Source: Gammaproteobacteria bacterium
GTDB taxonomy: Bacteria; Pseudomonadota; Gammaproteobacteria; Steroidobacterales; Steroidobacteraceae
NCBI GenBank assembly: GCA_027366635.1
Contig: DAHXNE010000073.1
Span: 1 to 58,734, forward strand
Direction of reading: 5' to 3'
Length of the DNA: 58,734 bases
The notes beneath the pieces are model-generated. The model had not been told where the DNA came from. It was given only the letters and a program-made list of their open reading frames with translations, and ran no database searches. Position 1 is the stretch's first letter. Each line of letters opens with the position of its first letter. Made by a program: the position numbers and the translations under genes. Positions 1 to 58,734 of this stretch are shown piece after piece.

Positions 1-119
1 TAGAGGTTTTTAACCTGACTGTGATTGTATCCAGTCGCGCGAACGGACGCAAGTCCTGGGTCTGATCGTCTTGGGCCGGCGGACATCCCGCTGCGCGGTG
101 ATTTAAACCGCCGGAGTCG

Positions 120-515
120 CTCACCATCCCAGTTCGCTTCAACGTTGCCGCAAAGGCCACCGTACCAGGATGCGCCTGCGGCGCCCGACCGCTCTTCACT
201 TCAATCGCTGTCAGCCGGGACTGAGCTTTCACGATGAAGTCGACTTCCTGACCTCGCTCGCGCCAATAGTGAACCTCACACTCGCCGGCAGCCGCGGCAT
301 TCGCCAGGTGCGCGCCGACCGCTGACTCGATGAGTCGTGCGCGGAATTCCCGATCCGAGCGCGCCTGGTCCGGGCTGACGCCGGACATCACTGTCATCAG
401 TGCGGTATTGAGCACCTGCGGCTTCGGGCTCGATCCCGGCTGCGCGCCGCATCACCGGCGTACTTCGGCAGGCCGCAGACCATTCCCGCACCGACCAGCA
501 GATCGAGGCAATACG
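120..515 (-). pseudogene. Remnant of a DUF4143-type AAA ATPase gene (C-terminal half)
   Basis: Reading the minus strand gives fragments typical of the C-terminal half of AAA_14/DUF4143 ATPases: LDLLVGAGMVCGLPKYAGD, then NTALMTVMSGVSPDQAR, then REFRARLIESAVGAHLANAA, then HYWRERGQEVDFIVKA and LTAIEVKSGR. The last piece is the nuclease-like D-E-K core that ends these proteins. The segments lie in two frames: a one-base loss near 436 separates the KYAGDAARSR part from the GSSPKPQVLNT part. Upstream (516-770) the frame is decayed and the Walker ATPase half is not recognisable, so the gene cannot be functional. Identification rests on remembered family motifs. It marks the left part of the window as a zone of gene decay. 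Confidence 0.75.
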
Positions 516-856
516 CGGGGGCGGGTGACGGTTTCCTCAGGGCACAAATCGCCCGCGCGAGATCGCCATCCCGGGCAGGCGGTCATTCCAAAGGCGTTTC
601 TTGGTTTTCCGGCCACCGCCCGGTCCGGGCGGAGGCGCCATCGTCACCCGGAAATAGAGCCGCTTCGCGGATCTGTAGCGGGTGGCGTGGGGGCCTCTGC
701 TGACCGCGGCAGTTCAGCGAGGATCCAGATACGGCGCAGGTAAGGCTCACTCGCGCTGCAGTTGCCACAGCCCCGCAGCCGGTCTATTTGTTACTATTGC
801 TGCTATCTTGATAATACCTATAATTACATGCCTATGACGCATCAATCCACCGTTGG

Positions 857-918
857 GACGATATCGTCGGTATTCCCTGTTCGCCTATAGCTTAATATTG
901 TCGTAAGTGGCTTAAGCC
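857..918. promoter_or_regulatory. Two palindromes upstream of hipB, candidate autoregulatory operators
   Basis: The AT-rich stretch 780-930 before the hipB-like gene contains two perfect palindromes: GACGATATCGTC at 857-868 and GGCTTAAGCC at 909-918, the latter ending 13 bases before the proposed ATG. A -10-like TTAATATT lies between them (about 889-896). HipB-type antitoxins bind palindromic operators in their own promoter, so these are plausible binding sites. Which of the two is used is inference. Confidence 0.45.
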
Positions 919-930
919 CTAAAGTACGCT

Positions 931-1275
931 ATGCGCCGTCCGGAATCCAAATTCGCATCTCCTCAGGCGCACTCGACTGCTGCTCGCCTCGGCAGCGCAA
1001 TCCGCGCTGCTCGTCTAGCCCGCAAAGCCACGCAGCAAGAGCTCGCGGAACGCGCTCGCATGAGCGCTTTCACCTGGCAAAAAATCGAAAAGGGCGATAC
1101 CTCAGTTGCCATGGGTACCTGGCTTTCCGCCCTGGAGCAAACCGGGCTCCTCGGGCATCTCGAACAGCTGAGTGAACTTGAGCGTGACAGCCTTGGCCAA
1201 GCGTTGCGGCAGCGGCAATTGCGTGCGCGAGGCCGCCGCGGCAATGCCCGGCCCTCAAATGACTACGACTTCTGA
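931..1275 (+). CDS. HipB-like XRE-family antitoxin/transcriptional regulator
   Basis: A 114-residue protein with a Cro/C1-type helix-turn-helix at about residues 20-75 (LGSAIRAARLARKATQQELAERARMSAFTWQKIEKG), the fold of HipB and other XRE antitoxins. The C-terminal tail is Arg-rich and probably flexible. It lies 9 bases before a HipA-like gene in the same orientation, the standard antitoxin-first order, so its likely roles are neutralising the kinase and repressing the operon through the palindromes upstream. No good Shine-Dalgarno sequence precedes the ATG at 931, so translation may be weak or start close to the mRNA 5' end. Partner and role are inferred from context; the fold is read from sequence. 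Confidence 0.85.
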   Translation: MRRPESKFASPQAHSTAARLGSAIRAARLARKATQQELAERARMSAFTWQKIEKGDTSVAMGTWLSALEQTGLLGHLEQLSELERDSLGQALRQRQLRARGRRGNARPSNDYDF

Positions 1276-1284
1276 GGAAGTCTC

Positions 1285-2568
1285 ATGTCCTGGGATGGAA
1301 TCGTCTTCATCCACCTGCCTGATCAGAGCGAGGCGGTTCCGGCGGGAAGAATCTCCCTGCTGGAGGAGGGGCTCCAATCCGTAGGTAGCACCTTCGGTTA
1401 TGGCGCCCGATATCTGCAGCGGGCCAACGCGATACCCGTCGACCCTGTAAGTCTGCCGCTGTCGAGCTTACCCGGCGAGGAGCAGCTTTATGAGCCGCCG
1501 GCCGGCCTCGCTCTGTTCGGCGCGATACGTGATGCCGCCCCTGATTTCTGGGGTCGGCGTGTCATCGAAGCAAAGTTGCAGCTGCCGCCCAACTCTGTTC
1601 CGGAATCGACCTATCTTCTCAACGCCGGCACCCATCGTTTCGGTGCTCTGGATTTCAGAGAGAATACCAGCTCCGCGAGCGCCGAGGGCCTGCTGCCGCC
1701 GCTGACCGACCTTCAGTACCTGTTGGAAGCCGCGGATCGCGTGCAAGAAGGTCTGCCGATACCCGCCCGACTGGAAATGCTCTTTCAGGTAGCCAGCCTG
1801 GGTGGAGCGAGGCCGAAGGCCCTCGTGTCGCATGATGGCAAGCAATTTCTCGCGAAATTCCCGGCCAAGAACGACCCATTCGACGTCCCTGCCGTCGAGC
1901 GTGCCTGCCTGGAACTTGCGCGCGCGTGTGGACTGAATGTGCCACGGACCGAGCTGGTACAACTCGCAGACGGTCGGAATGTAATGCTGATCGAGCGGTT
2001 CGACCGGGCCGTTCTGTCAGATGGCAACTGCTCCCGGAAGCAATGCGTCAGTGCTCTGACCATGCTTGGCAAGCACGAGCAGGAATCCCCGGCATCGAGT
2101 TACTCGGAGATCGCCCAGGTGATTTCCGATCGCGGAGTGTCCGGGCACGTGCAGGAGGACCGCGCGGAGCTGTACGCGAGAGTTGCCTTCAATATCCTCA
2201 TTTCAAATGACGACGACCACCTGCGCAACCACGCGTTCATATGGTACCCGCCCGGAAAGGCCTGGCGACTGAGTCCGCTTTACGACGTGGTTCCCCGCCC
2301 GCAAGTATCCCAGGAGCGAAGATTGCACCTGTCGATCGGCCCCCAAGGCAGGAGCGCCACACTCACCAACCTGTTCGAGGCTCGCGGAAGTTTCGGCTTG
2401 CTGAAACCCGAGGCAATCGCAATCATCGGCAGAGTCTCTGCTGCGGTTGGAGAATGGCGCACACATCTGGAATCGGCGGGTGTGAGCCCCGCGCAATGCG
2501 ACCGCATTCAAACTGCATTCCGTAGACCACGCGATATTGGTCTCGACGAGATAACGAAGACGCGGTAG
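1285..2568 (+). CDS. HipA-like serine/threonine kinase toxin
   Basis: A 427-residue protein of the HipA family; E. coli HipA (440 residues) phosphorylates glutamyl-tRNA synthetase and causes dormancy. Visible landmarks are the N-terminal HipA-coupled domain with HRFGALDF (about 117-124), the nucleotide-binding segment ARPKALVSHDGKQFLAKFP (about 175-193), LIERFDR, the catalytic loop ISNDDDHLRNH with acidic residues at 309-311, and the metal-binding SPLYDVVP motif. All kinase landmarks are present and the frame is intact, so it looks active. GAGGAAG just before the ATG is a strong ribosome-binding site and the gene follows the HTH gene by 9 bases. The substrate of this particular branch cannot be told from sequence. 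Confidence 0.9.
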   Translation: MSWDGIVFIHLPDQSEAVPAGRISLLEEGLQSVGSTFGYGARYLQRANAIPVDPVSLPLSSLPGEEQLYEPPAGLALFGAIRDAAPDFWGRRVIEAKLQLPPNSVPESTYLLNAGTHRFGALDFRENTSSASAEGLLPPLTDLQYLLEAADRVQEGLPIPARLEMLFQVASLGGARPKALVSHDGKQFLAKFPAKNDPFDVPAVERACLELARACGLNVPRTELVQLADGRNVMLIERFDRAVLSDGNCSRKQCVSALTMLGKHEQESPASSYSEIAQVISDRGVSGHVQEDRAELYARVAFNILISNDDDHLRNHAFIWYPPGKAWRLSPLYDVVPRPQVSQERRLHLSIGPQGRSATLTNLFEARGSFGLLKPEAIAIIGRVSAAVGEWRTHLESAGVSPAQCDRIQTAFRRPRDIGLDEITKTR

Positions 2569-2661
2569 CAACCTCGTGCCGGGCGCGCGGCTCAGATCAG
2601 TGCTCGCCAACGCCGGGGAATCGGAGCATTGACCGGGCGGAGGCGGTACGTCGCATTTACT

Positions 2662-2900
2662 GGCTCTATTGAAAAACGAGCGGGTTATGCAGTGACGTAG
2701 GGGTTGATGCGGGAGAAGTCGAGCTTGCCTGCGATCATGAAGATGACCATGCGGATGGTACGGAACCGGCCGTACCCGCGGGCCTTGCGTTTGGCAGTGT
2801 GGAAGAGCCCATTGATGGCCTCGAGGAACCCGTTGGTCTGGCGGGAGGTGACCCAGGCGAGGATGCCCTCGAGATGATGAGCCTGGCCATCGTATCTGAT
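2662..2900 (-). pseudogene. Remnant of an ISL3-family transposase (C-terminal end)
   Basis: The minus strand reads HHLEGILAWVTSRQTNGFLE, then AINGLFHTAKRKARGYGRF, then KLDFSRINPYVTA and a TAA stop at 2685-2687. This is the C-terminal DDE_Tnp_ISL3 signature (trailing E of the catalytic triad in the NGFLEAINGL region). Upstream of about 2900 the homologous frame disappears, so only about 70 codons remain. GGCTCTATTGAAAAACGAG at 2662-2680 just beyond the stop may be what is left of the terminal inverted repeat. The element is dead and has no visible second end in the window. Confidence 0.75.
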
Positions 2901-3005
2901 GGGGCTGGACGGCGTTTTGATCAGGTTCGCTGATGGGAGTGGGCCCGAGACCCATCAGGGATCGTGACCACGGCGCGGGTCGTTTCCGCTCCGGATTTCC
3001 TCGTC

Positions 3006-3116
3006 TCAGGTTTCATCGTAAAGCGGCAGCGCAGTCTGCCCGGCCGGGATGGCCTGGGCGGCGAGAGTGGCCTTGCCACTGCCGTCTTTCTGCGAGGTCA
3101 CGGCGATGGGTTTCAA
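3006..3116 (-). pseudogene. Remnant of a ParA-family ATPase N-terminus
   Basis: On the minus strand a short frame starting near 3116 reads LKPIAVTSQKDGSGKATLAAQ before it diverges and stops at 3006. It matches the N-terminus of ParA/Soj partition ATPases (IAVTSQKGGSGKTTLAA), with the deviant Walker A changed to KDGSGKAT: the second Gly has become Asp and the Thr after Lys is Ala. Only 36 codons survive. With the nearby IS tail this suggests decay of a plasmid or integrative element. The fragment is short, so the call relies on the Walker motif and its flanks. Confidence 0.6.
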
Positions 3117-3232
3117 GAAAACTGCCTTCCACGCAGAACGTAAAACATGATTCCATGGAAATCGTGTCCGTGACGCAATATGCCCAATCGGGGCTCCCTG
3201 CCGCTTTCCCCGCTCGAGTGTATACTGGCGCT

Positions 3233-3248
3233 TAGACGTCTAGACGTA
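3233..3248. promoter_or_regulatory. Palindromic operator/promoter of the RHH-PIN toxin-antitoxin operon
   Basis: TAGACGTCTAGACGTA contains two overlapping perfect palindromes, TAGACGTCTA and ACGTCTAGACGT, that is, two direct AGACGT half-sites. It sits about 18 bases before the antitoxin ATG, and a -10-like GTATACT lies immediately upstream at about 3220-3226. Ribbon-helix-helix antitoxins bind such closely spaced palindromic repeats to repress their own operon. Function is inferred from position and symmetry. Confidence 0.55.
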
Positions 3249-3263
3249 ACGATGGGAGCGACC

Positions 3264-3521
3264 ATGGATCAGCCTGTGAGGTGGACCGTCCGGGTTTCCA
3301 AGGACACGGATGTGGCCGTGCGCATGTTCCTGGCCCAGCGCGGCATGAAGAAAGGCGATCTCGCCAAATTCATCGAGGAAGCCGTGCGCTGGCGCGTGCT
3401 CGATCAGACGGTGGGTGAGACCAAGGCGCGCAACACCAAGGTTCCGGTGGCCGACATCGAGGCCGCGATCAATGAAGCGCTGCACACCGTGCGCGCCGAG
3501 CGCTTTGCCGCCCAGCGCTGA
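3264..3521 (+). CDS. Ribbon-helix-helix antitoxin of a PIN toxin pair
   Basis: An 85-residue protein. Residues about 5-40 (WTVRVSKDTDVAVRMFLAQ, then KGDLAKFIEEAVRWRV) look like a ribbon-helix-helix DNA-binding domain: a beta strand with alternating residues, then two helices. The basic C-terminal half would wrap the toxin. I chose ATG 3264 because GGGAG precedes it and the RHH strand starts right after; an in-frame upstream opening from 3180 runs through the operator and is unlikely to be translated. Its TGA overlaps the ATG of the PIN gene by one base, the usual coupling in toxin-antitoxin pairs. Expected roles are blocking the PIN nuclease and repressing the operon at 3233-3248. Confidence 0.8.
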   Translation: MDQPVRWTVRVSKDTDVAVRMFLAQRGMKKGDLAKFIEEAVRWRVLDQTVGETKARNTKVPVADIEAAINEALHTVRAERFAAQR

Positions 3522-4000
3522 TGCGGGCGGTCCTCGACACCAACGTTCTGTGCAGCGCACTGCTGACGCCGGGGGGCTTGACCGATCGGCTCTATCGGGC
3601 CTGGCGGGAAGGGCGCTTCCAGCTGCTGACGAGCGAGGAGCAGCTGGAGGAGTTCCGGCGCGTCACGCGCTATCCGCGCCTCAAGCCCTTCATTGAGCCG
3701 ACGGCTGCAGGCGCGATGCACAACGAGCTGCGGCGCCTCGCGGTGCTCATCGCGAAGCTGCCCATCGTCGACGCCTTGCGCGACCCGGGGGATAATTTTC
3801 TGCTGGCGATGGCGCAGGCCGGAGAGGCCGACGTGCTCGTCACCGGTGATAAGCACGATCTCCTGTCGCTGAAGGCGTTTCAACGCACGCGGATCGTCAC
3901 CGCACGGCAATTCCTGGGCCAGATCGGCGATACGCTTAAGCGCTCGCCGACGCGCAAGGTCGTGGCGGCGCGCCGCAGCAGGCGCAGGACAGCGCGGTAG
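3521..4000 (+). CDS. PIN-domain toxin, COG1569 type (putative endoribonuclease)
   Basis: A 159-residue protein with the PIN nuclease layout of the COG1569 family of putative toxins: first acidic residue in MRAVLDTNVLCSALL (Asp6), middle acidic residues in SEEQLEEFRRV, and the distal acidic cluster in DPGDNFLLAMAQAGEADVLVTGDKHDL. The active-site acids that bind Mg2+ are all present. The tail after about residue 140 is very basic. The gene is translationally coupled to the RHH gene by a TGATG overlap. Family members cleave RNA in a sequence-specific way; the target here is unknown. The pair is intact although surrounded by decayed genes, which fits its addictive nature. Confidence 0.85.
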   Translation: MRAVLDTNVLCSALLTPGGLTDRLYRAWREGRFQLLTSEEQLEEFRRVTRYPRLKPFIEPTAAGAMHNELRRLAVLIAKLPIVDALRDPGDNFLLAMAQAGEADVLVTGDKHDLLSLKAFQRTRIVTARQFLGQIGDTLKRSPTRKVVAARRSRRRTAR

Positions 4001-4155
4001 CGCAGGGACGCCAACTACCATGCCATGTCAGCTCATGGTTTTTCTATCGATCCGCCGCGAGGTGGCCGCGCCGAGGATCAATCTGATGCGATGTCCCGCC
4101 GCGCACCGCGCGGCCCGGACTACTTCCAATTCAAAGCGGGAATTTTACAATCACT

Positions 4156-5292
4156 ATGGCGCGACCCAAGACAGCCAAAAATGACACCGGCGCCAACGTG
4201 GGTTACGAGGCGCAGCTCTGGCAGATGGCCGATGCCCTGCGGGGCAGCGTGGACGCGGCCGAATACAAGCACGTCGTCCTGGGGCTGATCTTTCTCAAGT
4301 ACATCTCAGATGCCTTCGAGGAGCAGCACGCGAAGCTGGAAGCCGAGAAAGCGGGCGGGGCCGATCCCGAGGACCAGGACGAATACCGAGCGCTCTCGAT
4401 CTTCTGGGTGCCGCCGGAAGCGCGCTGGCCGCACCTGAAGGCCCAGGCCCGCCAGAGCACCATCGGCCAGATCGTCGATGAGGCCATGGCCGGCATCGAG
4501 CGGGACAACCCGGCCCTGAAGGGCGTGCTCCCGAAGGACTATGCGCGCCCGGCGCTCGATAAAACCCGCCTGGGGCAGCTGATTGATCTCATCAGCAATA
4601 TCAAAGTCGGCGACGAGGCGAGCCGGGCGAAAGACGTCCTCGGCCGCGTCTATGAGTATTTCCTCTCCCAGTTCGCGAGCGCCGAGGGCAAGAAGGGCGG
4701 GGAGTTTTATACGCCCCGCTGCGTAGTGAAGGTCCTGGTCGAGATGCTGGAGCCCTATCGCGGACGGGTCTACGACCCCTGCTGCGGTTCTTCGGGCATG
4801 TTCGTGCAGTCGGTCGAGTTCATCCGCGCCCATGCCAATGGGAACGGGAACGGCGGCAAGGCCAAAGCGGATATCTCGATTTATGGCCAGGAGTTCAATT
4901 ACACGACCTGGCGGCTCGCCAAGATGAATCTCGCCATCCGCGGCATCGACGGACAGATCGGCCACGGCGACACGTTCCACAATGATCGCCATCCGGACCT
5001 GAAGGCGGACTTCATCCTGGCGAATCCCCCCTTCAATATCTCCGACTGGGGCGGGGAGCGGCTGAGAGAAGACAGGCGCTGGCAGTACGGTACGCCGCCC
5101 GCGGGTAATGCGAACTTCGCCTGGGTGCAGCACATCGTCCATCACTTAGCGCCGGCCGGCGTGGCCGGCTTCGTGCTGGCAAATGGTTCGATGTCCTCGA
5201 ATCACTCCGGTGAGGGAGAGATTCGCAAGAACCTGATCGAGGCTGATCTGGTCGATTGCATGGTGGCGCTCCCCGGGCAGCTCTTTTACTGA
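4156..5292 (+). pseudogene. hsdM: 3'-truncated type I restriction-modification DNA methyltransferase subunit M
   Basis: 378 residues of an HsdM adenine-N6 methyltransferase. The N-terminal HsdM_N helical domain (about 10-150) is present, followed by the Rossmann methylase domain with the AdoMet motif [11 protein letters not shown] (about 206-216) and the catalytic motif NPPF (291-294). The protein stops at [14 protein letters not shown], exactly where intact HsdM (about 490-550 residues) continues with the FYSTQIP-type segment, so about 120-150 C-terminal residues needed for contact with HsdS are missing. No hsdS or hsdR follows. The most economical reading is a deletion that fused the gene to unrelated DNA at about 5290. 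A solitary shortened methylase cannot be excluded but would lack target recognition. Confidence 0.85.
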
Positions 5293-5807
5293 AGCCTTCG
5301 GCGCCGAATTGGATCGGCCTACGTCTCGGCAGTGGGTCGGCACCCGCCGGTCGCTAACGACAAGGATCCAAGGCAAGCGCGATCTAGCGAAATCCCGGTG
5401 CTGTGCTAGTCGCGGCCGGAAGCGGTCCTTGTTTGCGGATTCCGTTGCGTACAGTAACCGAGACCTCTGGATTCTCGAGTTTATCGCGAGTTGATTGTCT
5501 CCGACTGCTGCTGACACGTCATGACTGTCCAGTTGACTTCAGTACGCAACGTACGAGGGCGCGCATCTGCTCGCGCAGTTCTTCAGCCCTATCTCGTGAT
5601 ATTCAATTACTAGCGATTGTCCCGCGCGAGCAGGTGCCGAACACCGAATGAACTCTCGGCGCGGCACGCTTGTGCCGGCGCTACACGGCGCCAGCGGCGG
5701 GCGCATGCCCAACAAGGGCCTGCCGTCGCTGTTCGATCGTCGCCGGCTCGAAACCGCGCCACTGCTCGGCGCGGCCCCGGCCACAGCGCCAAGCCGCCAC
5801 GCGCAGG
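5293..5807. other. Gene-free stretch downstream of truncated hsdM
   Basis: No credible coding sequence, repeat or RNA gene was recognised here. The left part (5293-5650) has a more even base composition than the flanks and short ORFs without family features. The right part (5650-5807) is GC-rich and contains only overlapping ORFs without motifs. It probably represents the scar of the deletion that removed the rest of the hsd locus. Confidence 0.5.
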
Positions 5808-6410
5808 TCAGCGGCCGCGCCGCTTTACCCCCTTCCAGTCCCGATTGATCCGGTTCAAGTCGAATCCCTTGGGATCGAATACACCACCGATCCAGCGCAC
5901 CAGGTCCGCATGCTGCTCGTGACGGCGGTCGCCGAGGACGGCGAGGAATTGCGCGTAGCCGTGCGGCCCGCCGACGTCTTCCGGCGGACAAGCGTTCTCA
6001 CCGGCGACACAGACCGGCAGGGGCAGCTCGCCCAGCCGGGAGGGTGGGATCGACTCCATGACGATCCGATGTTGCCAGCCGCCCCCCATGTCGTAGCGGT
6101 ACTCGAACTCTCCCCTCGGTCCGAGCTCCGCCACGACAGCCGCAACCGACACCCGCCGCTCATCCCGGTAGCGACTGGCTTCCTCTTCAGTCTCGGCTTC
6201 CCTGATCCACCAATCGGGCGCCACCAGAGCGGCACCGATTTCGAATTCATGCGCATGGGAGTCCGTCCAACCCATCACCCATTGCACGTAATGGTGCAGC
6301 GACGCGAGCGCCCAGGCGTCGGGAACAAGCACCCGCCGCCAAACGAGCGGCGTCACCTCCAGCAATTCGACGCGCAGGGCCACGGCCTTTGGAACCGGCG
6401 GCTTCGCCAT
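5808..6410 (-). CDS. Plasmid pRiA4b ORF-3-like protein
   Basis: A 200-residue protein of the PRiA4_ORF3 (IS1096 TnpR-like passenger) family. The N-terminal VALRVELLEVTPLVWRRVLVP strand, ASLHHYVQWVMGWTDSHAHEFEI, the FEYRYDMGGGWQHRIV core and the late GVFDPKGFDLNRINRDW segment are hallmarks; the D-x-G-D/G-x-W-x-H block is the most conserved. The biochemical function of the family is unknown and it frequently travels on plasmids and mobile elements, which fits the plasticity zone. Length is normal and the frame is intact. It is transcribed away from the MazG-like gene and shares no operon with the remnants to its left. Confidence 0.88.
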   Translation of the reverse strand: MAKPPVPKAVALRVELLEVTPLVWRRVLVPDAWALASLHHYVQWVMGWTDSHAHEFEIGAALVAPDWWIREAETEEEASRYRDERRVSVAAVVAELGPRGEFEYRYDMGGGWQHRIVMESIPPSRLGELPLPVCVAGENACPPEDVGGPHGYAQFLAVLGDRRHEQHADLVRWIGGVFDPKGFDLNRINRDWKGVKRRGR

Positions 6411-6459
6411 CTAGATCTCCTCGTCCGTGCGGGCGGTCGGCCCGACCCCGCGCGGCAGG

Positions 6460-6825
6460 TCAGTACTCGGTATATTTCCTGCTGGATCCTCGCACTTCCT
6501 CGGCCGGGTAGTGCGCCTCGTTGAGCACGATCTTGTCAGCCGCGGCCGTCAGCAGATCGATGTCGAGTTTGTCCGCGAGCAGGATGAGATAGAGAAAGAC
6601 ATCCGCCAGCTCCTCCCGGACCCCGGCGCGCTTGCCCGGATCAGGCGTTCTGGATTCGGCCTCCGACATCCATTGGAAGTGCTCGAGCAATTCGGCCGCC
6701 TCGACACTCAGCGCCATCGCCAGATTCTTCGGAGAATGAAACTGTTCCCAGTCCCGGTCGGCCGCGAATCGCCGCAAGGCATCGCGGAGAGTATCGATCG
6801 ACGTTGCGTTTCCCGCTGATTTCAT
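6460..6825 (-). CDS. MazG-like nucleotide pyrophosphohydrolase (dCTPase/RS21-C6 type)
   Basis: A 121-residue all-alpha NTP pyrophosphatase. It has the two acidic helices that bind Mg2+: SVEAAELLEHFQWMSE (EAAELLE) and REELADVFLYLILLAD (EExxD), and the KYTEY C-terminus typical of the RS21-C6/DCTPP1 branch. Such enzymes hydrolyse dCTP and modified nucleotides to monophosphates and clean the nucleotide pool. I start at the ATG at 6825, since this gives the length normal for the family; the open frame extends 20 codons further without similarity. It stands alone between the pRiA4b-type gene (same strand) and DUF1614 (opposite strand). Confidence 0.85.
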   Translation of the reverse strand: MKSAGNATSIDTLRDALRRFAADRDWEQFHSPKNLAMALSVEAAELLEHFQWMSEAESRTPDPGKRAGVREELADVFLYLILLADKLDIDLLTAAADKIVLNEAHYPAEEVRGSSRKYTEY

Positions 6826-7144
6826 GATGTTGCGACCTGGTGCCCTCCCGGCACAGGATACCGGGCAAACCCTGTGGAAATCCAACGCCCGCGGGTTTAA
6901 GGCCGCACCGCCATCGATCGGGACGATTCACCGCCGGTCGGCGAGGCACAGGCGGCAATGCGCTTGCGCGATCATGGCCGAAAGGCGAGCGCGGCGCTGC
7001 GGCTATACTGGCGACCGTCCCGCTCGCCGACGCGTCAATCAGCTTTTTGAATCAAAGCGATGGACGCGTCCGTGCGGGCGCGCGCACGGTGAGCCGTGCG
7101 GGGCCCGGACACTGACGCGCCGCACAGATTGAGGTACCAACTCG
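6826..7144. other. Intergenic region between divergent MazG-like and DUF1614 genes
   Basis: 319 bases that must contain the two divergent promoters. Apart from AT-poor ORFs without motifs I see no gene, RNA or strong palindrome. GAGGTACC at 7132-7139 is the ribosome-binding site of the DUF1614 gene. Confidence 0.4.
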
Positions 7145-7864
7145 GTGAACGCCTACATACCCCCGTCCGCTGTTCAGTACTTTCCCGTCTCGCTGCCTTT
7201 TCTGCTGATTCTGGCCGCTCTGCTGGGCGTGATGGGAGTACTGGTCGGGTTGCGCCTGCTGCGCTACGCCTCCGAGTCGATGCAGGTCAGCGAGCCGGCT
7301 TTGATCATGATCCTGGGTCTGTCGCTGCTCGGCAGCTACATCAACATTCCGGTGGCGCATCTGCCGGCGCACCGGATCTTCACGGCCGACGAGATCCGTT
7401 TCTTCGGAATTACCTATGTCATCCCGATGATCCGCGAGACCCACGGAACGATCATCGCCGTGAACGTCGGGGGCGCCGTGATCCCGGTCGTCTTGTCCCT
7501 CTATCTGCTCGTGAAACACCGCCTGTATGCGCTCGCGGCAATCGCCACCACGTGTGTGGCGGTCATCACCCACTGGCTCGCCCATCCGGTGCCCGGTTTC
7601 GGCATCGCGCTGCCGATCTTCGTGCCGGCGAGCGTGACGGCGATCATCGCTCTGGCTCTCACCCGCCGCAACGCCGCGCCGCTCGCTTACATCAGCGGCA
7701 GCTGCGGTGTGCTGATCGGGGCCGATTTACTGAATCTCCGAGCCGTTCCAGCGCTCGGCGCGCCGATCGCGTCGATCGGCGGTGCCGGCACTTTCGACGG
7801 CATCTATCTCACCGGGCTCCTGGCGCTGCTGTACGCCGGGCTGTCGCGCTACATCAGTCGGTGA
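7145..7864 (+). CDS. DUF1614 family integral membrane protein
   Basis: A 239-residue hydrophobic protein with about seven predicted membrane segments. The SEPALIMILGLSLLGSYINIPV segment, the NVGGAVIPVVLSLYLL core and the terminal GGAGTFDGIYLTGLLALL motif are characteristic of DUF1614 (PF07758). The function of the family is unknown; conserved glycines and an Asp near the C-terminus hint at a transport or binding role. Translation starts at GTG 7145, preceded by GAGGTACC. No operon partner is visible: the next gene is convergent. Confidence 0.85.
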   Translation: MNAYIPPSAVQYFPVSLPFLLILAALLGVMGVLVGLRLLRYASESMQVSEPALIMILGLSLLGSYINIPVAHLPAHRIFTADEIRFFGITYVIPMIRETHGTIIAVNVGGAVIPVVLSLYLLVKHRLYALAAIATTCVAVITHWLAHPVPGFGIALPIFVPASVTAIIALALTRRNAAPLAYISGSCGVLIGADLLNLRAVPALGAPIASIGGAGTFDGIYLTGLLALLYAGLSRYISR

Positions 7865-7870
7865 TGCCGC

Positions 7871-8566
7871 TCAGTGTCCTTGCGGTCGGGGCGCCGGCCG
7901 CCGGTGCGGATGCAGCGCCAGCTCGCGCATCTTCTGGTATTCCTTGTAGGCAGGAAGATTCTTGAACAGATTGTCCTGCGGGGGACCGCCGCCGGCGCTG
8001 CCCTTGCACCAGACGCTCGACATTTGCAGCTTGCGAACCAGTTGCGATGCTCCGAGTGGCGGGGGATTCGATTCGACATAGCAGTTGTGCGTCACTCGGT
8101 CCATCGTCTGACCCGTCGAAAGCCGATAAGGGTGGTCCCGCTCGGGCCGTCCACTGATGGTGGGACGCTGGCGGAAGGCCGCAGCGGCCTGGGGAAATCC
8201 GAAGCTGATGTACTTGTGCTTGCGGCGCCGCAGTACGGCGCGGACCACCTCACGAGCCGTGCGCGCCCAGTTGATGGGAGGCGGCACCGGGACCGGTATC
8301 TCGATGGCCTGCGGCTCGAGTGTGATGGGAGCAGCGATCGGTTCGGCGTGCACGGCCAGCTTGCCGAGCACAGGAGGCGCAGGCCGGGCGCGGCGCCGCG
8401 ACGACGCCGGTACCAGGAATGCGAGGATTGGAACGCTTTCGGGCGCGGGCACGTGGAGGATGAGATCGGATTCGCTGATCAGCAGCGCGATTACCAGCGC
8501 ATGAGCAGCCGCAACGGCCACAAAGAGCAGGCTTTTTCTCGCTCTCCGGTCACTCAGCGCGCCCAC
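7871..8566 (-). CDS. Hypothetical protein with TonB-like N-terminal anchor
   Basis: A 231-residue protein I cannot assign to a named family. Residues about 11-31 form one membrane helix (KSLLFVAVAAAHALVIALLI), followed by a Pro/Ala/Arg-rich linker (about 38-100) and a small C-terminal domain with two cysteines (NCYVESNPPP and WCKGSAGGG). The short cytoplasmic tail, single helix and proline-rich periplasmic linker resemble the front of TonB-like proteins, but the C-terminal TonB fold is not recognisable. It is expected to be anchored in the inner membrane with the bulk in the periplasm. It is convergent with DUF1614 and is the downstream neighbour of rpmE on the same strand. Confidence 0.6.
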   Translation of the reverse strand: MGALSDRRARKSLLFVAVAAAHALVIALLISESDLILHVPAPESVPILAFLVPASSRRRARPAPPVLGKLAVHAEPIAAPITLEPQAIEIPVPVPPPINWARTAREVVRAVLRRRKHKYISFGFPQAAAAFRQRPTISGRPERDHPYRLSTGQTMDRVTHNCYVESNPPPLGASQLVRKLQMSSVWCKGSAGGGPPQDNLFKNLPAYKEYQKMRELALHPHRRPAPRPQGH

Positions 8567-8703
8567 TCCGTCCCCGCTGGCTTCTCCAGATGAATCACTC
8601 AGACCGCCGCGTCCGCGGTCAAGTTCCTAAGCCGCGAGACAGAATACGGAATCGTGGGTCGGGGGTCGTGCTGGCTGCAATACCCGATATGCGCCGCCCG
8701 GGA

Positions 8704-8922
8704 TTACTTGGCGGCAACGCCCGCGGTACCGTATTTCTTCCGGAACTTGTCGACGCGTCCCGCAGTATCGACGATCTTCTGCTTGCCGGTATAGAACGGA
8801 TGGCAGCTCGAGCACACCTCCACCTGCAAGTCGTGATCAAGCGTGGAGTGCGTCTTGAACGTGTTGCCGCAGGTGCAGGTGACCGTGATTTCGTGATACT
8901 CAGGATGAATGCCGGCTTTCAT
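8704..8922 (-). CDS. rpmE: 50S ribosomal protein bL31
   Basis: A 72-residue protein beginning [22 protein letters not shown], the bL31 signature. Cysteines at TCTCG and CSSCHPFY make this the zinc-binding (C+) form rather than the zinc-free YkgM type. It sits on the large subunit and bridges to the small subunit. The ATG at 8922 matches the universal N-terminus; an open frame continues 15 codons upstream but is not part of the protein. A 470-base intergenic region lies upstream. Confidence 0.97.
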
Positions 8923-9392
8923 ATTGGGTCTGACTCGACGCAGCGGCCTGATCGAGGCACAGGCCACATGGATTCGCTGAAGGGTCTGGAAGTGTATCCG
9001 GTATGGCCACCACGCTCAAGAGCACTGCAAGAAGCCGGTCCGGAGCGGCTGGAATGCCCCGGGGTTCACCAGGAGCCCCTGACCACCGCCCTCATGAGCC
9101 TCTCGGCGCTCCTGAGGCAGCGTCTATGCATTATCCACAAAAGCTGTGGATAACTCTGTGGAGGAAAGTGTCCGACCGGGTGCGATCTCGCGGTCATATT
9201 GCGGTTTTGTTGCAGTGATGAAAATTTGACCAGCACATTTCTTCTTTATTCATCAAATACTTACATTAACTTCGTTCAGCGACTTAACTGATTTGACTGC
9301 TAATTCACTCATTTCACGATGCAGCCCCGGCACCTGTGCATAAGGACCTCGGATCAAGGCCGGAAATCGGGCAAAAGCATTGACAATTCGAT
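8923..9392. other. Long intergenic region with AT-rich core between rpmE and hemW
   Basis: No gene is supported in these 470 bases. The rpmE-proximal half is GC-rich with an imperfect inverted repeat around 9091-9117. The part from 9190 to 9325 is conspicuously AT-rich for this genome and lies between two groups of DnaA-box sequences (9131-9153 and 9335-9343). The rpmE promoter must lie here, on the minus strand. Confidence 0.5.
9131..9153. promoter_or_regulatory. Pair of inverted consensus DnaA boxes
   Basis: TTATCCACA at 9131-9139 and its exact reverse complement TGTGGATAA at 9145-9153 are separated by AAAGC. Both equal the strongest DnaA-box consensus. A third match, TGTGCATAA (TTATGCACA on the other strand), is at 9335-9343. 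DnaA binding is known for these nonamers; a role here in titration or regulation is inference. Confidence 0.6.
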
Positions 9393-10562
9393 TCAGCCCA
9401 CGGATTTCGGACTTTCGGGCAAGAAACTCAACAGGACATCGTTCAGGAAGCGCCAGCCGAGCGGACTGGCCCGGTATTGACCCCCATCCTCGACGATCAA
9501 ATCCCGAGCCATCAACTGACGCACGGCCGGCTCGACAGCCCCCCACGGCAGACCCGTCCGACTGCTGAACAGGCGCGGCTCGAAGCCCGCCGACAGGCGC
9601 AAAACATTCAGCATGAACTCGAAAGGCAGCTGCTCGGCCGCGACGACAGTGCATGTCCCGACGCCCCGGGCGGCGCTCGCGAGGTAGCGCCGCGGCTCAC
9701 GCGCTTGCCGCGTCCGAGCCACCTCGTGCGCCGACGCATTCGTGAGCTTGCCGTGCGCACCGGCACCGACGCCCAGGTAGTCGCCGAACGTCCAGTAATT
9801 GTGGTTGTGGCAACACTGCCGGCCTGGACGCGCATAGGCGGACACCTCGTACTGCGCGAATCCCTCGGTCTCCAGCCGCTCCCTGCAGCGCGCGAGCATG
9901 CGTTCGATCGTGTCCTCGTCAGGGAGCCGCGGCGGGCTCGCGGCGAACGGCGTGCCCGGCTCGAGCGTCAGCTGGTAGTGCGACACGTGCGCCGGAGCAA
10001 GAGAAAGCGCCGCTTCGATATCCGCCATGGCGCCGGCCGAGTCCTGCCCGGGCAGGCCGTACATGAGATCCAGGTTGAAGTTGTCGAGCCCGGCGGCGTG
10101 CAGTTCCTCGGCGGCGCGCCGCGTATCGTCGGGCGAGTGGATGCGACCCAGGGCGGCAAGCCGCTGCGCATCGAAGCTTTGTGCGCCCAGCGAGACACGC
10201 GTGACCCCCGCCGCCCGATACTCGGCGAACCGCCCGCGCTCGACGGCGCCCGGATTGGCTTCCAGTGTGACCTCGAGCCCCGGCGCAAGCCCCGGCCGCT
10301 CGCCCGCTACCGCCAGAACTTCGGCGATGGCCGCGGGTGAAAATAGGCTCGGTGTACCACCGCCCAGGAAAATGCTGTTCACCGCGCGCCCCGGCACTGC
10401 CTGCGCCTGCGCACTCAGATCGGCGCGCAAGGCCGCAACGTAATCGCGCTCGGCAAGCGGGCCGCGCAGCGTGTACGAGTTGAAATCGCAGTACGGACAC
10501 TTGCGGACGCACCAGGGAAAGTGCACGTACAGAGCGAGCGGCGGATTTTCGAGGACGGTCAT
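9393..10562 (-). CDS. hemW: Heme chaperone HemW (radical SAM, coproporphyrinogen oxidase-like)
   Basis: A 389-residue radical SAM protein. The 4Fe-4S/SAM motif is CVRKCPYC (Cys18, Cys22, Cys25), followed by FLGGGTPSLF (SAM-binding GGGTPS), VTRVSLGAQSFD and NFNLDLMYGLPGQ, all typical of HemW/HemN-like proteins. The motif has the HemW form CxxxCPYC and lacks the N-terminal extension of true HemN, so a heme chaperone role is preferred over coproporphyrinogen dehydrogenation. The start at 10562 puts the protein's first strand (LALYVHFPWC) at the right place; the frame is open for 79 more codons upstream. It is divergent from gltA. Confidence 0.92.
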   Translation of the reverse strand: MTVLENPPLALYVHFPWCVRKCPYCDFNSYTLRGPLAERDYVAALRADLSAQAQAVPGRAVNSIFLGGGTPSLFSPAAIAEVLAVAGERPGLAPGLEVTLEANPGAVERGRFAEYRAAGVTRVSLGAQSFDAQRLAALGRIHSPDDTRRAAEELHAAGLDNFNLDLMYGLPGQDSAGAMADIEAALSLAPAHVSHYQLTLEPGTPFAASPPRLPDEDTIERMLARCRERLETEGFAQYEVSAYARPGRQCCHNHNYWTFGDYLGVGAGAHGKLTNASAHEVARTRQAREPRRYLASAARGVGTCTVVAAEQLPFEFMLNVLRLSAGFEPRLFSSRTGLPWGAVEPAVRQLMARDLIVEDGGQYRASPLGWRFLNDVLLSFLPESPKSVG

Positions 10563-10803
10563 GGGGCGGGGCGGGAAGACGGCGGCCCGACGGGCACAGC
10601 GCGCCCTATTTTCCGCGCCCGCGTCCCGTTGCGCCAGATGCTCGACCGTCCCATGGTCGCAATATCTACCGGCTGGTAAGCTCGGCCCGGCATTTGCACC
10701 TTGATTCGAAGCGCGGACCGTGTAAACCTGCGGTATCGTTCCCCCGACGCTCGAGATACCCCCGCTTGGGCGCCGACCGCTCAACAATGGAAGCGTCACG
10801 CGA

Positions 10804-12102
10804 ATGACCCAGAAGACATTCGAACTCGTCGATCAGTCCAATGATCGCAAGATGACCCTGCCCGTTCGTGCAGGCACGATCGGACCGTCCGTCGTCGACA
10901 TCGCCAAGCTCAACAAGGAACTCGGCGTATTCACCTACGACCCGGGATTCGGCATGACGGCCGCCACCGAAAGCCGGATCACCTACATAGACGGCGATGC
11001 CGGCGTACTGCTGTACCGCGGCTACCCCGTCGAGCAGCTCGCCGAAAAGAGCACTTTCATGGAGGTGGCGTATCTGCTGCTGCACAGCGAGCTGCCCACG
11101 CGCAAGCAGCTGGACGAGTTCATCGGCAACATTCGTCACCACACGATGATCAACGAATCGCTGCTGCGGTTCTTCCACGGGTTCCACTACGACGCGCATC
11201 CCATGGCGATGGTGTCAGCGGTCATCGCCTCGATGTCGGCGTTCTACCACGACTCGATGGACATCTATAACCCTCGGCACCGGGAGATTTTCGCGCACCG
11301 GATCATCGCCAAGATCGCCACCATCGCCGCTGCCGCACACAAGCACTCCCTGGGCCAACCGCACGTCTACCCGCGCAACGACCTGGACTACTGCAGCAAC
11401 CTCCTGCACATGCTCTACGCGGTTCCATGCGAGCCCTACGAGATCGACCCGGTTGCCGCGCAGGCACTCGATCTGCTGTTTATCCTGCACGCCGATCACG
11501 AGCAGAACGCCAGCACCTCGACGGTGCGGCTCGCCGGCAGCACCGGCGCCAACCCATATGCGGCCGTCGCCGCGGGCGTTTCGGCACTGTGGGGCCCGGC
11601 GCACGGTGGCGCCAACGAAGCGGTCCTGAGCATGCTCGAGCAGATCGGCACAGTCGACAACATCCCGAAGTTCCTGGCCCAGGCCAAGGACAAATCGAGC
11701 CACGTGCGCCTGATGGGCTTCGGCCACCGCGTGTACAAGAACTTCGACCCGCGCGCCAAGATCATCCGCGAGACGTGCCACAAGGTGCTGTCGCGTCTGG
11801 GGCGGTCGGATAATCCGTTGTTCGAGCTCGCGCTGCGACTCGAGGAGATCGCCCTGAAGGACGAGTACTTCGTCGCACGCAAGCTGTATCCGAACGTCGA
11901 TTTCTACTCGGGCATCATCTACAGCGCGATCGGGATCCCGCGCTCGATGTTCACGGTCATGTTCGCGATCGCGCGCACCGTGGGCTGGGTGGCGCATTGG
12001 CAGGAAATGATCGGCGATCCGGCGATGCGCATCGGACGCCCGCGACAGCTCTACACCGGCCCGGCCCGGCGCGAGTACACCTCGATCGCGAAGCGCGCCT
12101 GA
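10804..12102 (+). CDS. gltA: Citrate synthase (type II, TCA cycle)
   Basis: A 432-residue enzyme condensing oxaloacetate and acetyl-CoA to citrate. The N-terminal beta domain (about 1-60) that marks the hexameric, NADH-sensitive type II enzymes is present. Active-site segments are [29 protein letters not shown] (catalytic His) and [15 protein letters not shown], followed by the C-terminal [17 protein letters not shown]. Length matches E. coli GltA (427). It stands alone with a short upstream region shared with hemW. A 2-oxoacid:ferredoxin oxidoreductase further right in the window uses the next steps of the same cycle. Confidence 0.97.
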
Positions 12103-12226
12103 GGACCTGCACCCGAGGAGCCCGGCCGGTGAGGGCGGGATTTGCGCGGGCGCAACGTGTCGCGATCGTCCCGGGCGCTCGCATCGCGATATTCCCTGGG
12201 CAGCACGCCATCGCCAAGCCTGCGGT

Positions 12227-12859
12227 TCAGGCGTTGAGCGCCTCGGCGGGCACCGCCCCCAACATGGCCTCGACCTCGGACGCACCCGCGCGCCGCATCG
12301 GCCGGCCGTCCACCGGACTGAAGGGCGCTTGGCGAATACCGTCCTCGGGAAACACGGTCGCCTCTATCGGCTGATCGCCGATCTGGAAACGTAGCCCCGG
12401 GTAGGCTCGCACGCGCGCCGGGTCGATGCGCGCGCGCTTCTCGATCACCTCATAGGCGACGCCGGCATCGATGAGCTTCAGCGCCACGCTTTCGGCGCAA
12501 TCCGCGAACAGGTGCAGTTGCACCGGAGAATGCCGGGTCGCAGTACCGCTCAGCACGCCCCCGACGAGCCGCGGCTCGAACTCCCGCAGCCGGCGCATGG
12601 CCGCAAGGGCCGCCCGCCGCTGCGCCCGCAGTGACTCGGCGTGCGCAACCGGCCCGAAGAGCCGCTGGTACTCCAGCAGCGCCGCTTCGATCTCGCTGTT
12701 CTTCGGTAGCACCGCGCCATCGGCCAGCGCGAAACGCTGCGCCGCCTTGCGCTTGGCGAGCCCGTAGTCCTCGATGCCGTGCTCGGCCATGACGCGCGCC
12801 GCCTCCTGCGCCAGCGCCCGGCGCAGATGCTCTCCGCGGGGTGTGGGGCGCTTGGGCAT
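12227..12859 (-). CDS. Conserved hypothetical protein in an operon with mrcA
   Basis: A 210-residue soluble protein that I recognise only as a conserved hypothetical of gammaproteobacteria; homologues are sometimes mislabelled as nucleotidyltransferases or Mur ligases. The first third is helical and rich in Ala, Arg and Glu (ALAQEAARVMAEHGIEDYGLAKRKAAQRF). The middle has SPVQLHLFADCAESVALKLID, and the end is GDQPIEATVFPEDGIRQAPFSPVDGRPMRRA, with a conserved-looking PxDGxP turn. Its ATG overlaps the TGA of the upstream penicillin-binding protein gene by one base, so the two are co-translated and possibly functionally linked to the cell envelope. No catalytic motif can be named. Confidence 0.75.
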   Translation of the reverse strand: MPKRPTPRGEHLRRALAQEAARVMAEHGIEDYGLAKRKAAQRFALADGAVLPKNSEIEAALLEYQRLFGPVAHAESLRAQRRAALAAMRRLREFEPRLVGGVLSGTATRHSPVQLHLFADCAESVALKLIDAGVAYEVIEKRARIDPARVRAYPGLRFQIGDQPIEATVFPEDGIRQAPFSPVDGRPMRRAGASEVEAMLGAVPAEALNA

Positions 12860-15303
12860 CAGAATATGGATGCGGCGGAGCTCTGACTCGAGTTCGTCGG
12901 CGGCGCGCCCGCCGGCAAATGCTTGGCCTCGAAGACCTCCTCGATGCCGTTCGGATCCTCATCGCTCACCAGCAGGCCGGTGCGTGGCGAGACGCGCAAT
13001 CGGACGATGCCGGGCGGCTGCGGCCGCCGCCACTGCGGTACGCCCTTAAGCGCCACGCGCATGTACCGGATCCAGATCGGCAACGCCACAGCGGCGCCCT
13101 GCTCGCCGTTACCCAGACCCCGGTTGTCGTCGAAGCCGGACCACACGACGGCCACGAGATTGGGCGTGAAGCCGTTGAACCACGCGTTCGTGAAGTTGTT
13201 GGTCGTGCCGGTCTTGCCCGCCAGGTCATCGCGCCCGAGCGAACGAGCGGCCACGCCCGTACCGAACTGAATGACGCTGCGCATCATGGAGGTCATGATG
13301 TAATCATTGTCGGCGCTGATCACCCGCGGCGCCATCTGATCCGGCGGCATGTACAAGGCTCCGTCGCCGCGCAGCGCACTGGCCCCGTGCCGCAGAGTTC
13401 CTGTCCCCGAGAGCGACTCGAACGGACGCAGGCTCACCTTATGGCTGCAGCCATGGCAGGCGATACGCGGCTTGGCCTGCCAGATCACCTTGCCGGAGGC
13501 ATTCAGGATGCGCTCGATCAGGAACGGTTTGACACGATAGCCGCCATTGGCGAACACCGAGTACCCGGCTGCCATCTCCATGGGCGTCACGGACAGGGAG
13601 CCGAGCGCAACGGTGAGATTCTGCGGCACGGTTTTGGGATTGAACCCGAAGCGCGCGACATACTTCGTGGCATAGGGCAGACCGACGGCTCGCAGGATGC
13701 GGATCGACACCAGATTGATCGAATGGGCCAGCGCCACACGCATCCGGATCGGACCGCTGAACCGGTCACCGTAGTTGACCGGCCGCCAAGTGGTCTCCGT
13801 GCCGAGCCCGCCCGTCACCAGGGGCGCATCCAGAAACGTGCTCGCCGGGGTGTAGCCGAGCTTGATCGCGGCGGAATAGTAGAAGGGCTTGAATCCGGAG
13901 CCCGGCTGACGCCACGCCTGCGTGGCGCGGTTGAATCTGCTGTTGAGGTAATCGAATCCGCCGACCAGCGCCGCGATGCCCCCGTCATTCGGGTCGAGTG
14001 ACACCAGCGCGGCCTGCGCCAGGGGCACCTGCGCGAGCGCGACGTCCGCTGGCCCCTTCCACACGACGTAAACCACGTCACCGGGCGATAGTACATCGCC
14101 CGCTGTCTGCGGCAACGTACCCACCATACGGTGGGGCAACGCCTTCCCCGCCCACGACAGACCCTTCCAGTCGATCACGCCGAAACCGTGATCGCGCGCG
14201 TACACCTTGGCGCTGTGCATGCCGACGTGGACGACGACCGCGGGCACCAGCACACCGATCCGCCGATATTGCTCGACCAGAGTCAGCAATTGCTCGGGCG
14301 TGGCGCCGTTCGCCAGAACCGTGTGCCCGATCGGACCGCGCCAGCCAAAGAGTCGGCTGTAGGCGATCATGCCGAGCTGCACGGCGCGGTTGGCGGCACT
14401 CTGGAGCCGCCCGTCGATGGTCGTATAGACACTGTACCCCGCGGTCTCGGCCGCCGGTCCATAGCGCTTGGCCATTCTATGCAGCACCATCGCGGTAACG
14501 TACGGCGCATGCACTTGGATGCGCGGCGCATGCAGCCGCGCGGCGATCGGAGCGTGATCGGCCGCCTCGGCCTGCGCGGGGGTGATGTACTTCAGGGCGA
14601 GCATGCGAGTGAGCACGTAGGAGCGGCGAATTGCCGCCAAGTGCGGATGCACGATCGGATTGTAGAGCGAGGGCGCCTCGACCAGACCGGCCAAGGTGGC
14701 CGCCTCGGGCAGCGTGAGCTGACTCAGCGTCTTGCCATAGTACGTCTGCGCCGCCGCCGCAATTCCGTAGGCGCGCTCGCCGAAAAAGATGACGTTCAAG
14801 TAGAGCTGAAAGACGTCCTGTTTGCTGAAATTGTGATCCAGTTCGTACGCGACGAACGATTCCTGCAACTTGCGCCGCCACGTCTTGTCGAGCGTCAGGA
14901 ATACATTGCGCGCGGCTTCCATCGTGATCGTGCTGCCGCCCTGGGCCTTGCGCCCCTCGATCACGTCCACTGCGGCCGCCCGCAGCAGGCTCAGCGGGTC
15001 GAACGCGCCTTCGTGGAAGAAGTTGTGATCTTCGGCGGCAAGGAAGGCATGCGTGACGAGCGCGGGAATCTGATCATATTGAATCGGGGTACGGCGCTCA
15101 GTGCCGAACTCCGCCATCAGCTCGCCGCCATCCGTGTAGACCTTAAGCGGAATCTCGAGCTTAATATGATGCATTGCCTTGAGCGTCGGGAGGGATGGCT
15201 CCAGATACACGTATGTGCACGCATAGGCGTACGCGCCGATCAGGAAGAGCATGCCCAGGCCACCCACCAGGGCGACGGGAATTCGAAATCGCTTCCAATT
15301 CAC
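12859..15303 (-). CDS. mrcA: Penicillin-binding protein 1A (bifunctional transglycosylase/transpeptidase)
   Basis: An 814-residue class A PBP that polymerises and cross-links peptidoglycan in the periplasm. One membrane anchor lies at residues 8-29. The GT51 glycosyltransferase domain follows, with catalytic Glu91 in EDHNFFHEG and the RKAQGGSTIT motif. An OB-like insert typical of PBP1A comes next, then the transpeptidase domain with SGFK (Ser469, Lys472), SIN, and KTGTT. Translation starts at GTG 15303 with GAGGG upstream. The gene is divergent from pilM, a conserved arrangement in many gammaproteobacteria. All catalytic motifs are intact. Confidence 0.95.
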   Translation of the reverse strand: MNWKRFRIPVALVGGLGMLFLIGAYAYACTYVYLEPSLPTLKAMHHIKLEIPLKVYTDGGELMAEFGTERRTPIQYDQIPALVTHAFLAAEDHNFFHEGAFDPLSLLRAAAVDVIEGRKAQGGSTITMEAARNVFLTLDKTWRRKLQESFVAYELDHNFSKQDVFQLYLNVIFFGERAYGIAAAAQTYYGKTLSQLTLPEAATLAGLVEAPSLYNPIVHPHLAAIRRSYVLTRMLALKYITPAQAEAADHAPIAARLHAPRIQVHAPYVTAMVLHRMAKRYGPAAETAGYSVYTTIDGRLQSAANRAVQLGMIAYSRLFGWRGPIGHTVLANGATPEQLLTLVEQYRRIGVLVPAVVVHVGMHSAKVYARDHGFGVIDWKGLSWAGKALPHRMVGTLPQTAGDVLSPGDVVYVVWKGPADVALAQVPLAQAALVSLDPNDGGIAALVGGFDYLNSRFNRATQAWRQPGSGFKPFYYSAAIKLGYTPASTFLDAPLVTGGLGTETTWRPVNYGDRFSGPIRMRVALAHSINLVSIRILRAVGLPYATKYVARFGFNPKTVPQNLTVALGSLSVTPMEMAAGYSVFANGGYRVKPFLIERILNASGKVIWQAKPRIACHGCSHKVSLRPFESLSGTGTLRHGASALRGDGALYMPPDQMAPRVISADNDYIMTSMMRSVIQFGTGVAARSLGRDDLAGKTGTTNNFTNAWFNGFTPNLVAVVWSGFDDNRGLGNGEQGAAVALPIWIRYMRVALKGVPQWRRPQPPGIVRLRVSPRTGLLVSDEDPNGIEEVFEAKHLPAGAPPTNSSQSSAASIF

Positions 15304-15650
15304 TGAATTAGAACCCTCTTTGGCCGAACCGACTGGCTGTGATCAATGCTCCGGCCTTCCGGAAGCCACATCGTAACCCCCGAATCACCGACCGTCTGCA
15401 CTGTGGATAAGTTCGCAGCGCAGGCCGTCGAGCTATCCGATACTGGCCACCTTGGATGGCCACCGCAGGACCCGGCCCGGCTGAACCGGGCGCCGCGTGG
15501 CACTTTCGGCGCTGCGCCCGAGAGCGCGCAGCAACGACGCATGTTTCCGTGAGGCGGCTCACGTTCAATTTAACCTTCTGCTGATATATAGTGCCTCGAA
15601 TATTCATGAGGGGTGGCGATTTCAGGCGTAAGACCCTGAAAAGGAAAAAA
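15304..15650. promoter_or_regulatory. Divergent mrcA/pilM promoter region with one DnaA box
   Basis: A 347-base intergenic region between the divergent mrcA and pilM genes. TGTGGATAA, a consensus DnaA box, is at 15402-15410. An AT-rich patch before pilM (15565-15592, with GATATATAG at 15581-15589) may contain the pil -10 element. AAGGAAAAA directly before the pilM ATG is its ribosome-binding site. No gene was found. Confidence 0.5.
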
Positions 15651-16715
15651 ATGTTGCTGTTCCCGCGGAAGCATCGGCCATTGATCGGACTTGACATAAC
15701 GACGTCCTCGATCAAGCTCATCGAGCTCAGCACGGCCGGTGGGCAGTATCGGGTAGAGAGTTATGCTGCCGAGCCCACACCTGCGAACTCGATCAACGAG
15801 AAAAGCATCGTGGACGCCGAAGCGGTCGGCGAGGCCGTGCGCCGCGCCGTCAAGCGGTCCGGCACCAAGAACAGCGAGGTGGCGCTGGCCATCAGCGGCG
15901 ACGCGGCCATCACCAAGGTGATCCAGATGCCGCGGATCCTGCGCGCCAATGACCTCGAGGCACAGGTCGAGATGCAGGCCGATCAATACATCCCCTTTCC
16001 CATGGATGAGGTGAGCTACGACTTCGAGGTGCTCGGGGCTTCGGAGAAGGACCCGGATACCAACGATGTGCTGCTGGTGGCGACCCGTACGGAAAACGTC
16101 GAGCAGCGCCAGACCGCCGTTCGGGCCGCCGGGCTCACCGCTCGGATCGTCGACGTAGAAGCGTTCGCGCTGGAAAACGCCTGCCGCCTGATGACTCATC
16201 AGATGCCCGATGGCGGAATCGATCGCACCATCGCCGTGGTGGATTTCGGCGCGAGCAGCACCACCTTCAGCGTGCTGCGCAGCCTCAAAGTCACCTATAC
16301 ACGCGATTTTACCTTCGGTGGACAACAACTCACCGAGGAAATCATGCGCACCTACGGGCTGTCGCTCGAGGAAGCCGGTCGCGCCAAGAAGGAAGGCGGC
16401 TTGCCGGGCAATTACCAGGCCGAGGTACTCGATCCGTTCATCGACGATATGACCCAGCAGGTCAACCGCTCGCTGCAATTCTACCTGGCGTCGGGCTCCG
16501 GCCGCGTGCAGCCGGAAAAAATCCTGGTATGCGGCGGTTGCGCCAACATCCCCGGGGTCGCCGAAGTCATCGCCAGTCGCGTCGGCATCGTCGCCGAGAA
16601 GGGTGATCCGCTCGGGCAGATGAAGCTCTCGGCCCGGGCCCGCACCCAGGCCGTGCATCGCGATGCGACCGCGTTGCTGACCGCTTGCGGCCTGGCGCTC
16701 AGGAGCTTTGACTGA
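15651..16715 (+). CDS. pilM: Type IV pilus inner-membrane platform protein PilM
   Basis: A 354-residue actin-like ATPase of the FtsA/MreB fold, the cytoplasmic part of the type IV pilus alignment complex. LIGLDITTSSIKLIEL forms the phosphate-1 loop, AVVDFGASSTTFSVL the phosphate-2 loop, and ILVCGGCANIPGVAEVI the adenosine motif. It recruits the N-terminal tail of PilN. ATG 15651 was chosen because of AAGGAAAAA just before it and because it gives the family length; the open frame extends 20 codons upstream. First gene of pilMNOPQ. Confidence 0.96.
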   Translation: MLLFPRKHRPLIGLDITTSSIKLIELSTAGGQYRVESYAAEPTPANSINEKSIVDAEAVGEAVRRAVKRSGTKNSEVALAISGDAAITKVIQMPRILRANDLEAQVEMQADQYIPFPMDEVSYDFEVLGASEKDPDTNDVLLVATRTENVEQRQTAVRAAGLTARIVDVEAFALENACRLMTHQMPDGGIDRTIAVVDFGASSTTFSVLRSLKVTYTRDFTFGGQQLTEEIMRTYGLSLEEAGRAKKEGGLPGNYQAEVLDPFIDDMTQQVNRSLQFYLASGSGRVQPEKILVCGGCANIPGVAEVIASRVGIVAEKGDPLGQMKLSARARTQAVHRDATALLTACGLALRSFD

Positions 16716-16716
16716 T

Positions 16717-17316
16717 ATGCCCCGCATCAACCTGCTGCCCTGGCGTGAAGCGGAGCGCAAAGAGCGCAAGCTGTCCTTCATGATCGCGCTCGCCGCCGCC
16801 GCGATCTGCGCCATAGTGGTGACCTTCGGCACCTATCTGCTCTACAGCGCGCTGATCCGCGCGCAGGTGAGCCGCAACGAGCTGCTGCGCACGCATATCC
16901 AGATGCTCAATCGCCAGATCGGAGAAATCAACTCCCTGGAGAAGACCAAAGCCAAGTTCTTGGCGCGCATGCACATCATCGAGCAGCTGCAGCGCTCACG
17001 GCCGCAGATCGTGCACGTCTTCGACCAGATCGTGCGTACCGTACCTCAGGGCCTGTATCTGACCGAGGTCAGCCAGAAGGGCAGCCGTATTCAGTTCCAA
17101 GGCGTCGCGCAGTCGAGCACGCGAGTATCGGAATTCATGCGCAACATCGACGGCTCGCATTGGCTGAACAACGCCGAACTGGAGGTCATCAAGGCGGGCC
17201 GGAGCCGGCCCGGCTCCACTTTCACGCTGGATGCGCAGGTCGTGTCGCCGAAGCCCGCCCGAGCGGGCCATAGACCCACCCGCAAGCTCACCGCCGCCGC
17301 AGGAGCGCAGCGATGA
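16717..17316 (+). CDS. pilN: Type IV pilus assembly protein PilN
   Basis: A 199-residue bitopic membrane protein. The first residues PRINLLPWREAERKERK are the conserved cytoplasmic INLLP motif that docks into PilM. A membrane helix follows at about 20-42, then a coiled coil (about 45-85) and a ferredoxin-like periplasmic domain. ATG 16717 lies 1 base after the pilM stop with AGGAG 11 bases upstream, favoured over an in-frame TTG at 16708 that sits too close to that site. Confidence 0.94.
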   Translation: MPRINLLPWREAERKERKLSFMIALAAAAICAIVVTFGTYLLYSALIRAQVSRNELLRTHIQMLNRQIGEINSLEKTKAKFLARMHIIEQLQRSRPQIVHVFDQIVRTVPQGLYLTEVSQKGSRIQFQGVAQSSTRVSEFMRNIDGSHWLNNAELEVIKAGRSRPGSTFTLDAQVVSPKPARAGHRPTRKLTAAAGAQR

Positions 17317-17978
17317 ACGTCAAGGACCTGCTGGAGGAACTGCGCGATCTCGATCCGCGTGACCCGGGGCGCTGGCCGCTGGCAGTACGCGCCGGGGCCG
17401 TGGGCGTGACGTTCGTATTGTTGACACTGATTCTGGCCTACCTGTTCGTCTGGCAGACGGTGCGTCCGCAATTGCTGCAGCACGAGCATGAGGAGCAAGC
17501 TCTGCGCCAGCAGTTCGTGATCAAGCACTCCGTCGCCGCCAATCTAACTGTTTATCGGCAGCAGCTGGTCGAGCTGCGTCGCTCGTTCGGCGCATTGTTG
17601 CGCCAGCTCCCGGGCAAGACCCAGGTCCCGAGCCTGCTCGAGGACATCTCGGATACCGCCGCCGCCGCGGGCCTGAAGCAGAAGTTGTTCAAGCCCGGCA
17701 AGGAGACCGAGAAGGAATTCTACGCGGTGCTGCCGATCCAGATGGAGCTGACCGGCGGTTACCACCAGTTCGGAGAGTTCGTCAGCGACATCGCCGCGCT
17801 GTCGCGCATCGTTACACTGCACGACATCCAGATCAAGCCGATCAAACCGGGCTTGTACAACCAGCTGACCCTGACACTGACGGCAAAGACCTACCGGTAT
17901 CTGACCGCCAACGAGGTTGCCGCGCGCCGCGCCGGCAAGCACAAGTTCGCCCGCCCACCGCACCGCGGCCCGGGCTGA
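17313..17978 (+). CDS. pilO: Type IV pilus assembly protein PilO
   Basis: A 221-residue bitopic inner-membrane protein with a membrane helix at about residues 28-48 (VGVTFVLLTLILAYLFVW), a coiled coil and a periplasmic ferredoxin-like domain with LPGKTQVPSLLEDISDTAAAAGL and the GGYHQFGEFVSDIAAL segment typical of PilO. It heterodimerises with PilN. It overlaps pilN by four bases (ATGA), so translation is coupled. The last residues are basic and variable. Confidence 0.94.
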   Translation: MNVKDLLEELRDLDPRDPGRWPLAVRAGAVGVTFVLLTLILAYLFVWQTVRPQLLQHEHEEQALRQQFVIKHSVAANLTVYRQQLVELRRSFGALLRQLPGKTQVPSLLEDISDTAAAAGLKQKLFKPGKETEKEFYAVLPIQMELTGGYHQFGEFVSDIAALSRIVTLHDIQIKPIKPGLYNQLTLTLTAKTYRYLTANEVAARRAGKHKFARPPHRGPG

Positions 17979-17999
17979 GGCGCGCCGAGAGAGATTGGA

Positions 18000-18515
18000 A
18001 TGAGCAAGTACACCACTGCCCGCGGACTGCGGCGCACCGGCGCCATGCTGGCCTGCCTGTGCCTGGCGGCCTGCTCGGATGGCACTGGCAGCGTGCAGCG
18101 TTTCATCACGCGCGTCGAGCACGAGCCTGGGGGGCGCGTGGCGCCGCTGCCGACGGTTCCGAAGTATGAGACCTTCACGTATGACGACCAGAACATGCGC
18201 TCACCGTTCCTGCCGGCCGAGCCGGTCGGGCTCGGGACCATCCGGCCGCAAGCCAATCGCCCGCGGCAGTACCTCGAGCACTTTCCCCTCGACACGCTGA
18301 AGATGGTCGGCACGATCACGGCCGGCGGCCGAACTTACGGCCTGGTGCAGACCAAGAACGGGATCGTGCATCGCGTGACGGTCGGCAACTACATGGGCCT
18401 GAACGATGGCCGCATCATCCAGATCACGCCGACTCAAATCCGCCTGGTCGAGATCGTCCCCAACGGCCTCGGCGGGTTCATGAAGCGGCCGGCAGCCCTG
18501 GGACTCAGTAAGTGA
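18000..18515 (+). CDS. pilP: Type IV pilus lipoprotein PilP
   Basis: A 171-residue lipoprotein. The signal peptide ends in the lipobox LAAC with Cys25 as the lipidated residue. The mature part has the conserved YDDQNMRSPF motif and LEHFPLDTLKMVGTI, then a beta-rich domain with GLVQTKNGIVHRVTVGNYMGLNDGRI. PilP links the PilN/PilO dimer to the PilQ secretin. It follows pilO by 21 bases and its stop overlaps a potential GTG for pilQ. Confidence 0.95.
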   Translation: MSKYTTARGLRRTGAMLACLCLAACSDGTGSVQRFITRVEHEPGGRVAPLPTVPKYETFTYDDQNMRSPFLPAEPVGLGTIRPQANRPRQYLEHFPLDTLKMVGTITAGGRTYGLVQTKNGIVHRVTVGNYMGLNDGRIIQITPTQIRLVEIVPNGLGGFMKRPAALGLSK

Positions 18516-18553
18516 ACAAACCGGTAGCGAACGCCCTAGCAGGGAGTCCGAGA

Positions 18554-20710
18554 ATGAAAGCCTTTACGCCGAAGTCGCGCGTCGCGAGCGCGACCGCCCT
18601 GTCCCTGCTGCTCGGACTGGCAGCATTTGCGGTCAATCCCGCGCGCGCCTCGAACGGCGACACGACGTTGCAGTCCGTCCAGGTGCAGCAGATCGGCCAC
18701 GGCATGGTGCAGGTCGCGCTGCAGCTTACCGCGGCCGCCCCGAAGCCGCTGTCGTTCACCATGGACAATCCGGCGCGCATCGTGATCGACCTGCCGCATA
18801 CCCAGCTTGGGCTGGCGTCGGATCGGATAGCGGTAAAACGTGGCGGCGTCGAGTCCATCGTGGCGGCCGCAACCCACCATCGCTCGCGCCTGGTGCTCAC
18901 GCTCGACAAGATGGTCGCCTATCGACTGCAACGACGGGACAACGAGATTTTCCTGACACTCGGATCCGGCGGGACGCAAGCCCACGACGTGGCCGCGGTC
19001 AAGATGGTCAATGCCGTCGCGGCACGTGCCGGCCTTAGCCCGCCATGGCAGATCAACAGCATACATTTCCGGCGCAGCCCCGGCGGCGCGGGCCGGATCC
19101 TGGTGCGCCTCTCCGACCCCCATATTCCCGTGAACCTGCACCAGGTCGGCAATCAGGTGGTCGTGGATTTCAGCAATACCGCCGTTCCCGCCCACCTGCT
19201 CAAGCGCTACGATGCGAGCGACTTTGGCACGCCGGTCAGCGATTTCTCCCTCACCCGCACGGCGCATGGCTCGCGCATGACCATTGATGGCATGGGCGCG
19301 TACACCGAGCTTGCCTACCAGGCAAACACCGAGTATGTCGTCGAGCTGCGGCCGCTCCCCCAGGGTCAGGCTCGGGCGCGCCGTCCGAAGTACACCGGCC
19401 AACGTCTGTCGCTCAACTTCCAGAACATCTCGGTCCGCGCGGTGCTGCAACTGCTGGCTGATGCCAGCGGCCTGAACATCGTGGTGAGCAACTCGGTCAA
19501 GGGTAGCGTCACGCTGCGCCTGCACGATGTGCCGTGGGACCAGGCACTGCATGTGATTCTGCAGATCGAGGGGCTTGGCGAGGAGCGCCACGGTAACGTC
19601 ATGCTGGTCGCGCCGCAGGCCCAGCTGGCCGCGCGCGAAAAGGCCGACCTGGAAGCTCGCCGTCAAGTGCAAAGGCTCGAGCCGTTGCGCTCGGAATTCA
19701 TCCAGATCAATTACGCCAAAGCCGCCAATCTCGCGACGCTGATCAAGGCACAGGGACATTCGTTGCTCTCCAAGCGAGGCACCGTGACGGTCGATCCGCG
19801 TACGAACACCCTGCTGGTGCAGGACACGCCGCGGCGCCTGCGGGAGATCGTGCGTCTGGTGCATCACCTGGACGTACCGGTGCGCCAAGTCCTCATCGAG
19901 GCCCGCATCGTAGTCGTACAGAACGACTTCGAGCGCCAGCTCGGCGCACAACTCGGGTTCACCGACGTGCAGGGGAACGGCAACAACGGCATCGTGACGA
20001 CCACCGGGACATCCGCAGGCGAGGACACCATAGTCAGCTCGGCGCTGGGCAATATTCAGGCGACCGGGAATTACTCGCCCGTGACGATACCGACGGGCTC
20101 GAATGCGGCGGATCGCTACGATGTCAATCTGCCGGTGAGCAACCCGGCCGGCTCGATCGCCTTCGGCATCCTGAGCGGCAACTCGCTGATTGACCTGGAG
20201 ATTTCGGCGGCCCAGGCGGAGGACAAGGGCAAAGTCATTTCCTCGCCACGGGTCATCACCGCGAACCAGCAACAGGCGGTTATTATGCAGGGCGTGGAGA
20301 TCCCGTATCAGCAGTCGGCTTCGAGCGGCGCCACGTCGATCGCCTTCAAGAAAGCCGTGCTGGAGCTGAAGGTCACACCGCAGATCACCCCGGACAATCA
20401 CATCATTCTCAGTCTGGACGTGAAGGATCAGACTGTCGGTCAAGAAGTCGTCGCATCCGGCGGCGTGCAGGTTCCGGCCATCGACACTCGTGAAGTCATG
20501 ACGCAGGTACTGGTCAACGACGGTCAGACGGTCGTGCTGGGCGGTATCTTGACGACGAACAACACCGACCAGATCAACAAGGTTCCCTTGTTGGGGGACA
20601 TCCCGATCATCGGCCGCCTGTTCAAGAACACCGATCACACGAACGACAAGGACGAGCTGCTGATCTTCGTCACCCCCAAGATCGTTCAGCAGAATCCGGC
20701 GGAGTATTGA
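18554..20710 (+). CDS. pilQ: Type IV pilus outer-membrane secretin PilQ
   Basis: A 718-residue secretin. A signal peptide covers about residues 1-32. Two AMIN peptidoglycan-binding domains follow (first with MDNPARIVIDLPHTQLGL, second with QVVVDFSNTAVPAHLLKRYD). The STN/N0 domain (LSLNFQNISVRAVLQLLADASGLNIVV) and N1 domain come next, and the C-terminal secretin barrel has VISSPRVITANQQQAVIMQG and VPLLGDIPIIGRLFK. I prefer ATG 18554 with AGGGAG 8 bases upstream over GTG 18512, because it begins right at the signal peptide. It forms the pore for the pilus. Confidence 0.96.
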   Translation: MKAFTPKSRVASATALSLLLGLAAFAVNPARASNGDTTLQSVQVQQIGHGMVQVALQLTAAAPKPLSFTMDNPARIVIDLPHTQLGLASDRIAVKRGGVESIVAAATHHRSRLVLTLDKMVAYRLQRRDNEIFLTLGSGGTQAHDVAAVKMVNAVAARAGLSPPWQINSIHFRRSPGGAGRILVRLSDPHIPVNLHQVGNQVVVDFSNTAVPAHLLKRYDASDFGTPVSDFSLTRTAHGSRMTIDGMGAYTELAYQANTEYVVELRPLPQGQARARRPKYTGQRLSLNFQNISVRAVLQLLADASGLNIVVSNSVKGSVTLRLHDVPWDQALHVILQIEGLGEERHGNVMLVAPQAQLAAREKADLEARRQVQRLEPLRSEFIQINYAKAANLATLIKAQGHSLLSKRGTVTVDPRTNTLLVQDTPRRLREIVRLVHHLDVPVRQVLIEARIVVVQNDFERQLGAQLGFTDVQGNGNNGIVTTTGTSAGEDTIVSSALGNIQATGNYSPVTIPTGSNAADRYDVNLPVSNPAGSIAFGILSGNSLIDLEISAAQAEDKGKVISSPRVITANQQQAVIMQGVEIPYQQSASSGATSIAFKKAVLELKVTPQITPDNHIILSLDVKDQTVGQEVVASGGVQVPAIDTREVMTQVLVNDGQTVVLGGILTTNNTDQINKVPLLGDIPIIGRLFKNTDHTNDKDELLIFVTPKIVQQNPAEY

Positions 20711-20784
20711 GATCTCGCACCCCGGCGCCCGGGCGCCGGGGACCTCGCCGACGCCCGGCGGGCCTTGCTATTCTTGGCACAGCC

Positions 20785-21303
20785 ATGCGCAGCAAGCCGC
20801 CCAATATCTTTCTGGTTGGTCCGATGGGCTCGGGAAAATCGGCCGTCGGCCGCAGCCTCGCCCGGCTGCTGCGGGTCCCATTTCACGACAGCGATGCGGA
20901 AGTCGAGCGGCGCACCGGCGTCGACATCCCGTTCATCTTCGATGAAGAGGGCGAGGCGGGCTTTCGCGAGCGCGAGCGCGAAGCGATCGAGTCGCTCACC
21001 GTGCTGCGGCGCATCGTCCTCGCGACCGGCGGCGGGGCCATTCTGCTGCAGGAGAACCGCAATCGGCTGTCCGAGAATGGCTGGGTGGTATACCTGAGGA
21101 CTTCGGCCGCGCAGCAGGCCGAGCGGGTCAAACCCGGCCGGCAGCGGCCGCTTCTCGATGGGGTCGATGATACCGCTGCGAAGCTGCGCGAGCTGATGGA
21201 AGTCCGCGACCCGCTGTATAGCTCCATCGCTGATCTGACCGTCGTCACCGATGGCCGCCAGATCAAAGCCGTCGTCCGCGACATCCTGCAGGCGATCCGC
21301 TAG
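20785..21303 (+). CDS. aroK: Shikimate kinase
   Basis: A 172-residue P-loop kinase phosphorylating shikimate in aromatic amino-acid synthesis. The Walker A motif is GPMGSGKS (residues 12-19). Shikimate binding involves DSDAEVERRTG and the GGG of ATGGGAIL; the lid is RPLLDG. The start was set at ATG 20785, because the P-loop strand follows at the normal distance; the frame is open from 20707, directly at the pilQ stop. The order pilQ-aroK-aroB is conserved in gammaproteobacteria. Confidence 0.95.
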   Translation: MRSKPPNIFLVGPMGSGKSAVGRSLARLLRVPFHDSDAEVERRTGVDIPFIFDEEGEAGFREREREAIESLTVLRRIVLATGGGAILLQENRNRLSENGWVVYLRTSAAQQAERVKPGRQRPLLDGVDDTAAKLRELMEVRDPLYSSIADLTVVTDGRQIKAVVRDILQAIR

Positions 21304-21313
21304 ATTCAGGGTC

Positions 21314-22411
21314 ATGGCCCCTTCCATGGACACCCTGACCGTCGAGCTCGGCAGCCGCAGCTACCCCATTCTGATCGGACAGGGACTGCTGGGTGATCCG
21401 CGCTCGTTTGCCGAATCTGTCCCTGCCAGCGACGTGCTCATCGTCAGCAATACGACCGTTGCGCCACTGTATTTGAGCACCCTCGAAGCGGCGCTTCGAC
21501 CCCGCCGAACGCTCGCCACGCTGCTGCCGGACGGCGAGTCGTACAAGACCCTGGATACCGTGGCGCGCATCCTCGATGTTCTGGTCGCCAACCGCTTCGG
21601 CCGCGATTGCGCGGTCGTGGCGCTCGGCGGCGGGGTGGTCGGCGATATGGCTGGCTTCGCCGCGGCCGTCTACCAGCGGGGCGTCGCATTCGTCCAGGTA
21701 CCGACCACCCTGCTGGCACAGGTGGATTCGGCGGTGGGCGGTAAGACGGGGGTAAACCACCCGGGCGGCAAGAACCTGATCGGCGCGTTCCACCAACCCG
21801 CGGCCGTGGTCGCCGATACCGCGACGCTGGCGACGCTGGCACCGCGGGAGCTGCGGGCTGGGCTCGCCGAGGTCGTGAAATACGGCTTGATCCGCGACTC
21901 GGTATTCTTCGCCTGGCTGGAGCAGCGGGCCGAAGCGCTGCTGGCCGGCGAGCCCGAGGCCTTGGCCCACGTCATTCGCCGCTCCTGCCAGATCAAGGCG
22001 GCGATCGTCGGGCAGGACGAGCGCGAGCACGGCGAGCGTGCGCTGCTGAATTTCGGACATACCTTCGGGCATGCCCTCGAATCAGCCACCGGATACGGAC
22101 GCTGGTTGCATGGGGAGGCGGTCGGCGCGGGCATGATCATGGCCGCGCGGATGTCGCATGCGAGCGGCCTGCTCCCGCAGGCGGATCTGCGCCGCCTCGT
22201 GGGCTTGATCGAGCGCCTGGGCCTGCCGGTGAGCATACCGGACGTGCCGGCGGCGGCCTTGCTCGAGCACATGCGCATCGACAAGAAGGTGCTCGGCGGC
22301 CGCATTCGCCTGGTGCTGCTGCGCGGTATCGGCTCCGCCTTCGTCACGGCGGAGTACGACCCGATCCTGCTGCGGCACACGTTGGAGGGGCATCCGGCCG
22401 GAATATCATGA
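21314..22411 (+). CDS. aroB: 3-dehydroquinate synthase
   Basis: A 365-residue NAD- and metal-dependent enzyme making 3-dehydroquinate from DAHP. It shows the NAD-binding segment DGESYKTLDTVARILD and ALGGGVVGDMAGFAAA, the TTLLAQVDSAVGGKTGVNH active-site block, the metal-binding Glu in GLAEVVKYGLI, and HTFGHALE with the metal-binding histidine. Start is uncertain: ATG 21314 or 21326 (MDTLTVELG); both lack a strong ribosome-binding site. It ends in an ATGA overlap with dgt. Confidence 0.95.
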   Translation: MAPSMDTLTVELGSRSYPILIGQGLLGDPRSFAESVPASDVLIVSNTTVAPLYLSTLEAALRPRRTLATLLPDGESYKTLDTVARILDVLVANRFGRDCAVVALGGGVVGDMAGFAAAVYQRGVAFVQVPTTLLAQVDSAVGGKTGVNHPGGKNLIGAFHQPAAVVADTATLATLAPRELRAGLAEVVKYGLIRDSVFFAWLEQRAEALLAGEPEALAHVIRRSCQIKAAIVGQDEREHGERALLNFGHTFGHALESATGYGRWLHGEAVGAGMIMAARMSHASGLLPQADLRRLVGLIERLGLPVSIPDVPAAALLEHMRIDKKVLGGRIRLVLLRGIGSAFVTAEYDPILLRHTLEGHPAGIS

Positions 22412-23583
22412 ACAGTGCATCGGAACCGGCCGCGCAGACACTGGCGCCTTATGCCGCGCTCGACGAGCGCTCGCGCGGCCGCCGGTTCACCGAGCCCAAG
22501 CCGCAGTTCCGCACCGAGTATCAGCGCGACCGGGATCGCATCATCCACTCCAACGCGTTCCGGCGTCTCGTGTACAAGACGCAGGTCTTCGTCAACCACG
22601 AGGGGGATCTGTACCGCACCCGCGTGACCCACTCCATCGAGGTGGCTCAGATCGGCCGGACCGTGGCGCGCGCCCTGCGTGTGAACGAAACGCTCACGGA
22701 AGCGATCAGCCTGGCGCACGATCTTGGCCATACGCCGTTCGGGCATGCCGGCCAGGAGGCCCTCAACGACTGTATGCGCCCGTACGGCGGCTTCGAACAC
22801 AACCTGCAGTCGCTGCGGGTGGTCGATGAGCTGGAAGAGCGCTACGCCGCGTTTCCGGGCCTGAATCTGACCTTCGAATGCCGCGAAGGGATATTGAAGC
22901 ATTGCTCGGCGCGCGTCGCACAGGAGCTCGGGGAGATCGGCCAGCGGTTCCTCGAGCATCGCCAACCCGGACTTGAGGCGCAGATCGCGAATCTGGCCGA
23001 TGAGATCGCCTACAATAATCACGATGTCGATGACGGCATCCGGGCCGGACTGGTGGACCTCCAGCAGCTGTGCGACATGCGCCTGTTCCGACGGCAATAC
23101 GACGCGGTGACGGCCGAGCATCCCGGTCTCGGCGAGCGGCGCCTGGTTCACGAGATCATCAGACGGATGATCAATGACGTCGTAGTCGACCTCATTCGCT
23201 CCAGCGAGGCGAGGATCGCCGAGGCCCGTCCCGTCTCGATAGAAGACGTGCGTCTGCACAGTCAACCGCTGATCGCCCTCGGCGAAGCAGCCCTGGACGA
23301 GCACCGGGAGCTGATGCGCTTCCTGCGCGAACACGTCTATCGGCATTACAAGGTGCTGCGCATGACGGCAAAGGCGCAACGCGTCGTGAAAGAGCTGTTC
23401 GAGGCGTTCATGGCGACCCCTCGGCTCATGCCGCCGGAGGACCAGGCTGCGGCGGCACAAGCCGAGTCGACGCGCGGGACGGACGGCCGCGCCCGTGTCG
23501 TTGCGGACTACATCGCTGGCATGACCGACCGCTACGCCATCCTCGAGCACCAGCGCATGTTCGACCCCGCAGAGCGCACCTGA
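22408..23583 (+). CDS. dgt: dGTPase-like deoxynucleotide triphosphohydrolase
   Basis: A 391-residue HD-domain enzyme. The metal site is built by the His in TRVTHSIEVAQIG, the HD pair in AISLAHDLGHTPFGHAGQEALN, and the late Asp in LADEIAYNNHDVDDGI. The family cleaves dGTP or other dNTPs to deoxynucleoside and triphosphate. It overlaps aroB by four bases (ATGA), and the next gene begins 3 bases after its stop, so aroK-aroB-dgt and the DUF6502-like genes appear to share one transcript. Confidence 0.93.
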   Translation: MNSASEPAAQTLAPYAALDERSRGRRFTEPKPQFRTEYQRDRDRIIHSNAFRRLVYKTQVFVNHEGDLYRTRVTHSIEVAQIGRTVARALRVNETLTEAISLAHDLGHTPFGHAGQEALNDCMRPYGGFEHNLQSLRVVDELEERYAAFPGLNLTFECREGILKHCSARVAQELGEIGQRFLEHRQPGLEAQIANLADEIAYNNHDVDDGIRAGLVDLQQLCDMRLFRRQYDAVTAEHPGLGERRLVHEIIRRMINDVVVDLIRSSEARIAEARPVSIEDVRLHSQPLIALGEAALDEHRELMRFLREHVYRHYKVLRMTAKAQRVVKELFEAFMATPRLMPPEDQAAAAQAESTRGTDGRARVVADYIAGMTDRYAILEHQRMFDPAERT

Positions 23584-23586
23584 CCC

Positions 23587-24495
23587 ATGACCAGCGTCGA
23601 CACCAGCCTGCCGGTCCACTCGCGCAAAGAGTTTCTGCAGGCACTACGGCAGATCCTGCGGCCGATCGTCAGGCTGATGATCCGATCGGGCATCCGCTAC
23701 GACGAGTTCATCGACGTGGCGCGTGGCGCGTACGTCGAAACCACGATTCGGGATGTGGACAAAGACAGCCCACGGCCGACTCGTGATCAGGTCGCGTGGA
23801 CTACCGGGATCCCGCGGGACCGGGTGGATCATTACATCGATGACTACGAGCCGCTGCCGCCAGGAGATCGAATTGCCGCCCGCGTCGAGACCGAGACACT
23901 TCACAGATGGTACACCGACCCCCGATATCTCGGACCTACCGGGTCTCCTATGGAACTCGAGTTCGACGCGCCTGACGGAATAAGCTTCAAAAAGCTCGTG
24001 GCGGAGACTGACGCGCAAGCAGACGCCGGATTGATCCTTGATCAGCTATTGCGAGCAAAATCCGTCCTCCGCTCAGAGGACAATCGTATCCGGGCGCTGT
24101 CGCGCTTTCTCTTATGGCCGGACAAGGGGCAAGCGCGCATCCACTGTCTAGGTACCTCATTGGCGCATATGATCGAAACCCTTGAGCACAACATAAACTC
24201 TGGCGCTGCTGAGAACAAACGTCTTGAACGCACTGTATCCGCTGATCGAGGAATCCCGGATCGACAGCTGCCGAACTTCCAAGAATTCGCTCGAGAGCGT
24301 ACAGAACAATTCCTAAATGACATCGACGATTGGCTTGGCCAGCACCTTGACCCGACTCTTGATCAGACAGATCAGCGCGTCGAAATCGGCGTGAACGTAT
24401 TCCTGTACGTTGAACCACCGGCTGATCTAACCACCTCGGCAACCTTGGCACAGTCCACTAGGAAATTACCCCACCGAAGCGGCGAGCGTGGTTAA
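23587..24495 (+). CDS. DUF6502-like protein, first of two tandem paralogues
   Basis: A 302-residue protein resembling DUF6502, a family of unknown function. The N-terminus, ALRQILRPIVRLMIRSGIRYDEFIDVARGAYVE, is followed by RPTRDQVAWTTGIPRDRVDHYI, which looks like a helix-turn-helix with the pattern of an HTH regulator. The middle (about 85-185) has LHRWYTDPRYLGPTGSPMELEF and a helical region; near the C-terminus there is RVEIGVNVFLYVEPP. It starts 3 bases after dgt without room for its own promoter. The first 350 bases match the GC-rich neighbourhood; later parts are less GC-rich. A regulatory role is inference from the HTH-like segment. Confidence 0.7.
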   Translation: MTSVDTSLPVHSRKEFLQALRQILRPIVRLMIRSGIRYDEFIDVARGAYVETTIRDVDKDSPRPTRDQVAWTTGIPRDRVDHYIDDYEPLPPGDRIAARVETETLHRWYTDPRYLGPTGSPMELEFDAPDGISFKKLVAETDAQADAGLILDQLLRAKSVLRSEDNRIRALSRFLLWPDKGQARIHCLGTSLAHMIETLEHNINSGAAENKRLERTVSADRGIPDRQLPNFQEFARERTEQFLNDIDDWLGQHLDPTLDQTDQRVEIGVNVFLYVEPPADLTTSATLAQSTRKLPHRSGERG

Positions 24496-25364
24496 TGACC
24501 TCCAGAAAGGCTCACGGCTGCCTATTGCTAGCGTTACGGCACATCCTTCGACCTCTGGCGCGCATACTGCTCCGCATTGGAATTCGCTTCGACGAATTCG
24601 AAGCGATTTCCCAGGAAGTGTTTATTGAGAGCGCAATTCGAGATTACGCCCACGCAAGCGTACCGTCGCGAGCCCGCATTGCGGCACTCACCGGGCTGAA
24701 CAACCGAAAAGTCAACGAACACATCGATGGCAACAAACAAATCCCCGCGAGGGAGCCGACGCATACGTCGCTCCTGATTGAAGTACTACAGAAGTGGCAC
24801 ACTGTTCCAGGTTATGGCGGACCGTACGGAATACCGCTAGAGTTGGAATTCGAAACGCCAGCGGATCGGTGTATTCGAAATCTGATCGCTCTTGTAGACC
24901 CGAACGCAAGCCCTGAAAAGGTCCTGGGGGAACTGCTCCGATCTGGCGCCGTACTACGCGCCAGCGAGAAACGCTTTCGCCCTGCTTCCCGCTTTTTGAT
25001 GTCCACAGACCCAGCTTCGCCAAGGTTGATTGAGCGATTCGGCATGAAGGTGTCACAGCTCGCAACAACCCTAGAATACAACATGGATCCCGCGCACACG
25101 CAAAAGCGATTGGATCGACAGGTTTATGCCGATCGTGGTCTGCCGCTTGATCTCGTTCCAGCGTTTGAGAGCTATGCGCGCGCGAAGTCAGCCCGTTTTT
25201 TAACGGAGCTGGATAATTGGTTGACCTCGCATTGCGAATTCAGCCCAGAAACCCCGAGCAATTGCGACCATCGTCAAATCGATACGGGCGTAAACGTATT
25301 CCTGTACATAGAGTCCTCAGGGGTAAAAGAAGAGCCTCTGGCATCCCTGCTCAGCAATACTTAA
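24495..25364 (+). CDS. DUF6502-like protein, second tandem paralogue
   Basis: A 289-residue paralogue of the preceding protein. Shared blocks are LRHILRPLARILLRIGIRFDEFEAISQEVFIESAIRD, the HTH-like SRARIAALTGLNNRKVNEHI, the W-HTVPGYGGPYGIPLELEFE block, LGELLRSGAVLR and the closing DTGVNVFLYIES. Its ATG overlaps the TAA of the first gene by one base. Base composition is visibly less GC-rich than in the genes to either side, and codons such as AAA, GAA and CAA are frequent. The two proteins have diverged a lot, so the duplication is old or they arrived as a pair. Function unknown. Confidence 0.7.
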   Translation: MTSRKAHGCLLLALRHILRPLARILLRIGIRFDEFEAISQEVFIESAIRDYAHASVPSRARIAALTGLNNRKVNEHIDGNKQIPAREPTHTSLLIEVLQKWHTVPGYGGPYGIPLELEFETPADRCIRNLIALVDPNASPEKVLGELLRSGAVLRASEKRFRPASRFLMSTDPASPRLIERFGMKVSQLATTLEYNMDPAHTQKRLDRQVYADRGLPLDLVPAFESYARAKSARFLTELDNWLTSHCEFSPETPSNCDHRQIDTGVNVFLYIESSGVKEEPLASLLSNT

Positions 25365-25454
25365 GCTAAAGCGTAGCAATAAGCCCCTCGGTTTCTGAGC
25401 GATTTCCGGCTTGCAATAGCAAAGCTGTAGTTCTGGACTGTACGGCGAGCGCCG

Positions 25455-25479
25455 TCCTTGACTGCAACAAGGATTTTTT
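25455..25479 (+). terminator. Intrinsic terminator behind the DUF6502 pair
   Basis: TCCTTG (25455-25460) pairs with CAAGGA (25468-25473) around a 7-base loop and is followed by six T residues (25474-25479). It separates the pil/aro/dgt/DUF6502 gene string from the repeat protein gene, which therefore probably has its own promoter between 25480 and 25560 (AT-rich around 25505-25528). Confidence 0.6.
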
Positions 25480-25576
25480 GACGAGGTTCTCGATTCTCTG
25501 GTAGCGTTATATTACGTTAAATAATAATCGGGGTGACTCAGGCAACTGGGGCACCACGGATTCGGGAGTTCCAAAG

Positions 25577-26590
25577 ATGCCTCGGTCGAAGCAGTTCCTT
25601 AAGCGTGGTCTGTCGGTCTCAGCGGTTGCGGCTTTTGTTGGCGTCGCTGTGGCAGGGACGACCTACGCCGCCACCTTGGCGGTAGGGCCGATTGAGCAGG
25701 TCAACCTCAAAGCATCGACACTTGTGGTGCTGGGTCAGACGTACCATATCGATGCAGCAACGGCGATTAAGAATCGGGCTGGCGCGGCAGTTGCACTGAG
25801 TGCCCTCGCACCGAACACGTTGGTTGCGATCGATGGTACTGAAACTGCGTCAGGCCAAACGGCAGTGAAAAGCGTAGTGAGTCGACCCGAGATCGACGTA
25901 CCGGGCGCGACATCGTTGCTCGTTACGGGCGTGGTCTCCGCAGAATCCCCGACTGGGCAAATCAAGATCGGTCGACTGACCGTCGACATCGTCTCCACTC
26001 TAACCAGCGACACACCGAAGTTCCAGGTAGGAAACTTGGTGGAGGTCACTGGAACGCAACCGAATCTAGCCGGTCTTTTCCTTGCCCAGAGCATCACTCC
26101 GATTGACGGCCTCTCGGGCAGCGGCGCCGCGGTAATCAATGCCGGCCTCTCAGGCAGCGGTGCAGCCGACGCCCGCGCACCAATTGGTGGTCTCTCGGGC
26201 AGCGGTGCAGCCGACGCCCGCGCACCAATTGGCGGCCTCTCGGGCAGCGGCGCTGCGGTAACCAATGCCGGCCTTTCAGGCAGCGGTGCAGCCGACGCCC
26301 GCGCACCAATTGGTGGCCTCTCGGGCAGCGGTGCAGCCGACGCCCGCGCACCAATTGGCGGCCTCTCGGGCAGCGGCGCTGCGGTAACCAATGCCGGCCT
26401 CTCAGGCAGCGGTGCAGCCGACGCCCGCGCACCAATTGGTGGCCTCTCAGGCAGCGGTGCAGCCGACGCCCGCGCACCAATTGGTGGTCTCTCGGGCAGC
26501 GGTGCAGCCGACGCCCGCGCACCAATTGGCGGCCTCTCGGGCAGCGGCGCTGCGGTAACCAATGCCGGCCTCTCAGGCAGCGGCAAGTAA
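25577..26590 (+). CDS. Secreted DUF5666-like protein with C-terminal GLSGSG tandem repeats
   Basis: A 337-residue protein. A signal peptide with hydrophobic core SVSAVAAFVGVAVAGTTYAA covers about residues 12-32. Residues 33-177 look like two DUF5666-type small beta domains (VGPIEQVNLKASTLVVLGQTYHID and VTGVVSAESPTGQIKIGRLTVDI). Residues 178-337 are a tandem array: 12 copies of GLSGSG in units A (GLSGSGAADARAPIG) and B (GLSGSGAAVTNA or VINA) in the order BAA BAA BAAA B, ending in GLSGSGK. The array is low-complexity, rich in Gly, Ser and Ala, and probably unstructured. GGGAG precedes ATG 25577. Export to the periplasm or cell surface is expected. Function unknown. Confidence 0.75.
   Translation: MPRSKQFLKRGLSVSAVAAFVGVAVAGTTYAATLAVGPIEQVNLKASTLVVLGQTYHIDAATAIKNRAGAAVALSALAPNTLVAIDGTETASGQTAVKSVVSRPEIDVPGATSLLVTGVVSAESPTGQIKIGRLTVDIVSTLTSDTPKFQVGNLVEVTGTQPNLAGLFLAQSITPIDGLSGSGAAVINAGLSGSGAADARAPIGGLSGSGAADARAPIGGLSGSGAAVTNAGLSGSGAADARAPIGGLSGSGAADARAPIGGLSGSGAAVTNAGLSGSGAADARAPIGGLSGSGAADARAPIGGLSGSGAADARAPIGGLSGSGAAVTNAGLSGSGK
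26108..26587 (+). repeat. Intragenic tandem repeat (minisatellite), 36- and 45-bp units
   Basis: 480 bases made of 45-bp A units and 36-bp B units, arranged as two 126-bp BAA superunits, one BAAA superunit (171 bp), one B and a final 21 bp. Units are almost identical at the DNA level, with silent differences such as GGTGGT/GGTGGC/GGCGGC at the unit joints and CTCTCG/CTCTCA/CTTTCA in the GLS codons. All unit lengths are multiples of three, so gain or loss of units keeps the frame. Near identity points to recent slippage or recombination. Confidence 0.95.
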
Positions 26591-26618
26591 TAGGCGCCGG
26601 CCGACCGTAGAGCCATCA

Positions 26619-26654
26619 AAACGCCGGCATCTCCTTCGGGGGGTGCCGGCGTTT
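26619..26654. terminator. Bidirectional intrinsic terminator
   Basis: An 11-bp perfect stem, AAACGCCGGCA (26619-26629) with TGCCGGCGTTT (26644-26654), flanked by T-rich sequence on the plus side and by TTTTGATGG when read on the minus strand. It lies between the convergent repeat-protein and acyl-CoA ligase genes and can stop both transcripts. Confidence 0.85.
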
Positions 26655-26659
26655 CGCTT

Positions 26660-28327
26660 TCACGGCTTCGTCAATTCCTCGCGCAGCTCCTTGCGCAGGA
26701 TCTTGCCGACGTTGCTCTTGGGCAGTTCCTTGCGGAAATAGACGTGCTTGGGCACCTTGTAGCCGGCGAGAGATTTGCGGCAGTGGGCGATGATTTCCTG
26801 CTCCGTGATCGATGGATCCTTCGGCACCACGTACAGCACGACCACTTCGCCGGAGCGCTCGTTCGGCTGGGCGATGGCGGCTGCTTCCAGAACGCCGGGA
26901 TGCGTGACCGCGACCTCCTCCACTTCATTGGGATAAACATTGAATCCTGACACCAGGATCATGTCTTTCTTGCGGTCCTGCAGATAGACGTAGCCCTTCT
27001 CATCGACGTAGCCCACGTCGCCGGTCCGCAACCAGCCGTCCGGGAGCATCACCTGGGCGGTTTCGTCGGGACGATTCCAGTAGCCGCGCATCACCTGCGG
27101 CCCCCGCACGCAGATTTCGCCGGGTTGCCCGATCGGCAACTCACTGCCCGCATCGTCCCGGATCGATACCTCTGTCGACGGAACCGGCAATCCCACCGAG
27201 CCGTTGAATTCCGCGTTGATCGGGTTGATGGCCACCGCAGGGGAGGTCTCGGTCAAGCCCCAGGCTTGCGTGAGCCTGTTGCCGGTGACTTCCTTCCAAC
27301 GCTGAGCGACCGAGGCCTGCACCGCCATACCGCCGCCGAGCGTGATCTTCAGATGGCTGAAGTCGACCGACTCGAACCCCGAGGTATGCAGCAGCGCATT
27401 GAACAGGGTATTGACGCCGCTGAAGAACTCGAACGGGTGGCGTTTCATCTCCGCCACCAGAGCCGGAAAGTCGCGCGCGTTGATGATGAGCACGTTCTTC
27501 CATCCCAGGTGGGCGAACAGCAGGCAGTTCGCCGTGAGCGCGAACACGTGATACAGAGGGATGGCCGTGATCAGCGTTCCGGGCTCGTCCGAGAAGCAAT
27601 CTCCGAGCCATGCATGCGCCTGCAGAATGTTCGCACAGAGGTTGCCGTGCGTCAGCATGGCACCCTTGGCGACGCCGGTCGTGCCACCGGTGTACTGCAG
27701 GAAAGCGAGGTCCTCCGCAACCACCGTCTCCGCCCGCCAGCGCAGCGCTCGGCCCGCGCGCAGGACGGCGCGCAACGGTACGGCGAGCGGTATGTTCCAG
27801 CGTGGCACCTGCTTGCGGCGGTGGCGCACCACGTAATTGACGACCCATGACTTCGGGGCGGGCAGAAGATCGCCGACGGCGCTCACCAGGATGTGCTTGA
27901 GCTGGCTGTGCGGGGCAACCTGCTCGACGACGTGCGCGAAGTTCTCCAACACGACGATCGCCACGGCGCCGGAGTCCGCGAGCTGATGCGCCAATTCGCG
28001 CGCCGTGTACAGCGGGTTGATGTTGACGACGACCAGTCCGGCTCGCAGCGCGCCGAACAGCACCACCGGGTACTGCAGGCAGTTCGGCAGCATGATCGCG
28101 ATCCGGTCGCCCTTGGCGAGTCGCGCCGATTGCAGCCAGGCGGCGAATGCGCGGGTCAGATCGTCGAGCTGCCCGTACGTCAGCACAGTGCCGAACTGCT
28201 CGTACGCGGGCCGATCTCTATGGGTCGAGCAGGCGCGCTCCACGAGGTCGCTGAGCGACTTCAGCTGCGTCGGATCGATCTCCGACGGCACGCCCTCCGG
28301 ATAGGATTTGAGCCAGATACGGTTCAT
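26660..28327 (-). CDS. fadD: Long-chain fatty-acid--CoA ligase
   Basis: A 555-residue adenylate-forming enzyme that activates fatty acids with ATP and CoA. The P-loop is LQYTGGTTGVAKGAML, the A5 core is QAWGLTETSPAVAINP, A8 includes WLRTGDVGYVDEKGYVYLQDRKKDMI, and the catalytic Lys lies in the C-terminal KSNVGKILRKELR. Length matches E. coli FadD (561). The start at ATG 28327 is supported by AGGGGG 7 bases upstream; the frame is open a further 84 codons. Divergent from the cupin gene. With the acyl-CoA dehydrogenase at 31742 it suggests fatty-acid degradation. Confidence 0.93.
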   Translation of the reverse strand: MNRIWLKSYPEGVPSEIDPTQLKSLSDLVERACSTHRDRPAYEQFGTVLTYGQLDDLTRAFAAWLQSARLAKGDRIAIMLPNCLQYPVVLFGALRAGLVVVNINPLYTARELAHQLADSGAVAIVVLENFAHVVEQVAPHSQLKHILVSAVGDLLPAPKSWVVNYVVRHRRKQVPRWNIPLAVPLRAVLRAGRALRWRAETVVAEDLAFLQYTGGTTGVAKGAMLTHGNLCANILQAHAWLGDCFSDEPGTLITAIPLYHVFALTANCLLFAHLGWKNVLIINARDFPALVAEMKRHPFEFFSGVNTLFNALLHTSGFESVDFSHLKITLGGGMAVQASVAQRWKEVTGNRLTQAWGLTETSPAVAINPINAEFNGSVGLPVPSTEVSIRDDAGSELPIGQPGEICVRGPQVMRGYWNRPDETAQVMLPDGWLRTGDVGYVDEKGYVYLQDRKKDMILVSGFNVYPNEVEEVAVTHPGVLEAAAIAQPNERSGEVVVLYVVPKDPSITEQEIIAHCRKSLAGYKVPKHVYFRKELPKSNVGKILRKELREELTKP

Positions 28328-28514
28328 CGGACGCCCCCTTTTCAGGACCGCAGGTGGAGCCTCCGCCGACCAAGCCGCAGCGCCCCGCAAGCGGCGCAGT
28401 GTAGCGTGCGACGCCGGCACCGCGGAAACCGGTGTGCGCCATCTCACGGAATGCCTGCCGCGCGGCTCGTATCCTGATCCGTGCCGACCGCCGGCAGGGC
28501 GCGGAGAGTTTCGT

Positions 28515-29024
28515 TTGGCAAAATCGCCTCGTATCACCGTAACCGGCAACCCCGCCCGGGAGCAGGCCGACATCGACATGCTCGAGCAGACCGTCTCGCT
28601 CGACGGGCCGGTGGCTCGCGGACCGGAAGCCCACGGCCTCGAGCCGGCGCCGATTCATCCGGCCTGGATCCTCGAAGGCGAGCCGCAGGTACGCGAGAAG
28701 CTCCTCGCACATAGCATTGATGGGGACACCTCGGTTCATCTGTGGGACTGCACCAGTGGTCGCTTTCAGTGGACCTACGCGACCGAGGAGATCTTCCACG
28801 TCGTACAGGGTGATGCGACCGTCGAGGTCGCCGGCGCCCGGCGGCGGCTGCAAGCGGGCGACACTCAAGTGTTTGCGGCCGGCTCGCAATGCCGCTGGTC
28901 CGTGCCCGGCTACGTTCGCGCGGTGACGTGCCGGCTGACCGCGGCGCCACCCTCCCCGCTCAAGCGGCGGATCAGGGCCGCGCTTGCCGGTGCGCGCCAA
29001 CGGCGGACCAGCCGCAAACGCTGA
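28515..29024 (+). CDS. Cupin-domain protein (DUF861/ureidoglycine aminohydrolase-like)
   Basis: A 169-residue protein with one cupin barrel: HLWDCTSGRFQWTYATEEIFHVVQGDATVEVAG is the W-C-xPGxF-x-W motif shared with DUF861 cupins, followed by GDTQVFAAGSQCRWSVPGYVRAVTC. The two metal-binding histidine positions are reduced (only one His in EIFHVVQG), so metal binding is uncertain. I chose TTG 28515 because GGAGAG lies 6 bases before it and the codons upstream overlap the fadD start region; an ATG at 28578 is the alternative. The tail is strongly basic. Substrate unknown. Confidence 0.7.
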   Translation: MAKSPRITVTGNPAREQADIDMLEQTVSLDGPVARGPEAHGLEPAPIHPAWILEGEPQVREKLLAHSIDGDTSVHLWDCTSGRFQWTYATEEIFHVVQGDATVEVAGARRRLQAGDTQVFAAGSQCRWSVPGYVRAVTCRLTAAPPSPLKRRIRAALAGARQRRTSRKR

Positions 29025-29043
29025 ATGAATCGAGAGGCCGCCC

Positions 29044-29883
29044 CTACTGGACGGACCCGCGCGGCGCGGGACTGCTGCCGAGAAACAGCTCGATCTTGTC
29101 ACGATAGGTGCGCGATAGCTTCAGTTCCTGTCCACCGTCGAGCGTTAAGAAATACTCGCCGTTCATGTGCGCCCGCAGACTCTTGACGAAGCGCAGATTG
29201 ACGATCGTCGAGCGGTGCACGCGCTGGAACAGCCTAGGGTCGAGAATCCCCTCGAGCTCCTTCATCGTGCCGCGCAGGATGTGCGTGTCGCCCTCGGCGT
29301 GCACGCACATGTAGTCACCGGCCGCGTCGATCCACTGAATCGACGCCACCGGTACCCGGGCGGTGTGCCGTCCCTGGCGGATCGGCAGAATCTGAGGATG
29401 ACTGGCTTCGATCGCGGTGCCGCCCTGGGCCAGAATCGTCTCGAGTTCGATCTCGCCGGCTCCGGTGATCTCGGCAACCACTGCCAGCAGCTTGTCGCGC
29501 TCATCAGCGGCCTGACGTACAGTCAGGCTGCTGCGCACCCGCTCGAGCGTCGTCTCGACGCGCTGTTCGTCGAGGGGCTTGAGCAAATAGTCGACCGCGC
29601 ACGCCTCGAATGCGCGCAACGCGTACTGATCGAAAGCGGTGACGAACACCACGAGCGGCAGACTCTCTTGCGGCAGGCGCGCGAGCACCTCGAAACCGGA
29701 GAGCACGGGCATCTGGATGTCCAGAAACACCACGTCCGGATGCTCCCGCTGAATCAAGCCGACCGCGTCGCGGCCATTGCCGCACTCGGCGATCACCTCA
29801 AAATCTTCTGTCCGGCGCAACAGGCGCTCTAACCCGCGCCTGGAGAGCGCCTCGTCGTCGACGATGACGGTCTTGATTTTCAC
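29044..29883 (-). CDS. LytTR-family response regulator
   Basis: A 279-residue response regulator. The receiver domain (1-120) has the acidic pair Asp9/Asp10, phosphoacceptor Asp55 in VVFLDIQMP, and Lys in YLLKPLDE. A linker with a predicted helix (about 125-165) is followed by a C-terminal LytTR DNA-binding domain (IQWIDAAGDYMCVHAEGDTHILRGTMKELEGIL, RVHRSTIVNLRFVKSL, KLSRTYRDKIELFLG). GTG 29883 starts the protein exactly at the receiver strand. No histidine kinase lies next to it, so its partner must be elsewhere. Confidence 0.9.
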   Translation of the reverse strand: MKIKTVIVDDEALSRRGLERLLRRTEDFEVIAECGNGRDAVGLIQREHPDVVFLDIQMPVLSGFEVLARLPQESLPLVVFVTAFDQYALRAFEACAVDYLLKPLDEQRVETTLERVRSSLTVRQAADERDKLLAVVAEITGAGEIELETILAQGGTAIEASHPQILPIRQGRHTARVPVASIQWIDAAGDYMCVHAEGDTHILRGTMKELEGILDPRLFQRVHRSTIVNLRFVKSLRAHMNGEYFLTLDGGQELKLSRTYRDKIELFLGSSPAPRGSVQ

Positions 29884-29972
29884 ATCGGTTACCCGGCTGC
29901 GCCCCCCCGCCTGGGGGAGCCGCGGCACGCCGGTAAGCTTACCTGATCTTGGCCCGGGCATCCGGGCGCGGA

Positions 29973-31409
29973 TCAGGCGAGCGCGGACGTTTGCAGCCGC
30001 TCGATCGACACCGGGCGGGCCAGGACCGAACCCTGCCCAAAGTCACACCCGACCGCGGTCAGCCACCGCAGTACGTGCGACGAATCGATCTGTTGGGCCG
30101 CGCAATGGATGCCCAGAACCTTGACCGCCTGTACGATCGCCACGACCAGCGCCTGGGAGAGCTTGTCCTTCAGGGCTCCCGTGGTCAGGCGCGGATCCAT
30201 CTTCACGAGCCGCAGAGCCTTGGAGCGCAGCAGCGGGATCACGGCCGAATCGAACGAGAATCCGTCGATGACCACCGAGCACCCGAGCCGCTCGCATCCG
30301 GTGATGAACCGCTCGACTTGAGCACGGCGTTGCATGCACAGGGGTTCGGCGATCTCGAAGCCGATCGCATTGGGAGAAATGGCGCTGTGGCCGAGGCTGC
30401 TGCTCAGCTGGCGCAGGAATCGGTCGTCTTCGAGCGTAGCAATGGAGAGATTGAGCGTGAAGGTCGTCGGCTCGGCTGTCCACGCGTCGCGATGCTCGGC
30501 GAGCCAGGCGAGCAGCCCCTGCACGGCCAGCACATCGAGGGCCGCCGGGTCGCGATTCTGCCGGGGCGTGCCGCGAGGCAGGACCTCGAACCAGCGCATC
30601 TGTCCGCCCGAGCGCAACTTGACGAATGGGAGGACTTCCAGAACCAGGGCCGCTGCTGCGTGCGTGGCCGGGGCTGAGACAGCCGAGGAGGTGGCCGCAG
30701 GATGCAGGACGGGCGGTATTTGAGGAGTCGGTTCGATCTCCTTCGCGATCTCCTTCGCGGGCGCCTCTGCGGCTGGCTCAGCCTGAGGCTCCAGCTCAAG
30801 TGACAGCTCGCCAGTGTGAAGAATCTCGTCAACGGCCGCGGGCGCCAGCTCCCGACGAGCACTTTGATCATGCGAGGGTGGACCATGGGCCGGGGCGTCC
30901 TCGTCGGCCAGGCTCAGCACGAGGCTGGTCGGATCATGGTCCACGTGGTGTGGCGCCGCGGGCTGCATGATTGCGGCCAGCGCGTGCACGTACTCCCGCG
31001 TCTGCGCGGTCGCGATACGAGCGAGCAGACCGTCACCGCCGACTTTGACCTCCGCTAGCACCATCACTAGACCCGCCAACGCCCCATGCGGCGGACATAT
31101 CGGCAGAAGGACCGCAGCACGACCATCCTCGACGCGCTGCTCGCGTTCACGGGCGGTCGGGTCGCGCGCGAAGCGCTCGAGAGCATCAACCACCAGCGCA
31201 TGCTCGTCCGGACCGAGCGCGCCCTCGCTCAGCCACAGCACATTGCACTGATTGTCATAAATTGAAACGGAATGCAGCCGCAGCGGCGGCAAGGCCTGGC
31301 ACAGCTGCCGACCGATCGACTCCACGCTCTCCGGCTCGCTCGCCGCGGCCGAGTGGATTTCCGAAGTCCGGTGCGCGTGTCGCGCGGCCGAGTGCATGAC
31401 ATTTCCCAT
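29973..31409 (-). CDS. Degenerate EAL-domain protein (probable c-di-GMP sensor or regulator)
   Basis: A 478-residue protein. The first 190 residues resemble a GAF-like sensor region (LHSVSIYDNQCNVLWLSEGALGPDEHALVVDALERF). A low-complexity Ala/Glu/Pro linker lies at about 205-270, and a C-terminal EAL-like domain at about 275-478. Catalytic EAL signatures are altered: GFEIAEP stands where E(V/L)TE is usual, VVIDGFSFD replaces the DDFGTG metal site, and VKMDPRL replaces KID. It is therefore probably not an active c-di-GMP phosphodiesterase, but it may bind nucleotides or partners. Start is uncertain: ATG 31409 or 31397 chosen; the frame is open to 31652. Located next to the LytTR regulator on the same strand, 89 bases upstream of it. 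Confidence 0.75.
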   Translation of the reverse strand: MGNVMHSAARHAHRTSEIHSAAASEPESVESIGRQLCQALPPLRLHSVSIYDNQCNVLWLSEGALGPDEHALVVDALERFARDPTAREREQRVEDGRAAVLLPICPPHGALAGLVMVLAEVKVGGDGLLARIATAQTREYVHALAAIMQPAAPHHVDHDPTSLVLSLADEDAPAHGPPSHDQSARRELAPAAVDEILHTGELSLELEPQAEPAAEAPAKEIAKEIEPTPQIPPVLHPAATSSAVSAPATHAAAALVLEVLPFVKLRSGGQMRWFEVLPRGTPRQNRDPAALDVLAVQGLLAWLAEHRDAWTAEPTTFTLNLSIATLEDDRFLRQLSSSLGHSAISPNAIGFEIAEPLCMQRRAQVERFITGCERLGCSVVIDGFSFDSAVIPLLRSKALRLVKMDPRLTTGALKDKLSQALVVAIVQAVKVLGIHCAAQQIDSSHVLRWLTAVGCDFGQGSVLARPVSIERLQTSALA

Positions 31410-31741
31410 TGCGGAGCGAGTGCGGTGCTGAACGTTGGTAAACTGGATGTAGCGAAAGGGTGACACCACGTCGCCTGCCGTACCGTGAACTCGCTCGCGT
31501 TCCGGCCCATCGTTTCGGTTTCGCGAAACATCGCGAGCCTCGATCGCGCCCCGACTTGTCATATTAGCGCGGTCCGGCAGAGCGCCGCGGGACCTGCGTG
31601 CCGTCGGCCGGCGTGCCGGTGTGCCGCTGCGGGCCGCGGCCCGATCCGACACTACTGGCGGGAAGGAACGTTACTCGGCAGTAGGGTTTGGGCCGGATCG
31701 GGTTAAAATGCCGCAATCCACGGTGATCCGGGAGAACGACC

Positions 31742-33520
31742 ATGTATCGCGCGCCGCTGAGAGAGCTGCGTTTCGTGCTCGAGGAACTGCTCGGCACCGG
31801 TACCCTTTCCGCGTATCCCGCCTTCGCCGACTACTCAGATGAGCTCGGCGCGTCGATCCTCGAGGAGGCCGGACGCTTCGCCAGCGATGTGCTCGCGCCT
31901 CTGAATCACACCGGCGATGTCGAAGGCGCGCACTGGAGTCCCGAGGGCGTTCGGAGCCCGACGGGCTTCAAGGAAGCCTACCGCCGGTACGCCGAGGGCG
32001 GCTGGCCGCAGCTCGGAGCCGACCCCCGCTTCGGCGGGCAGCGGGCACCCCAGGCGGTCAGCGGAGCGGTCCAGGAAATCATCGCTGCGGCCAATCTGGC
32101 GTTCAAGCTCTGCCCCATGCTGACCCACGGCGCGGCGCACGCGCTCGAGCTGTGCGGCTCGGACGCGCAGCAGCGGCTGTTTCTGCCCAAGATGATCAGC
32201 GGCGAGTGGACCGGCACGATGGTGCTGACCGAGCCGGCTGCCGGTTCGGATCTGGGACTGATTCGCGCACGCGCGACGCCCGAAGGAGATCATTACCGCC
32301 TGTTCGGGCAGAAAATCTTCATCACCTGGGGCGAGCACGACTTCACGGACAACATCCTGCACATGGTCCTTGCGCGGATTGATGGCGCGCCGGCCGGCAC
32401 CCGGGGCATCTCGATGTTCATCGTCCCGAAGGTGCTGGTTGCGCCCGACGGCTCGCTCGCGCAGCGCAATGAAGTGCGCTGCATGTCCATTGAGCACAAG
32501 CTCGGCATCCATGCCAGCCCTACTTGCGTGATGGAATTTGGCCATGACCGCGGCGCGGTGGGCTACCTGGTGGGCCAGCCGAACCACGGCCTCGAGAACA
32601 TGTTCGTCATGATGAACACGGCGCGACTCGCCGTGGGCGTCGAAGGCTATGCCGTCGGCGAGCGCGCGTTCCAGCAGGCGGCCGAGTATGCGCGCACACG
32701 CCTTCAGGGCAAGCCACCTGCGGGCCGAGGGCCGGGACCGGCGCCGATCGTGGAGCACCCGGACGTCCGACGCATGCTGCTCACCATGAAATCCTGCACC
32801 GAGGCGTCGCGAGCGCTCGCCTTCTATGCCGGCACTCAGCTCGACCTGGGCGCGCACCATTCCGACGCGAATGCCCGCACCGCGGCGCTCGAGCGCGGTG
32901 AGCTGCTCATTCCGATCGTCAAGGGCTGGTGCACCGAGACCGGCAATGAGACGGCGGCCATCGGGATCCAGATCCACGGTGGCATGGGCTTCGTCGAGGA
33001 GACCGGCGCCGCGCAATATCTGCGCGACGTACGGATCACGACCATCTACGAAGGCACCACAGGCATTCAGTCGAATGATCTGATCGGCCGCAAGCTCGGG
33101 CGCGATCAGGGCGCGGCGATGCGCGCGCTGGTGACCGACATGCGCCGCGAGCTGCGGATGCTCGAGGCCCCGGTGCCGGCGGCAGGTCAAGTGCGCGACG
33201 CGGCCCTGCGGGCGGTCGAGCAGCTCGAGCATGCCACGCACGCCCTGCTGACGGGTATGGCCGAGAATCCGGCGCACGGGTTCGCGGTGTCGGTCCCCTA
33301 TCTGAAGCTGTGCGGGCTGGTCGGCGGCGGTTGGCTATTGGCCAAATCCGCGGCCATCGCCGCCCGTGGACTCGGTGGCGAGGACCGCGCGTTCTATGCC
33401 GCGAAGATCCGCACCGCGCTTTTCTATGCGACGCACGTGCTGCCGGCCGCGACGGGGCTCGCGCAGGTGGTCGAGGCCGGTGCGTCCAGCGTGCTCGAAA
33501 CGGGCGTGGAGTGCATCTGA
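31742..33520 (+). CDS. Acyl-CoA dehydrogenase (FadE-like, with C-terminal extension)
   Basis: A 592-residue FAD enzyme that introduces the 2,3 double bond in acyl-CoA. It has the N-terminal helical domain, the middle domain with TMVLTEPAAGSDLGLIRARA (FAD/substrate contacts) and FITWGEHDF, and the C-terminal helical domain with the catalytic Glu in TIYEGTTGIQSNDLIGRKL. A final 110-residue acyl-CoA dehydrogenase C-terminal domain makes it longer than the classical 380-residue enzymes and places it in the FadE/DmdC-like branch. GGGAGAACGACC lies before ATG 31742. It stands alone between divergent and convergent genes. Confidence 0.93.
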   Translation: MYRAPLRELRFVLEELLGTGTLSAYPAFADYSDELGASILEEAGRFASDVLAPLNHTGDVEGAHWSPEGVRSPTGFKEAYRRYAEGGWPQLGADPRFGGQRAPQAVSGAVQEIIAAANLAFKLCPMLTHGAAHALELCGSDAQQRLFLPKMISGEWTGTMVLTEPAAGSDLGLIRARATPEGDHYRLFGQKIFITWGEHDFTDNILHMVLARIDGAPAGTRGISMFIVPKVLVAPDGSLAQRNEVRCMSIEHKLGIHASPTCVMEFGHDRGAVGYLVGQPNHGLENMFVMMNTARLAVGVEGYAVGERAFQQAAEYARTRLQGKPPAGRGPGPAPIVEHPDVRRMLLTMKSCTEASRALAFYAGTQLDLGAHHSDANARTAALERGELLIPIVKGWCTETGNETAAIGIQIHGGMGFVEETGAAQYLRDVRITTIYEGTTGIQSNDLIGRKLGRDQGAAMRALVTDMRRELRMLEAPVPAAGQVRDAALRAVEQLEHATHALLTGMAENPAHGFAVSVPYLKLCGLVGGGWLLAKSAAIAARGLGGEDRAFYAAKIRTALFYATHVLPAATGLAQVVEAGASSVLETGVECI

Positions 33521-33578
33521 GGCGGATCCTGCGCAAGTCACGCCGACGGTGGGGCGAGTGCCGGCGGCAGGCGCGGCC

Positions 33579-34862
33579 TCATGCGATGCGCAGGCGCAGC
33601 GGCAACGGCTCGTTGAGCTGATCGAGGAATGCCTGGCGCTGCGCGGGCTCGAGGCGCGCCCAGTCGAGCTTTCCGGAACTCATACCCAGCAGTTGCGTAT
33701 CTGTGACCGTCGCATGCGCGTGCGCACGACTGCGCCAACGGCGCGGCAGACGCTTGGTGTCGCCCTGCTTACACAAATCGATGACGGCGGCCGCGACCTG
33801 CGCGTCGAGTGTCAGCTCGCTGTGAGCCGCCCGTGTGTAATACGCTCGAATACCCGTGGGAGCCGCGCTGAAGGTGGGTACGGTGCCGTCACCGCCGCGG
33901 GTCACCGTGTACACGAAGCCATCCTCCCCCCGCTGCGCCGCGGTCACGGTCGCGCGGGAAACGCCCGCGATGGCGATGAAGCGCTGGTCGGGCTCCGGCA
34001 GCATGCCTTGCAGCCGGTTGGCGCGCTCGAGCAGCGCCAGTCTCGGCGCCGGCGCGGTCAACGGCCACTGCATCGGATCGGTGAGGTCGGGGCCATCCTG
34101 GTGCGCGCCGGGCAACATCTGATACAGGCTGGGGAATCCGGTCCACACGTGCTCGGCCAGCTCCAGAGTCGAATGACCGAGATCGAGCCGCGCGATGTTT
34201 CGCACCACCGAGTAGGTCCCCCGCAATGCCTGCAGGGGCGCGAAGGCTCCGCGGTTGGGCGTGCCGAGCAACACAACGCGCTCGACGTGCCGGGTGCCCG
34301 GCAGCGCCAGCGCCGCTCGGCTCACCAATCCCCCCATGCTGTGGGCGACGATGGCGACCGCCTGCCCCGAATGCTCGCGCAACCGGGTCGCCAGATCCTG
34401 CCCGAGCGCCTCGATGTCCAAACGCCAGTCGTAATCATACAGCGTGACCGCGAACCCCGCGGCCCGCAGCCGCAATTTGAGCTTCAGATGCGAGTAGAGC
34501 ACGGCGCCGAGCGGCACGATCGGCGCGCCCTGAGCGGGGTCTAGCCAGCGCAGACGGCCAGCCTGGATGTCGTGCGGATCGAGCCACAGCACGTCATCGG
34601 GCAGCGGCTCGCGCCGACGCAGACCAAGCTGCGACCCGAGGATACCGGGCACGACGAACACGTGCGGGAGCGACGCGTCGGAGCCCTGCCGCGCCGCCGC
34701 AGCGGCCAGCTCGCGCAGCTGACGGTATTCGGGCGCGCCGAAGTACGCCTCGAGCGCTTGCACCTGTTGGCCCTCCAACAGGAGCCGCTCGACAACGATG
34801 TCACTACGACAGAAGCGGTCGTACGGGGTGACGTGATCGGTGAGTGCGTTGAATCGGCCCAC
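33579..34862 (-). CDS. Lipase/LCAT-like alpha/beta-hydrolase
   Basis: A 427-residue alpha/beta-hydrolase related to lecithin:cholesterol acyltransferase-type esterases. HVFVVPGILGSQLGLRR is the oxyanion-hole HGxxG-like strand, IVAHSMGGLVSR carries the nucleophile Ser175, GGDGTVP the acid, and AAHSELTL the histidine. No signal peptide is seen, so it is probably cytoplasmic. It starts at GTG 34862 without a strong ribosome-binding site. The last 60 residues contain a basic His/Arg-rich linker and a helical tail. Substrate unknown; it lies downstream of oxyR on the same strand. Confidence 0.8.
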   Translation of the reverse strand: MGRFNALTDHVTPYDRFCRSDIVVERLLLEGQQVQALEAYFGAPEYRQLRELAAAAARQGSDASLPHVFVVPGILGSQLGLRRREPLPDDVLWLDPHDIQAGRLRWLDPAQGAPIVPLGAVLYSHLKLKLRLRAAGFAVTLYDYDWRLDIEALGQDLATRLREHSGQAVAIVAHSMGGLVSRAALALPGTRHVERVVLLGTPNRGAFAPLQALRGTYSVVRNIARLDLGHSTLELAEHVWTGFPSLYQMLPGAHQDGPDLTDPMQWPLTAPAPRLALLERANRLQGMLPEPDQRFIAIAGVSRATVTAAQRGEDGFVYTVTRGGDGTVPTFSAAPTGIRAYYTRAAHSELTLDAQVAAAVIDLCKQGDTKRLPRRWRSRAHAHATVTDTQLLGMSSGKLDWARLEPAQRQAFLDQLNEPLPLRLRIA

Positions 34863-34892
34863 AACGGCGGGATTATGCCATGTCAGCGCCGA

Positions 34893-35813
34893 TCAGCGGC
34901 TCCCGGCGTGTACGGCCTGCGCGCCGCGCTCCGCGACGATCGCGCAGAGCGCCTCGATTGCCGCTCGGCGCGCGGTTGTCTTGCGCCACACGGCGCCCAG
35001 CTGGCGAGTGGGCGCAGGTCGTGCGAACGGCACGACCGCGACGCCGCGCGCGCCGCCGTACGCTCCCTCGGTGGCCAACCGCGGCAGCAAGGTGACGCCG
35101 GTGCCGGCGGCCACCATCTGCCGCAGCGTCTCGAGGCTGGTGGCGCGAAAGTCCTGTTGCTCACGTGCGCCAGCCTGGCTGCACACCGCAAGCGCCTGAT
35201 CCCGTAGACAGTGCCCTTCCTCGAGCAGCAGCAGCGGCGCTTCCGCCAAGTCGCTGACATGAATGCTCGCGCGCCGTGCGAGCCGATGCCGCTCGGGCAG
35301 CGCCGCCATGAACGGCTCGCTGAACAACTCGAGCGCCTCGAGACCCTCCAGCTCGACCGGCAGGGCCAGAATTCCCAAATCCAACTCGCCGGCCCTGAGC
35401 TTCTCGAGCATCGGCGCGGTCTGATATTCGTGCAGATGCAGCTGCAGCCGCGGCAGCGCATGTTGGATGGGGCCCAGTACGTGCGGCAGCAGATACGGAC
35501 CGATAGTCGGCAGCAGCGCCACACGCAGCGTCCCGGCGAGCGGATCGCGGTGGGTGCGCGCTAGCGTACCGACCTCCTCGCACGCCGTGATGATGCGCCG
35601 GGCACGCTCGACGATCTGCCGGCCCGCATCGGTCAGCGCCACGTTGCTCGGCTGGCGCTCGATCAGCTGCACCCCGAGAGAGGACTCCAGCTTCTTTAGC
35701 TGCGCCGACAGCGTCGGCTGGCTGACGAAGCAGCGCTGCGCGGCCCGCCCGAAGTGCCGGGTGTCGGCCACCGCCACCAGGTAGCGCAGATCTTTCAGCT
35801 TGATGTCCAGCAC
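34893..35813 (-). CDS. oxyR: Peroxide sensor OxyR (LysR family)
   Basis: A 306-residue LysR-type regulator. The N-terminal winged HTH is DLRYLVAVADTRHFGRAAQRCFVSQPTLSAQLKKLE. The redox switch GHCLRDQALAVC has Cys202 and Cys211 with the nine-residue spacing of E. coli Cys199/Cys208, so it should form the H2O2-induced disulfide. I chose GTG 35813, preceded by CGGAG 7 bases upstream, which gives OxyR's normal length; the frame also has an ATG at 35849, but that lies almost inside the promoter. Divergent from ahpC-ahpD, its expected target. Confidence 0.93.
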   Translation of the reverse strand: MLDIKLKDLRYLVAVADTRHFGRAAQRCFVSQPTLSAQLKKLESSLGVQLIERQPSNVALTDAGRQIVERARRIITACEEVGTLARTHRDPLAGTLRVALLPTIGPYLLPHVLGPIQHALPRLQLHLHEYQTAPMLEKLRAGELDLGILALPVELEGLEALELFSEPFMAALPERHRLARRASIHVSDLAEAPLLLLEEGHCLRDQALAVCSQAGAREQQDFRATSLETLRQMVAAGTGVTLLPRLATEGAYGGARGVAVVPFARPAPTRQLGAVWRKTTARRAAIEALCAIVAERGAQAVHAGSR

Positions 35814-35840
35814 GGTGGGACTCCGGGAGTTCGGTGTGAT

Positions 35841-35883
35841 TTGACTCATCTATCGAGATTATATAATCAATCGATTGGATCAA
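35841..35883. promoter_or_regulatory. Overlapping oxyR/ahpC promoter and candidate OxyR operator
   Basis: Two overlapping perfect palindromes, GATTATATAATC (35857-35868) and CAATCGATTG (35868-35877), lie between oxyR and ahpC. The first contains TATAAT on both strands. On the plus strand TTGACT (35841-35846) and TATAAT (35862-35867) have a short 15-base spacer, typical of promoters needing an activator. On the minus strand TTGATC (35883-35878) precedes TATAAT by 14 bases. OxyR operators are tandem ATxG/CxAT-like half sites; the exact fit needs footprinting. Confidence 0.55.
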
Positions 35884-35958
35884 TGAAGCGCCGCCCCGCA
35901 TGATGGCGCCCATCCCCACTGGGGAATCCAAAGCACCACTCATCGAGGAGCAAGCGAC

Positions 35959-36498
35959 ATGTTATCGATTGGCCAGCGTTTCCCCGAATTCTCCCTCACC
36001 GGCGTCGTCTCCAACGACGTCAGTAACGCCTTCCAGACATTCACGGATCAGAGTTTCCCGGACAAGTGGCTCGTGGTCTTTTTCTGGCCGAAGGACTTCA
36101 CCTTCGTCTGCCCGACCGAGATCGCCGCATTCGGCCAGCTCGAGAAGGCGTTCCAGGAGCGTGACGCCCAGGTGCTCGGCGCGAGCATCGACAGCGAATT
36201 CGTCCACCTGGCGTGGCGCTCCGAGAAGCAGGAACTGCGTAACCTGCCGTTCCCCATGCTCTCGGACATCAAGCGGCAGCTGTCGATGCAGCTCGGCATC
36301 CTGGACGCCGAAGCAGGCGTCGCCCAGCGAGCTACGTTCATCGTTGATCCGCAGGGCGTCATCCGCTTCGTCTACGTCACCGACCTGAATGTCGGACGCA
36401 GTCCCGAGGAGGTGCTGCGCGTCCTCGATGCGCTGCAGACTGACGAGCTGTGCCCGTGCAACTGGAAGCAGGGCGACGCGACGATCAAAGTGGCCTGA
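35959..36498 (+). CDS. ahpC: Alkyl hydroperoxide reductase C-type peroxiredoxin
   Basis: A 179-residue typical 2-Cys peroxiredoxin reducing H2O2 and organic hydroperoxides. The peroxidatic Cys51 lies in DFTFVCPTEI, and the C-terminal resolving cysteine in ELCPCNW (Cys165; Cys167 adjacent). GAGGAG precedes the ATG. The next gene is ahpD, which replaces AhpF as the electron donor in this type of system. Divergent oxyR probably controls it. Confidence 0.95.
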   Translation: MLSIGQRFPEFSLTGVVSNDVSNAFQTFTDQSFPDKWLVVFFWPKDFTFVCPTEIAAFGQLEKAFQERDAQVLGASIDSEFVHLAWRSEKQELRNLPFPMLSDIKRQLSMQLGILDAEAGVAQRATFIVDPQGVIRFVYVTDLNVGRSPEEVLRVLDALQTDELCPCNWKQGDATIKVA

Positions 36499-36518
36499 GG
36501 GGCGCAAGGGAGATTGCG

Positions 36519-37085
36519 ATGACTACACTGGATGCGATTCGCGATGCGCTGCCGGAATACGCGCGGGACCTGAAACTGAACCTCTCGAGCGTCCTCAGCC
36601 CGGCGGGCGCGCCCGGGCTGAGCGAGACGCAAATCTGGGCGATCGGGCTGGCCTCGGCCGCCGCTTCGCGCAACCGGCGTCTGCTCGATGCGTTCGACGT
36701 GCTGGCCCGTGCGCACCTCGATTCCGCGCAGCGCGACGCCGCACACGCGGCCGCGGCGATCATGGGCATGAACAACGTGTATTACCGGTTTACGCACCTG
36801 GTCGAGGACCGAGAATACGCCACGCTGCCGGCGCGGCTGCGGATGAACGTGATCGCCAATCCCGGAATCGCCAAGGCGGACTTCGAACTGCTCTCGCTCG
36901 CCGTTTCGGCCATCAACGGGTGCGGCGCGTGCATCGTCGCCCACGAACGCCAGGTTCGCCGGCACGACCTCGGCCGCGAGGCGGTGCAGAGCGCCGTGCG
37001 GATCGCGGCGACGGTGCATGCCGTGGCGCGGGTGCTCGAGAACCTTCCGGACGCCGACGGTGCGCAGGAGGCGCGCGCCGCGTGA
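36519..37085 (+). CDS. ahpD: Alkylhydroperoxidase AhpD
   Basis: A 188-residue all-helical protein with the redox motif AINGCGACIVAHE: Cys135 and Cys138 plus His142 form the catalytic relay that reduces AhpC. The protein has the internal duplication typical of full-length AhpD. GGGAGATTGCG precedes ATG 36519; it follows ahpC by 20 bases and forms an operon with it. Electrons normally come from dihydrolipoyl succinyltransferase/lipoamide dehydrogenase. Confidence 0.94.
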   Translation: MTTLDAIRDALPEYARDLKLNLSSVLSPAGAPGLSETQIWAIGLASAAASRNRRLLDAFDVLARAHLDSAQRDAAHAAAAIMGMNNVYYRFTHLVEDREYATLPARLRMNVIANPGIAKADFELLSLAVSAINGCGACIVAHERQVRRHDLGREAVQSAVRIAATVHAVARVLENLPDADGAQEARAA

Positions 37086-37128
37086 GCCACCGAGCCCTCC
37101 TGCACCGGATGGCAGGCGGGCTCGCGGT

Positions 37129-37716
37129 TCAAAAGACGAACGGGATGAGCATGCGCGTGCGCGCCTTGTAGGGCGGATATGCCTCGGGGAAGTGCTCCGC
37201 GAGCATCCGCTCCTCGGTGTGCGCGCTGATCACGAAGAACAGACCGACCAGCACGACCGCCGGCAGCCACAGGACACCGAGCGCCAGCACCGTGCCCAGA
37301 CCCGAGAGCACCAAGCCCGAATAAATAGGGTGGCGCACCCGCGCATAGGGTCCCGACGTCACCAGATCGTGCTGCTGGCGCATCGACATCGGGATTCCCC
37401 AATTGCCGCCGAGATACGCCCGCGCCCAGATCGCAAACGCGAAGCCCACCACGCACACCGCCACTCCGATCCCTTGCCAGGGCGCCGCCGGGTGCAGCAG
37501 CGCGGCGGGCCCGTGGACCGCGAGCCATCCGGCGAGCCCGGAGCGACGAACCAGGCGCATCACGAGAACGATCGCGACGAGCAAGCCCAGCCGGAATGTC
37601 CACGAGCGGCCTCGCCAGGTGGCGCCGCGGTCGGCCTTCTTGTTGAACAGCGCCCAAGTCCACCACAGAACGAGGAAGCCAGTCCAGAGCCCTCCAATCA
37701 GTCTTGTGGTCGTCAT
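37129..37716 (-). CDS. Isoprenylcysteine carboxyl methyltransferase-like membrane protein
   Basis: A 195-residue membrane protein with about five hydrophobic segments. The C-terminal half has the ICMT/PEMT signature: LVTSGPYARVRHPIYSGLVLSGLG, followed by EERMLAEHFPEAYPPYKARTRMLIPF, which binds AdoMet and the carboxyl group in the family. Bacterial members are of unknown substrate; methylation of a lipid or small molecule is likely. It ends convergently with ahpD and lies 9 bases downstream of yajQ on the same strand, so the two may be co-transcribed. Confidence 0.83.
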   Translation of the reverse strand: MTTTRLIGGLWTGFLVLWWTWALFNKKADRGATWRGRSWTFRLGLLVAIVLVMRLVRRSGLAGWLAVHGPAALLHPAAPWQGIGVAVCVVGFAFAIWARAYLGGNWGIPMSMRQQHDLVTSGPYARVRHPIYSGLVLSGLGTVLALGVLWLPAVVLVGLFFVISAHTEERMLAEHFPEAYPPYKARTRMLIPFVF

Positions 37717-37725
37717 GCTGCCCCC

Positions 37726-38208
37726 TCAGTCGCGAAAGTTGTTGAATTGTAGCGGCAGGTCGAGCTTGGCGCCGCGCAGCAGTTGGATCGCGGCCTGCAG
37801 ATCGTCACGTTGCTTGCCGCTGACACGCACCTTCTCGCCCTGAATGCTGCCCTGCACCTTCAGTTTCGAATCCTTCAGCAGCCGCGTGATCTTCTTGGCC
37901 GCTTCAGCGTCGACGCCGTGGTGCAGCAGCACCGCCTGGCGGGCCGCCGACAACGTGGTCTCGGGCTCCTGCGCCTCGAGGCAGGCGAGATCTATACCCC
38001 GCTTGCCCAGACGGAGCTTGAGGATCTCCAGCATCTGCTTGAGCTGGAAGTCCACCTGCGCATGCAGCGTGACGGTGAGACCGTCGAGCTCGAAGCGCGC
38101 GCCGGTGCCCTTGAAATCGAATCGTTGCGCGATCTCGCGGTTGGCCTGATCGACGGCGTTGGCCACCTCGTGCGTATTGAGCTCGGAGACCACATCGAAG
38201 GACGGCAT
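37726..38208 (-). CDS. yajQ: YajQ family nucleotide-binding protein
   Basis: A 160-residue protein with the conserved PSFDVVSELNTHEVANAVDQANREI start and the repeated ferredoxin-like halves; VSGKQRDDLQAAIQLL and DLPLQFNNFRD form the characteristic C-terminus. The UPF0234 family binds nucleotides, and in Xanthomonas a member binds c-di-GMP and controls virulence. ATG 38208 gives the exact family length; the frame remains open 61 codons upstream into the trp leader. It is divergent from the trp operon. Confidence 0.94.
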   Translation of the reverse strand: MPSFDVVSELNTHEVANAVDQANREIAQRFDFKGTGARFELDGLTVTLHAQVDFQLKQMLEILKLRLGKRGIDLACLEAQEPETTLSAARQAVLLHHGVDAEAAKKITRLLKDSKLKVQGSIQGEKVRVSGKQRDDLQAAIQLLRGAKLDLPLQFNNFRD

Positions 38209-38271
38209 GGCGGCGAACCTGGAGGCTGGAGCGGCGGGTATTGTATCCCGCGAGCCGGTGATGATAGGCTC

Positions 38272-38358
38272 ATGGCCATGCTTCAGCCGCATCCGGCCAA
38301 TCTGCAGGGGTGGTGGCGCACTCCCCATCCGGAGTGGGCCGCGGGCTGCTCGTTGTAA
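38272..38358 (+). CDS. trpL: Tryptophan leader peptide
   Basis: A 28-residue ORF, MAMLQPHPANLQGWWRTPHP followed by EWAAGCSL, with two adjacent Trp codons (38311-38316) and a third at 38335-38337. Such WWRTP-type leader peptides precede trpE in many proteobacteria. The second methionine (38278) may be the real start. The Trp codons sit immediately before hairpin segment 1 and inside segment 2 of the attenuator, so ribosome stalling there under tryptophan starvation would free segment 2. It is too short to be a normal gene but is the key regulatory element of the operon. Confidence 0.88.
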   Translation: MAMLQPHPANLQGWWRTPHPEWAAGCSL

Positions 38359-38420
38359 CCTCGCGACAGCGGTAGAACTGCCAAAACCCATTCCGGAAGA
38401 ACCGCCGGGATGGGTTTTTT
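38319..38420 (+). promoter_or_regulatory. trp operon attenuator with competing hairpins and terminator
   Basis: Segment 1 CACTCC (38319-38324) pairs with segment 2 GGAGTG (38331-38336). Segment 2 extended (GGAGTGGG, 38331-38338) can instead pair with segment 3 CCCATTCC (38387-38394), an antiterminator with one G-U pair. Segment 3 is the left arm of a 14-bp intrinsic terminator (38383-38396 with 38405-38418) that ends in six T residues (38415-38420). With ample tryptophan the 1:2 and 3:4 pairs form and transcription stops 27 bases before trpE. All three alternative helices are directly visible; the regulation follows the classical model. Confidence 0.88.
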
Positions 38421-38446
38421 ATTGCCTGACTGATTCGGAGAAAGCG

Positions 38447-39835
38447 TTGAAGCCACCGTTCGATATACCAGGGGATCTCGACACGCCGGTCTCGGCGTTC
38501 ATGAAGCTCGGAGCGTTCGCGCCCCACTTCCTGCTCGAGAGCGTCGAGGGCGGCGAGCGGCTCGGCCGCTATTCGTTCATCGGCTTCGGTGACGCCCTCA
38601 CCGTGCGTCTGGACGCAAGCGGCTTCACGATCGGCGCCGAGCGCCGCCCGGTCCCGCGCTCGGCTGCGGAACTGCTCGACGGGCTGCGCACCGCGCTCGC
38701 GCGCACGCCCGCGCCCACGCCGGACATTCCAGGCGTTCCGCTCGCGGGCGGATTGGTCGGATACGCCGCCTACGACCTGGTGCGCTTCTTCGAGCGACTC
38801 CCCGGCGCCGCCGGCAAGACCCCCGACGTGCCGGCGCTGCACTATGTCGCGCCCCGCTCATTGCTGGTGTTCGATCACCTGACACGCGGCATCGCGCTGC
38901 TGCATGCCGGTTCACAGGCGGAGCGGTCGCAACTGCGCGCCGAGATCATCCGGGCGCTGCGCGGCCCGCTGCCGCCGGCCGCGCCTCGGCACGGGCGCTG
39001 CTCCACGGCGATTCCCTCGACTAGCCGCGCGGACTATGTGCGGGGCGTCGAGCGCGTCAAGGAGCACATCGCCGCCGGCGACGTATACCAACTGGTGTTG
39101 TCGACGCGTTTCTCGGGCCAGCACGAACTCGCGCCGTTCCAGGCGTATCGCGCGCTGCGCCTGATCAATCCGTCGCCCTATATGTATTACTGCGCGCTCG
39201 GAGACCTGACCGTGGTCGGCTCCTCGCCCGAGGCGCTGGTGCGGCTGCAGGGCGGCGCGGCGCAGCTGCGCCCGATCGCCGGTACGCGGCCGCGCGCCGA
39301 CGATCCCGCGCTCGACCGCGCCCACGAGGCGCAGCTGCGCGCCGACCCGAAAGAAAACGCCGAGCACGTCATGCTCGTCGATCTGGCCCGCAACGACCTC
39401 GGTCGGGTGGCGAGCGCCGGCAGTGTGACGGTCGATCCGTACCGCTCCATCGAGCGCTACAGCCACGTGATGCACATGGTGAGCGGCGTCAAGGGCACGC
39501 TGGCCGAGGGCCGCGACGCGTTCGACCTGTTCAGCGCGGCGTTTCCGGCCGGAACCCTGGTGGGCGCGCCGAAAGTGCGGGCCATGCAGATCATCGACGA
39601 GCTCGAACCGGTAAGCCGCGGCCTCTACGGCGGCACGGTCGGTTACTTCGGCGCCCGCGGCGACATGGATCACGCCATCACCATTCGGACGCTGGTGTTT
39701 CGCCGCGACGAGTACAGCTATCAGGCCGGCGCCGGCATCGTCGCCGACAGCGATCCGCATACCGAGCACGAGGAGGTGCTCGCCAAGAGCGGCGCGATGG
39801 CGCGCGCGCTCGAGATGGCTCAGGAGGGCTTCTGA
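38447..39835 (+). CDS. trpE: Anthranilate synthase component I
   Basis: A 462-residue chorismate-utilising enzyme. [18 protein letters not shown] includes the LLES tryptophan feedback-binding motif. The C-terminal catalytic domain has [50 protein letters not shown], and the final [22 protein letters not shown] chose TTG 38447 preceded by GGAG 6 bases upstream, immediately beyond the terminator; upstream in-frame codons run through the attenuator and cannot belong to the protein. Length is slightly shorter than the usual 490. It overlaps trpG by one base. Confidence 0.93.
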
Positions 39836-40422
39836 TGGCGCGCCTGCTGCTGATCGACAATTACGACTCCTTCACCTACAACCTGGTACAGGCGTTCCTG
39901 GTGCTGGGCGCGGATGTGCACGTCTACCGCAACGATGCGATCGACGTGTCGCAGGCCACGGCGCTCGCTCCGACGCACCTGTGTATCTCGCCGGGTCCGG
40001 GCGCGCCGGGCGATGCCGGTGTATCCATGGACATGATCCGCGCGTTCGCCGGACGCATCCCGGTGCTCGGCGTGTGCCTGGGCCATCAGTCGATCGTCGA
40101 GGTGTTCGGTGGCAAAGTGGTGCGCGCCGGACGGCTGATGCACGGCAAGACGTCCATGATCGAACATGACGGCCTCGGGGTCTTCGCCGGTCTGCCCCGG
40201 CCGTGCGAAGTCGGACGCTACCATTCACTGATCGCCGCGCCGGACTCGCTCCCCGAGACGCTCGCCGTCAGCGCCTGGACCGAGGCGAAGGAGATCATGG
40301 GGGTGCGCCACACGACGCTCGCGGTCGAGGGCGTACAGTTTCATCCCGAGAGCATCCTCACGCCGCTCGGGGCAAGGCTGCTCGGGAACTTCCTGGAACA
40401 ACAGGCCGGGGGCGCGGCATGA
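39835..40422 (+). CDS. trpG: Anthranilate synthase component II (glutamine amidotransferase)
   Basis: A 195-residue class I glutamine amidotransferase. [16 protein letters not shown] is the typical start; [16 protein letters not shown] and [17 protein letters not shown] (nucleophile Cys) follow, and [12 protein letters not shown] carries the His and Glu of the triad. It supplies ammonia to TrpE. Start ATG 39835 overlaps the trpE stop (TGATG); the end overlaps trpD by ATGA. Sequence resembles PabA/TrpG amphibolic forms, but operon position fixes the role. Confidence 0.95.
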
Positions 40423-41444
40423 CCGAGGCGCGTGAGCTGCTCGAGCGGCTGCTCGACGGCGCGGATCTGACCCAGCCGCAGGCCGAGCGCCTGCTCGTCC
40501 TGCTCACACAAGCTGACACCTCGCCGGCACTGATCGGCGCGGTGCTCGCGGCCCTGCGCGCCAAAGGGCCTGTTGCCGACGAGGTGCGCGGGTTCGCCGA
40601 GGCGATGCGCCGCTTGGCACGCCAGCCGGAGCTGCCCAGACCGGTCCGCGCCATCGATATCGTCGGCACCGGCGGGGACCGCTCCGGGAGCCTGAACATC
40701 TCCACCGGCACGGCGCTGCTGACTGCGGCTTGCGGCCTGCCGGTGGTCAAACACGGCAATCGCTCGGTCTCGAGCCGCGCCGGCAGCGCCGACGTGCTCG
40801 AGGCACTGGGACTGCGCATGCCGCTCGGGGAGCGGGCGGTCGGCGAGTGCCTGGCGCAATGCGGCTTCACATTCCTGTTCGCTCCGCACTACCACCCCGC
40901 CACCCAGGCGGTGGCCGCCGCGCGGAGCGCACTCGGGGTGCGGACGGTATTCAACATCCTCGGGCCGCTGACCAACCCGGCCCATCCGCCGCTGCGCCTG
41001 ATCGGCGCGTTCAGTCTCGAGGTCGCGGCGCTCATGGCCGATACCCTCGCGGGCATGCAGATCGAGCGGGGATTCGTGATCCACGGCGCCGAGGGCTGGG
41101 ACGAGCCGACGCCGGTCGGTCCGTTCACGGTCTTCGACGTGCGGCCGGGCCGGGTCAGACGCGAAACACGCGCGCCGGAGGATTACGGGCTACGCCGCTG
41201 CCCGCCGGCGGCCCTGATCGGCGGCGATGCCCGTCACAACGCCGAGGCACTGCGGGCGGTGCTTTCGGGGCGCGCACACGGCGCACAGCGGGACTGTCTG
41301 CTGTTGGGCGCCGCACTGGCGTTGGAGATTGCCGGCGAGGCGGCGGACCCGCAAGCCGGGATGGATCGGGCCCGCGAAGCGATTGACGACGGAACAGCGG
41401 GACGCATACTGGATACGCTGGCCCGCGCCGGGACTGCGGCATGA
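40419..41444 (+). CDS. trpD: Anthranilate phosphoribosyltransferase
   Basis: A 341-residue enzyme transferring phosphoribose from PRPP to anthranilate. The PRPP loop is [23 protein letters not shown]; the [21 protein letters not shown] region binds anthranilate and [14 protein letters not shown] and [12 protein letters not shown] are family blocks. ATG 40419 overlaps the trpG stop by four bases, and the end overlaps trpC likewise. Length is normal. Confidence 0.96.
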
Positions 41445-42322
41445 GCGCCGACTTCCTTGCGCAGATGGCCGCCTCGAGCCGCGCCAGGGTCCAAGCCGCG
41501 CGGGCCGTCTGTCCAGCGGAACAGATGCTGCACCGGGCCCGCGCGCAGTCGCCCGCACCACCGCTGCGGCTCGCGCCCGGCGGGTTCGGCCTCATCGCCG
41601 AGGTGAAGCTGCGCTCGCCGGCTGCGGGATCGCTGGCGGAGTCGGCAGGCGACCTGGGGGCGCGTGTCGCAACGTATGCCAGCGCCGGCGCGGCGGCAGT
41701 CTCCGTCCTGACCGAGCCGGAGCGCTTCGAGGGCTCCCTGGAACATTTACGCGCCGCCTCGGCCCGGCTCGCCCCGCTCGGCGTGCCGACGATGCGCAAG
41801 GATTTCCTTGTGGACCCCTACCAGGTCGCCGAGGCACGCGCTGCCGGGGCCGGTGGAGTGCTACTCATCGTGCGCATACTCGAGGACGCCGAGCTCGAGG
41901 CCATGATCGAGCGTGCCCGCGATCTGGCTCTGTTCGCGTTGCTGGAGGCATTCGACGAGCGTGACATCGAGCGTCTGCATGCGCTGAGCGCCCGGGTGGG
42001 CACCCGCGGGCTGCTCGCCGGCGTCAATTGCCGCGACCTGAGCACGTTGGCGGTCGTGCCGGAGCGCCTCGAATCGTTGGCTCCGCTGTTGCCGCGCACG
42101 TTGCCGCGCGTGGCCGAGAGCGGCGTCACGAGCGCTGAGGACGCCCGCCGAATGGGCCGGGCAGGCTACGATCTGGTGCTGGTCGGCAGCGCGCTGATGC
42201 GTGCCTGCGACCCGCTTGCGCTCGCGGCAACCCTTTTGGATGCCGGCCGGGAAGGCCGGCGGCACGGTCTCGGACAAGACAGCCTGATCGGCGAAGCAGC
42301 GGGCCCGGACGGCGTCCAATGA
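41441..42322 (+). CDS. trpC: Indole-3-glycerol phosphate synthase
   Basis: A 293-residue TIM barrel forming the indole ring. GFGLIAEVKLRSPAAGSLAES contains the catalytic Lys of EVKxxSP; PTMRKDFLVDPYQVAEARAAGAGGVLLIV has the second active Lys; LLAGVNCRDLSTLAVVPE and VAESGVTSAEDARRMGRAGYDLVLVGSALM bind phosphate. It is a bit longer than the usual 265 because of a C-terminal tail rich in Gly and Arg. Not fused to trpF, which overlaps it by four bases. Confidence 0.95.
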   Translation: MSADFLAQMAASSRARVQAARAVCPAEQMLHRARAQSPAPPLRLAPGGFGLIAEVKLRSPAAGSLAESAGDLGARVATYASAGAAAVSVLTEPERFEGSLEHLRAASARLAPLGVPTMRKDFLVDPYQVAEARAAGAGGVLLIVRILEDAELEAMIERARDLALFALLEAFDERDIERLHALSARVGTRGLLAGVNCRDLSTLAVVPERLESLAPLLPRTLPRVAESGVTSAEDARRMGRAGYDLVLVGSALMRACDPLALAATLLDAGREGRRHGLGQDSLIGEAAGPDGVQ

Positions 42323-42939
42323 ACTCCAGGCCCCTCACCTTGTGGGTCAAGATCTGCGGGCTCACCACATCCGAGGCCGTCGAGGCCGCGATGGCCGCCG
42401 GAGCCGACGCCATCGGTTTCGTGTTCGCCGAGTCAGCACGGCGTGTGGACACCTCGGCGGCCTGCCGGCTGGCCCGCGCGGCGCGGGGCAAGGTGCCCTG
42501 CGTGGCGGTGATGCGCCACCCCGCGCAGTCGCAGGTCGATGAGATCATCACCGGGTTTCGTCCCGATATCCTGCAGAGCGATGCGCAGGATCTGGAACGT
42601 CTGGCGCTGCCGCGCAAGATCGAGCGGCTGCCGGTGCTGCGCACGTGGCGAGTCGGCGAGACACTGCCCCCGCGCCTGCTGTTCGAGGGCTCGGTGAGCG
42701 GGGCCGGCCAGGTCTGCGATTGGCGGGCGGCCTGCACAGTGGCGCGACGCGCGCAGTTGGTGCTCGCCGGCGGACTCGACCCGGATAATGTGGCCGCCGC
42801 GATCGCCGCGGTGCGGCCGTTCGGGGTCGACGTCTCGAGCGGCGTGGAGTCACGCCTCGGGATCAAGGATCCTGAGGCGATCACACGATTCGTGGCCGCG
42901 GCGCGTGCCGCGCGCCCGGCATCCCTGGAGGAACGGTGA
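42319..42939 (+). CDS. trpF: Phosphoribosylanthranilate isomerase
   Basis: A 206-residue TIM barrel catalysing the Amadori rearrangement to CdRP. LWVKICGLTTSEAVEAAMAAGADAIGFVF carries the catalytic Cys of KICG; CVAVMRHP, DILQSDAQDLE and VLAGGLDPDNVAAAIAAVRPFGVDVSSGVES (catalytic Asp and phosphate site) follow. Start ATG 42319 overlaps the trpC stop; the end overlaps trpB. All expected motifs are present. Confidence 0.95.
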   Translation: MNSRPLTLWVKICGLTTSEAVEAAMAAGADAIGFVFAESARRVDTSAACRLARAARGKVPCVAVMRHPAQSQVDEIITGFRPDILQSDAQDLERLALPRKIERLPVLRTWRVGETLPPRLLFEGSVSGAGQVCDWRAACTVARRAQLVLAGGLDPDNVAAAIAAVRPFGVDVSSGVESRLGIKDPEAITRFVAAARAARPASLEER

Positions 42940-44162
42940 GTACGAATTCCGACGCGCTGCAGGCGCTGATCGCGGGTCGCTTTCCCGATGAGCACGGGCG
43001 GTTCGGCGCCTTCGGGGGACGCTACGTGCCCGAAACACTGATCCCGGCGCTGGAGCGGCTGGCCGAGGGTGTGCGGGTCCATTTGCACGACACGGAGTTC
43101 CGCCAGGCGCTCGGCAGCGAGTTGGCCACCTGGGTGGGCCGACCGACGGCGCTGACGTACGCCGGGCGACTGTCGGCCGAGTGGGGCGCGCACATCTGGC
43201 TGAAGCGCGAGGATCTCGCCCACACCGGTGCTCACAAGATCAACAATGCGCTGGGACAGGCGCTGCTGGCGCAGCGTCTCGGCGCACGACGGATCGTCGC
43301 GGAGACTGGCGCTGGACAGCACGGTGTAGCCAGCGCGGCCGCCTGTGCACGGCTCGGGCTGCCGTGCACCGTCTACATGGGCGCGATCGACATGGAGCGC
43401 CAGGCGCCCAATGTCGGGCGCATGCGCCTGCTCGGGGCCCAGGTGGTGCCCGTCACCGGCGGCGATCGGACCCTGCGGGCGGCCATCGACGAGGCATTGC
43501 GCGATTGGGTGTCGGATCCCCTGGGCACTTACTACCTGCTGGGCTCGGCCGTGGGACCTCACCCCTATCCCTATCTGGTACGCGAGCTGCAGGCGGTCAT
43601 CGGCCGGGAAGCGCGCGCCCAATTCCAGGAGACCGCGGGACGGCTGCCGGATGCGGTGATCGCGTGCGTCGGCGGCGGCTCCAACGCCATCGGGATGTTT
43701 CATGCGTTCGTGCCGGACCGTGGCGTCGAGATCATCGGGATCGAAGCCGGCGGACGCGGCGCGATGCTCGGAGGGAATGCCGCAACGCTCTCCTTCGGGC
43801 GGCCCGGCGTGCTGCACGGCAGCTATTCGATGCTGCTGCAGGACGCCGACGGCCAGATCCAGGAAACGCACTCCGTGTCCGCGGGTTTGGATTATCCGGG
43901 CGTGGGACCGGAACACGCGCTGCTGGCGCAAACCGGTCGCGTCCGCTATGCGACCGCCGGCGACGAAGAATCCCTCGCGGCGGTGCGCGCGCTGTGCGAG
44001 CTCGAAGGCATCCTGCCGGCCCTCGAGAGCGCCCACGCGCTCGCCGGTGCCCGGCACTGGGCGCGCGCCCATGCCGGCGGCACCGTCGTGGTGTGCCTGT
44101 CCGGACGCGGTGACAAAGACATGCCGACTTTCCAACAGACGCTGCTGGCGGAGCGGCCGTGA
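42936..44162 (+). CDS. trpB: Tryptophan synthase beta subunit
   Basis: A 408-residue PLP enzyme joining indole with serine. FGAFGGRYVPETLIPALERL opens the protein; the PLP lysine is in EDLAHTGAHKINNALGQ; IVAETGAGQHGVASA and VGGGSNAIGMF (PLP-phosphate glycine loop) are intact, as is the final VVCLSGRGDKD. Translation starts at GTG 42936 inside the trpF stop (GTGA) and ends in the same overlap with trpA. Confidence 0.97.
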   Translation: MSTNSDALQALIAGRFPDEHGRFGAFGGRYVPETLIPALERLAEGVRVHLHDTEFRQALGSELATWVGRPTALTYAGRLSAEWGAHIWLKREDLAHTGAHKINNALGQALLAQRLGARRIVAETGAGQHGVASAAACARLGLPCTVYMGAIDMERQAPNVGRMRLLGAQVVPVTGGDRTLRAAIDEALRDWVSDPLGTYYLLGSAVGPHPYPYLVRELQAVIGREARAQFQETAGRLPDAVIACVGGGSNAIGMFHAFVPDRGVEIIGIEAGGRGAMLGGNAATLSFGRPGVLHGSYSMLLQDADGQIQETHSVSAGLDYPGVGPEHALLAQTGRVRYATAGDEESLAAVRALCELEGILPALESAHALAGARHWARAHAGGTVVVCLSGRGDKDMPTFQQTLLAERP

Positions 44163-44941
44163 GCGCCCACGAACGGATCAGCGCGGCGATTCGGGCCGCC
44201 AACGCGAACGGCGAGCCGGCCCTCGTTGCGTACCTGACCGCGGGTTTTCCGAGCCGCGCGCGCTTCCGGTCGGACCTGCGGCGCATCGCCGCGGCGGCCG
44301 ACGTCGTCGAGATCGGCGTACCGTTCACCGATCCGATGGCCGACGGGGTGACGATCCAGCGCTCGAGCCACGCCGCGCTGGAACAGGGCGTGAGCCTGCG
44401 CTGGATTCTGGCAGAGCTGGAGGCGATACTGCCTCGGCTCGCCACGCCGCTGCTGTTGATGAGTTATCTCAACCCGCTGCTCGCCTTCGGCATCGAATCG
44501 CTGGCTGTGGCGGCCGAGCGCGCCGGCGTCGCGGGATTCATCGTGCCGGATCTGCCCTTCGATGAGGGCGATGCGATGCATGCGGCGCTCACGGCACGCG
44601 GACTGGGACTGGTGCAGATGGTCACTCCCGTTACCTCGGAGGAGCGGCTCGTGCGGATTTGCGCGCGTGGCCAGGGCTTCATCTACGCCGTCACGGTCAC
44701 GGGAATCACCGGCCGCAACACCGGCGTGCCGGCCGATGTCACCGGCTATCTCGACACCGTGCGCCGGCACGCCCATGTGCCGGTGTGCGCCGGGTTTGGC
44801 ATTCGCGGCCGGGAACAGCTAACCCAACTGCGTGGACACGTCGACGGCGTAGTGATCGGCTCGGCACTGGTGGAACTTCTGGAGCAGGGCGGCGATCCGG
44901 TCGAGTGGCTGCAGTCGCTGCGGAACGGGCGCCGGCCCTGA
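44159..44941 (+). CDS. trpA: Tryptophan synthase alpha subunit
   Basis: A 260-residue TIM barrel splitting indole-3-glycerol phosphate. VVEIGVPFTDPMADGVTIQRSS carries the catalytic Glu and Asp; LLMSYLNPLLAFGIESL, GFIVPDLPFDEG and YAVTVTGITGRNTGVP are family blocks; AGFGIRGREQL and VIGSALVELLE form the phosphate site. GTG 44159 overlaps the trpB stop. Last gene of the complete trp operon. Confidence 0.97.
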   Translation: MSAHERISAAIRAANANGEPALVAYLTAGFPSRARFRSDLRRIAAAADVVEIGVPFTDPMADGVTIQRSSHAALEQGVSLRWILAELEAILPRLATPLLLMSYLNPLLAFGIESLAVAAERAGVAGFIVPDLPFDEGDAMHAALTARGLGLVQMVTPVTSEERLVRICARGQGFIYAVTVTGITGRNTGVPADVTGYLDTVRRHAHVPVCAGFGIRGREQLTQLRGHVDGVVIGSALVELLEQGGDPVEWLQSLRNGRRP

Positions 44942-45005
44942 GCGACGCAGGAGCGCCGATGGCTCCGAATGCACCGTGTTCCTGATCGCGAGGAGGGGCA
45001 CCGAC

Positions 45006-45707
45006 ATGACGACGATCACGATTGCCAAGCGTTTCCGCGGACCGGCGGAATCCGCCAACGGCGGCTACTTCGCCGGATGTGTCGCCGCGCAGGTCCGCTA
45101 CCCGGTCTCGGTGCGGCTGTTGCGTCCACCGCCGCTCGACAGACCGCTCGACGTCCAGGCCCTCCCCGACGATGCGCTCGCCGTCCTGCTCGGATCGGAG
45201 CGGATCGGCTTGGCACAGCCGGCGGAGCTGACCCTCACGCCGCGCCCCGCGCCCACGTACTTCGAAGCCGTGGAGGCCTCGCGTCACTACGCTGGCTTCG
45301 CGCACCACCGATTCCCGAGCTGCTTCGTGTGCGGCACGCAACGCGTCCGCGGCGATGGCATGCGAATTTTCGCCGGAGCGCTGCCGGAGCGCGATCTGGT
45401 GGCCGCGCCGTGGGTGCCGGACCCGTCGCTCGACGCAGGGGACGACAAGGTGCGGGCGGAATTCATGTCCGCGGCGCTCGATTGTCCGGGCTTCTACGCG
45501 GTCAGCCCGGACGACCGTATGATGCTGTTGGGAGAGATCACGATGCGCATCACGCGCCGGGTACACGTCGGGGAACGCTGTGTCGTGCTGGGCTGGCGCA
45601 TCGAGTCCGAAGGGCGCAAGCATTCGGCCGGCACGGCGGTGTACGGCGAGGAGGGTGACTTGTGCGGCAGCGCCCGGGCGCTGTGGATCGAGCCGAAGAG
45701 CAGCTGA
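45006..45707 (+). CDS. Hotdog-fold protein with CFVCG motif (putative thioesterase-like)
   Basis: A 233-residue protein without a certain name. It looks like two hotdog-like halves: the first with ESANGGYFAGCVAAQV (a helix reminiscent of acyl-binding hotdog enzymes), the second around LDCPGFYAVSPDDRMMLLGEITMRI. Between them lies HHRFPSCFVCGTQRVRGDGMRIF, a CxxC/GDG motif known from uncharacterised actinobacterial and proteobacterial hotdog proteins. GAGGAGGGG precedes ATG 45006. It follows trpA by 64 bases and may be cotranscribed with trp, although no terminator is seen between them. Function: possible acyl-CoA thioesterase. Confidence 0.6.
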   Translation: MTTITIAKRFRGPAESANGGYFAGCVAAQVRYPVSVRLLRPPPLDRPLDVQALPDDALAVLLGSERIGLAQPAELTLTPRPAPTYFEAVEASRHYAGFAHHRFPSCFVCGTQRVRGDGMRIFAGALPERDLVAAPWVPDPSLDAGDDKVRAEFMSAALDCPGFYAVSPDDRMMLLGEITMRITRRVHVGERCVVLGWRIESEGRKHSAGTAVYGEEGDLCGSARALWIEPKSS

Positions 45708-45816
45708 GCGCCGCCCGTTGCCGCAACCGGGCGCCGGACCCGCGATTGCAAGGCGAGCGGCAGCCAAGGTAGGCTCGAGAGCAGACTGAACCGAGGCCCG
45801 CACAAGGCACCAACGC

Positions 45817-47739
45817 ATGCGGCATTGGAGAACAGGAGGGGTGGCCGCGACGCTCGCGTCGCTCGCCATGTTGCATCTGCAGCCGGTGGCGGCGACGCAA
45901 TGTACCATCGACGAATTCCCCACGGTTGCCGTCACCATGAAAGACATGCAGCCGCTGGTGTGGGCCAAGATCAACGGCGTTCCGGCCCGCTTCATCATCG
46001 ATACCGGATCGTTCTGGAGCATGATCAGCCCGGCGGCCCGCGCCCGGTTTCATCTGCCCGCCGGGCCCTGGCTGGGGGTTCGGCTCCATGGCGTGAACGG
46101 TTCCAGTGCGGCGCGCATCGCGTCGGTGCGCACTTTCGAGTTTCTCGACGTACCGTTTCGGCGCGCGAAATTCCTGGTCGGCGGTAACGCCTACCGCTCG
46201 GGTGCCGTCGGTCTGCTTGGTGGGAAGCTGCTGCGTCTGCAAGATCTGGAGCTCGATTTCGCCCGCGGTCGCATGCGCTTCGTCAAGGCCAGGCACTGCC
46301 CCGGCGTGCCGCTCGCCTACTGGGCACAGCGATTGAAAGAACCCATCGGCGTGGTCAGACTGCGGCGCACGAGCTCGCATCACCCGTATCTCATCGGGCA
46401 TGCCGCGATCAACGGCAAGCGCATCCGCGTCCTGTTCGACACGGGCGCCTCGCGCTCCGTGCTCACCTTGCGCGCCGCCAGACGGGCGGGAATCACGCCC
46501 TCGAGTCCCGGCGTCAAATGGCTGGGCAAGTTTGGCGGGGGTATCGGCAAGAGGTGGATCAACAGCTGGATCGCGCCGCTCGCGACGTTCCGGATCGGCG
46601 ATGAGGAAATCGAGAATACGCACATCCTGGTGAGTGCGATCCACATGCCCGGATTGAGCGTCGGGATGATTCTCGGTGACGACTTCTTCCTGTCGCACCG
46701 TGTTCTGGTGGCATACAGGCGGCGCCGGCTCTACTTCACCTACAACGGGGGGCCGATCTTCGACATCGGGCACCGCTACGTCATTCAAAGCGGCGTCTCC
46801 GCACCCGTGCTGGCCGGGCCCGGTCTGTCCTCAAAGGCCGCGAGCGGGCATCTCCGGGGCGAGTCCGGCGCGGTGCGGCCCGCGCGTTCCCTAGCCGGCC
46901 GGCGCGCGCGGGCCGGCGCGCTCATGCGCCGCGGCATGGCGTTCGCGGCCGAAGGTGAGTATGGGCGCGCGTCGGAATATGTGAGCCGCGCCTGTCGCCT
47001 CGAGCCCAAGGATGCCGACTTTCTCCTGCGCCGCGGCACGCTCTACCTGGAAAGGAGACAGCCGGCCAAAGCGCTCGCGGAGTTCACGGCCGCCATCAAG
47101 CTGCAACCCGACCTGTACGCGGCGCACCTGGCGCGGGCGGAGCTGCTGCTCGAGTGGAAGCACGCGCCGCGGGGAAGCGCCGGCGAGGCCCGGACCGACA
47201 TCAACATGGTGAGTCTGTTGGCGCCCAATGAGTCGAACGCGGGCTTGATGGTGGGCAACCTGTATGCCCGCATCGGGCACTATGCGGCCGCCGTTCGGGC
47301 CGTCAAATTGTGGATCTACTACCATCGTCACGACGTCATGCTGCCGGTCGCCTGGAATTCACTGTGCCGGGCCCGCGCCGAGGGTGACATACAGCTGCGC
47401 CGGGCACTGCGGGACTGCAATCGCGCGCTCGCGCGCCTGCCGCACTCTGCGGAGTTTCTCGACAGCCGTGGCTTGGTTTATCTGCGTCTGGGCCAGTTCG
47501 CCCGCTCGATCACGAGCTACGATGCGGCGCTCGCGATCGCACCCAAGCTCGCCACCGCCCTCTACGGGCGGGGTCTGGCGGAGCTACGCGAACAGCAAGA
47601 CGGGGCGGGCCGGGCGGACATCGCGGCCGCCGTTAAAATCGGCCCTCGGGTTGCACAACTGTTCGCCCGCATGCACCTCCAACCCGAAGGGCCACGCGGC
47701 GGCGGTCAGGCCGCGGGCGCTCCGTACACTTCGCGGTAA
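45817..47739 (+). CDS. Secreted protein with two retropepsin-like aspartyl protease domains and TPRs
   Basis: A 640-residue protein. A signal peptide (residues 1-26) is followed by two retropepsin-like domains: the first with [10 protein letters not shown] (Asp62) and the second with [10 protein letters not shown] (Asp208), each followed by later GVNG/GDDFF flap or psi-loop features. Each retropepsin normally dimerises, so the two halves could form one pepsin-like active site within one chain. From about 370 onward there are four to six TPR-like helical hairpins ([30 protein letters not shown] and others), a protein-binding scaffold. Expected in the periplasm. Target unknown. Confidence 0.78.
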
Positions 47740-48326
47740 TCGTCCAGGGCCGCACGGATCACGCGCGCGGCGTCCTCATGGCCGTATCGGCCGGTGAGCC
47801 TGATGCCCGGGGGCTCGCCGATGACCATCTTGTACGTCAGGAAATAGTGCTCGAGGCGCTCGATCAGTGTAGCCGGCAGATCGATCAGCTCACGCGCGCC
47901 GCCCCACACGTAGTCGCCCTCGAGGACCGCGACGATTTTGTCGTCGGCCTCGCCCCGATCGACGATCTTCAAGCCGCCGAGGATGCGCGCGCGCAGCAGG
48001 ATCTCCGAGTGGGTGATCGGCCGCTCGCTGATGACGCAGATATCGAGCGGATCGCCGTCGCCGCGCTCGCAGCCTGGCGCGAGGCGCCGGACACGCTCGC
48101 CGCAGTAGGTCTGCGGAATGAACCCGTAGAGTGCCGGCGGATGCGAGGACGTGCGCTGCGGCCGGTCCACGCGCAGGTAGCCGGTCACTTTGTCGACCTC
48201 GTACTTCATCAGGTCGAACGGGGTAATTTCGATGTAGGCGGTCACCACCTCCGGGCAATCCGGTCCCGGTGAAAGGCCGTGCCAAGGGTGAGGCCGCCAG
48301 TTGAAGTGGGCGGAAGGAGTAGTCAT
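47706..48326 (-). CDS. ppa: Inorganic pyrophosphatase
   Basis: A 206-residue family I pyrophosphatase. [23 protein letters not shown] contains the EIxxxxxxKYE block, [11 protein letters not shown] and the signature [11 protein letters not shown] carry the metal-binding aspartates, and DDKIVAVL is the DxKI motif. It differs from E. coli Ppa by a slightly longer N-terminus with [13 protein letters not shown], as in the PpaX-like soluble enzymes of several gammaproteobacteria. It overlaps the 3' end of the aspartyl protease gene on the opposite strand by 34 bases. Confidence 0.93.
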
Positions 48327-48398
48327 GAAAGATCTCGATGGCGGCCTTGCCGGCCCCGGCCATACCGCGGTGCCGCCGCCGGGGGAATCATCCGCCCG

Positions 48399-48512
48399 TT
48401 ATTTCCGGACGGTGCGCTTGGCTTTCTTGGCGGTGGGGTCTTTCGGGCGGGATTTGCCGAACGAGCCTCGGTAAATCTTGCCGCGACGGCTCCTGATGTC
48501 ACCCTTGCCCAT
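48399..48512 (-). CDS. 30S ribosomal protein bTHX
   Basis: A 37-residue very basic protein, MGKGDIRSRRGKIYRGSFGK followed by SRPKDPTAKKAKRTVRK. It is shorter than normal gene-finding thresholds but carries the unmistakable RGKIxxGSxGKxR core of bTHX, which sits at the head of the 30S subunit. AAGGAGA lies 9 bases before the ATG. It follows the RRM gene on the same strand after a terminator and precedes ppa. Confidence 0.92.
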   Translation of the reverse strand: MGKGDIRSRRGKIYRGSFGKSRPKDPTAKKAKRTVRK

Positions 48513-48599
48513 TGAATCGTCTCCTTGGACGTCTTAGATCGCGGGCGCGAGTCTAGCAGAGCGCTTCAGTGAAGCGCCCAAAAAACGAAATTAAAGCAA

Positions 48600-48633
48600 A
48601 CCGGCCCCGGATAAAGTCTCCCGGGGCCGGCCG
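48600..48633 (-). terminator. Intrinsic terminator after the RRM gene
   Basis: CCGGCCCCGG and CCGGGGCCGG form a perfect 10-bp GC-rich stem around a 10-base loop. On the minus strand the stem is followed by TTTGCTTTAATTT. It lies 16 bases downstream of the RRM gene stop and separates it from bTHX. Confidence 0.75.
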
Positions 48634-48648
48634 CCTAGGCTTGGAAAA

Positions 48649-48936
48649 TTACCAGCGTCGCGGGGCGCCACCGCCGCCGCGACCGCCGCCGGCACCACGC
48701 TCCTGGGCCTCGTTGACCCGAAGCGGGCGGCCGCCCAGATCCTTGCCATTGAGGTTCTGGATGGCGCGAGTCGCATCCGCACGCGCCATTTCCACGAACC
48801 CGAAGCCACGCGGCCGGCCGGTCTCCCGGTCGGTGATCAGGCTTACGGACTCGACCGTCCCGTGCTGCGCGAACATCTCGCGGACTTCGCTCTCAGTGGC
48901 CGAAAACGGGAGGTTTCCGACGTAAATCTTCGTCAT
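48649..48936 (-). CDS. RRM-domain RNA-binding protein
   Basis: A 95-residue protein with one RNA recognition motif: RNP2 KIYVGNLPF (about 3-11) and RNP1 RGFGFVEM (about 43-50), followed by a short GGGRGGGG glycine tail and RRW. Such proteins are common in cyanobacteria and many proteobacteria, are often cold-induced, and act as RNA chaperones. ATG 48936 was chosen because the RNP2 strand begins at once; the open frame upstream is not part of the family. It has its own terminator. Confidence 0.93.
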   Translation of the reverse strand: MTKIYVGNLPFSATESEVREMFAQHGTVESVSLITDRETGRPRGFGFVEMARADATRAIQNLNGKDLGGRPLRVNEAQERGAGGGRGGGGAPRRW

Positions 48937-49181
48937 GCAATCAGACTCCAGAAACGGAATTGGCCATCCCGATGCGCTCTGTTTGTGTTTTGCGGGCGAG
49001 ATGACTTCCGGACAACTACCGGCAGGATTACTGCCACCTGGTCGGGCAACGATTCGGCTTTTCTCCGTAAGCCCGCTCGACACCCGAGCAGGCCGCAGGC
49101 GACAGGAAAGGGAATGGTCACAGACCCGCTCCTATGATAACCCAGTCTCGCCATCGAACACAAGGGCCATCCGCCGGCCGC

Positions 49182-50243
49182 TCACCGATAGCGCGCGAGA
49201 ATCTTCCGTAGCCCCAGCGATCCGGGCGAGAGCTGCTCCATCGGCAGGCTGTTCAGAGGCTCCTCCGGGGTCGCGTTCACCTGGTGGAACTCGGGGTGCC
49301 GGCCCGTCGCGTCGACGTAGATGAGCCCCGTCAGGTATTCCCCGGATGCCTCCCGGGCCCGTACGGCCGCGCTCGCCGCCGCCCGATTGGTCGGATCGTA
49401 ATCGGCACCGATTTTGCGCAGCAGGATGCGACTGCCATCGTGCAGTGCGATCTCGCGGGCCTCGCCGGCAGGGTAATCGACGCTGATAGGCTGCTCGCGG
49501 GGCACGAAATCGGCGAGCACCGCCGGCTCATAATGCTCGCGCGTGTACGCGTAGCTCTTGGTCGAGCCCTCGTGATCGTTGAACGTCACGCAGGGGGAAA
49601 GCACGTCGATGAGCGCAAAACCACGATGCTGCAGGCCCGCCTCGATCAGCGGCACCAACTGGCGCTTGTCGCCGGAGAAGCTGCGCGCCACGAAGGGAGC
49701 GCCGAGGTCGAGCGCGAGCAACACCGGATCGATCGGCGGCTGGCGGTTGGTCTCGCCCTTCTTGGCACGGCTGCCGATATCGGCCGAAGCGGAGAATTGC
49801 CCCTTGGTGAGACCATACACGCCATTGTTCTCGATGATGTACAGCATGTCGAGATTGCGACGGATGGCGTGGCAGAACTGCCCGAGCCCGATCGAGAGCG
49901 TATCGCCGTCGCCGGAGACGCCGATATAGCTCAGGCGCCGATTGGCGGCGTTCGCGCCGGTCGCGATCGAGGGCATGCGGCCGTGCACCGCGTTGAAGCC
50001 GTGCGCTCCGCTGACGAAATAGGCCGTCGTCTTCGACGAGCAGCCTATGCCGGAGAGCTTCACGAGATTCTGCGGCTCGAGCGACAGACGCCAGCAGGCC
50101 TCCACGATCGCCGCCGTGATCGAATCGTGGCCGCACCCGGCGCACAACGTTGAGAGCGCCCCTTCGTAGGCGCGGCGCGTAAGGCCGAGCGCGTTGTGCG
50201 GCAGTGACGGGTGGGTGACTTTGGGCTTGGCGATGTAGGTCAT
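49182..50243 (-). CDS. korB: 2-oxoacid:ferredoxin oxidoreductase, beta subunit
   Basis: A 353-residue TPP-binding subunit. LCAGCGHDSITAAI and GIGCSSKTTAYFV begin the TPP domain; GDGDTLSIGLGQFCHAIRRNLDMLYIIENNGVYGLTKGQ is the GDG-N26-NN thiamine motif. The family converts 2-oxoglutarate or pyruvate and CoA to acyl-CoA, CO2 and reduced ferredoxin. ATG 50243 was chosen for the GGAG 6 bases before it; an upstream ATG at 50258 overlaps the alpha-subunit stop. The symbol reflects resemblance to 2-oxoglutarate enzymes; substrate is not proven. Confidence 0.88.
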   Translation of the reverse strand: MTYIAKPKVTHPSLPHNALGLTRRAYEGALSTLCAGCGHDSITAAIVEACWRLSLEPQNLVKLSGIGCSSKTTAYFVSGAHGFNAVHGRMPSIATGANAANRRLSYIGVSGDGDTLSIGLGQFCHAIRRNLDMLYIIENNGVYGLTKGQFSASADIGSRAKKGETNRQPPIDPVLLALDLGAPFVARSFSGDKRQLVPLIEAGLQHRGFALIDVLSPCVTFNDHEGSTKSYAYTREHYEPAVLADFVPREQPISVDYPAGEAREIALHDGSRILLRKIGADYDPTNRAAASAAVRAREASGEYLTGLIYVDATGRHPEFHQVNATPEEPLNSLPMEQLSPGSLGLRKILARYR

Positions 50244-50257
50244 GGCGTGCTCCGGCA

Positions 50258-52159
50258 TCAGGCGGGAGTGGTGGCTTTCCCGGGCGGCGGGGCGTCCCGC
50301 GCGCACGTCACGGCCACTTCCTCGGCGGCCGACCGGCCGCGGCTGCCGCACCCGGCCCCCGCCAGGCCAGGCACCTCGGCGAGAACGCCCTCGACGATGA
50401 ACCGCGAGCTCACGGGCAAGCCGCTGTAGTGCAGTAGGGATCTCAGCTTGGCCTTCTCGACCGGCGTCTCCAGCGTCAACAGCGAGCGCAGCTGCGCGTC
50501 GCGGTTCTGCTCTGCAACGAACACCAGCCGGTGCTCGGCAAGAAACCGCTGCACCTCCTCGCCGAATGGAAACGCCCGCACCCGCAAGTAGTCGATCGTG
50601 ACGCCTTGCGCTCGCAATACCACCAGTGCCTCACGCACCGCGCTGTCGCCGCTGCCGATCGACACGATGCCGATCTCGCCGCCCTCGCCGTCGAGCAGCG
50701 CGCACGGTACGCGCTGCTTGGCGGTCTGCCATTTGGTCATCAGCCGGTCGAGGACCTGTTGGTACTCGGCGGCGTCCTCGGTGTACCCGCCGAACTGGTT
50801 GTGGCCAGAGCCGCGCGTGAAATAGGCTGATTTGGGGTGTACACCCGGAAGCGTGCGCCACGGAATGCCATCGCCGTCCACATCGAGGTAGCGGTGGAAC
50901 TTCTGCAGCGACTCGATCTGCTCGGGTGTCATCATCTTGCCGCGATCGGGCCGGTAGGCGTCATCCCAGTGGAACTCCCGGACCATCCAATCGTTCATGC
51001 CGATGTCGAGGTCGGAAACGACCAGCACGGGGGTTTGCAGCCGCTCGGCCAGATCGAACGCCTCGCGTGCCATTTGGAAGCATTCTCCGGGGTCGGCAGG
51101 GTAGAGACAGACGTGGCGCGTATCCCCGTGCGAGGCGTAGGCGCAGGACAACAGGTCGCCCTGCTGCGTGCGCGTCGGCATGCCGGTGGACGGGCCCACA
51201 CGTTGGATATCGAACACCACCGCCGGCACTTCGGCGTAGTACGCCAGGCCGAGGAACTCGTTCATCAGCGAGATACCCGGACCCGAGGTCGCGGTGAAGG
51301 CGCGCGCGCCGTTCCATGCGGCGCCGAGCACCATGCCGATCGCGGCCAGCTCATCCTCGGCCTGAATGAACGCATAGCGCTTCACGCCCGTATCCGGATC
51401 GACGCGCAGGCGCTCGCAGAAGCTCTTGAAGGCGTCCATCAGCGACGTCGAGGGCGTAATGGGATACCACGCCGCGACGGTCGCGCCGGCAAACACACAG
51501 CCGAGCGCGGCCGCCGTGTTACCGTCGATGATGATGTTTCCGGCGGTGCGGTCCATCGGCTCGACCGATAGCGGCAGCGGGCAGGGGAAATGCGCGCGCG
51601 TGTACTCGTAACCGAGCGTGATGGCCCGCATGTTACTTTCGAGCAACTGTGGCTTGCGCCCGTAGGTCTCCCCGAGCAACTCCCGGATCCGGTCGACCTC
51701 GAGGTTCAGCAGCGCCGCGAGCGCGCCCGCGTAGCAGATGTTCTTCATCAGGATGCGGGTGCGCACGCCGGTGAAGTTCTCGTTGCACAGCTTGGCCAGC
51801 GGCACGCCGATGGCCGTGATGTCGGCGCGCGACAGCAGCACCGGACGCGGCCAAGTGGAGTCATACAGGAGATAACCGCCCGGGGCGAGCTCGCGCACAT
51901 CGCGCGCGTAGGTTTCCGGATTGAGCGCCACCATCAGCTCCACCGTGCCGGAGCGGGCCACGTGTCCGTCTCGCGAGACGCGAATCTCGTACCAGGTGGG
52001 CAGCCCCTGGATGTTCGACGGAAAAAAGTTCTTGCCCATCACCGGCACGCCGCTCCTGAAGATCGACTTCATCAGCAGCGTGTTGGCGCTCGCCGAGCCG
52101 GTGCCGTTGACCGTGGCGATCTTGATGGTGAAATCATTGACGCGGTTGGCGCTGGTCAT
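50258..52159 (-). CDS. korA: 2-oxoacid:ferredoxin oxidoreductase, fused gamma-alpha subunit
   Basis: A 633-residue protein. Residues 1-190 are the gamma domain (IKIATVNGTGSASANTLLMKSIFRSG, NFFPSNIQGLPTWYEIRV); residues about 215-450 are the alpha pyrimidine-binding domain (NIIIDGNTAAALGCVFAGATVAAWYPITPSTSLMDAF), followed by domain II with the C-terminal LTLETPVEKAKLRSLLHYSGLPV. The gamma-alpha fusion is typical of KorA-type enzymes. ATG 52159 matches the family's N-terminus (NDFTIKIA); no strong ribosome-binding site is seen there. Its TGA overlaps an ATG of the beta gene. Confidence 0.88.
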   Translation of the reverse strand: MTSANRVNDFTIKIATVNGTGSASANTLLMKSIFRSGVPVMGKNFFPSNIQGLPTWYEIRVSRDGHVARSGTVELMVALNPETYARDVRELAPGGYLLYDSTWPRPVLLSRADITAIGVPLAKLCNENFTGVRTRILMKNICYAGALAALLNLEVDRIRELLGETYGRKPQLLESNMRAITLGYEYTRAHFPCPLPLSVEPMDRTAGNIIIDGNTAAALGCVFAGATVAAWYPITPSTSLMDAFKSFCERLRVDPDTGVKRYAFIQAEDELAAIGMVLGAAWNGARAFTATSGPGISLMNEFLGLAYYAEVPAVVFDIQRVGPSTGMPTRTQQGDLLSCAYASHGDTRHVCLYPADPGECFQMAREAFDLAERLQTPVLVVSDLDIGMNDWMVREFHWDDAYRPDRGKMMTPEQIESLQKFHRYLDVDGDGIPWRTLPGVHPKSAYFTRGSGHNQFGGYTEDAAEYQQVLDRLMTKWQTAKQRVPCALLDGEGGEIGIVSIGSGDSAVREALVVLRAQGVTIDYLRVRAFPFGEEVQRFLAEHRLVFVAEQNRDAQLRSLLTLETPVEKAKLRSLLHYSGLPVSSRFIVEGVLAEVPGLAGAGCGSRGRSAAEEVAVTCARDAPPPGKATTPA

Positions 52160-52366
52160 GGCACTTGGCGAGTCATAGACGGGTGGGGCATCAGATTTGA
52201 GGCGATCCGCCGGAACCGGCATTGCCCAGGCCGGCGCCGCCGTGGTCCCGCCGCTGCCGGCGGGGCGTCGCGGTACGCTGTCCCGCGCCGGCATCGAATG
52301 CGACGAGCCCCTGGGCTGGCGCTGGGTTCCGTGGCTATTGCCGATGGTGGCTCCACGATGGCCGGA

Positions 52367-54211
52367 TCAGGCAATCTTGGGTTGGCGCTGCTCGAGCGCG
52401 CGGGCCTCGTCCTCGACATGCGGCCAGCTCAGCAGGGACTTCTGCATGTCCCAGGCGGCGGTGGGACAGCGCTCGGCGCACAGCCCGCAGTGCACGCACA
52501 GGTCCTCGTCCTTGACCATCACCCGGCCGGTCTGCGGCAGGGCCGCCGACACGTACAGCGGCTGTGCGAGGTTCTCCGCGGGAGCCTTCAGGTGCGCGCG
52601 CAGCTCCGGTTCCGGGCCGTTGTTCGTGATCGTCAGGCAATCGACCGGGCAGATGTCGATGCAGGCGTCGCACTCGATGCACAGTTTCGCGCTGAACACC
52701 GTTTGCACGTCGCAATTGAGGCAGCGCTGCGCCTCCTCGGCGGCCTGCTCGGCGCTGAAGCCGAGCTCCACCTCGATATTCAGCTTCTTGAACCGTTCCT
52801 TCAGCGACACGTGCGGCATCAGCCGCCGCTCGATCGGCGCGTAGTCGTTCGCGTAAGCCCACTCGTGCATGCCCATCTTGCGGCTCTGCAGATTGACCCC
52901 GGGTGGGAGGCGCTCGGTGAGTGGCTCGCCCTGGCAATGGCGGTGAATCGAGATCGCCGCCTGATGGCCGTGCTCCACCGCCCAGATGATGTTCTTCGGT
53001 CCGAATGCCGCATCGCCGCCGAAGAAGACGCCGGGACGCGTGGACTGGAACGTCTTCGCGTCGACGACCGGGACATTCCATTGGTCGAACTCGACGCCGA
53101 TGTCGCGCTCGATCCAAGGGAAGGCGTTCTCCTGGCCGATCGCGAGAATCACGTCGTCGGCGGGCAGGAACTGCTCGCCGGCCACCCGTTCCGCGACGAT
53201 GCGCCCGCGCGCGTCCAGCTCGTATTCCATGCACTCGAAGCGCATGCCGGCGAGGCGGCCGTTCTCAATCACGAACGCTTTTGGCAGGCGGTTGACGAGG
53301 ATCTCGACGTTTTCCTCTTCAGCGTCCTCCAGCTCCCAGGGCGAGGCCTTGAAGAAGCCGCGCGGCTTGCGCGCGATGACCCGGACCGTCTGGGCGCCAA
53401 GCCGCAGGCTGGTACGGCAACAGTCCATCGCCGTGTTGCCCACGCCGATGATGAGCACCCGCCCGCCGATCCGATCGACGTGCCCGAAGGCGACCGACTC
53501 GAGCCAACTGATGCCGATGTGCACGTTGGCCGCGGCCTCGTCGCGTCCCGGCAGGCGCAGCTCCTTGCCCTTCGGCGCGCCCGAGCCGACGAATACCGCA
53601 TCGAAGCGCCCGGTCTGGATCAGGGCGCCGAGGCTATCGATGCGCTCGCCGAGGCGCAGTTCGACCCCCATGCCGAGAATCATCCCGACCTCCTCATCGA
53701 GTACCGCCTCGGGCAACCGGAAGGACGGGATGTTGCTGCGCATCAGCCCGCCCGGCCGGTCGTACTGCTCGAAAATCGTCACCTCGTAGCCGAGCGGCAG
53801 CAGGTCGTTGGCGACGGTGAGCGAGGCGCAGCCGGCGCCGATGCACGCGATGCGCTTGCCGTTCTTCAGGCGCGGCACGGACGGCAGTCGGCCGGTGATG
53901 TCACCGCGATTGTCGGCCGCGACACGCTTGAGCCGGCAGATGGCCACCGGCTTGCTCTCGATCCGGCCGCGCCGGCAGGCCGGCTCGCACGGCCGGTCAC
54001 ATACCCGCCCGAGAATGGCGGGAAACACGTTGGATTGACGGTTGAGAAGGTAGGCCTCGGTAAACAGGCCCTGGGCGATGAGTCGGATGTATTCGGGGAC
54101 GTCCGTGTGCGCCGGACAAGCCCACTGACAGTCAACCACTCGATGGTAATAATCGGGATGCGAGGTGTCAGTGGCGTCCACGAGTTTCCACGGCTGGCGG
54201 CGGATACACAA
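52367..54211 (-). CDS. NAD(P)/FAD/Fe-S oxidoreductase partner of the Kor enzyme
   Basis: A 614-residue protein. An N-terminal Fer4_20 cluster domain (VDCQWACPAHTDVPEYIRLIAQG and GRVCDRPCEPACRRG) is followed by an FAD domain (IGAGCASLTVANDLLPLGYEVTIFE), an NAD(P) domain (VLIIGVGNTAMDCCRTSLRLGA), and a C-terminal bacterial ferredoxin with two 4Fe-4S motifs (CIECDACIDICPVDC, CVHCGLCAERCPTAAW). This GltD/NfnB-like architecture moves electrons between ferredoxin and NAD(P)H, the logical partner of KorAB downstream on the same strand. In the dinucleotide loop GAGCASL has Cys where Gly is usual. TTG 54211 is the likely start; the frame opens to 54271. Confidence 0.8.
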   Translation of the reverse strand: MCIRRQPWKLVDATDTSHPDYYHRVVDCQWACPAHTDVPEYIRLIAQGLFTEAYLLNRQSNVFPAILGRVCDRPCEPACRRGRIESKPVAICRLKRVAADNRGDITGRLPSVPRLKNGKRIACIGAGCASLTVANDLLPLGYEVTIFEQYDRPGGLMRSNIPSFRLPEAVLDEEVGMILGMGVELRLGERIDSLGALIQTGRFDAVFVGSGAPKGKELRLPGRDEAAANVHIGISWLESVAFGHVDRIGGRVLIIGVGNTAMDCCRTSLRLGAQTVRVIARKPRGFFKASPWELEDAEEENVEILVNRLPKAFVIENGRLAGMRFECMEYELDARGRIVAERVAGEQFLPADDVILAIGQENAFPWIERDIGVEFDQWNVPVVDAKTFQSTRPGVFFGGDAAFGPKNIIWAVEHGHQAAISIHRHCQGEPLTERLPPGVNLQSRKMGMHEWAYANDYAPIERRLMPHVSLKERFKKLNIEVELGFSAEQAAEEAQRCLNCDVQTVFSAKLCIECDACIDICPVDCLTITNNGPEPELRAHLKAPAENLAQPLYVSAALPQTGRVMVKDEDLCVHCGLCAERCPTAAWDMQKSLLSWPHVEDEARALEQRQPKIA

Positions 54212-54269
54212 TGATAGTGCAAGCCGAGCCCGCAGCCCTAGCCGGCCGCGGCCGAGCGCCGGGGTATCC

Positions 54270-54306
54270 AATAAAAAAGGCCGGAGGGTTTAGACACCGT
54301 CCGGCC
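54270..54306 (-). terminator. Intrinsic terminator just upstream of the kor locus, same strand
   Basis: GGCCGGA and TCCGGCC (54279-54285 with 54300-54306) form a 7-bp stem. On the minus strand it is followed directly by TTTTTTAT (54278-54271). It lies about 60 bases before the oxidoreductase start and points the same way, so it stops minus-strand transcripts before that gene. It may belong to an attenuator leader or to a small transcript from 54307-54470. No minus-strand gene ends at this point. Confidence 0.75.
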
Positions 54307-54474
54307 CTGAAGGTTTCAAGACCCCCGTACGCGGAGGAGATTGTGTGCCCCACGTACACCAAATTGCAAATATTCCCTCTTCCCGATGGTACTTGACGCC
54401 GCGACCGCAATCGCGGTAGAGCCCCCCTGCGGGGGTCTGGGTGGATCGCGCCCGAACGGGCGCGCGAGGATACA
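54307..54474. promoter_or_regulatory. Structured region between kor locus and ubiE
   Basis: A 168-base region with several perfect hairpins: ACCGC/GCGGT (54406-54419), CCCC/GGGG (about 54424-54435) and CGCGCCCG/CGGGCGCG (54446-54463). The ubiE ribosome-binding site GAGGA lies behind the last. It must hold the ubiE promoter (a TTGACG hexamer is at about 54391-54396) and probably a minus-strand leader for the kor genes. No short ORF with a clear leader peptide signature was found. Confidence 0.45.
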
Positions 54475-55254
54475 ATGCCGGGGTCTTTCCAGCCGGCGAG
54501 CGAAATGAGCGAGGATCAGGCGACCGATTTCGGCTATGAGCGGGTGGCGTGGGACGAGAAGGCCCGCCGCGTGCGCGACGTGTTCAACTCGGTCGCGGGC
54601 CGCTACGACCTGATGAATGACCTGATGTCGGGCGGCGCGCACCGGCTGTGGAAACGATTCACGCTGGCGCTCACCGGACTGCGGTCCGGTCAGGCTGCGC
54701 TGGACGTCGCTGGCGGCACGGGCGATCTCACCGCGGGACTCGCCCGGCAGGTCGGAGAGCGCGGCCGCGTGGTCCTGAGCGACATCAATGCGGCAATGCT
54801 CGACCGTGGCCGCGACCGGCTCACCGACCGCGGCGTGGCCGGCAATGTCGAGTACGTGCGGGCCGACGCGCAACGTCTGCCGTTCCGGTCCGAGACCTTC
54901 GACTGCGTCACCATCGGGTTCGGGCTACGCAACGTCACCGACAAGCCCGCCGCGCTGGGCTCGATGTTCCGCGTGCTCAGGCCCGGCGGCCAGCTGCTGG
55001 TGCTGGAGTTCTCCCATCCGGTGCTGCCCGGACTGAAGCCCCTCTACGACGCCTACTCGTTCGGCATCCTGCCGAAGATCGGCAAGTGGGTGGCGCACGA
55101 CGAGGCGAGCTACCGCTACCTGGCCGAATCGATCCGCATGCATCCACCGCAGGAAGAGCTGCTAGAAATGATGCGCGCGGCCGGCCTCGAGGGCTGCCGC
55201 TATCACAATCTCTCCGGCGGCATCGTCGCCGTCCATCGCGGCTACAAGTACTGA
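54475..55254 (+). CDS. ubiE: Ubiquinone/menaquinone biosynthesis C-methyltransferase
   Basis: A 259-residue AdoMet methyltransferase of the UbiE/COQ5 family. [25 protein letters not shown] is the signature; motif I is [12 protein letters not shown], and [19 protein letters not shown] and [21 protein letters not shown] are conserved. It methylates demethyl-quinone intermediates. ATG 54475 with GAGGA upstream is preferred, though an ATG at 54505 ([11 protein letters not shown]) gives the usual start. Followed by ubiJ and ubiB. Confidence 0.95.
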
Positions 55255-55263
55255 CTTTCGCAC

Positions 55264-55857
55264 ATGATCCGCTCGACGCTGGAGAACCTGCTCAATCGCG
55301 GCCTGCCGCGCTCGGTGCGCGCGCGGCAGCTGTGCGCGGAGCTCGACGGCCGACGACTGGCCGTCGAGGCGCCGGGCCTGGGGCGATTGCTGATCGAGTC
55401 GACGGGTACGTCGCTGCGCCTGCACCGCGGGCCCGAAACCGCGGACGCATCCATCGTCGGCGGGCCTTTGAGTCTGCTGTTGACCGGCGCGTCCTTGGCC
55501 GGCCAGCCGCTGCGCCGTGGAGCGGTCGAAATTCGTGGTGACGCGCAGATCGCGGAGAAATTCCAGGCGCTGCTGCGGCTGCTCAGGCCCGATCTGGAAG
55601 AGGATCTGGCCTTGCTCGTCGGGGACGTTGCGGCCCACCGCGCCGGGCAATTGGCGCGCGGCACGCTGCGTTGGACCCGATCGGCCCTCGCTACGCTGTG
55701 GCGGGATGTCGGCGAGTACGCGAGCCACGAGCGCCGGGATCTGGTCTCGCGGCCTGAAGGCGAGGCTTTCCTGCGCGACGTCGATGCACTGCGAGAGGAC
55801 GTGGACCGACTGGCCGCGCGCCTGGAGTTGCTAGAGCGGCGAGCGACCGCGTCGTGA
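55264..55857 (+). CDS. ubiJ: Ubiquinone biosynthesis accessory factor UbiJ
   Basis: A 197-residue protein with an SCP2-like lipid-binding domain (about 20-115; LAVEAPGLGRLLIESTGTSLRLH, ADASIVGGPLSLLLTGAS, AVEIRGDAQIAEKFQALLRL) and a C-terminal coiled coil (about 155-193, LRDVDALREDVDRLAARLELLERR). UbiJ binds lipid intermediates in the Ubi complex. It lies 9 bases after ubiE and overlaps ubiB, whose GTG is inside the ubiJ stop. Confidence 0.9.
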   Translation: MIRSTLENLLNRGLPRSVRARQLCAELDGRRLAVEAPGLGRLLIESTGTSLRLHRGPETADASIVGGPLSLLLTGASLAGQPLRRGAVEIRGDAQIAEKFQALLRLLRPDLEEDLALLVGDVAAHRAGQLARGTLRWTRSALATLWRDVGEYASHERRDLVSRPEGEAFLRDVDALREDVDRLAARLELLERRATAS

Positions 55858-57509
55858 CGCCGGCGCGCCGGATCATCAATCTGCGGGTCCTCGCTCGACT
55901 CGTGCAGATCCAGCGCGTGCTCTTGAAGCACGGCTTGGACGACTTCGTCCACGCCACCCATCTGTACCGGCCGCTGCGCTTCCTGTTCTATCTCGCACCG
56001 TGGAGGTGGTTCCGGCGCGGCCGCGACGCGCCGCGCGCGCTGCGACTGCGCCTAGCCCTGCAAGAACTCGGGCCGCTGTTCGTGAAATTCGGCCAGGGCA
56101 TCTCGACGCGCCGCGACCTGCTGCCGCCGGACATCGCCGAGGAGCTCGCCAAGCTTCAGGACCGCGTGCCACCGTTCGCGGCCGCAGCCGCGCGCGCGAC
56201 GATCGAACGCAGCGTCGGCCGGCCGATTGGCGAGATCTTCGCGGCGTTCGAGGACGAGCCGCTGGCGGCCGCCTCGATTGCGCAGGTTCATGCGGCGCGC
56301 CTGGAGAACGGCCGCGAGGTCGTGGTGAAGGTTCTGCGGCCGGGGATACGCGCGCGCATCGAGGGGGATCTGGAGGTTCTCTACACCCTGGCGGGCCTTG
56401 CGCAACGCTACTGGCGCGAAGCGCGCCGGCTGCGTCCGCTGGAGCTGGTGCACGAGTACGAGAAGACCATCCTGGACGAGCTCGATCTGATGCGCGAAGC
56501 GGCCAATGCCGCGCAGCTGCGGCGCAATTTCGCCGGCTCGGATCTGCTGTACGTTCCGGAGGTGTTCTGGGACTACTGCCGGACCGACGTAATGGTGATG
56601 GAGCGCATCCACGGCATTCCGATCAGCGATATGACGCGGCTGAAAGCCAAGGGCACCAATTTCAAGCGGCTGGCGGAAAACGGCGTACGGATCTTCTTCA
56701 CCCAGGTGTTCCGCCACAACTTCTTCCACGCCGACATGCACCCGGGCAACATCTTCGTGCTGGCCGACGATCCGGCCCGCCCGCGCTACGCGGCCATCGA
56801 CTTCGGCATCATGGGAACGCTCGATCCGCGCGATCAGCACTACCTGGCCGAGAACTTCCTCGCGGTATTCGAGCGCGACTACCGGCGCGTGGCGGTGCTA
56901 CACATCGAGTCCGGCTGGGTGCCGCCGCGGACTCGCATCGACGAGATGGAGTCGGCCGTGCGTACCGTGTGCGAGCCGATCTTCGACCGTCCGCTCGCCG
57001 ACATCTCCTTCGCCCACCTGCTGCTGCGGCTGTTCGAAATCTCCCGCCGCTTCGACATGCAAATCCAGCCGCAGCTGATGCTGCTGCAGAAGACGCTGTT
57101 CAATATCGAGGGCCTGGGACGGGAGCTGTACCCGCAACTCGATATCTGGAGCACGGCCACGCCGATCCTGCGCGAGTGGATGCACGAGCGCGTCAGCGTG
57201 CGCCGCGTGGTCAAGAGCCTGTGGCGGCAGTTGCCCGAGGTGCTCGACTCGATCCAGGGCCTGCCAGTGCTGCTGCGGGCCTCCCTGCGGCACGCCCGGG
57301 AGCCCGAGTCGCACACCGAGGTGACCGAGTTGAGTCCGCTGCGCGCGGAGCTGCGGGCCGCGGCACGGCGGCGCGACGCAGTAACCGTGGCCGGAGCGGT
57401 GCTGCTTGGCGGACTGGTGTGGACGGCGGTGGGCCACCCCGTGTGGCCCGGCTGGGTGCTGACGGCGGGGGGCGTTGCGGGGGTCCTGGCGGCCTACCGC
57501 TGGCTTTGA
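55854..57509 (+). CDS. ubiB: Ubiquinone biosynthesis regulatory protein kinase-like UbiB
   Basis: A 551-residue atypical kinase (ADCK/COQ8). GPLFVKFGQGISTRRDLLP contains the KxGQ motif; AAASIAQVHAARLENGREVVVKVLRPG is the Ala-rich loop; FFHADMHPGNIFV is the catalytic loop, and AAIDFGIMGTL the metal site. Two C-terminal membrane helices (about 505-550) anchor it. GTG 55854 overlaps ubiJ by four bases (GTGA). It supports ubiquinone synthesis, probably by extracting precursors from the membrane through ATPase activity. Confidence 0.95.
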   Translation: MTPARRIINLRVLARLVQIQRVLLKHGLDDFVHATHLYRPLRFLFYLAPWRWFRRGRDAPRALRLRLALQELGPLFVKFGQGISTRRDLLPPDIAEELAKLQDRVPPFAAAAARATIERSVGRPIGEIFAAFEDEPLAAASIAQVHAARLENGREVVVKVLRPGIRARIEGDLEVLYTLAGLAQRYWREARRLRPLELVHEYEKTILDELDLMREAANAAQLRRNFAGSDLLYVPEVFWDYCRTDVMVMERIHGIPISDMTRLKAKGTNFKRLAENGVRIFFTQVFRHNFFHADMHPGNIFVLADDPARPRYAAIDFGIMGTLDPRDQHYLAENFLAVFERDYRRVAVLHIESGWVPPRTRIDEMESAVRTVCEPIFDRPLADISFAHLLLRLFEISRRFDMQIQPQLMLLQKTLFNIEGLGRELYPQLDIWSTATPILREWMHERVSVRRVVKSLWRQLPEVLDSIQGLPVLLRASLRHAREPESHTEVTELSPLRAELRAAARRRDAVTVAGAVLLGGLVWTAVGHPVWPGWVLTAGGVAGVLAAYRWL

Positions 57510-57522
57510 CTCGAGCGACTCA

Positions 57523-58227
57523 ATGTACACGCTGTACGTCGCCAACAGAAATTACTCCTCATGGTCGCTGCGCCCCTGGGTGCTGATGAAAACCCTCGGG
57601 ATCCCATTCGATGAGCGGCTGGTTCCGTTCGGGACCGCCGCGCAACCCCACGACTTTCACAAGTTCTCGCCGAACGGCAGGGTGCCTTGCCTGCACGACG
57701 GCTCGACGGTCGTCTGGGATTCGCTCGCGATCGTGGAGTACCTGGCCGAGCGGCACCCGGGCGTCTGGCCGGGCGATCCGCTCGCGCGCGCCTTCGCGCG
57801 TTCGGCGGCCGCCGAGATGCACTCGGGCTTTGGCGCCCTGCGCCAGATCTGCGGCATGAACTGCGGCCTGCGCATACGCCTGCATCGCATCGAGGGCGCG
57901 CTGCGCGCCGATCTCGACCGGGTGCAGGCGCTCTGGCAGGAGGGCTTACGACGCTTCGGCGGACCCTATCTCGCCGGCGCGGGTTTCGGCGGCGCGGATG
58001 CGTTTTTCGCGCCGGTGGCGTTCAGGATCCAGACCTATGAGCTGCCGCTCGCCCCGGCGGCGTTGGAGTACGCCCGGCGGCTGCGCGAGCTGCCGGCGAT
58101 GCGCCGCTGGTACGAGGCGGCGCTCGAGGAGCCCTGGCGCGACGAAGCCCACGAGCAGGAGGCGCGCGCCGCGGGCGCCGTCACGCAGGACCTGCGCCAC
58201 AGCCGGGGAAGCGCTCAGAACGCGTAG
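57523..58227 (+). CDS. Glutathione S-transferase-like protein
   Basis: A 234-residue protein. The thioredoxin-like N-terminal domain (YTLYVANRNYSSWSLRPWVLM) carries the NYSSWSLR motif with its Ser, followed by KFSPNGRVPCLHDGSTVVWDSLAIVEYL (cis-Pro and glutathione gamma-glutamyl site). The C-terminal domain is all helical. The NxxYSxWSxR motif matches the YfcF-like GST branch. ATG 57523 starts 13 bases after ubiB, so it may be cotranscribed. Substrate unknown; the last 20 residues are hydrophilic. Confidence 0.9.
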   Translation: MYTLYVANRNYSSWSLRPWVLMKTLGIPFDERLVPFGTAAQPHDFHKFSPNGRVPCLHDGSTVVWDSLAIVEYLAERHPGVWPGDPLARAFARSAAAEMHSGFGALRQICGMNCGLRIRLHRIEGALRADLDRVQALWQEGLRRFGGPYLAGAGFGGADAFFAPVAFRIQTYELPLAPAALEYARRLRELPAMRRWYEAALEEPWRDEAHEQEARAAGAVTQDLRHSRGSAQNA

Positions 58228-58577
58228 ACCAGATTGACCATTTCGGTCGAGTTGAGAGTTTTGATGCCCGCCGGCGGGTGGGTGTTGTCCTGAATGTTGT
58301 AACCCAGGCTCATGGCGAGCTTGGTTGAGATCTTCACCACGAAGGCGAGCTGATTGGACAGCAGCGTGTTCTGCGATCCGGCGTCCACCAGCAGCTTGTC
58401 CGTGATCTTCGTGGTCGCGGTGATTTTCTGATCGTAATCGACGCCCGCGGTGGCGATGGCGTAGTTCTGATCGAGCTGCGGGATGCGCTCGACCACCGCG
58501 CCGCGCGCGTTGCGGACCAGCAGCTCCGGCCGGGACATCATGTGGCTGGCGTCAACTATTTCTTTCTGACGCGACAT
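58215..58577 (-). pseudogene. 5'-truncated DUF481 outer-membrane protein gene
   Basis: 120 residues with the C-terminal part of a DUF481 (YdiY-like) beta-barrel: AGVDYDQKITATTKITDKLLVDAG, LAFVVKISTKLAMSLGYNIQDNTHPPAG and the closing STEMVNLVYAF with the C-terminal Phe that targets barrels to the outer membrane. Complete members have about 250-330 residues and a signal peptide, whereas this ORF begins MSRQKEIVDASHMMSRPELL without one. The upstream DNA does not restore the frame within the window. Most likely the front was lost or replaced by an insertion. It overlaps the end of the GST-like gene by 13 bases. Confidence 0.7.
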
Positions 58578-58594
58578 CTATTTCTTTCGGATCG
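58543..58594. repeat. Short direct repeat at the 5' end of the truncated DUF481 gene
   Basis: On the minus strand GAAAGAAATAG followed by (A/T)TG(T/A)CGC occurs twice about 22 bases apart, once across the start codon of the DUF481 remnant and once just before it. The repeat lies where the gene loses similarity to its family, so it may mark a recombination or insertion junction. From 58595 to the window end no gene is seen. Confidence 0.5.
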
Positions 58595-58734
58595 TGTCCC
58601 CTTCTCGGCGGTCCACCCTCAGTGAGCCTGGCGTAGGCGCCGGGCTCTCTGCTCTTCGCTTCCGATCTTCATCTCACGATCTTCATTTCAACCGTCTTCT
58701 CTCCCGCGCGACGCCGAAGGCGCAGCGCGGCCTG

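Follow-up and report, generated by a model that had tools for sequence, protein, structure and literature searches.

Tandem hexapeptide arrays on probably exported DUF5666 proteins encoded beside DUF6502 genes

Introduction

Tandem-repeat tails are common. The abalone egg receptor VERL is built of tandem repeats, and the repeats of RTX proteins follow the nonapeptide consensus GGxGxDxUx. RTX proteins resemble the family described here in having Gly-rich short tandem repeats on exported proteins, and some relatives of our array carry nonapeptides of the SIGGGDSPL type. However, the units of our array are 12 and 15 residues long and their core contains no Asp, which places them outside the RTX group. 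The closest described kind that we found is that of the Periscope proteins. According to two reports, these bacterial proteins are exported and vary in length through intragenic tandem repeats, which are folded domains (SHIRT) that project a ligand-binding domain (PMC8201768, PMC9704523). The units of the present family are mostly 8–15 residues long, and their hexapeptide is not the same from one related species to the next. VERL, which co-evolves with sperm lysin (PMC2704960), provides an analogy for the block change of a repeated recognition motif, although this is an unrelated eukaryotic system.

The literature searched yielded no described function for DUF6502, and its available portions contained only incidental mentions of DUF5666. 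In the same portions, the string GIGGTG occurred in a review of antimicrobial peptides, which we judged unrelated, and a search on concerted evolution of intragenic repeats in bacteria returned nothing, by title, on a DUF6502-DUF5666 family. The array-bearing DUF5666 family is large, bacterial and apparently undescribed. Intragenic repeats in exported proteins are a known kind; within the scope of these searches, the new elements are the locked hexapeptide specific to each lineage and the pairing with DUF6502.

The array gene and its neighbours

The window is the whole stretch of DNA that was analysed (58,734 nucleotides). The features of the locus are as follows.

23587..24495, + strand: first DUF6502 gene, 302 aa (PF20112, 76.9 bits, cut-off 27)
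24495..25364, + strand: second DUF6502 gene, 289 aa, directly upstream of the array gene (PF20112, 69.9 bits, cut-off 27)
25577..26590, + strand: ORF of a probably exported DUF5666 (PF18914) protein with a C-terminal hexapeptide array, 337 aa
25577..25669, + strand: probable Sec signal peptide (MPRSKQFLKRGLSVSAVAAFVGVAVAGTTYA, 31 aa), read from the sequence
25685..25858, + strand: DUF5666 domain, top-scoring stretch (Pfam; own-genome family search)
26108..26587, + strand: array of 12 GLSGSG hexapeptides, BAABAABAAAB plus GLSGSGK (sequence; Tandem Repeats Finder)

The array protein belongs to the DUF5666 family (45 bits against a Pfam gathering cut-off of 27), and the family search of the source genome found no second DUF5666 match up to E 10. 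Its probable signal peptide was recognised by eye, from a basic start, a hydrophobic stretch and TYA-A; on this reading the protein is probably exported, as had been supposed. The original prediction also described an in-frame coding minisatellite in the order BAA BAA BAAA B with a final GLSGSGK, and the unit lengths at 26108-26587 (36, 45, 45, 36, 45, 45, 36, 45, 45, 45, 36 and 21 bp) confirmed it. The hexapeptides are separated by spacers of six (AAVTNA or AAVINA) or nine (AADARAPIG) residues. At the DNA level, the seven A units have a mean identity of 0.958 (minimum 0.911) and the four B units one of 0.972 (minimum 0.944), and the 12 cores show four variant codons, with every difference synonymous. 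Tandem Repeats Finder assigned scores of 551, 746 and 615 to periods of 45, 126 and 171, respectively, and the runner-up array elsewhere in the window scored 68. The proposed duplication of a BAA superunit is borne out by the unit order. A degenerate DNA pattern covering GLSGSG had 31 matches in the source genome, 12 of them within the array, and none of the 18 other fetched stretches with this pattern contained an ORF encoding at least three copies of the motif.

Both upstream neighbours are DUF6502 proteins by their Pfam scores. An AlphaFold model of the second one had a mean pLDDT of 49.9 and was well predicted only at residues 91-160 (blocks of 69-89), which form a helix-helix-helix-strand-strand arrangement. 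A Foldseek search with the model gave no PDB match at E 0.001 (best E 0.087), and many of the weak matches are, judging from their names, presumably winged-helix proteins. The second DUF6502 protein is thus possibly a winged-helix DNA-binding protein according to the model. Two DUF6502 genes precede the array gene also in other loci of the genus (e.g. L034, L192 and L194). In the window, an AMP-binding enzyme gene converges on the array gene from the opposite side, and the DUF6502 pair is preceded by an HD-domain gene that we take to be dgt-like. We assume the surroundings in the window's family to be of an aroK-aroB-dgt-like type, and a presumed DNA ligase-like gene lies near the array locus in L108 and L116. 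Since the surrounding genes differ between families, the DUF6502-DUF5666 pair looks like a conserved unit. Indeed, among the 87 loci with at least 300 bp of upstream sequence, 83 had a DUF6502 ORF directly upstream, on the same strand and within 700 bp. The exceptions are L033 of the window's genus, where a transposase-like ORF (3460-4605), recognised from its sequence, separates DUF6502 from the DUF5666 array gene, L154 (DUF6502 downstream), L182 (DUF6502 convergent) and L152, whose fetched stretch contains no DUF6502.

Searches of other databases gave little. Three proteins had no PADLOC match at E 0.1 and hence no assignment to anti-phage defence, no relative of solved structure was found by sequence at E 1, the best PHROG match (E 0.021) was a function-unassigned entry of no use, and Rfam gave no match. 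In a plasmid search, DUF6502 had no match and the array protein had two weak ones in unrelated bacteria.

Distribution and layout of the arrays

With the part before the array as a query, matches were obtained in 26 of 60 genomes, the source genome included. The gene recurs in other species of the window's genus, where it encodes different motifs (GVSGGG, GVDGGG, GIEGGG, GIKGSG, GVEGSG, GIRGTG and GIAGTG). A profile built from 18 DUF5666 domains of array proteins matched 203 of the 371 genomes of the order at E 1e-5, long DUF5666 proteins included, and seven of 249 genomes drawn from the phylum. DUF6502 was present in 248 of the 371 genomes of the order versus 14 of the 249 from the phylum; these tallies count the window's own genome. 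We compared 108 related loci of the order, consisting of 100 fetched regions and eight added loci, the window among them. All had a DUF5666 match, and 106 carried at least three copies of a short motif, mostly their own, before or after DUF5666, a share that holds for this type of protein only because the regions were picked non-randomly from better-scoring places and the profile came from array proteins. The two remaining loci, L131 and L181, both end at contig ends. The GLSGSG array on a DUF5666 protein is real, but it is not a local oddity; it represents one version of an order-wide family with DUF6502 neighbours, to which the window locus belongs by its tandem hexapeptides beside DUF5666 and the DUF6502 gene directly upstream.

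The usual form of the motif across the loci is small-[ILVM]-x-G-small-[G/D/S]. Arrays are found at either end of the DUF5666 domain, with loose spacers: our script labelled 63 as C-terminal (behind the domain; the window's family and many others) and 45 as N-terminal (after the signal peptide and ahead of the domain; genus g7 and some others), a few of these labels being doubtful (e.g. L127, L131 and L188). Unit length elsewhere in the family ranges from 6 to more than 20 residues and varies within and between species, and a 24-bp period is regular in many arrays.

The order also contains long DUF5666 proteins. These share with the window protein the PF18914 profile and, in most cases, a related hexapeptide and an upstream DUF6502 gene, but they have 328–655 aa (some are cut) and no long array, whereas the window protein is shorter than most of them, shows no lipobox and has 12 C-terminal copies. 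Counted by eye, DUF6502 lies directly upstream in 18 of 22 long ORFs (from 19 regions of the order), and 17 of the 22 contain a single related hexapeptide (GIQGSG, GIDAGG, GIGRTG, GISGNG and alike) within the first 150 residues, in most cases after a lipobox-like Cys and ahead of the domain. Outside the order, four of the seven DUF5666 matches have two to seven GIGGTG-type copies ahead of the domain, three of them (L215, L219 and L220, not L218) with DUF6502 directly upstream; L214, L216 and L217 have no such copies. Most simply, a GIGGTG-like element ahead of DUF5666 would be ancestral and would have been amplified later in this order. We also considered a genome-wide address common to all DUF5666 proteins of one cell. 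This idea was rejected, since the motifs of array protein and long paralog differ within a genome (GISGSG and GIQGSG in G005, GINSGD and GIDAGG in G349, GIDGSS and GISGNG in G331).

Copy number

The source genome is incomplete (127 contigs, 86.6% complete), and the exact copy number of 12 in the window may be an assembly estimate. A contig end cuts 49 of the 108 array ORFs (28 at the 3′ side of C-terminal arrays, 20 at the 5′ side of N-terminal ones, and one with a doubtful label) and nine more contain gaps, 58 in total. Therefore, copy numbers from draft genomes, that of the window included, are unreliable. The arrays cause many draft contigs to break at the DUF6502-DUF5666 locus, which is badly represented in assemblies as a result. 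Between species, each represented by one genome, copy number nevertheless differs within one genus: L034 has nine copies (complete) and L033, truncated at a contig end, 11 or more; L097 has 12 (complete), and L100 and L013, truncated likewise, have no fewer than 15 and 27, respectively. Length variation was thus supported at the level of species, and the suspicion of an assembly artefact proved justified for copy number but not for the existence of the arrays.

Selection on the hexapeptide

In 58 arrays of constant period, with every unit taken from first to last, the first six unit residues showed 385 synonymous and 57 nonsynonymous variants (N/S per site 0.054), and the rest of the unit 225 and 319 (0.535). 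Several of these arrays are in a shifted register, and in them the core need not coincide with the first six residues; one array, L118, is read out of frame downstream of a gap (0 synonymous, 1 nonsynonymous). A looser count of 96 arrays, with units chosen by similarity and thus favouring the core, gave 0.058 for the core versus 0.476 for the rest. Between units of the 58 arrays, the median core amino-acid identity was 1.000 and the median third-position identity 0.59. Third-position identity was below 0.6 in 29 of the 58, and 22 of these 29 had a core amino-acid identity of at least 0.95; in L130, L135 and L141, third-position identities of 0.34-0.37 accompanied a core identity of 1.000. The motif lock is not absolute, because the other seven of the 29 fell below 0.95 (e.g. 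L149, 0.833; L184, 0.867). The window array has a third-position identity of 0.74, slightly higher than the median of all arrays (0.59) and that of the C-terminal ones (0.69). The near-identity of units at the DNA level, noted for the window, therefore stands there and fails as a general rule, since many relatives are close to synonymous saturation yet identical in amino acids. This combination indicates that selection maintains the hexapeptide, in addition to any effect of recent duplication. Judged from these sequence comparisons, the exact hexapeptide is shown to be kept by strong purifying selection at the protein level in many arrays, with the spacers drifting.

Motif change between relatives

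The window's genus has 17 different cores among 22 loci and genus g7 has 23 among 36. Where two loci share at least 0.70 identity in the DUF5666 domain, the core was the same in three of 15 pairs in the window's genus and in eight of 25 in g7. G084 and G085, with domains 99% identical, have GITGSG in 13 of 13 units (an array cut by a contig end) and GINGSG in 17 of 17 units, respectively; uniformity was judged here from counts of all units, as exact-match unit lists are no test of it. Comparisons of this kind show that, as far as sequences tell, the motif often changes as a block between relatives. G317 and G056 have the motifs GIDAGG and GISGGD although their domains are 94% and their flanking DNA 89-92% identical; their adjacent DUF6502 proteins are 74% and the farther ones 79% identical. 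From about 1440 to 3890, the DNA of L130 aligns poorly or not at all with that of L135, with flanks about 90% identical, and the divergent tract of G056 and G317 (about 2.4 kb) comprises part of the farther DUF6502 gene, the nearer DUF6502 gene and the array. Both arrays are old by their third positions, and the block change is therefore best read as a regional replacement and not as homogenisation. In at least this pair, recombination appears to have exchanged the region that contains it. In other pairs, the motif may have changed by the spread of a variant unit.

Mantel tests compared motif similarity with that of the neighbouring proteins, with core motifs set by hand for 14 loci (and for one more in the DUF6502 column test), L113 dropped, and permutation p-values that keep some effect of relatedness. 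In g7 (17 loci), the motif followed the adjacent DUF6502 (0.75; 0.64 given the domain, p 0.0005, 2000 permutations), whereas its correlation with the domain was 0.52 alone (p 0.001) and 0.06 given DUF6502 (p 0.32), L127 and L188 being dropped from the domain tests. With the domain and the second DUF6502 held, the value for DUF6502 was 0.59 (p 0.0005, 13 loci). These 17 loci are those with an adjacent DUF6502 among 36 with a core; the others are mostly cut by contig ends and hence missing non-randomly. In the window's genus, the motif-DUF6502 value was 0.16 given the domain (p 0.039) and 0.14 with the second DUF6502 also held (p 0.12). Over all 79 loci, where the registers of the loci not set by hand were used as assigned and without a one-by-one check, it was 0.12 given the domain (p 0.02), versus 0.09 for the domain given DUF6502 (p 0.06). 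With the second DUF6502 also held (31 loci), the adjacent DUF6502 gave 0.09 (p 0.14) and the second one itself 0.24 (p 0.002). No DUF6502 column tracked the motif beyond chance in 19 loci (maximum 0.40, permuted 95% point 0.54). Co-evolution of motif and DUF6502 is thus a lead from sequence comparison.

Possible function of the array

The gene would produce a Sec-exported DUF5666 domain with a long tail displaying 12 copies of a hexapeptide, its export resting on the signal peptide, and it belongs to a DUF6502-DUF5666 gene pair in which most related species have a hexapeptide of their own. We tentatively favour, without giving it even odds, a tail that acts outside the cytoplasm as a multivalent linear-motif ligand or by self-association, with DUF6502 as a winged-helix regulator in cis. 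Avidity would reward identical copies while the exact array length would matter little, and unequal recombination between units would change copy number without frameshift. The DUF6502 protein, judged from its model, would regulate its own operon in cis. The variation of unit length within and between species favours a linear motif over a regular solenoid, and exact copies with free spacing would fit avidity binding or self-association better than a rigid solenoid. Motif uniformity could instead serve packing of repeat against repeat rather than binding. The motif is kept through near-saturated synonymous change in many arrays, yet differs between relatives at up to 99% domain identity. Such a lock within arrays together with change between relatives points to a demanding binding partner or to a self-assembly code. 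DUF5666 and DUF6502, both unstudied domain families, gain a testable link, and the many natural motif variants are ready-made swap experiments.

The hexapeptide might alternatively serve as an identity tag in an arms race. DUF6502 and the array would then be an exchangeable cassette whose hexapeptide is read by a co-evolving partner, with diversifying selection swapping the block, for instance in kin recognition or in receptor variation against phages or predators. The strong correlation of the g7 motif with the adjacent DUF6502, and not with the domain once DUF6502 is held, and the tract of about 2.4 kb from DUF6502 to array that differs between G056 and G317 within conserved flanks are as expected from such a cassette. 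However, the g7 motif also correlates with the domain unless DUF6502 is controlled for, DUF6502 has a weak effect in the window's genus and over the 79 loci, and no single DUF6502 column is significant. The g7 array lies between DUF6502 and the domain, so that shared recombination tracts can explain the link, and no export signal was seen in DUF6502, which makes its direct contact with the mature tail unlikely. We therefore regard this explanation as unlikely, and slightly more doubtful still is its complete form, a name-tag system in which the cassette exports a lineage-specific hexapeptide that is locked by a partner, replaced as a block with DUF6502, and marks self or escapes phages or predators. 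About as unlikely as the general identity tag is a structural or disordered spacer, a flexible or self-packing tail whose composition counts rather than its exact motif. The spacers are indeed loose in length and sequence, the motif is Gly/Ser-rich, and an AlphaFold model of the window protein from four sequences was of low confidence (mean pLDDT 38; uninformative and left unused), but an exact hexapeptide maintained through near-saturated synonymous change is not expected of a mere spacer.

The same observation makes it improbable that the arrays are neutral minisatellites, uniform just through recent duplication and gene conversion. The window units, averaging 96–97% identity in a superunit pattern that shows duplication, and the almost perfectly uniform array of L116 (third-position identity 0.98) agree with neutrality, and the window alone, with its four synonymous variant codons, offers few differences; for the family, however, neutrality is contradicted by the 22 of 58 arrays with diverged third positions and conserved cores and by the low core N/S. 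A function at the DNA level, with the array as a series of sites to which the neighbouring DUF6502 protein binds, would suit a putative DNA-binding neighbour in nearly all loci and the regular 24-bp period, but synonymous positions of core codons are free to vary in many arrays and unit length varies, and we give this reading very little weight. That the arrays are an assembly artefact is scarcely credible: frequent contig-end cuts and N gaps and the incomplete source genome may raise the suspicion, but arrays occur in many genomes with conserved flanking genes, and the single-contig genomes of L115, L116 and L117 are gap-free in the gene, a fourth, that of L182, having a gap in it.

Other features of the locus

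In L097, L108, L116, L134, L171 and L180, DUF6502 genes occur on both sides of the array gene, the downstream copy being convergent. The source genome has a further DUF6502 gene with a weaker second DUF6502 match adjoining it (contig C53, 4.2 kb; L266, 1492-3444), and no DUF5666 match beside it on that contig. An antisense frame of 294 aa with PLPERP repeats (25735-26619, − strand) overlies the array and is a putative ORF only, being accounted for by periodic repeats without stops; the arrays of relatives are likewise overlain by long antisense frames. Between the convergent array and AMP-binding genes, a perfect 11-bp inverted repeat with a 14-base loop (26619-26654; AAACGCCGGCA / TGCCGGCGTTT), read by eye and absent from a scan with a loop limit of 8, is perhaps a two-way terminator.
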